Shown here piece by piece: positions 1 through 24,604 of a stretch of DNA of 24,604 nt (positions are counted from its first letter, which is position 1; each line of letters begins with the position of its first letter). The stretch comes from a virus: positions 1 through 24,604 of the IMG/VR virus record IMGVR_UViG_3300015371_000166; one strand, given 5' to 3'. The notes beneath the pieces were generated by a model. The model saw only the letters and a program-made list of their open reading frames with translations, had not been told where the DNA came from and ran no database searches. The position numbers were made by a program, and so were the translations under genes.

Positions 1-1
1 C

Positions 2-184
2 AAGATCATCTGTGTTGATACGGCTGCACTGCATCTGGCTGGCAGCATTGGGCACCCAAAGGTCCATGGACTGTTGTCGTATTGGGCAAGTTGGCGATGG
101 CTGGCACCTTGGTATGATAGCATGAAGATCCACCGTCAGTTGTCGGCTGGCGATTGGGCCAGTGCGTTGGAAACCATTGGTTAG
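2..184 (+). CDS. Glycosyltransferase family 9-like protein, C-terminal end (partial)
   Basis: The reading frame is open from base 2 to the TAG at 182-184 and its start lies outside the window, so only the last 60 residues are seen. They include DTAALHLAGSIGHP, which matches the D-T-A-x-x-H-L-A-G-x-x-G-x-P signature of the nucleotide-sugar-binding half of heptosyltransferase-type (GT9) enzymes, often found at the end of TPR-glycosyltransferase proteins. It is followed by a W-R-W ... W-Y-x-S-M stretch and a terminal G-D-W segment that also occur in those proteins. By family knowledge such enzymes transfer a sugar to a glycan or protein; the acceptor here is unknown. It lies 15 bases upstream of virion-type genes in the same orientation, so it is probably phage-encoded and could glycosylate a virion protein or alter host surface sugar. 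The family call is fairly sure; the role is inference. Confidence 0.78.
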   Translation, partial: KIICVDTAALHLAGSIGHPKVHGLLSYWASWRWLAPWYDSMKIHRQLSAGDWASALETIG

Positions 185-199
185 AGGAGGTAGACGAGC

Positions 200-589
200 A
201 TGTCTGTCAGTTATTCTGCATCACTGCAAAACACACGCATGGATGCCGTCATCACGGCCATTGATGTGCATGCTAATCCGGCGACGATGGAGATCTGCAC
301 GGCAGCCTATGCAGCTGTGTTGTGCATCATCACGCTGGCTGATCCCAGTTTTGTGCGCAGTGGCACGCCACCCAATGTGGTGATCACGATGCAAGGTGTG
401 CCGAAATCTGGCACGGCCTCTGGCACCGGGACAGCGGCCGTTGCGCGTATCAAAGAGGGTGGCGGCACAACGGTGGTCAACAGCTTGACCGTGGGCACAT
501 CGGCGACTGACGTCATCTTGAACTCGACATCGATCACCAGTGGCCAGACGGTGACCATCAGCAGCGGCACCATCACGCATAGCCCGTGA
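200..589 (+). CDS. Hypothetical virion-associated protein (129 aa)
   Basis: I do not recognise this gene. An AGAGGAGG ribosome binding site lies just upstream of the ATG, which fixes the start. The first 50 residues look helical and hydrophobic (alanine-rich with cysteines). The remainder is rich in Gly, Thr, Ser and Val with alternating hydrophobic residues, suggesting a beta-rich fold typical of phage surface or fibre-adaptor proteins. No signal peptide or clear membrane helix is convincing. It begins the block of structural genes after the glycosyltransferase and is followed 7 bases later by another small gene of similar composition, so a virion or fibre-base role is likely, though only from context. 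Confidence 0.6.
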   Translation: MSVSYSASLQNTRMDAVITAIDVHANPATMEICTAAYAAVLCIITLADPSFVRSGTPPNVVITMQGVPKSGTASGTGTAAVARIKEGGGTTVVNSLTVGTSATDVILNSTSITSGQTVTISSGTITHSP

Positions 590-596
590 GGCGATC

Positions 597-1076
597 ATGT
601 CTGCGGTTGGATATTCCATCGTCAATGGCACAGCGGCTATCGCTCTCACGGCGGCGACAGCACGCACTGTGCTTGGCGTCAAGGCGCATGCCAACAGTGG
701 CTTGCAGGTGAAGTGGATTGATGTGTGCTTTGACGGTGTGACAGCGAGCGCGGTGCCCGTGCTGGTGGAACTTTGCTACGCAACGTTCGCCACCAATGCA
801 CCGGGTACGCAATCGACATCGTTGACACCATTGCAGACTTATGGGCGACCTCTCACGGTTGGTTTTACGGCAGCAGAAGCATGGGTCGCTGCGAACGAGC
901 CGACTGTGTTGACGGTGCTGAAACGCTGGTTGATGCCGCCCGACAAAGGTGTGGTCATGTATCAGTGGCCGCTGGACAACGAGCCCGACTGTGCGCTTGG
1001 TGAAGGGTTTGCAGTCCGCTGTAATGCGCCGGCTGCCGTCAACGTGCGCGCCGGGATCGGCGTCGAGAGAATTTAA
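597..1076 (+). CDS. Hypothetical virion-associated protein (159 aa)
   Basis: This is an unrecognised protein. Its composition is Ala/Val/Thr-rich with an N-terminal beta-rich pattern and a middle section that contains several aromatic residues (positions 58-125). The start at 597 follows the previous stop by 7 bases, with a GAGG element overlapping that stop. The gene ends at a TAATG junction that shares one base with the next start, indicating translational coupling. Such small beta-rich proteins between a fibre-like set and the head genes are common in phages and often decorate capsid or tail, but nothing in the sequence proves this. Specific function unknown. Confidence 0.62.
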   Translation: MSAVGYSIVNGTAAIALTAATARTVLGVKAHANSGLQVKWIDVCFDGVTASAVPVLVELCYATFATNAPGTQSTSLTPLQTYGRPLTVGFTAAEAWVAANEPTVLTVLKRWLMPPDKGVVMYQWPLDNEPDCALGEGFAVRCNAPAAVNVRAGIGVERI

Positions 1077-2563
1077 TGGCCGTTTCCGTCACCGGCACGC
1101 CGACGGTTTATCCCTGCGGCACCGGCCACAACGTCAACAGCGGCACGGCATCGTCGACCATTACCGTTCCGGCCGACTGTGATTATATTCTCTGTGGCGT
1201 AGCTGGGTTTTCCACCACAGCGAATTTCTTCGGTTCGGGTGCCATTATCCAATTTACTAAGAGTGGCATCGACACGAATATGACTTACATCGGCGGCGCT
1301 GGCACGACCGCCTCGTTCGATGGCGAACTGTTCGGGATGGTTGCGCCCGACACCGGCACCAACAAGACCCTAAAGTTTGATTTTGCCGGTGTGGGGCTTC
1401 CGTCTGACGACACGTTGCTGTCGCTGCTGTTCTTGAAGGGCGTCGATCCGACAACGCCGACGCGGAATGTCCAGTTCGTTACCAAAGCACCCGCGTTTGC
1501 GGGCGCAGTGACGCCCTCGATCGCTGCTAATTCTGGCGATAAGATTATTGGTTTCGCGGCGTTTTATCCGACGGGTGGCGGCTCCGAAGGCTCCGTCGAT
1601 ACGGTCAGCAACTGCACGGTGGTCGCCAATCTGACGCATCAGGCTGCGTCCGACTGCGCTTGGTTGCAGGCCGATGCAACCGGTGCACAGACGATCGGCG
1701 TCACGACAACGACCAACGCCGATGACGGCACACTGGTCGGCGTCGCGTTGATCCCAGCGACGGGTGGCGGCGCTGCACCGAGTCCAGATATTTGGGATTT
1801 TGTTGGTGTTGGCAATTCAGTTGAAGTTGCGACGACAGCTCATGCGCTGGTGACGACGGGGATCACTGGCTTACAAGCTGGTGATTTGCTGGTGGCTGTG
1901 ATCGGTAGTCGCATTGCCTCGACTGCAAGCGTGACCTTACCGACAGGCGGTGAATGGACATTAGTAACAGAGCAGAAGAACAACAATGTTTTGACGACAA
2001 CTGCGGCGTTGCCAGCTGGCACCATGGCTTATTGTCAACGCGGAGCGAGTGATCCTAATCTGACGTTTACGCATCCGGTTGCACCAAGCGTCGCAGTCGG
2101 CTGCGTTGTTGCTTATCGCAGTCAGCATCGCGGCAAACCCTTGGATGTTGCGGGGAGTGTGACAACGGCCACGGCGATTACATCCGTGAGTGTCGCAGGT
2201 GTGACGACAAAAGAGAATAACGAGCTGATCGTTGTCGGCGCAGTGGGTGGACAGGAAGCGGCGTGGTCTGCATTCAATGCGACAAATCCCGGCACGAGTT
2301 CAGGCGCTGGTGCTGCACAGACTGCTGATCCGATCACTGGCACGTGGCAGGAACGTATGGATGTACAAACCGTGACAGGTGCAGATATGTCGCTGGCGAT
2401 TGCCGATGCCGTGAAAGCAGCACCGGGTGCGACTGGCAACATCACCGCGACGGCAAGTGTCAGTGCAGGTCATGTCATCTTGATAGGAGCGTTCAATCTG
2501 ATTGCACGGCCGCAGCCAGCGATGATCTCGCGGCAAGCCATTCCGCGAACTTACAGGTACTGA
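1076..2563 (+). CDS. Two-domain beta-rich virion or fibre-like protein (495 aa)
   Basis: The ATG overlaps the preceding TAA by one base. The protein seems to have two similar-sized beta-rich halves, about residues 1-230 and 240-485, separated by a short linker with the sequence GGGAAPSPDIW. Both halves end in a stretch of the type VGVALIPA / ILIGAFNLI, which suggests a duplicated fold. The second half has the phrase GLQAGDLLVAVI, a pattern often seen in phage virion proteins with jelly-roll-like domains; this is recall of a general style rather than a firm family assignment. Cysteines are few and there is no export signal. A role as a fibre, decoration or receptor-contacting protein is inferred from its position between other virion-like genes. 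Confidence 0.62.
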   Translation: MAVSVTGTPTVYPCGTGHNVNSGTASSTITVPADCDYILCGVAGFSTTANFFGSGAIIQFTKSGIDTNMTYIGGAGTTASFDGELFGMVAPDTGTNKTLKFDFAGVGLPSDDTLLSLLFLKGVDPTTPTRNVQFVTKAPAFAGAVTPSIAANSGDKIIGFAAFYPTGGGSEGSVDTVSNCTVVANLTHQAASDCAWLQADATGAQTIGVTTTTNADDGTLVGVALIPATGGGAAPSPDIWDFVGVGNSVEVATTAHALVTTGITGLQAGDLLVAVIGSRIASTASVTLPTGGEWTLVTEQKNNNVLTTTAALPAGTMAYCQRGASDPNLTFTHPVAPSVAVGCVVAYRSQHRGKPLDVAGSVTTATAITSVSVAGVTTKENNELIVVGAVGGQEAAWSAFNATNPGTSSGAGAAQTADPITGTWQERMDVQTVTGADMSLAIADAVKAAPGATGNITATASVSAGHVILIGAFNLIARPQPAMISRQAIPRTYRY

Positions 2564-2566
2564 ATC

Positions 2567-4285
2567 ATGCCACGGTTTGGGCGAGCTCAACCGTATAATT
2601 TTTATCTTCTGCACGGACAACGTGACACGACTCCGCTGACCATTGATGTTCAGATTGTAGCGATTGAGACTGGTGATAGTCCTGTATTCACGGGTAGCTT
2701 GCATCCGATTGGAACGTTGGCTGCGGTGGAGACTGGTGACAGTGCTGCGTTCAATGCCAATGTGTACTGGAACACTACACTTGCCGCGACAGAGACAGGT
2801 GATACGGCTGCATTCAACGCACTCGTGCGATGGATCGCAACGTTGGCAGTAACAGAAGCAGGTGATGCACCGGCGTTCAATGCGAACGTTTATTGGAATG
2901 CGACACTTGCGGCAACGGAAACAGGTGATACGGCTGCGTTTAATGGTGGGATTATTGGCACTGGCACATTGGCTGCAACGGAACTCGCCGATGCATCAGT
3001 GTTCAACGGCACGGTGGCTTGGAATGCGACGCTGGCTGCGACGGAGACGGTCGATACAGCGGTGTTCAACGGCAACATCTATTGGAATGTAACGCTGGCG
3101 GCGACTGAGACAGGAGATAGCGCCGCGTTCAATGGTCTGGTGCGATGGTTGGCTACGCTGGCGGTGATTGAGACGGGTGACGGTGCTGTCTTTAATGGTG
3201 GGATCATTGGCACTGGAACATTGGCAGTAACAGAAACTGGTGATGGTGCCGCGTTCAACATCAAGTCCGAATGGCTGGCAACGCTGGCTGCGAGTGAAGC
3301 GGCAGATATTGCTGATTTTGCTGCAACGCTGGTTGGCGCTGGAGTCAATGCCAATCTTGATGTGATTGAAGCTGCCGATGGTGGCGTGTTCAACGGCACA
3401 GTGACTGGTATTGCTGGCACGATGGCGGCGATTGAGATTGCAGACACAGCGGCATTGAATGGCAATGTGACGTGGACTGCAACGTTGACCGCGACGGAAA
3501 CAGGTGAGGTTGCTGCATTCAATGCTTTGGTGCGCTGGCTGGCCACGCTGCAAAGTACAGAAGGTGCAGACATAGCGGCATTCACCGGAGATGTGCGCAA
3601 CTATGCAACGTTGCAGGTGAATGAAACGGCTGAAGTCGCAGTGTTCAACAGTAGCGTTTACTGGCAAGCGATTCTGAATGGCCTCGAGGGTGCTGGTGTA
3701 GCCAACATCAACGGGAGCATTTATTGGTCAGCTACGTTGGCAGCAACAGAAACTGGCGATGGTGCTGCGTTTGTCGCGCCGATCCCGATCTTCGGTACTT
3801 TGGCCGTAACAGAGACAGGCGATGGTGCCGCGTTCAGTGCCACAGCACGTATGAACATTGCGCTGGCTGCGGTGGAAACAGGCGATAGTGCCGCATTTGC
3901 AGCACCGATCCCGCTCTTCGGTACGCTGGCTGTTACGGAAAATGTTGATAGTGCCGCTGGCGCTGGTTCTGTTGTCTGGCGAGCGCAACTGAATGTGATT
4001 GAGACTGGTGATGGCGCTGCATTCACTGGCATGGGTGGTCTGATCGGTTACGTATTGGCCATTGAAGATGCCGACATCATGCACATCGTGGCACGCAATC
4101 AAGGTGTTGATATTCTGGACGGTGTTGAAGATGCGGATTCAGCCCGGTTTAATAGCGGACGAATACTCGAAGCATTTTATGAGATTATTGCGCGTGATGC
4201 CGACGAACCAGATGTTGTCGGACAAGATCAAGATGATCCGGATGTTGTAGGGCAAAAAAATAAAACACCAGAGGAAGTCACATGA
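2567..4285 (+). CDS. 21-residue tandem-repeat virion protein (572 aa)
   Basis: From about residue 28 to 535 this protein is made of roughly 24 imperfect 21-residue repeats. The consensus is A-T-L-A-A-T-E-T-G-D-x-A-A-F-N-(6 variable), the variable part often ending in an aromatic such as YWN or RWL. Only two units (near residues 238-284) have small insertions. The last part contains two copies of a short acidic motif, DEPDVVGQ and DDPDVVGQ, and a charged tail. The period and alternating pattern suggest a stacked beta structure, possibly a fibre stalk or decoration. I know of similar L-x-x-x-E-x-x-D-x-x-x-F repeats in proteins of alphaproteobacterial prophages, but cannot name a family. A GAGGAA site inside its 3' end serves the next gene, which overlaps it by an ATGA. 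Confidence 0.72.
   Translation: MPRFGRAQPYNFYLLHGQRDTTPLTIDVQIVAIETGDSPVFTGSLHPIGTLAAVETGDSAAFNANVYWNTTLAATETGDTAAFNALVRWIATLAVTEAGDAPAFNANVYWNATLAATETGDTAAFNGGIIGTGTLAATELADASVFNGTVAWNATLAATETVDTAVFNGNIYWNVTLAATETGDSAAFNGLVRWLATLAVIETGDGAVFNGGIIGTGTLAVTETGDGAAFNIKSEWLATLAASEAADIADFAATLVGAGVNANLDVIEAADGGVFNGTVTGIAGTMAAIEIADTAALNGNVTWTATLTATETGEVAAFNALVRWLATLQSTEGADIAAFTGDVRNYATLQVNETAEVAVFNSSVYWQAILNGLEGAGVANINGSIYWSATLAATETGDGAAFVAPIPIFGTLAVTETGDGAAFSATARMNIALAAVETGDSAAFAAPIPLFGTLAVTENVDSAAGAGSVVWRAQLNVIETGDGAAFTGMGGLIGYVLAIEDADIMHIVARNQGVDILDGVEDADSARFNSGRILEAFYEIIARDADEPDVVGQDQDDPDVVGQKNKTPEEVT
2648..4171 (+). repeat. About 24 tandem 63-bp degenerate coding repeats
   Basis: The 63-base period encodes the 21-residue units of the surrounding gene. 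Copies keep the same reading frame and have diverged mostly at the base level while retaining E, D and F at fixed positions, so this is a protein-coding repeat under selection and not a CRISPR or an origin. The most alike copies are adjacent or nearly so (for example those ending in YWN), which suggests expansion by unequal exchange. Confidence 0.85.
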
Positions 4286-4683
4286 CGACACGGCACCCGC
4301 AACAGTATTGGTTCGCTGGCGATGATTGGCAGATTGATGCAACGTTGCTGGATGCAAACGGTAATCCGTATGATTTGTCGGTGGCGACGATCAAATGGAT
4401 CATGCTCAACTCGTCGCAACAATGGGTGCTGAACGAAAACGACGCCAATATTTCTGTTACCGATGCAATCGCTGGCAAGTGTTCAATCATGATTACAGCA
4501 GGTAAGACTGCGCCGTTGTTCGGCGACACCTATACGGATTTCATTCGAATAATCAGCGGTGGTATTACGTCGACGTTGAGCTATGGCTTGCTTTACGTCA
4601 CCTCTGATCCATGGCGGACGACTGAAGCGGCGGCTGTGATCTTGCAGCGCCGAACTTATGTCAAGTTGCAGCGTGTGGCATGA
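4282..4683 (+). CDS. BppU-like N-terminal domain protein (133 aa)
   Basis: The protein starts with a phrase of the type Q-Y-W-F-A-G-D-D-W-Q-I-D-A-T-L-L-D-A-N-G-N-P-Y-D-L-S (positions 8-33). This W-x-I-x-x-x-L-x-D-x-x-G-x-P-x-D-L pattern is typical of the immunoglobulin-like N-terminal domain of baseplate upper proteins (BppU) and related phage adaptor proteins. The rest continues as beta strands with a W near residue 112 in a SDPWR segment, and the length fits a single domain. The ATG lies in an ATGA overlap with the repeat-protein gene and has GAGGAA before it. A likely role is to attach a fibre or receptor-binding protein to the virion, perhaps the repeat protein encoded just upstream. Fold assignment is moderate; partner is inference. 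Confidence 0.65.
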   Translation: MTTRHPQQYWFAGDDWQIDATLLDANGNPYDLSVATIKWIMLNSSQQWVLNENDANISVTDAIAGKCSIMITAGKTAPLFGDTYTDFIRIISGGITSTLSYGLLYVTSDPWRTTEAAAVILQRRTYVKLQRVA

Positions 4684-5243
4684 TCAGAGCCAGCACCAAA
4701 GAACAGCTTGGTTACAAGCGGATCGACGGGCCGTTCTCGAAGTATATGACGGCGCAAGAAACAGGAATTCTTGTTGCGTTGATCTCGAGTGTCAAGCCGC
4801 GTGTCATGATTGAATTTGGTTGCAACACTGGCGCGACATCAAAGCGTGTGCTCGACAATGTGCGCACCCTCGAGAAATATATCGGCATAGATGTGCCGTC
4901 GCATCATGTGCCGACACTTGGTTGTCAGATGAGCGAGGTTCCATTAAATCCAGGATTTCAGGCGGCGGGCGACGAGCGTTTCTTTTTACTGTTGGCAGAG
5001 GCGCCAACGGCTGACATGCTCGAGCCTTGCGATGCAGTATTCATTGACGGCGATCACAGCGAAGACGTTGTGTTGCGCGAGAGTCAGGTTGCCAAGCAGT
5101 TATTGCGATCGGGTGGGATTGTGTGCTGGCACGATTTTAATAATCCGGCAGTGGAGGTTACGACGGCATTGCGACGCCTGAATAAACTAGGCTGGCCGAT
5201 TCATTGTGTAATGGATTCGTGGCTGGCTTACATGCGGGTTTGA
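4680..5243 (+). CDS. Class I SAM-dependent methyltransferase (187 aa)
   Basis: The sequence shows the Rossmann-like methyltransferase core. Motif I is VMIEFGCNTGATS (residues 42-54) for binding SAM, followed by an acidic residue at the end of strand 2 in GIDV (D71). FIDGDHSEDV (121-130) and the HDF at 151-153 are the features that characterise the Methyltransf_24 group, which is often associated with glycan modification clusters. The substrate is not evident; it could be a sugar or a small molecule rather than DNA, since no DNA-methylase catalytic motif is present. The ATG is in an ATGA overlap with the gene upstream, so it is co-translated with fibre-like genes. Together with the glycosyltransferase end at 2-184 it suggests glycan decoration or modification, which is an inference. 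Confidence 0.85.
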   Translation: MIRASTKEQLGYKRIDGPFSKYMTAQETGILVALISSVKPRVMIEFGCNTGATSKRVLDNVRTLEKYIGIDVPSHHVPTLGCQMSEVPLNPGFQAAGDERFFLLLAEAPTADMLEPCDAVFIDGDHSEDVVLRESQVAKQLLRSGGIVCWHDFNNPAVEVTTALRRLNKLGWPIHCVMDSWLAYMRV

Positions 5244-5245
5244 CC

Positions 5246-7495
5246 ATGCCAATGAAGCCGCACGATGGTGAGAGCCAAAACGATTTCATGGGTCGTTGTG
5301 TTTCAGAGATGTTGGACAGCGATCCAAGTCGTACGCAGGAGCAAGCAGTTGCTATCTGCATGGACATCTGGCGCAACAAGGGTAAGCAAATGAAACGCAC
5401 GCACACACGTATGCCGCCGCCGCTTGATGACGAAGGTTTTAACGAGTTCATGGAACGTTGCACTGACGAGCTCGACATTGACGAGTGTCAGATCATTTGG
5501 GACGAGCGCGCGGTTCAAGGTGTGAAGCGCAAGACGCACGCATCCACAGTCAATGGAATGGAGTTTATTTTGTCCGATGAAACACCGGACAGAATGGACG
5601 ATGTGATTCTCAGCGACGGTTGGGATCTGAAGCAATTCAAGCGTAACCCGATTGCGTTGTTTGCTCATAACAGCAACTTCCCGATCGGCAAGTGGAGCAA
5701 CCTGCGTATTGAGGACAAGCAATTGCGCGGGCATCTCGAGCTCGCGCCATTCGGCACGTCGGAGCGTATTGATGAAATACGCAAGCTTGTCGATGCGGGA
5801 ATTCTCAAGGCAGTGTCCGTCGGCTTCAGGCCGCTGGAAATGAAAGAACGCGAAGGCAGCGATTGGGGTTTTACTTACATACGTTCGGAGCTGGTTGAAA
5901 CGAGCTTGGTTGCCGTGCCAGCAAATCCGAATGCACTGTCAGTTGCCAAGTCGCTGAAGGTTTCACCCGAGACAATCAATCTTGTTTTCGCCGGGCAAGG
6001 CAATGAAAGCGGGTTGAGAAGCAGGGAGTTCACTGGCGAGCACGCCCGAAGCAATTCAAAACGAGGATCAAAGATTATGTCAGGACTTGCCCAACGCATC
6101 GCCGATCTGGAGATGCAGATTGTCGCGAAACGTGATGCCCTCGAGACTCATCTCGGCAGCATTAACGACTCCAATGTCAGCGATGATGACATGGAGACGA
6201 CGCACAAGCTGAATTCGGAAATTGCGCAACTGTCGAAGACGCGCGAAATGCTTGTCACGTCGGAAAAGGCTCTTGGCAAGGTTACGGCTGGTGACACCCG
6301 TAGCCGCTCGCTCGTGCCCGTTATCGAGGCCACCGATCAGGCTTTGGCCGCCGCGCCGGCAGTCATTGTTAACCGCAAGAAGGATGTGGACATTGTACGG
6401 CTTCTTGCGCGTGCTGCGACTATTGCCTATGCCTCGAAGGCTTGGGCAAAGACGCATGAAGAGACGATGAAACAAATCGCCGAGCGTCACCCTGAATACA
6501 ATTCTGAAGAGCAGAAGATTGTTGCGGATATTGTCATCAAGACAGCATCTGCACCGGCCATGACGACCGTGACCGGTTGGGCCAAGGAACTCGCGCAAGA
6601 GACTTGGTCGACAATCATGCCAACACTTATGCCGAAAGGCATTCTGCCGCGTCTTGCGTCGCGTGGTCTGTCGCTCAACTTTGGTACGGCGGGCAAGATC
6701 AATATCCCGACCCGCTCGCGTACGCCGAATCTTGCCGGCGCATTCGTTGGTGAAGGTCTGGCGATCCCGGTCAAACAGGGTGCGTTCACGACCCAATCGC
6801 TTACTCCGAAAAAGATGGCGGTTATCACCACGTGGACTCGTGAGATGGACGAGCACAGTGTGCCTGCTATCGAAGGTCTGCTTCGTGAAGCAATCCAGGA
6901 TGATACTACGGTCGCAATTGATACGGTGTTGATCGACGCCAACGCAGCAACAGCAATTCGTCCGGCTGGTCTGCTGAACGGTGTTGCGGCAACGACAGCA
7001 ACGTCGGGCGGTGGTTTTGCTGCACTGGTTGGTGACATCTCCGCACTTGTTGGTGCACTGACAACCAACCTGTATGGCAATGTGCGCACGCTCGTTTGGC
7101 TCATGAATCCGACGGACATGCTCAAGGCATCGTTGCTGGTGCCAACCAACACCGGTGTTTTCCCGTTCCGCGACGAGATTGCACGTGGCACGTTGATGAA
7201 TATTCCGATCATCGACTCGGCCACTGTCACTGCAAAGACAATAATTCTTGTTGATGCAGCGGACTTTGTTGTGGTCGGTGGCGGTGCGCCGCGCATGGAA
7301 ATGAGCGATCAGGCAACGCTGCACATGGAAGATACCACGCCGCTCGAGCTCGTCGCTTCACCAAGCACGGTGGCGGCGCCACAGCGTTCGCTGTTCCAGA
7401 CTGACTCGCTGGCACTGCGCATGGTCCTGCCGCTGAATTGGATCCAGCGCCGCACTGGCACGGTCGCGTGGACGCAGAACGCCACGTGGGCGTAA
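5246..7495 (+). CDS. Prohead protease (S78)-major capsid protein fusion (749 aa)
   Basis: One frame carries two head proteins. I start it at 5246, three bases after the methyltransferase stop; an ATG at 5204 would overlap that gene by 40 bases and add a non-conserved leader. Residues 1-90 contain two related short motifs, NDFMGRC and NEFMERC. About 100-235 is an S78 prohead protease with likely catalytic H141 (LFAHNS), S191 (KAVSVGF) and a nearby acidic E218 (LVETSLVAVPANP). From about 278 a coiled-coil delta/scaffold-like segment follows, and from about 390 an HK97-fold capsid protein with GEG, LVWLMNP and PIIDS regions. Normally protease and capsid are separate genes; fusions are known in some phages. 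The protease would cut the scaffold segment and release the mature capsid subunit. An ATG at 6077 with GAGG upstream may also start the capsid alone (472 aa). Confidence 0.88.
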   Translation: MPMKPHDGESQNDFMGRCVSEMLDSDPSRTQEQAVAICMDIWRNKGKQMKRTHTRMPPPLDDEGFNEFMERCTDELDIDECQIIWDERAVQGVKRKTHASTVNGMEFILSDETPDRMDDVILSDGWDLKQFKRNPIALFAHNSNFPIGKWSNLRIEDKQLRGHLELAPFGTSERIDEIRKLVDAGILKAVSVGFRPLEMKEREGSDWGFTYIRSELVETSLVAVPANPNALSVAKSLKVSPETINLVFAGQGNESGLRSREFTGEHARSNSKRGSKIMSGLAQRIADLEMQIVAKRDALETHLGSINDSNVSDDDMETTHKLNSEIAQLSKTREMLVTSEKALGKVTAGDTRSRSLVPVIEATDQALAAAPAVIVNRKKDVDIVRLLARAATIAYASKAWAKTHEETMKQIAERHPEYNSEEQKIVADIVIKTASAPAMTTVTGWAKELAQETWSTIMPTLMPKGILPRLASRGLSLNFGTAGKINIPTRSRTPNLAGAFVGEGLAIPVKQGAFTTQSLTPKKMAVITTWTREMDEHSVPAIEGLLREAIQDDTTVAIDTVLIDANAATAIRPAGLLNGVAATTATSGGGFAALVGDISALVGALTTNLYGNVRTLVWLMNPTDMLKASLLVPTNTGVFPFRDEIARGTLMNIPIIDSATVTAKTIILVDAADFVVVGGGAPRMEMSDQATLHMEDTTPLELVASPSTVAAPQRSLFQTDSLALRMVLPLNWIQRRTGTVAWTQNATWA
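6062..6079 (+). promoter_or_regulatory. Possible internal ribosome binding site and start for free capsid protein
   Basis: CGAGG at 6062-6066 is followed ten bases later by an in-frame ATG at 6077, exactly at the protease-capsid boundary, where the sequence becomes MSGLAQRIADLEMQ, a typical N-terminus of an HK97 capsid protein with a helical delta domain. This could allow many free capsid subunits and few fusion molecules from one gene. The signal is modest and in-frame methionines are common, so this is a candidate only. Confidence 0.4.
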
Positions 7496-7504
7496 GCTGA
7501 ACCT

Positions 7505-7531
7505 GACGAGGCGAGTTATTTTCGCCTCGTC
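7505..7531 (+). terminator. Perfect 10-bp GC-rich hairpin after the capsid gene
   Basis: GACGAGGCGA (7505-7514) pairs without mismatch with TCGCCTCGTC (7522-7531) around a 7-base loop of GTTATTT. It sits 9 bases after the capsid stop, in a 59-base gap. No run of T follows, so it is not a standard intrinsic terminator. It could be a weak terminator, or a 3' mRNA-stabilising stem that raises capsid expression relative to the downstream genes. Confidence 0.6.
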
Positions 7532-7554
7532 ATAACCAATGGAGGATTTGAAAT

Positions 7555-7845
7555 ATGGCTGATGAAAAACGCGAAACCCCAGAGCACGTCAAGCGGCAAC
7601 TTGAAGAAGACCGAAAGGCAAGGGAGCAATCCCAAGCTGAATATGCCGAGCGCATGAAAGGCAAGCCAACGCCAACGCCTGAAGAAATCGATCGCGCAAT
7701 TCTTGGAGAGCACATTATCGAGCACGAAGACGACGGCAGTGGGCCTGATCCGAATGCGAGAAAGCCGCGTGAGGACAAGGCACAGACGGCAGCTAAGCCG
7801 GCGACTTACTCGACCAGATCAACGACGGCAAAGCCTGCAGAGTGA
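7555..7845 (+). CDS. Small hydrophilic protein between capsid and portal (96 aa)
   Basis: I do not recognise a family. It is very polar: residues 1-45 are rich in E, K, R and Q and probably helical (a KRQLEEDRKAREQ stretch), then P-T-P-T-P-E and an acidic patch IEHEDDGSGPDP at about 59-70, and a Ser/Thr/Ala/Lys-rich disordered end. GGAGG lies 8 bases before the ATG. There is no export signal. A role as an assembly or minor head protein is possible from its position between the capsid and portal genes, but cannot be shown. Confidence 0.6.
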   Translation: MADEKRETPEHVKRQLEEDRKAREQSQAEYAERMKGKPTPTPEEIDRAILGEHIIEHEDDGSGPDPNARKPREDKAQTAAKPATYSTRSTTAKPAE

Positions 7846-9202
7846 CGCATGCGCAGTTTGATCGCCAACACTTTGCGAACTGTGTTGCGTGCTGTTGAGG
7901 GTGCTTATCGTCCGGGTCCTTATCACTTGCCGATCACTGGCGGGTGGTTGCCTGACGGTGCGCCGCTCAATTGGTGGCAATGCGGCTATGATGTGCAAGG
8001 TCTAAGCACACGTTCGGCAATGGTGGAAGCATGTGTTTCAGCATATGCGCAAACCGTTGCCATGTGTCCGGGTGACCATTGGCGATTGAATAACAAGGGT
8101 GGCAGGGAGCGGGTGGAGACTTCCGCCCTCTCCCGCATCTTGCGGCACCCGAATGATTATCAAACGATCAGCGATTTTCTTCTGAACGCGACGCGATGGC
8201 TTTACACGACGGGCAATGCCTATGCCGTGGCTTTGCGCAACGACAGATTTGAAGTCAATTCGTTGCATTTGATGGACTCAAATATGTCTGTTCCGATATT
8301 GGCCGAGACAGGTGATATTTTTTATAGGTTGAACGGCAACGATGTTATTTCGAAACGGTTTGGAGAAGAATCCATTATCGTGCCGATGCGCGACGTGCTG
8401 CATATTCGCTTGCACACCGAGCGGCGGCGCAATCCGTTTCCATTGATCGGTGAGAGCCCAATCGTTGCAGCATATGACGATATCGGCATGGGCAATGCCA
8501 TCGCTGCGCAGCAAGCAGCTTTTTATCGCAACGAAGCGCGACCGTCTGCGGTGCTGTCAACTGACCTTGTACTTGACAAGGATCAGGTGCAGGCTTTGCG
8601 CGATCGGTGGCACGAGCAGACACAAGGTGTCAATCAGGGCAGCACGCCAATTCTGACGGCTGGCTTGAAAGTGTCGCCATGGGGAGTGCCGAGCAAAGAT
8701 GCTGCGACTGCCGATATTCTCAAGATTAGTAACGAGCATATTGCTTTGGCGTTTCGTGTGCCGTTGCAGATTCTCGGACTCGGTGGCACGAGCTATGGCT
8801 CAACTGAATTGTTGATGCAATCCTGGATTGCATCTGGTCTTGGCTTCGCACTCAATCATATCGAAGAAGCGTTTGGTTTGTTGTTTTCTTTGCGAGGTCA
8901 GCCTTACGAATATGCGGAGTTTGATACAGCGGCGCTGTTGCGTTCGGCGATGAAAGATCGAATGGAAGCTCTTGCGCGCGGTGTGCAAGGCGGCATCCTT
9001 GCGCCTAATGAGGCACGTGCACAAGAAGGCTACGACGAAGTTGAGTTTGGCGACGAGCCACGAGTGCAGCAACAGGTCGTGCCATTAAGTGCAGCCGGTA
9101 GCATCCCGGCAGCACCGGGACCGCAAGCTCCGCAACCGGCACCATCACCGGGGCCTGAAAGCGACACTTCCACTCCGCTGCCTCCGGAGAAAGGCAATCG
9201 AG

Positions 9203-10592
<1,390 letters not shown>

Positions 10593-10600
<8 letters not shown>

Positions 10601-11240
10601 TATTATCTTGAAGACGTTGACAGCATCGCCAACGCAAGACTTGATGACAGTCGAAGAATTGAAAGTGAAGCTTGGCATTCCGGCCGGCAACATTGCCGGA
10701 GACGAAGCACTTGCTGCGCTGATTACAACCTATTCAGATGTCATAGCGACGTTGTGCAATCGGGTGTTTGGCAGAGAGCGTATGCAAGAGACGTGGCGCG
10801 GTTTGGACAGCAGCAACCGCGTCTTTCTCAGTCATTATCCGATCAAGGTTGAGACAGATGTAGAGTCGGTATATTGCCCGCGCGGCAGTACAGTCATCAA
10901 CCCGGTAGGTTATGAGATAGAATTGAAGTCTGGCAAGGTTGAGCTCTATCAATCGCAGATGGAGCCGATTGTCATCACTTATACGGGTGGCTACAAGTTG
11001 CCTGAAGAAGCACCGCCTGCCTTGAAAGAATGCTTGGCGATCATGGTGCGGGATGCTCGAGCTAGTGAGCAACTGGCGTCGGTGGCGGGTGTGCGGTCGT
11101 TGTCGCACAAGGAATCTCGAGTGGTGTATTTTGATCCGAATGCGACGGCCAGCCGTGGTGGCGGCTCGGCGACGGGTGGCATGGGTTTGACGGGAACGAT
11201 CAATGCCCTGTTGATGCACTATGTAAGGCTGCAAGTGTAA
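10593..11240 (+). CDS. Head-tail connector, gp6-like (215 aa)
   Basis: The start is taken at 10593, an ATG that overlaps the collagen gene stop region and gives MADIILKTL; the longer frame from 10557 adds twelve residues inside the fibre gene. The first half, with D-L-M-T-V-E-E-L-K-V-K-L-G-I (17-30) followed by a helix-rich ALAALITTYSDVIATLCNR stretch, matches gp6-like connector proteins (PF05135-type). The middle is beta-rich, with ITYTGGYKLPEEAP at about 130-143 and a helix after it, which is also typical. In family knowledge this protein binds under the portal and forms a ring for the neck. A Gly-rich tail near 183-195 is unusual. It fits between the portal/fibre and small neck genes. Confidence 0.82.
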
Positions 11241-11500
11241 TGGCGATCACAATCAAGACCGGCGATATCCTGAAATGGGCTTCGAAGATGGAGGAGAAGG
11301 GAGCAGACTTTGCTGCCGAAGTTGTCAAGAAAGCCAAGGGCGAGCACGAGAAGAAACGTAAAGAGAAGAAAATGAAATTTACCCGTATTCGCCGAAAACA
11401 AACCGGCAAGCGTTTCGCCATTGTCAAAGACGTCAATCGTGCGGCTGAATTGATAAAGCGAACGCAGACGGGTCGCTTTACGGATATCTTCAAGGATTAG
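11240..11500 (+). CDS. Small basic neck-region protein (86 aa)
   Basis: The ATG shares one base with the TAA of the connector gene (TAATG). The protein is strongly basic, with a Lys-rich helix at about 30-50 (KKAKGEHEKKRKEKKMKF), and I do not recognise a family. Its place, between a gp6-like connector and a head-closure candidate, is where phages often encode short adaptors, so it may be a neck protein or nucleic-acid-contacting part. Nothing more can be seen. Confidence 0.55.
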   Translation: MAITIKTGDILKWASKMEEKGADFAAEVVKKAKGEHEKKRKEKKMKFTRIRRKQTGKRFAIVKDVNRAAELIKRTQTGRFTDIFKD

Positions 11501-11502
11501 CC

Positions 11503-11868
11503 ATGGGCGTCGATTGGTCAACGCAAGTCTATCTTCTGAATTACAATGTCTTTGCGCGGCCGGTTACGTTTTATCCGCTGAGAAGTCAGCCGACCGTTGC
11601 ATCATATTCGGCTCGCGGAATTTTTGGCACAGTCAGTATTGATATCGCCAGCATGGACGGCAGTGATATTTCTGAGCAACGTACAATCCTGGATATTCTC
11701 GAAGCCGAATTTACAATTATTCCGACGCAACAAGATCGTGTTGCGATTGGACCTGATCCGGGAGGCATGAATAAGAATGAAGGATTGTGGGAGGTCAATG
11801 ACGTGTCGACAAATGGTGGCGGCGAGACAACGCTTGAGCTCCGCCGCGTTGTGGTAGCCAATCCATGA
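11503..11868 (+). CDS. Head-closure / stopper-like protein (121 aa)
   Basis: A short beta-rich protein with an AAGGA site before the ATG. It starts with a W-x-x-Q-V-Y-L-L-N-Y-N-V-F-A-R-P-V-T-F pattern (5-23) and ends in a strand-rich ELRRVVVANP. Size, composition and position (third gene after the portal/fibre, before the terminator candidate) suit a head-tail stopper or closure protein that plugs the connector, but there is no diagnostic motif. The next gene overlaps by ATGA. Function by context only. Confidence 0.5.
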   Translation: MGVDWSTQVYLLNYNVFARPVTFYPLRSQPTVASYSARGIFGTVSIDIASMDGSDISEQRTILDILEAEFTIIPTQQDRVAIGPDPGGMNKNEGLWEVNDVSTNGGGETTLELRRVVVANP

Positions 11869-12503
11869 GTAGCCCTGTCAGCAATGTTCTGCGTCTGCAC
11901 GGCAAGATTCCGCATGTTGAAGCGGTGCAGCGATCGTATGCAATGCTGGTGCGCGATGCTGCTTTGACACGGTTGAAGACGTTCAGTTTCTTTCAAGGTT
12001 TTACTTTTCGTCGTTCGCATGCGTTCAAGATTTTGCCCGACCTCATGCCGTATTGCTGCGTTTATTTTTTGGCCGAGAACCTGTCCGAAGACGGAAACAA
12101 CAATACTGGCGAGGTGCGTTTCAGCAGCGAGCTGCGTCTTGGCTTCAGCGTCATTCTCGTGAACAACGACCCTGATGAAATGGAAGACCGGCTTGACGAT
12201 GCTTATCAGGTCATATTTGACGGGCTCTTGCGCGATCCGACCTTCTATCACAATGATCGATATGAGGTAGAAGCTTTCACGCGCGGCAGCCGCATGCACT
12301 TCTACGGCATCGCCGGATTGCAAAACAACGAAACACCCTACGCGGAGTTACGTGCAGAGATAACTTGCGATCTGGGTGCGATTGAGTACGAGCCTCGCGT
12401 GGAGGATATGCTGGAGACGATTCACGTCGAGACTGTGCATCCACCCGGTGATACGGAGAACCAGCACGTCTTCAGCGTGTACGACATGGACCAAGGAGGT
12501 TGA
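11865..12503 (+). CDS. Tail terminator / Mu gp37-like candidate (212 aa)
   Basis: The ATG lies in an ATGA overlap with the preceding gene. In Mu, the gene just before the DUF2635 gene and the sheath is gp37, thought to be a tail terminator; this gene holds the same place. Sequence features fit a mixed alpha/beta fold with a hydrophobic core around FSVILVNNDPDEMEDRLDDAY (roughly 105-124) and a following helix/strand set, a common order in terminators. Cysteine pairs are not conserved-looking. Recognition is by order rather than a sure motif. Confidence 0.5.
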   Translation: MSSPVSNVLRLHGKIPHVEAVQRSYAMLVRDAALTRLKTFSFFQGFTFRRSHAFKILPDLMPYCCVYFLAENLSEDGNNNTGEVRFSSELRLGFSVILVNNDPDEMEDRLDDAYQVIFDGLLRDPTFYHNDRYEVEAFTRGSRMHFYGIAGLQNNETPYAELRAEITCDLGAIEYEPRVEDMLETIHVETVHPPGDTENQHVFSVYDMDQGG

Positions 12504-12506
12504 GCC

Positions 12507-12746
12507 ATGAAAGTTTGGGCGGCTAACGAAGACATGCTGAAATATCTCAAGCATCCGATTACAAAGGTCGGCTTCATTGACATGAACACGCCGGCAAACT
12601 GGCCGAATGACAGCTTCACTTATCGGCGCATTCGCGACGGTGATGTGCTGGTCGATCAGCCAGAAAAGCAAACGGAAGAGCCGCAACCGGAGCCTGTATC
12701 CGAAACAGTGCCCGAGCCGCCACCGTCAGAATCGTCTTCGTCGTAA
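12507..12746 (+). CDS. DUF2635 protein, Mu gp38-like (79 aa)
   Basis: The first 50 residues match the short DUF2635 pattern: M-K-V at the start, a middle W-P-N-D-S, then Y-R-R-I-R-D-G-D-V (40-48). This pattern of arginines before D-G-D-V is typical of the gene directly preceding the sheath gene in Mu-like phages, which is the position seen here. The rest is a disordered tail of E, P, Q and S. AAGGAGG is 9 bases before the ATG. The protein is probably a small tail component; its exact role is not known. The matching context makes the assignment strong. Confidence 0.75.
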   Translation: MKVWAANEDMLKYLKHPITKVGFIDMNTPANWPNDSFTYRRIRDGDVLVDQPEKQTEEPQPEPVSETVPEPPPSESSSS

Positions 12747-12757
12747 ATCGCAGGAAC

Positions 12758-12778
12758 GATTAGGCATCGCGCCTGATC
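12758..12778 (+). promoter_or_regulatory. 8-bp hairpin in the leader of the sheath gene
   Basis: GATTAGGC (12758-12765) pairs with GCCTGATC (12771-12778), with one T-G wobble, around a 5-base loop. It lies in the 56-base gap before the sheath gene, upstream of its ribosome binding sites (GGAGG and AAAGGAG). It may shield an mRNA end or regulate entry; no T-run follows, so termination is unlikely. Confidence 0.4.
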
Positions 12779-12802
12779 AATGGAGGTTAAAGGAGAAACC
12801 CG

Positions 12803-14344
12803 ATGCCTGTATCATTTTCGTCTATCCCGTCCAATTGGCGGCAGCCTTTGTATTGGGTTGAAGTCGATCCGTCCAAAGCTGGCTTGCCGGTCTTTCGTCT
12901 TCCTGCATTGCTCGTTGGCATCAAGTTGACAGCAGGCACGGCGGCAGTTGATGTGCCGATTCCTGTGCAATCTGCCGCGCTCGCTGAACAGTATTTTGGC
13001 AAAGGCAGTCATCTGACGGCAGTGTGCAAAGCTTTCTTCAAAACGAATGCCAGTCAAGAGACGTGGGCGTTGCCCGTAGCTGAGCCGACTGGAACTCAGG
13101 CAACGGGTACGATCACGGTAACCACACCAGCGACACAGGCAGGTGTTCTTGATTTGTATATCGCCGGCCAGCACGTGGCCGTGGTTGTCAATCCCGGCGA
13201 GCCGGTCAATACGATTGCGACGAATATCGCTGCTGCGCTCACTGCTACACCTGATCTCCCGGTGACAGCTTTGGCTGCGGCCGCCGTGGTGACGTTGACG
13301 TGCCGCTGGAAAGGTACGTCCGGCAATGACATCTCGATGACGGATACTTATTACAAAGGTGCTGGTGGACAGGAGCGTCCAACAGGTCTTGGTATCACGT
13401 ACAACAATCCAACACTGACAACTGGCACGGGTGTTCCCGTGTTTACCAATGCAATCAGCAACCTCGGTGAGAAGGAAGCCGAGTTCGTCTGTCTGCCGTT
13501 CACTGATAGTGCAAGTCTTCTCGCGTGGGAAACAGAGTTTGGTTTTACGGACTCTGGCCGCTGGGGATGGATGAGGCAGAAATTCGGCAGTATTTGGACT
13601 GCGTATCGTGGCACTTATGCTGCGTGCTTGACGTTCGGGCAAGGTCGCAACAGTCCGCAAGTGTCGGCCATGGCTGTAGAACCACTGGTGCCGAGTCCAA
13701 CCTACGAAGTTGCGGCGGCGTATACTGGCAAGGCTGCACGCGGATATACCAATGATCCAGCGCGGCCATTGCAGACGCTGCATCTCGAGGGAATCCTGCC
13801 TGCGCCGCTCGAGGATCGCTTTATCATGAGCGAGCTGAACAGTCTTTCGCTGAACGGCATGGCAACGCAACGGACTGAGAGCGACAATGTGCCAATGATC
13901 GCTCGAGAGACGACTATGTTCCAGAAGAACCAATACGGTTATCCTGATGACGCTTACACGGATGCGACGACGTTGGCGACGCTTGCACGTCTGCTGCGCA
14001 ATCAACGGCAGGCTGTCACCAGTAAATGGCCACGGCACAAGCTGGCCAATGACGGAACACGGTTTGGTGCAGGGCAGGCGATTGTCACGCCGAAATCTAT
14101 CAAGGCTGAACTCGTTGCGCAGTATCGCATTGATGAATTCAATGGCCTTGTTGAAGATGCGTTCAATTTCAAGAGCAACTTGATCGTTGAGCGTGACAGT
14201 AACGATCCGACGCGGGTCAATGTGTTGTACCCGCCCGACCTGATTAATGGCTTGCGTCTGTTCGCCGTGCTGGCGCAATTCCGTCTTCAGTACAATCGCG
14301 GCATTGATGAAACGGCGGCCGTCAATCAGATCGGCACATTCTAA
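12803..14344 (+). CDS. Contractile tail sheath protein, Mu gpL-like (513 aa)
   Basis: Length and order (after DUF2635, before tube) match Mu gpL. The start is fixed by two purine-rich sites (GGAGG, AAAGGAG) directly upstream. The N-terminus has S-S-I-P-S-N-W-R-Q-P (6-15) then the P-V-P-I-like strand region typical of Mu-like sheath starts. The central insertion domain (about 90-190) is Thr/Val-rich. The C-terminal half, from about 380 on, has the conserved core: DDAYTDATTLATLARLLR, a following KWPRHKLANDG and a final FRLQYNR segment. The sheath wraps the tube and contracts to drive it into the host. This is a major late protein, which fits the strong translation signals. Confidence 0.95.
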   Translation: MPVSFSSIPSNWRQPLYWVEVDPSKAGLPVFRLPALLVGIKLTAGTAAVDVPIPVQSAALAEQYFGKGSHLTAVCKAFFKTNASQETWALPVAEPTGTQATGTITVTTPATQAGVLDLYIAGQHVAVVVNPGEPVNTIATNIAAALTATPDLPVTALAAAAVVTLTCRWKGTSGNDISMTDTYYKGAGGQERPTGLGITYNNPTLTTGTGVPVFTNAISNLGEKEAEFVCLPFTDSASLLAWETEFGFTDSGRWGWMRQKFGSIWTAYRGTYAACLTFGQGRNSPQVSAMAVEPLVPSPTYEVAAAYTGKAARGYTNDPARPLQTLHLEGILPAPLEDRFIMSELNSLSLNGMATQRTESDNVPMIARETTMFQKNQYGYPDDAYTDATTLATLARLLRNQRQAVTSKWPRHKLANDGTRFGAGQAIVTPKSIKAELVAQYRIDEFNGLVEDAFNFKSNLIVERDSNDPTRVNVLYPPDLINGLRLFAVLAQFRLQYNRGIDETAAVNQIGTF

Positions 14345-14355
14345 AGGAGGTGATC
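14343..14355 (+). promoter_or_regulatory. Extended Shine-Dalgarno of the tube gene
   Basis: AAAGGAGGTGATC is complementary over 13 bases to the conserved 3' end of proteobacterial 16S rRNA, GATCACCTCCTTT. The core GGAGG lies 6 bases before the ATG at 14357. It is the strongest ribosome binding site in the window and is placed before a very abundant tail protein. It overlaps the sheath stop codon. Confidence 0.85.
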
Positions 14356-14356
14356 T

Positions 14357-14716
14357 ATGGCTCAGAGAATTGCAGGCACCGCGTTCCTGAAAGTGGATGG
14401 TGCTATCTATCCGTTGCGAGGCAACTTCACCGTCAGTCCATCGGCATTGGAGCGAGCAGGTTTGGCCGGGCAGGATTTTGTGCACGGTTTTTCCGAGATG
14501 CCACGTGTGCCGTATATCGAGGGCGACGTTTCACTCGTTCCCGATTTGTCAATGGATAGCGTGGAAGCTGTTATCAACGCAACCGTGACCGCAGAGCTCG
14601 CGAATGGAAAGACTTATGTCTTGCGTGAGGCATGGTGTCGTTCGGCTCTCGAGCTCAATACCCGAGAGGGTCAAACCCGCGTCCGCTTCGAGGGCGTTAG
14701 CTGCGACGAGATCTAA
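14357..14716 (+). CDS. Tail tube protein, Mu gpM-like (119 aa)
   Basis: This small protein immediately follows the sheath, as the tube does in Mu-like phages (PF10618-like). It has G-T-A-F-L-K-V-D-G (7-15), a typical opening, and a core GKTYVLREAWCRSALELNT (about 84-102), with a final E-G-V-S-C-D-E-I that resembles known tube ends. The protein polymerises in hexameric rings around the tape measure, making the inner tube. Its ribosome binding site is the strongest in the window. An alternative in-frame GTG/TTG start is not needed. Sure of the family. Confidence 0.92.
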   Translation: MAQRIAGTAFLKVDGAIYPLRGNFTVSPSALERAGLAGQDFVHGFSEMPRVPYIEGDVSLVPDLSMDSVEAVINATVTAELANGKTYVLREAWCRSALELNTREGQTRVRFEGVSCDEI

Positions 14717-15040
14717 ATGGCAGATGAATTAAACGGCAAACCTGCACCTGTTATTCCGACAGTCAATGTAAAGCTTCGCAAGTCAGTGATCGCCAACGGC
14801 GAGGAGACGAAGGAACTGATTTTCAGGGAACCAACCGCTCGAGACATTGAGATGTGTGGCAACCCTGTGCTGATCGATATGGCAGTTGATCCGCCAAAGA
14901 TCAGTTTTGACGCGAAGGCAATGACACAAATGATGGCGGCACTTGCAACAGTGCCACCGTCAACTATCAGGCAAATGCATCCACGCGACTGGAATACAGC
15001 CGCTTGGAACCTCGCAAATTTTTTCCTGCCGGAGCTATAA
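14717..15040 (+). CDS. Tail assembly chaperone, short form (107 aa)
   Basis: The ATG directly follows the tube stop. The sequence fits the phage tail assembly chaperone of Mu-like phages (gp41-like, Phage_TAC_7): an N-terminal beta pair, then L-I-F-R-E-P-T-A-R-D-I-E (34-45), where the family has L-x-x-P-T-A-R-D, and a helical end. It binds the tape measure and tube subunits during assembly. Near its 3' end is a slippery site (15016-15025) that would move a fraction of ribosomes to the -1 frame, making a longer protein. Very similar arrangement is conserved in many tailed phages. Confidence 0.88.
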   Translation: MADELNGKPAPVIPTVNVKLRKSVIANGEETKELIFREPTARDIEMCGNPVLIDMAVDPPKISFDAKAMTQMMAALATVPPSTIRQMHPRDWNTAAWNLANFFLPEL

Positions 15041-15192
15041 ACGAGGATACCATCCTCGACTGCTATCGTCTCGCCGACAGGTACAAGCGTGATCCCGACG
15101 AGTTCCTTAGCAAGCCGCTCTCCGCTATAGCCCGGCATGTATATTGGACGAGCGTGCTGATCGACAGGCAACGGCCACCTGAAGAAGAATGA
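14717..15192 (+). CDS. Tail assembly chaperone, -1 frameshift long form (about 158 aa)
   Basis: Residues 1-103 are the short form up to N-F-F. After the slip, the -1 frame gives P-A-G-A-I-N-E-D and continues for 55 residues to the stop at 15190-15192. That downstream frame has no ATG or GTG at a sensible place near its beginning (only a TTG at 15004), so it is better explained as a frameshift extension than as a separate gene. The added part, with a helix-rich D-C-Y-R-L-A-D-R-Y stretch and a final short acidic tail, resembles the T-type extension of such chaperones. The tape-measure gene starts in its ATGA end. Known in principle from Mu gp41/42 and lambda G/GT. Confidence 0.8.
15016..15025 (+). 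promoter_or_regulatory. -1 ribosomal slippery site
   Basis: In the zero frame, the bases read A AAT TTT (15016-15022), a canonical X-XXY-YYZ heptamer, and the overlapping T TTT TTC (15019-15025) is also in the right phase. Slips on either would produce the same protein. It lies 15 bases before the zero-frame stop. I did not identify a convincing downstream stem or pseudoknot by eye. Confidence 0.8.
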
Positions 15193-17156
15193 GTGAAAAG
15201 ACTGAATTTGAAATAATGCTTCGTGACAGCATTTCGCCGTCGTTGAAATCGATCGGCCGTGAAATGAAGTCGCTGGTCAAAACACTGTCGGCAGACCCCG
15301 ACGGCAGTGACAAGGGTCTGCCGCAGTTTCGTCGTTCGTCTTCGTTACTGGCGACTACGGCGCGCGGTGTCACTCGTGAGCTATCAGGCTTTGTTGGATT
15401 TGTCGGCGGTGTTGGCCGTGGTCTGCTTGGCACGCTCGGTTCGATCGAGACAGTGCGGCGCATTTCAACAGCGTTGATTGACTTAGCTGAACGTCGCGTT
15501 CAATTGTCCATGTTTGCGCATGACACGCGGCTTGCGGCCGACGACGTTGAGAAGATGCAAAAGGCAATGTCCCGCATGGGGATCAGTGCCGATCAAAGCA
15601 ATCAGTTCATTTCGAATCTTAGTACCAAAATCCAGGATTTGCAGGCGATGAAAGAAGGTAGCACTTTCTTTCAGGACTTGTCGAAGATGGGCGAGAAAGG
15701 TTTTCAGCTCGCCAATGAATTGTTGAACGAAAAAGATTATTCGAAAGCGATCGACAAAATTCTCGAGACGTTTCGCAGGCAAGGACCTGAAGCTCAGTTT
15801 TATATGTCGCAGGTTCTTGGTGTGCCCGTGTCGGTGCTTGAGAATTTACGCAAGAACATGGACAAGGTTGCGGACAGTCCAAGTGTCGATCCGAAAGTGG
15901 CGCAACAATTTTTGGATAACCAAAAGAAATTTATGGAGCGGTTTGATGCTGAATGGACAGTGTTCGGTGCACATGCCCTCGAGAAAATAAACGGGTGGTA
16001 TGACGAGATTTCGCCGGAAGGCGAATTGAAGTTTTCCGAGTTTGGAAAAAAGTTTTTCGACGAGGTCGACAAAACAATCAGGCAGGATATTGAAGACGCA
16101 CAAAAACTTCTCGACCTGTACCTGAAGCTGAAGGAATATTACGAGCAGCTTTCGCCTGACAAGGTGCAGAAAAATATCCGCGATAAATTCAAGCCGTTTT
16201 TCGACAAGAGCCAAGACGACGCCAAACAACGGGTTGGACAGACGCAGCAAGAAAACCGTTTGCTGAAAGCCATTGAGGATATCCTGAAACGGCTGTCGGG
16301 CACCGACGTCATGGGCGGCGGATCTGGCGCGGCGGGTGGCGGCGGTGGCGGCGGATATGGTGGCGAGGGCACGGACGCGGGTGGCAGCGGTGCTGGAGGT
16401 GCGGGACGCGGTGGCGGGCGCACGTCTGACCGCGTCCCGGGCGGCCCGGTGGCACCTGTGCCTCCACCTCCGGGTGGCGGCGACGGGCAATATGTGCGTG
16501 AGGATCAAGGCAGGGTAGCCGGCATCCGCAAGGGCGCGTTGGCTCCCGAGGTCCGTGACTATCTGACGGCGGCCGGCCGTGAAAACAATTTGGTTGCGCA
16601 TGTCTACTCAGGCGGCCAGCGGATGCCCGGCGCAGAAGGTGCCACTGGCTCACACCGTCATGACGAAGGCGGTGCAGGTGATTTGAAATTGTGGGACCCG
16701 GCGCAGAAGCGTTATCTCAACAGCAGCAATCCGGAAGACGCAAAACGGATGGCTGCTTACGTCTCGTCAGCCGTCAAGTATGGCGCGACGGGTGTTGGCC
16801 ACGGTGCGGGTTACATGGGTCCAGAGTCGTTGCATATTGGCGGCGGCAAGCCAACGTCATGGGGAGGCTCACCGTGGATCGAAGATGCACGGCGTGCGGG
16901 AATGGTTGCACGAAGCGAAGCTGGTGCAAAGATTCCGTTGCCTGACGTGCCACAAGGCTATCGTGCATTTCTTGGCAAGGGTCGCGACAACATGGACCGC
17001 AACCCGGACAGCGTTTTTGAAAAAGGAAGTAACGCGATCGCGTTTCAATTTAATAACGTGCCGTCAGGTGTGCGTACCAATGCGGAAGCTGGCGGATCGT
17101 TTACACAGGTTGAGGTTAGCCGCAAGAGTGCAATGGAAGAGCGAGCAGCAGATTAA
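15189..17156 (+). CDS. Tape measure protein 1 with M15-like peptidase end (655 aa)
   Basis: It starts in an ATGA overlap with the chaperone extension. About residues 1-325 resemble the second tape measure downstream. The middle is helical and charged. From about 375 to 433 lies a Gly-rich linker (long GGG runs, then P-P-P-P). The last part, about 460-560, has G-S-H-R-H-D-E-G-G-A-G-D (487-498) and S-L-H-I-G-G-G (547-553). This S-x-H-x-x-x-G-x-A-x-D plus distant H fits the zinc-ligand arrangement of M15/DD-peptidase-like wall hydrolases (candidate ligands H489 or H491, D498 and H549). The tape measure sets tail length and is carried at the tip; such a wall-cutting end helps the tube pass the cell wall. 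Confidence 0.8.
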   Translation: MSEKTEFEIMLRDSISPSLKSIGREMKSLVKTLSADPDGSDKGLPQFRRSSSLLATTARGVTRELSGFVGFVGGVGRGLLGTLGSIETVRRISTALIDLAERRVQLSMFAHDTRLAADDVEKMQKAMSRMGISADQSNQFISNLSTKIQDLQAMKEGSTFFQDLSKMGEKGFQLANELLNEKDYSKAIDKILETFRRQGPEAQFYMSQVLGVPVSVLENLRKNMDKVADSPSVDPKVAQQFLDNQKKFMERFDAEWTVFGAHALEKINGWYDEISPEGELKFSEFGKKFFDEVDKTIRQDIEDAQKLLDLYLKLKEYYEQLSPDKVQKNIRDKFKPFFDKSQDDAKQRVGQTQQENRLLKAIEDILKRLSGTDVMGGGSGAAGGGGGGGYGGEGTDAGGSGAGGAGRGGGRTSDRVPGGPVAPVPPPPGGGDGQYVREDQGRVAGIRKGALAPEVRDYLTAAGRENNLVAHVYSGGQRMPGAEGATGSHRHDEGGAGDLKLWDPAQKRYLNSSNPEDAKRMAAYVSSAVKYGATGVGHGAGYMGPESLHIGGGKPTSWGGSPWIEDARRAGMVARSEAGAKIPLPDVPQGYRAFLGKGRDNMDRNPDSVFEKGSNAIAFQFNNVPSGVRTNAEAGGSFTQVEVSRKSAMEERAAD

Positions 17157-19169
17157 ATGCCGACGCGGCAAGAAGAACTTGAGATTGCATTACGCGATTC
17201 AATCACTCCGGGATTGAAACAGATCGCGTTGGGACTTCGCGAGCTGAACAAGGCAGCACGTGAGGGTATGGAAGGTTCGGCACAGGAGACGGATAAGCTC
17301 CGTCAATCTGTCGATCGACTTGCCGAGTCATCGCGCAATGCACTTCGTGATGTTCAAAATTTATCTAATCGAATCCTGGATATTGGCAAAACTATTCTCG
17401 GCGTTGGCGGTGCATATAGTGCTATCACGCAGTTGACGAAATCATTGACTGAGCTGGCGACAACACGTGTACAGCTCGAGATGTTTGCGCAAGATACGCG
17501 AATCACTGCTGAGGGCATTGAAACCATGCGCGGCGCTATGAGCCGCATGGGTGTCGAAGCCAAGACCGCGGATGGTTATATCGCGTCCATGTCAAACAAA
17601 TTGCAGCAACTTGCGGCCATGCGAGAAGGCAGTCAGTTGTTTCAGGAGCTCGAGAAGATGGGTCCGGGTGGCGTCAAGCTTGCTCGTGATCTCATGAGCG
17701 AAACGGACGTCAACAAGCAGATACATAAAATCATTGAGGTCTTCAAAACTCAGTCGCCACAGGTTCAATATTATCTGGCACAGATGCTTGGCGTTCCGCA
17801 GTCGGTGCTATTGAATTTGAGTGAGTACGAAAAGAAGGTTGGCGAGGTTCTCAAGGTATCGGCGGAGATAGCGCAGAAATACGTCGACAATCAAAAAGAG
17901 CTTTTGGAAAATTTGGATGCTGAATGGACGGTGTTTGGTGCGCATGCCCTCGAGAAGCTGAATAGATGGTACGAAGAAATAAGCGGTGGCAAAGAGCTTG
18001 CAAATAAAAAGCATCCTGTCGCGGAATGGTTCAAGAATCAATTTGATTTGCTGGAAAAGGACGTCAGAACCACGATCACCGAGGTCAAGGAACTTTATGC
18101 CCTGTTTGAAGATATTATGAAATGGGGCGATTGGGTTATTGAGAAATGGAAACAGTTCCGCGGCACAAGTGAGAAACAGGTTACTGAACGCAAGGAAGCT
18201 GGGGAGTCCGATGCTCTTGCATTAGGTCAAGCCGCAGCCGGCGACGTGCCCGACAAAGGCAGCGCCGCAGCTATTGAACAACAGCGGCTTGGAGACGAAA
18301 ACATCGAACTGCTGACCAGCATCAAGGATTCGTTGCTGCGTATCGAAGCTCCAACCGGAGCAACGGGTGGTATGGGTGGCGCTGGTTTGCAGCGTTGGGG
18401 CGGACCAATGCAGGCATCCGGTGGAGGGTTTCGTCCGCAACGCGGTACGGGAATTCCCCGCTCGAGCAAGTATGAAGGCGAGTCGCAACCTGCATCAACC
18501 GAAGCTGGTGTGATTGACCGCTCGAGATTTGCGAAGGAATTGGCAGGTAATCCGGAGCTGCGAGACAAGGTGCTGGCTATTTCAGCCGGCGAGCAGGGCA
18601 GCAACAAGCAAGGCAACATCGCCGTCATAGAAACGATGATGAATCGTGCAGCCATGACAGGTACGACGCTTGCATATCAGGCGCGGACGGTTGGCCAAGG
18701 TGGTTATTATGCTGGTTACAAACCCGGTGCATTGAATGATCCGAAGCTTCGTGAATTTTACGAGAACAATCTGAAGACGGTTCTCGAGGGCAGCAACGTC
18801 AGCAATTATGCGACGGATAATGCATCGGGTGGTCTGGCGGGGCGGCACGTGCAGACAGGACGCTTTGAAAGGCGGTTCGAGGCTGGCGGCGAAACATTCT
18901 TTGCACCCGGTTGGGGTAACTCGGGCGGTGGCCGCGACCGTGCGCATTACGATCAGTGGCGTGCAAACATTGACGATAATCAGCGTAAGCGTGTTTGGGA
19001 GAAGGGCACTGCGGCTGTCACCGTAGATTTCGGTGACATGAAATATCGCACGCAGGAAAGCAAGGAAGGCGGCGGCGTATTCAAGCCGTTGAATAATGAG
19101 CGCGAACCACAGGCACCAAAGTCGGGCGGTTGGGTCGACTCGATCAATAACCGCTGGAAGTATCAGTGA
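17157..19169 (+). CDS. Tape measure protein 2 with transglycosylase/SleB-like end (670 aa)
   Basis: The ATG directly follows the stop of the first tape measure. The first about 325 residues resemble its neighbour: both begin with an E-I-x-L-R-D-S-I-(S/T)-P-(S/G)-L-K pattern and both contain D-A-E-W-T-V-F-G-A-H-A-L-E-K at almost the same place (residues 253 and 254). The C-terminal part differs. About 460-600 has V-L-A-I-S-A-G-E-Q-G ... N-I-A-V-I-E-T-M-M-N-R-A, the order of a cell-wall hydrolase (SleB-like) or lytic transglycosylase, with E479 the likely catalytic residue. It is either a second tape measure, or a tail tip lysin derived from one. Confidence 0.78.
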   Translation: MPTRQEELEIALRDSITPGLKQIALGLRELNKAAREGMEGSAQETDKLRQSVDRLAESSRNALRDVQNLSNRILDIGKTILGVGGAYSAITQLTKSLTELATTRVQLEMFAQDTRITAEGIETMRGAMSRMGVEAKTADGYIASMSNKLQQLAAMREGSQLFQELEKMGPGGVKLARDLMSETDVNKQIHKIIEVFKTQSPQVQYYLAQMLGVPQSVLLNLSEYEKKVGEVLKVSAEIAQKYVDNQKELLENLDAEWTVFGAHALEKLNRWYEEISGGKELANKKHPVAEWFKNQFDLLEKDVRTTITEVKELYALFEDIMKWGDWVIEKWKQFRGTSEKQVTERKEAGESDALALGQAAAGDVPDKGSAAAIEQQRLGDENIELLTSIKDSLLRIEAPTGATGGMGGAGLQRWGGPMQASGGGFRPQRGTGIPRSSKYEGESQPASTEAGVIDRSRFAKELAGNPELRDKVLAISAGEQGSNKQGNIAVIETMMNRAAMTGTTLAYQARTVGQGGYYAGYKPGALNDPKLREFYENNLKTVLEGSNVSNYATDNASGGLAGRHVQTGRFERRFEAGGETFFAPGWGNSGGGRDRAHYDQWRANIDDNQRKRVWEKGTAAVTVDFGDMKYRTQESKEGGGVFKPLNNEREPQAPKSGGWVDSINNRWKYQ

Positions 19170-20230
19170 TGGTTGGCAAGGCTGAAGAACAAGCGGTGCT
19201 GACAATCAAGGGGCAAGAATATCGTGACTGGGAGTCAGTCATGGTGCGGCGGGCATTGAACGAACAACCGCCGTTTCGATTTCGCTTCACGTGTTCTGAA
19301 GCTATCCCGATTGCCACAAACTTCGCTGCCCTGCAAATCATGCCCGGCGATGATTGCACGGTGACGCTTGCAGGCGAACTCGCGATAAGTGGCAAGGTGT
19401 CAACCCGTCAGGTGTATTACGACAAGCGGCGGCACTACGTTGAAATCCAAGGCTCGACTTACACGGAAGTGCTCGCTAAATCGAGCCCGGTAACCAAGAC
19501 CATGGAGCACAAGGACGTCACCTTTGAGCAACTGGCGAAGTCGTTGCTGAAGCCGTTCAATATTCCTTTCAAGATTGAGGGCGGGCAAATCCCGCAAATC
19601 AAGTTCCCGCGCGTGTCATTGATGCACGGGCTCAGTGTATTCGATCATTTGGATTTGTACGGTCGCAGCGTTGGTGTGAATTTCACCAGTGATGCACAAG
19701 GGAGTTTCGTGGCGTGTGTTGCCCCAACGGGTGGTGGCGATACGTTGATCGAAGGTGAAAATATTTTGGTTGGCCGGGAAATTATTTATGCGCCAAGCAT
19801 GGAAGGTGCAGCGCCGGCGATCAGTCAGGAAACAGGCAATAACAAAAAATGGGGTGCCGACGTTTCGCATGTGCCGTATCAGACGCAAGACTTACAGCAG
19901 TTTACAAAACAGTTTTCGCCATTTGTCATCCCGATGGAACTGCCGACGGCTGACAAGAAGCACATGGAGGGACGGGCAAGCACTGAGCGCAATTGGAAAG
20001 AGGACGACAGGGTGACGGTGTTTTGCACTGTGTATGGCTGGCTGAAGCCGAGCGGTGGTTTATGGGACCGAAATAAAAAGGTGCACGTGAAGAGTCCGAT
20101 GCTTGTCATGGACATGGAGCTGAAAACTAAGTCGGTGACGTTTACGCAAGACGGTGCCGAGGGCAGCAAGACGGTTCTTGAGCTGTGCAACGATAGCGCG
20201 CTTGGTGGATCAACGCCGCAAATGCGATGA
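19169..20230 (+). CDS. Baseplate hub protein, Mu gpP (gp44)-like (353 aa)
   Basis: The ATG at 19169 overlaps the previous TGA (TGATG); a GTG three bases earlier is also possible. The first 90 residues have the E-Y-x-D-W-x-S-V-M-V-R-R pattern of gpP/gp27-like hub proteins, and the region about 85-215 is the Mu gpP-type middle, including VYYDKRRHYVEIQGSTYTEVL and a following domain with L-L-K-P-F-N-I. The end carries V-H-V-K-S-P-M-L-V-M-D-M-E-L (about 307-320), the typical 'V-x-S-P-M-L' of the hub C-terminal barrel. It forms a trimer that links the spike to the tube. Strong agreement with order in Mu-like tails. Confidence 0.9.
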   Translation: MVGKAEEQAVLTIKGQEYRDWESVMVRRALNEQPPFRFRFTCSEAIPIATNFAALQIMPGDDCTVTLAGELAISGKVSTRQVYYDKRRHYVEIQGSTYTEVLAKSSPVTKTMEHKDVTFEQLAKSLLKPFNIPFKIEGGQIPQIKFPRVSLMHGLSVFDHLDLYGRSVGVNFTSDAQGSFVACVAPTGGGDTLIEGENILVGREIIYAPSMEGAAPAISQETGNNKKWGADVSHVPYQTQDLQQFTKQFSPFVIPMELPTADKKHMEGRASTERNWKEDDRVTVFCTVYGWLKPSGGLWDRNKKVHVKSPMLVMDMELKTKSVTFTQDGAEGSKTVLELCNDSALGGSTPQMR

Positions 20231-20245
20231 AAGGAAATCTAGGAA

Positions 20246-21142
20246 ATGAACGAACGGCAAACGCTTTCAATGATCGCCAATCAACTTCGCATGTCAACAT
20301 CTCGAGCGACTGTTCGATCGTTTGATGACGAGCACCTGATGCAGCAAATCAAGCAAGCGGATGTTTATCATTCGGAGACGCCAAGCGATTTCGAGCGATG
20401 GCAGATGGTTGGCTTGACGGCCACACCGCTTGATCAGGATGAAGAGGACAAGCAGCAGCAAAACAAGAAGGGCAACGATGCCGACGACGGAGATTGGAAC
20501 CACGATCAACCGAAGGGTCCAGCAGCCGAAGCCGTCATGCTTTATCCGGGTGCGCAACGCAATCACCCGATTGCGATAGTCGATGATCGTCGGGTGCGTC
20601 CGTACAAGGTGCCGAAGGGTGCGAGCGCCATGTATGCTGCTTCGGGCACCGGGCAAATGCTGTATCACAACGACGAAGGCTCATCGTTGATCGCCACCAA
20701 TAACCCAAAGTACGGCAAGGACCAGCAGCAAAAAGAACGATACGCATCGCTGCGTCATGTCAACAAGAAGCCGCAGGAGCGCAAGCTTGATAAGCAGGGC
20801 GATCAGGGCGGTGGCAGCTCTCCGTCAATCAGTGTGCTTGCGGCTGAAAGCAGTGGCTCGAGCAGTCAGCCGTACAAGCACGAAGGTGAAGAGGTCAATA
20901 GCGAGGTACGCTGCACAAGCAATCGTATTGAGTTTCGGATTGGCGATACTGTTGTGGGTCATTACGATAAAGGCACGTCGACATGGACCTTGATTGGAAA
21001 GGTCAAGCTTGGCAGTGAAGATGCCAACCATCCGGTCTACGGCAACAATGAAGGCATTGGCAAAACAACCAAGGCTGACGGCACCGGAGCTGTGCTGGTG
21101 AAAGCACCCGAACCCGGTCCGAAAGTCAGCGAGGACGTATGA
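20246..21142 (+). CDS. Baseplate spike protein, Mu gp45-like (298 aa)
   Basis: The start has an AGGA site 5 bases upstream. The N-terminal half matches the Mu gp45 pattern: D-D-E-H-L-M-Q-Q-I-K (27-36), E-R-W-Q-M-V-G-L (50-57), A-E-A-V-M-L-Y-P-G (94-102) and A-I-V-D-D-R-R-V-R-P (110-119), then K-G-A-S-A-M-Y. Between about 62 and 91 there is a low-complexity insert of D, E, K, Q and N, which is not part of the usual OB-like domain. The remainder has another polar stretch (155-215) and a beta-rich end with C-T-S-N-R-I-E-F-R-I-G-D at about 229-240, and a tail of E, P, K. It makes the membrane-piercing trimer at the tail tip. The usual apex H-x-H motif was not seen. Confidence 0.82.
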   Translation: MNERQTLSMIANQLRMSTSRATVRSFDDEHLMQQIKQADVYHSETPSDFERWQMVGLTATPLDQDEEDKQQQNKKGNDADDGDWNHDQPKGPAAEAVMLYPGAQRNHPIAIVDDRRVRPYKVPKGASAMYAASGTGQMLYHNDEGSSLIATNNPKYGKDQQQKERYASLRHVNKKPQERKLDKQGDQGGGSSPSISVLAAESSGSSSQPYKHEGEEVNSEVRCTSNRIEFRIGDTVVGHYDKGTSTWTLIGKVKLGSEDANHPVYGNNEGIGKTTKADGTGAVLVKAPEPGPKVSEDV

Positions 21143-21720
21143 GCCAGATTTCGCAATTCAGCACGCCATGGCGCGACTTGCTTATGCAGCAAGCGTCGTT
21201 CCGTGGTGTTGTCTTTCACATTGAGACAGGTGCGCGGCTATCAGGTCGGCGCACGGTCGTGCATGAGTACCCGAAACGAAACGACCCATATTCTGAAGAT
21301 ATGGGAAGGCAGGCACGGCGTTGGAGCGTGCAAGGTTACTTGATCTTCAGCCCGAGCAATCAGCTTTACGTTTACACCAACCAGCGGTCGGCGCTGTATC
21401 GCGCGCTTGAGACGGATGGTCCGGGTCGGTTAGTGCACCCGGTGTTTGCACCGGGCGGCACCATGGCCATGGTTGAGCGTTACACCATGGTTGAGAACCG
21501 CACGCGTGGCGGTTTCACCGAATTTGAAATGCAGTTTGTGGAGGCGGGGCAAGCAGGCAATTCGTTGCAATTCACTAACACGACGACTCAGGTCACAAGT
21601 CAAGCAAGTGCGACGGATCAGTCGGCAGCCAACATGGCCAACAATGCGCCGACGAATAGCGTGTGGAGTTCAGGTGCGCCGGCATTCCGTGACACGGCAG
21701 GGCAGACAAGCGTCCTATGA
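21139..21720 (+). CDS. gpN/DNA circularisation protein, N-terminal half (193 aa)
   Basis: The N-terminal motif is the mark of the DNA_circ_N family (PF07157): A-S-F-R-G-V-V-F-H-I (19-28), then G-R-R-T-V-V-H-E-Y-P-K-R-N-D (36-49), and E-D-M-G-R-Q-A-R-R-W (53-62). The rest is short beta strands and then a Ser/Thr/Ala/Gln-rich tail from about 145. In Mu, gpN is about twice as long and its C-terminal part seems to be the next gene here. In Mu it also precedes gpP, whereas here it follows the spike. Despite the name, in Mu-like phages gpN is a baseplate-hub linker. Coupled upstream by ATGA. Confidence 0.85.
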   Translation: MSQISQFSTPWRDLLMQQASFRGVVFHIETGARLSGRRTVVHEYPKRNDPYSEDMGRQARRWSVQGYLIFSPSNQLYVYTNQRSALYRALETDGPGRLVHPVFAPGGTMAMVERYTMVENRTRGGFTEFEMQFVEAGQAGNSLQFTNTTTQVTSQASATDQSAANMANNAPTNSVWSSGAPAFRDTAGQTSVL

Positions 21721-22388
21721 GTATTCATGACGAGCAAGAACAACTGCTCGAGATCATCAACGCTATTTGTGATTACATGCTGCAAATGGTTTCGGCCAAG
21801 GGCGAGCAGGCAGCACGGTTACGTCACCAGATCGGGCAGTTGAGATCGAACGGTTTGGAGTGGCTGCACGAAAAAATCTTCGGTACGAAGATGCTGGATT
21901 GCTTTGTCACGGCGCGCACTTTGCCGATCACGACGGACCTTGTTGCGTCGGTGAGAGTGCAAATCCAGGATTTGGCACCGACCGGAATGATCGCAATCAT
22001 CGTGGTTGAGAGCGCAATTATTTTCTGTCTAACGACCGAGAGTATCTTCATTACGCAAATGACGTTTCGATCGGCTGACGATGTACAGGCAATTATGAAA
22101 CGGATGAAGATTGCTTTTGATGGTGCTCGCGATCAAGCGGCGGACAGGATGGATTCGGCAAGCTATCAACAGTTGACCTATCTGTCGGGCTCGCTGATCA
22201 ATCATCTCAATGCAACGGCGCTGGCACTACCGCGCCTTGTCTATCTGACATTTGGTGCATCGTTGCCGTCGCTGCGTCTGGCCAATGTGATTTATCAAGA
22301 CGCTTCTCGGTCCGATGAGTTGGTGGATGACAACAAGACGGTGCACCCGCTTTTCATGCAGCGTGAGATCAGGGCACTTAGCGCATGA
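21717..22388 (+). CDS. gpN C-terminal half-like protein (223 aa)
   Basis: The ATG sits in an ATGA overlap with the N-part gene and is in a different frame, so this is a true separate gene. Residues 165-222 resemble the end of full-length DNA circularisation proteins: a helix that crosses L-P-S-L-R-L-A-N-V-I-Y-Q-D-A-S-R (190-205), then D-E-L ... N-K-T-V-H-P-L-F. The earlier part is mostly helical with one hydrophobic stretch at about 91-110 (APTGMIAIIVVESAIIF) that also fits a buried core helix or membrane segment. Combined length of the two genes (416 aa) is close to a complete gpN. Recognition rests on the last 60 residues. Confidence 0.62.
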   Translation: MSIHDEQEQLLEIINAICDYMLQMVSAKGEQAARLRHQIGQLRSNGLEWLHEKIFGTKMLDCFVTARTLPITTDLVASVRVQIQDLAPTGMIAIIVVESAIIFCLTTESIFITQMTFRSADDVQAIMKRMKIAFDGARDQAADRMDSASYQQLTYLSGSLINHLNATALALPRLVYLTFGASLPSLRLANVIYQDASRSDELVDDNKTVHPLFMQREIRALSA

Positions 22389-22867
22389 CCGATATCAGGC
22401 TTATAGAGTCAATCAGTCTCGAGGCCATGTCCATGGATTGGCTGTTGAAGGCTGACGGCACGCTTGATGAAAGTGAAGAACTGGCAACGGCTGTCAGTGT
22501 GGCTCTCGGCACGGATGCGCTTGCTGACGAGGATGAGATTTTGCCCGATCCGGACAGTACCGACCGGCGCGGTTGGTGGGGTGATTATCAAGCACGGGAG
22601 ATTTGGAACGGCTGGCCGATTGGCTGCAAGTGCTGGCTGTTGCGGCGCGCGAAGATAACAAGCACACCGAGTTCGGAAGGTTCAACGTTGCAACGTGCAC
22701 AGACCTATTGTGAGGTCGCGCTTCAGCCGTTTATCGATCAACGTGTCTGCACAGGCTTTCAGGTCATGGTGCGCCGTGTTGGGCTCGATCGAATAGACGT
22801 GCACGTCATCATGTATCGCGGACCGAAGGGTGACATTGCCTTGCGGTTCCAGATGCTGTGGGAGTAA
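22385..22867 (+). CDS. Baseplate wedge, Mu gp46-like (160 aa)
   Basis: The ATG overlaps the previous stop (ATGA). The defining features of PF07409 (Phage_GP46) are seen: a W-x-L near residues 19-20, L-x-T-A-V-x-V-A-L-G-T-D at 33-44, and T-D-R-R-G-W-W-G-D (58-66), followed by C-K-C-W-L-L-R-R at about 81-88 and then helix and strand. In Mu, gp46 is the gp25-type wedge that initiates sheath assembly and stands between gp45 and gp47. Here the order is the same except that the gpN genes are inserted before it. Sure of the family. Confidence 0.93.
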   Translation: MTDIRLIESISLEAMSMDWLLKADGTLDESEELATAVSVALGTDALADEDEILPDPDSTDRRGWWGDYQAREIWNGWPIGCKCWLLRRAKITSTPSSEGSTLQRAQTYCEVALQPFIDQRVCTGFQVMVRRVGLDRIDVHVIMYRGPKGDIALRFQMLWE

Positions 22868-22870
22868 GGG

Positions 22871-23941
22871 ATGCCTTGGTCAACTCCATCGCTTCGCACG
22901 GTTCGCGAAATGGTGCGCAACGATGTGACAGCCGCGTTGAGCGGAGCGGTCCTGATCGGCAACTCCGTCATGCGAGTAATGTCCGACGCCATGGGTGCAC
23001 TTGCACATCTTGTTCTTCGTTACATTGATTGGCTGTCGCTGCAACTTTTGCCGGATACGGCAGAGACGGAATGGCTTGATCGTCATGGCGAGATATGGCT
23101 CGTCAATGCCGATGGCACGCTCGGGCGCAAGGCGGCAACTTATGCCGAGGGTGCTATTGAGATTACGGGCACCGATGGCTTTGTCATCCCCGAGGCGACA
23201 TCATTTACAATCCTCGGCGTCAATTACGAATCCACAGCCGAGGTCGTACTAGGTGATACTCCAACATCTGTGCCCGTGCGATCGCTGGACGCTGGCGCAA
23301 TTGGCAATCAGGACACAGGAACAACAGTCAATTTCGACGTGCCGATCGCAGGTGTTGAGAGCACGGGCACGGTCATTACGATCACAGGCGGTGCTGATAC
23401 AGAGACGGACGATCAGTTGCGTGCGCGAATTCTTTTCCGCATACGCAACCCGCCAATGGGAGGCAGCGAGGCAGATTATATTGTATGGGCGACTTCTGTC
23501 CCGGGTGTAACCAGAGCATGGGCCGCACCGGAGCAGGGCATCGGCACCATGACCGTGCGCTTTATGATGGATGATTTGCGTGCGGATAATCGTGGTCTGC
23601 CTAATAGTGAAGATTGTGTAATGGTGCACGATTACATTGATACCAAGCGGCCAGTGACGGTGAAGGATTTGTATGTGGAAGCACCAGTTCCGTTCCCGTA
23701 CAACATTTCAATTCACGAGCTTGATCAAGATACGCCGGAGGTTCGCGCTCGTATTGAACAATCGATTTTGGAAATGGAGCTCGAGAAATCGAAGCCCGGT
23801 CAGACGATGTACAGATCCTGGATTGAAGAAGCAATCAGCGTAACGATCGGCGTCAATCATTACGAGCTCGACTTCGAGACGACCGAGATGCCCGGTGTTG
23901 GTTACATGCCATTCATAGAGTCGATTATCTATGACACCTGA
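22871..23941 (+). CDS. Baseplate J-like protein, Mu gp47 (356 aa)
   Basis: It matches the Mu gp47/baseplate J family: an N-terminal helix W-S-T-P-S-L-R-T-V-R, the D-W-L-S-L-Q-L-L-P-D-T-A (53-64) and W-L-D-R-H-G (68-73) pattern, a central beta domain with T-D-x-Q-L-R-A-R-I-L (179-188) followed by P-P-M-G-G-S-E-A-D-Y (194-203), the usual P-G-V-T region just after, and an alpha/beta end with W-I-E-E-A-I. It is a wedge component to which the fibres attach. A three-base gap and no strong ribosome binding site separate it from gp46. The next gene starts 11 bases before its end. Confidence 0.95.
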   Translation: MPWSTPSLRTVREMVRNDVTAALSGAVLIGNSVMRVMSDAMGALAHLVLRYIDWLSLQLLPDTAETEWLDRHGEIWLVNADGTLGRKAATYAEGAIEITGTDGFVIPEATSFTILGVNYESTAEVVLGDTPTSVPVRSLDAGAIGNQDTGTTVNFDVPIAGVESTGTVITITGGADTETDDQLRARILFRIRNPPMGGSEADYIVWATSVPGVTRAWAAPEQGIGTMTVRFMMDDLRADNRGLPNSEDCVMVHDYIDTKRPVTVKDLYVEAPVPFPYNISIHELDQDTPEVRARIEQSILEMELEKSKPGQTMYRSWIEEAISVTIGVNHYELDFETTEMPGVGYMPFIESIIYDT

Positions 23942-24604
23942 TCGCCACGTCCGCCGCTCAGGTGACGATTATTTTTTCGGTCTGGCGAATCTGTTGCCAG
24001 AGGGATTAGCGTGGCCGCGCCATATCGGCTCCCTGACCATGAAGGTTACGAAGGGGTTGGCCAACATTTGGGGATTTGTGGATGCACGCGCAGCTGATTT
24101 GTTGGAACAGGAAAGTGACCCACGCACGACGATTGAATTGCTGCCTGATTGGGAACGCAATTGGGGATTGCCGGATGAGTGTTTCCCTCCAACACTGACC
24201 ATTGACGAGCGGCAACGTGCGCTAGTACAGCGCATGACAATACAAGGTGGCCAATCACGTGAATTCTTTATTGATGTTGCAAGCCAGCTTGGTTATTCAA
24301 TTTCGATTACTGAGTTTCGGCCGTTCGTTGTCGGAATTGATCGGTGTGGTGATGATCGCCTGTATGGCGTAGAGCCACCGCCCATGCATAACGAATGGGG
24401 ACAGTTGATTCTTGATGTATGGGGTAATCCGGTTAGTAACGGCGAGCTCTCTGATTGGCCCAACTATGGCATTGGTCCGCCGGAGATGCGTTTTTATTGG
24501 ACCGTGCATGTTGGCGAAGTTCCGCTGAACTGGTTCCGTTGTGCCAGTGGCCAAGTTGGTGTTGATCACCATCTTGAATTCTCTTTGGCTGAGGATCTTG
24601 AATG
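23931..24604 (+). CDS. gp48-like tail protein, DUF2313 (partial, C-terminus cut)
   Basis: The ATG at 23931 overlaps the gp47 gene by 11 bases and its frame stays open to the window end (224 residues seen). It matches Mu gp48/YmfQ (DUF2313): L-L-P-E-G-L-A-W-P (21-29), a helix with L-A-N-I-W-G-F, then P-R-T-T-I-E-L-L-P-D-W-E (64-75) with W-G-L-P-D-E (78-83), then a Q-R-x-A-L-V helix and D-V-A-S-Q-L-G-Y, typical of the family. It belongs to the tip/fibre-attachment part of the baseplate. Normally followed by tail fibre genes, which would be outside the window. Confidence 0.9.
   Translation, partial: MTPDRHVRRSGDDYFFGLANLLPEGLAWPRHIGSLTMKVTKGLANIWGFVDARAADLLEQESDPRTTIELLPDWERNWGLPDECFPPTLTIDERQRALVQRMTIQGGQSREFFIDVASQLGYSISITEFRPFVVGIDRCGDDRLYGVEPPPMHNEWGQLILDVWGNPVSNGELSDWPNYGIGPPEMRFYWTVHVGEVPLNWFRCASGQVGVDHHLEFSLAEDLE

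Follow-up and report, generated by a model that had tools for sequence, protein, structure and literature searches.

Two adjacent genes in a viral contractile tail cluster encode paralogous tape-measure-type proteins, here called W1 and W2, that appear to end in complementary wall hydrolases, a predicted LAS/M15 zinc peptidase in W1 and a predicted SleB-type lytic transglycosylase in W2. Tape-measure proteins with hydrolase domains are already known; in the open-licence papers searched we found no account of complementary hydrolases divided between two conserved tandem genes. Our preferred reading, to which we assign a probability of about 0.6, is that W1 and W2 share one contractile tail tube and release their hydrolases at entry.

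The tail gene cluster

The stretch of DNA analysed, referred to as the window, is a viral contig of 24,604 nt from IMG/VR and carries a Mu-like contractile tail cluster. As identified by Pfam and PHROG, the genes were arranged in the order sheath, tube, chaperone, W1, W2, gp44-like hub, gp45-like protein, two gpN-like halves, gp46-like wedge and baseplate J. The features considered here are as follows.

12803..14344, + strand, tail sheath (PHROG 165, E 1e-163)
14357..14716, + strand, tail tube (PF10618, E 3e-34)
14717..15040, + strand, tail assembly chaperone, gp41-type, Phage_TAC_7 (PF10109, E 2.5e-11), directly 5' of W1
15189..17156, + strand, W1, tape-measure-type protein 1, 655 aa (PHROG 2276, E 3.6e-13; paralogy)
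16506..16904, + strand, predicted W1 hydrolase cassette, residues ~440-572 (AlphaFold2, Foldseek, VIA-align, conservation in 14 sequences)
16962..17126, + strand, W1 C-terminal tail, residues 592-646, homologous to the W2 tail
17157..19169, + strand, W2, tape-measure-type protein 2, 670 aa (PHROG 2276, E 1.4e-11; N-part 41% identical to W1)
18489..18914, + strand, predicted W2 hydrolase cassette, residues 445-586 (AlphaFold2, VIA-align, BFVD neighbours, conservation in 20 sequences)
18939..19106, + strand, W2 C-terminal tail, residues 595-650, homologous to the W1 tail
19166..20230, + strand, gp44/P-like baseplate hub (PF21683, PF22255; PHROG 177, E 2e-40), next after W2

Comparison with Pantoea phage AH07 (MZ501270), a phage of the Mu/SfV type, placed W1 and W2 in the tape-measure slot between the tail-assembly chaperone and the hub gene. 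Both clusters have the order sheath, tube, assembly protein, tape measure and baseplate, and the window sheath was 43.8% identical to that of AH07. The cultured AH07 has a single tape-measure gene of 673 aa. The window differs in having two, and also in the division of its gpN-like gene into two parts. A short frame in the open reading frame list (15004-15192) overlaps the chaperone gene and extends to the W1 start.

Paralogy of W1 and W2

A preliminary description of the window had proposed two adjacent tape-measure genes of 655 and 670 aa that share their N-terminal halves. Both open reading frames were found at the coordinates listed, and the first ~320 residues of W1 and W2 were 41% identical (E~1e-82). 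The tape-measure reading was borne out by PHROG 2276, 'tail length tape measure protein', which both proteins matched; no match above cut-off was obtained with the tape-measure models of Pfam and NCBIfam. W1 consists of a helical N-part (1-~320), a segment of the form LL..I...L near 357, a Gly-rich linker, the LAS/M15-like cassette and a C-tail. W2 has the same layout but with a SleB-like cassette. The stretch between the N-part (~320) and the LL..I...L segment was variable in tape-measure paralogues. In the alignment of relatives the N-part of ~320 residues was kept in both copies, invariant positions included. Sequence comparison supports W1 and W2 as paralogous tape-measure-type proteins that stem from an old duplication.

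The TAA stop of W1 adjoins the ATG start of W2 with 0 bases between them. In the related contigs L003 and L010 gene 1 and gene 2 overlap, and in L008 they are separated by 1 base.

The identical block DAEWTVFGAHALEK was located at residue 253 of W1 and 254 of W2, where the preliminary description had placed it. A short gene-conversion tract is possible at these 14 residues. The DNA of the block (15945-15986 and 17916-17957) was identical at 38/42 positions, and identity was 68% over the best-aligning 218 bases.

Predicted hydrolase cassettes

One peptidase and one glycan cutter had been proposed for the C-terminal parts, and structure prediction recovered both hydrolase folds. Neither sequence nor profile searches of PDB yielded a relevant relative, so a fold search was needed. 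The LAS and SleB assignments are predicted folds with motifs and should not be read as proof of activity.

The W1 cassette was modelled by AlphaFold2 from W1 and 13 relatives (pLDDT 76.8, pTM 0.76). Foldseek against PDB ranked Ply500 first, followed by Zn DD-peptidase, LysB4, LysECD7 and VanX, with a best E of 0.024. LAS/hedgehog chains occupied the top rows of VIA-align, with Z 7.5 to 1lbu. The predicted fold and the motif are shared with Ply500 (2vo9), Zn DD-peptidase (1lbu) and the T5 endolysin (2mxz) at 15-18% identity. The model thus agrees with the M15-like character suggested for this C-terminus, and support for a LAS fold is moderate. The cassette contains the motif HxxGxAxD...H. Among the zinc-ligand residues named earlier (H489/H491, D498, H549), all were placed correctly, but H489 varies (H, V or T). 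R490, H491 and D498 were present in 14/14 cassette sequences and H549 in nearly all, and the zinc ligands of W1 are, by homology, probably H491, D498 and H549. The W1 cassette gave no convincing match in Pfam or NCBIfam and no match to the Pfam M15 family.

The W2 cassette model (AlphaFold2, W2 and 19 relatives) had a core pLDDT above 90. VIA-align gave Z 7.9 (4fet) and 7.1 (4f55) to SleB, and the next unrelated row scored 3.0. Its neighbours among BFVD viral models were named SleB or cell wall hydrolase. Foldseek against PDB gave no E better than 3, no match was found in Pfam, and NCBIfam gave none that was convincing. The predicted fold and a catalytic-type Glu are shared with the SleB germination lytic transglycosylase (4fet, 4f55) at ~12% identity. 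E479 and the M-N-R motif, on which the SleB/transglycosylase-like reading had been based, are at the positions described. E479 was invariant in 20/20 sequences, as were E492, N496, R497 and most of SNYATDN 549-555. Support for the predicted SleB lytic-transglycosylase fold is moderate, since the domain is mostly helical and its Z stays under 8.

Both cassettes are also present in virion proteins of other types (e.g. OLIVR1), and therefore we regard them as mobile modules. In single-sequence searches only the W1 cassette of the pair matched phage records, those of Agrobacterium phages OLIVR1-3. SleB-like cassettes were also seen in short separate genes in L004 (9755-10579), L033, L037 and L038; the L004 gene follows a tail tube-like gene.

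The C-terminal tails

The preliminary description had called the C-termini unrelated. This holds for the hydrolase cassettes, which are different, but not for the last ~55 residues, which are homologous. W1 592-646 aligned with W2 595-650 with E 0.004 and 9e-4 in two comparisons. In a search with a profile of gene-1 tails, most gene-2 tails scored above 1,600 shuffled decoys; the exceptions were the gene-2 tails of L010 and L029, which ranked among the decoys. The C-tail of W1 is probably a hub-anchoring segment.

Gene-1 tails retain the motif F.FNNVP.GVKTNA. Gene-2 tails carry a diverged form of the motif and end in F(N/S)DRWYFQ or similar, so that the hub binding of both proteins need not be alike. 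The tail of the single gene in L022 has a version of both gene-1 and gene-2 features. Judging from these motifs, ancestral tail features may have been partitioned between the copies after duplication.

Distribution and phylogeny of the pair

A profile of the N-part matched 15 viral contigs of IMG/VR. The tandem pair was present in L003, L008, L010/L016, L011, L012/L013/L015, L017, L018, L019 and L021; L014 and L020 are truncated by contig ends near the tape-measure gene. About ten distinct IMG/VR lineages thus have the pair, plus L029, which was located via the W2 cassette. The tandem copies of L029 are sisters in the tree (56% identical, 97/91 support), and for this reason they represent a separate duplication. 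L022 and L040 each have a single tape-measure gene with a SleB-like cassette. No confirmed relative among viral contigs was obtained by a single-sequence search with W1, no full-length relative of W1 or W2 was found in 50,697 phage records, and scans of genome contigs found no relative.

The tree contained two subfamilies, inside each of which gene-1 and gene-2 copies grouped separately. The separate clades indicate that both copies were retained as the lineages diverged. One common origin for every gene-1 copy was not rejected (p-AU 0.116), and the main clade may stem from one duplication or from two.

These data bear on the reading that one copy is a degenerating leftover from a recent duplication. 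Duplications do arise, as the recent copies of L029 demonstrate, but both open reading frames were intact in all complete loci, orthologues were 52-55% identical across lineages and catalytic residues were conserved among the cassette relatives. A leftover copy is highly improbable, and the cross-lineage retention of both genes has largely refuted it already.

Enzyme class and gene position

Gene-1 cassettes were LAS in the window, Amidase_2 in L010 and L011, VanY-like in L017, M15/extensin-like in L012 and L021, and CHAP in L019. L003 gene 1 has a domain with a YkuD-like motif and one with an M15-like motif, and gene 1 is YkuD-like in L008 and L029; in these three the YkuD-like (L,D-transpeptidase) assignment is by the H...GC motif only. 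No hydrolase was seen in L018 gene 1 (513 aa). Gene-2 cassettes were SleB-like in the window, L003, L008, L013, L017, L021 and L029, and Phage_lysozyme2 in L010; L019 gene 2 received no assignment. The SleB-like cassette was found in no gene 1 of the pairs. L010 Amidase_2, L019 CHAP and L010 Phage_lysozyme2 were above the Pfam cut-off and L011 Amidase_2 and L017 VanY below it; the remaining cassettes were assigned by own profile, fold or motif.

Among the recognised cassettes, which leave L018 gene 1 and L019 gene 2 outside the rule, gene 1 carried a peptide/amide-side enzyme and gene 2 a glycan cutter. The cassettes changed at least 7 times on the tree in gene 1 and at least 2 times in gene 2. 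The peptide/glycan class label requires only 2 changes on it, as few as gene position itself. The association of class with position is a strong pattern and not a tested statistic, as the sample is small and its members are related. The pair offers a system, found in nature, where enzyme families are swapped but the cutters of peptide and of glycan hold their gene positions.

Assembly and entry

Among the relatives and papers that we examined, a tail has as a rule a single tape-measure gene. The conserved pair poses the question, raised in the preliminary description as a mixed or alternate ruler, of how one tail length is obtained from two rulers.

We propose that the stop codon of gene 1 and the start codon of gene 2, which abut or overlap, would couple translation and so yield matched amounts of W1 and W2. 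While the tube grows on the hub, both proteins would load into it via the common C-tail and the helical N-part, and they may form either one mixed bundle or two separate homo-oligomers. On tail contraction W1 and W2 would be expelled first, ahead of the DNA. The LAS/M15 domain of W1 would cleave stem peptides and the SleB-like domain of W2 the glycan strand, and the combined cleavage would breach the peptidoglycan locally so that the DNA could pass. Duplication may have put two wall-cutting chemistries on two carriers, such that either cassette could be exchanged while the other was kept. Should both proteins prove to be virion components, this would suggest that entry into these hosts requires cleavage of both bond types.

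It is improbable that W1 and W2 are instead alternate rulers, used in different virions so that tails of two types would differ in their entry enzymes. Each protein has a full set of tape-measure parts, and the single-gene relatives L022 and L040 exist, as such an arrangement would allow; however, the abutting or overlapping genes suggest joint expression, and the complementary enzyme classes make most sense together.

With W1 and W2 taken to share one tube, their organization in it can be considered further. A tentative proposal, slightly short of even odds, is a heteromeric ruler in which the paralogues co-assemble as a mixed bundle, each with half of the peptidoglycan kit; it would have evolved at least twice, with enzyme class fixed by position. 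The distances from Met to the LL..I...L segment in gene 1 and gene 2 were 357/384 in the window, 364/386 in L003, 363/374 in L008, 357/385 in L010 and 369/369 in L017. The unequal distances within pairs speak against two strictly identical rulers.

The inequality of lengths 5' of the linker also fits another arrangement, in which one protein is the ruler and the other, a cargo enzyme derived from a tape measure, needs its N-part and C-tail just for loading into the lumen. The divergence of the gene-2 C-tail from the motif of gene 1 and the singletons points the same way, and the tail lumen of RcGTA has been proposed to hold a peptidase separate from the tape measure (PMC7296036). We consider this rather unlikely, as the entire N-part of ~320 residues is kept in both proteins, seemingly beyond the needs of a mere loading signal.

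Comparison with known systems

Peptidoglycan hydrolase motifs have been described in the tape-measure protein of mycobacteriophage TM4 (PMC1796659) and, with a CHAP domain, in phiCbK gp95 (PMC3556154). As in these phages, W1 and W2 would each join a tail-lumen ruler to a domain for wall hydrolysis that is thought to aid entry. Unlike those reports, which describe one tape-measure gene per phage, the window has two paralogues with different predicted chemistries.

The diffocin tape measure is a homotrimer that spans the tube, and a transglycosylase and an endopeptidase are located in the hub protein CD1368 (PMC10996793). Diffocin and the window, the latter known from its genes, are alike in that both peptidoglycan bond types would be targeted in one contractile particle. 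CD1368 carries both domains on one hub polypeptide with a separate tape measure, whereas in the window the two chemistries are placed on two tape-measure paralogues. No report of a conserved tandem tape-measure pair with complementary hydrolases was found in a search of open-licence papers. Matches for 'two tape measure' concerned chaperones or were unrelated.

Other features of the window and related contigs

The gpN/DNA-circularisation hub protein is encoded in the window by two overlapping genes, 21139-21720 and 21717-22388 (PHROG 184 positions 5-155 and 279-404). Similar gene pairs were seen in L029 (4601-5167, 5164-5835) and L040. The gp44-like hub of L003 (11136-13877) is one frame with a long N-terminal extension resembling a LamG domain and repeats; the hub of the window is without the extension.

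A single open reading frame of the window (5204-7495) contains both prohead serine protease (S78) and major capsid protein domains, and a gene with a methyltransferase domain (4680-5243) lies directly 5' of it. A protein with collagen repeats and a weak match to CBM5/12 is encoded at 9089-10600, directly 3' of the portal gene and 5' of the tail genes; L003 also begins with a collagen-repeat open reading frame. L022 has an open reading frame resembling a GIY-YIG homing endonuclease (4211-4963) between its sheath and tube genes.
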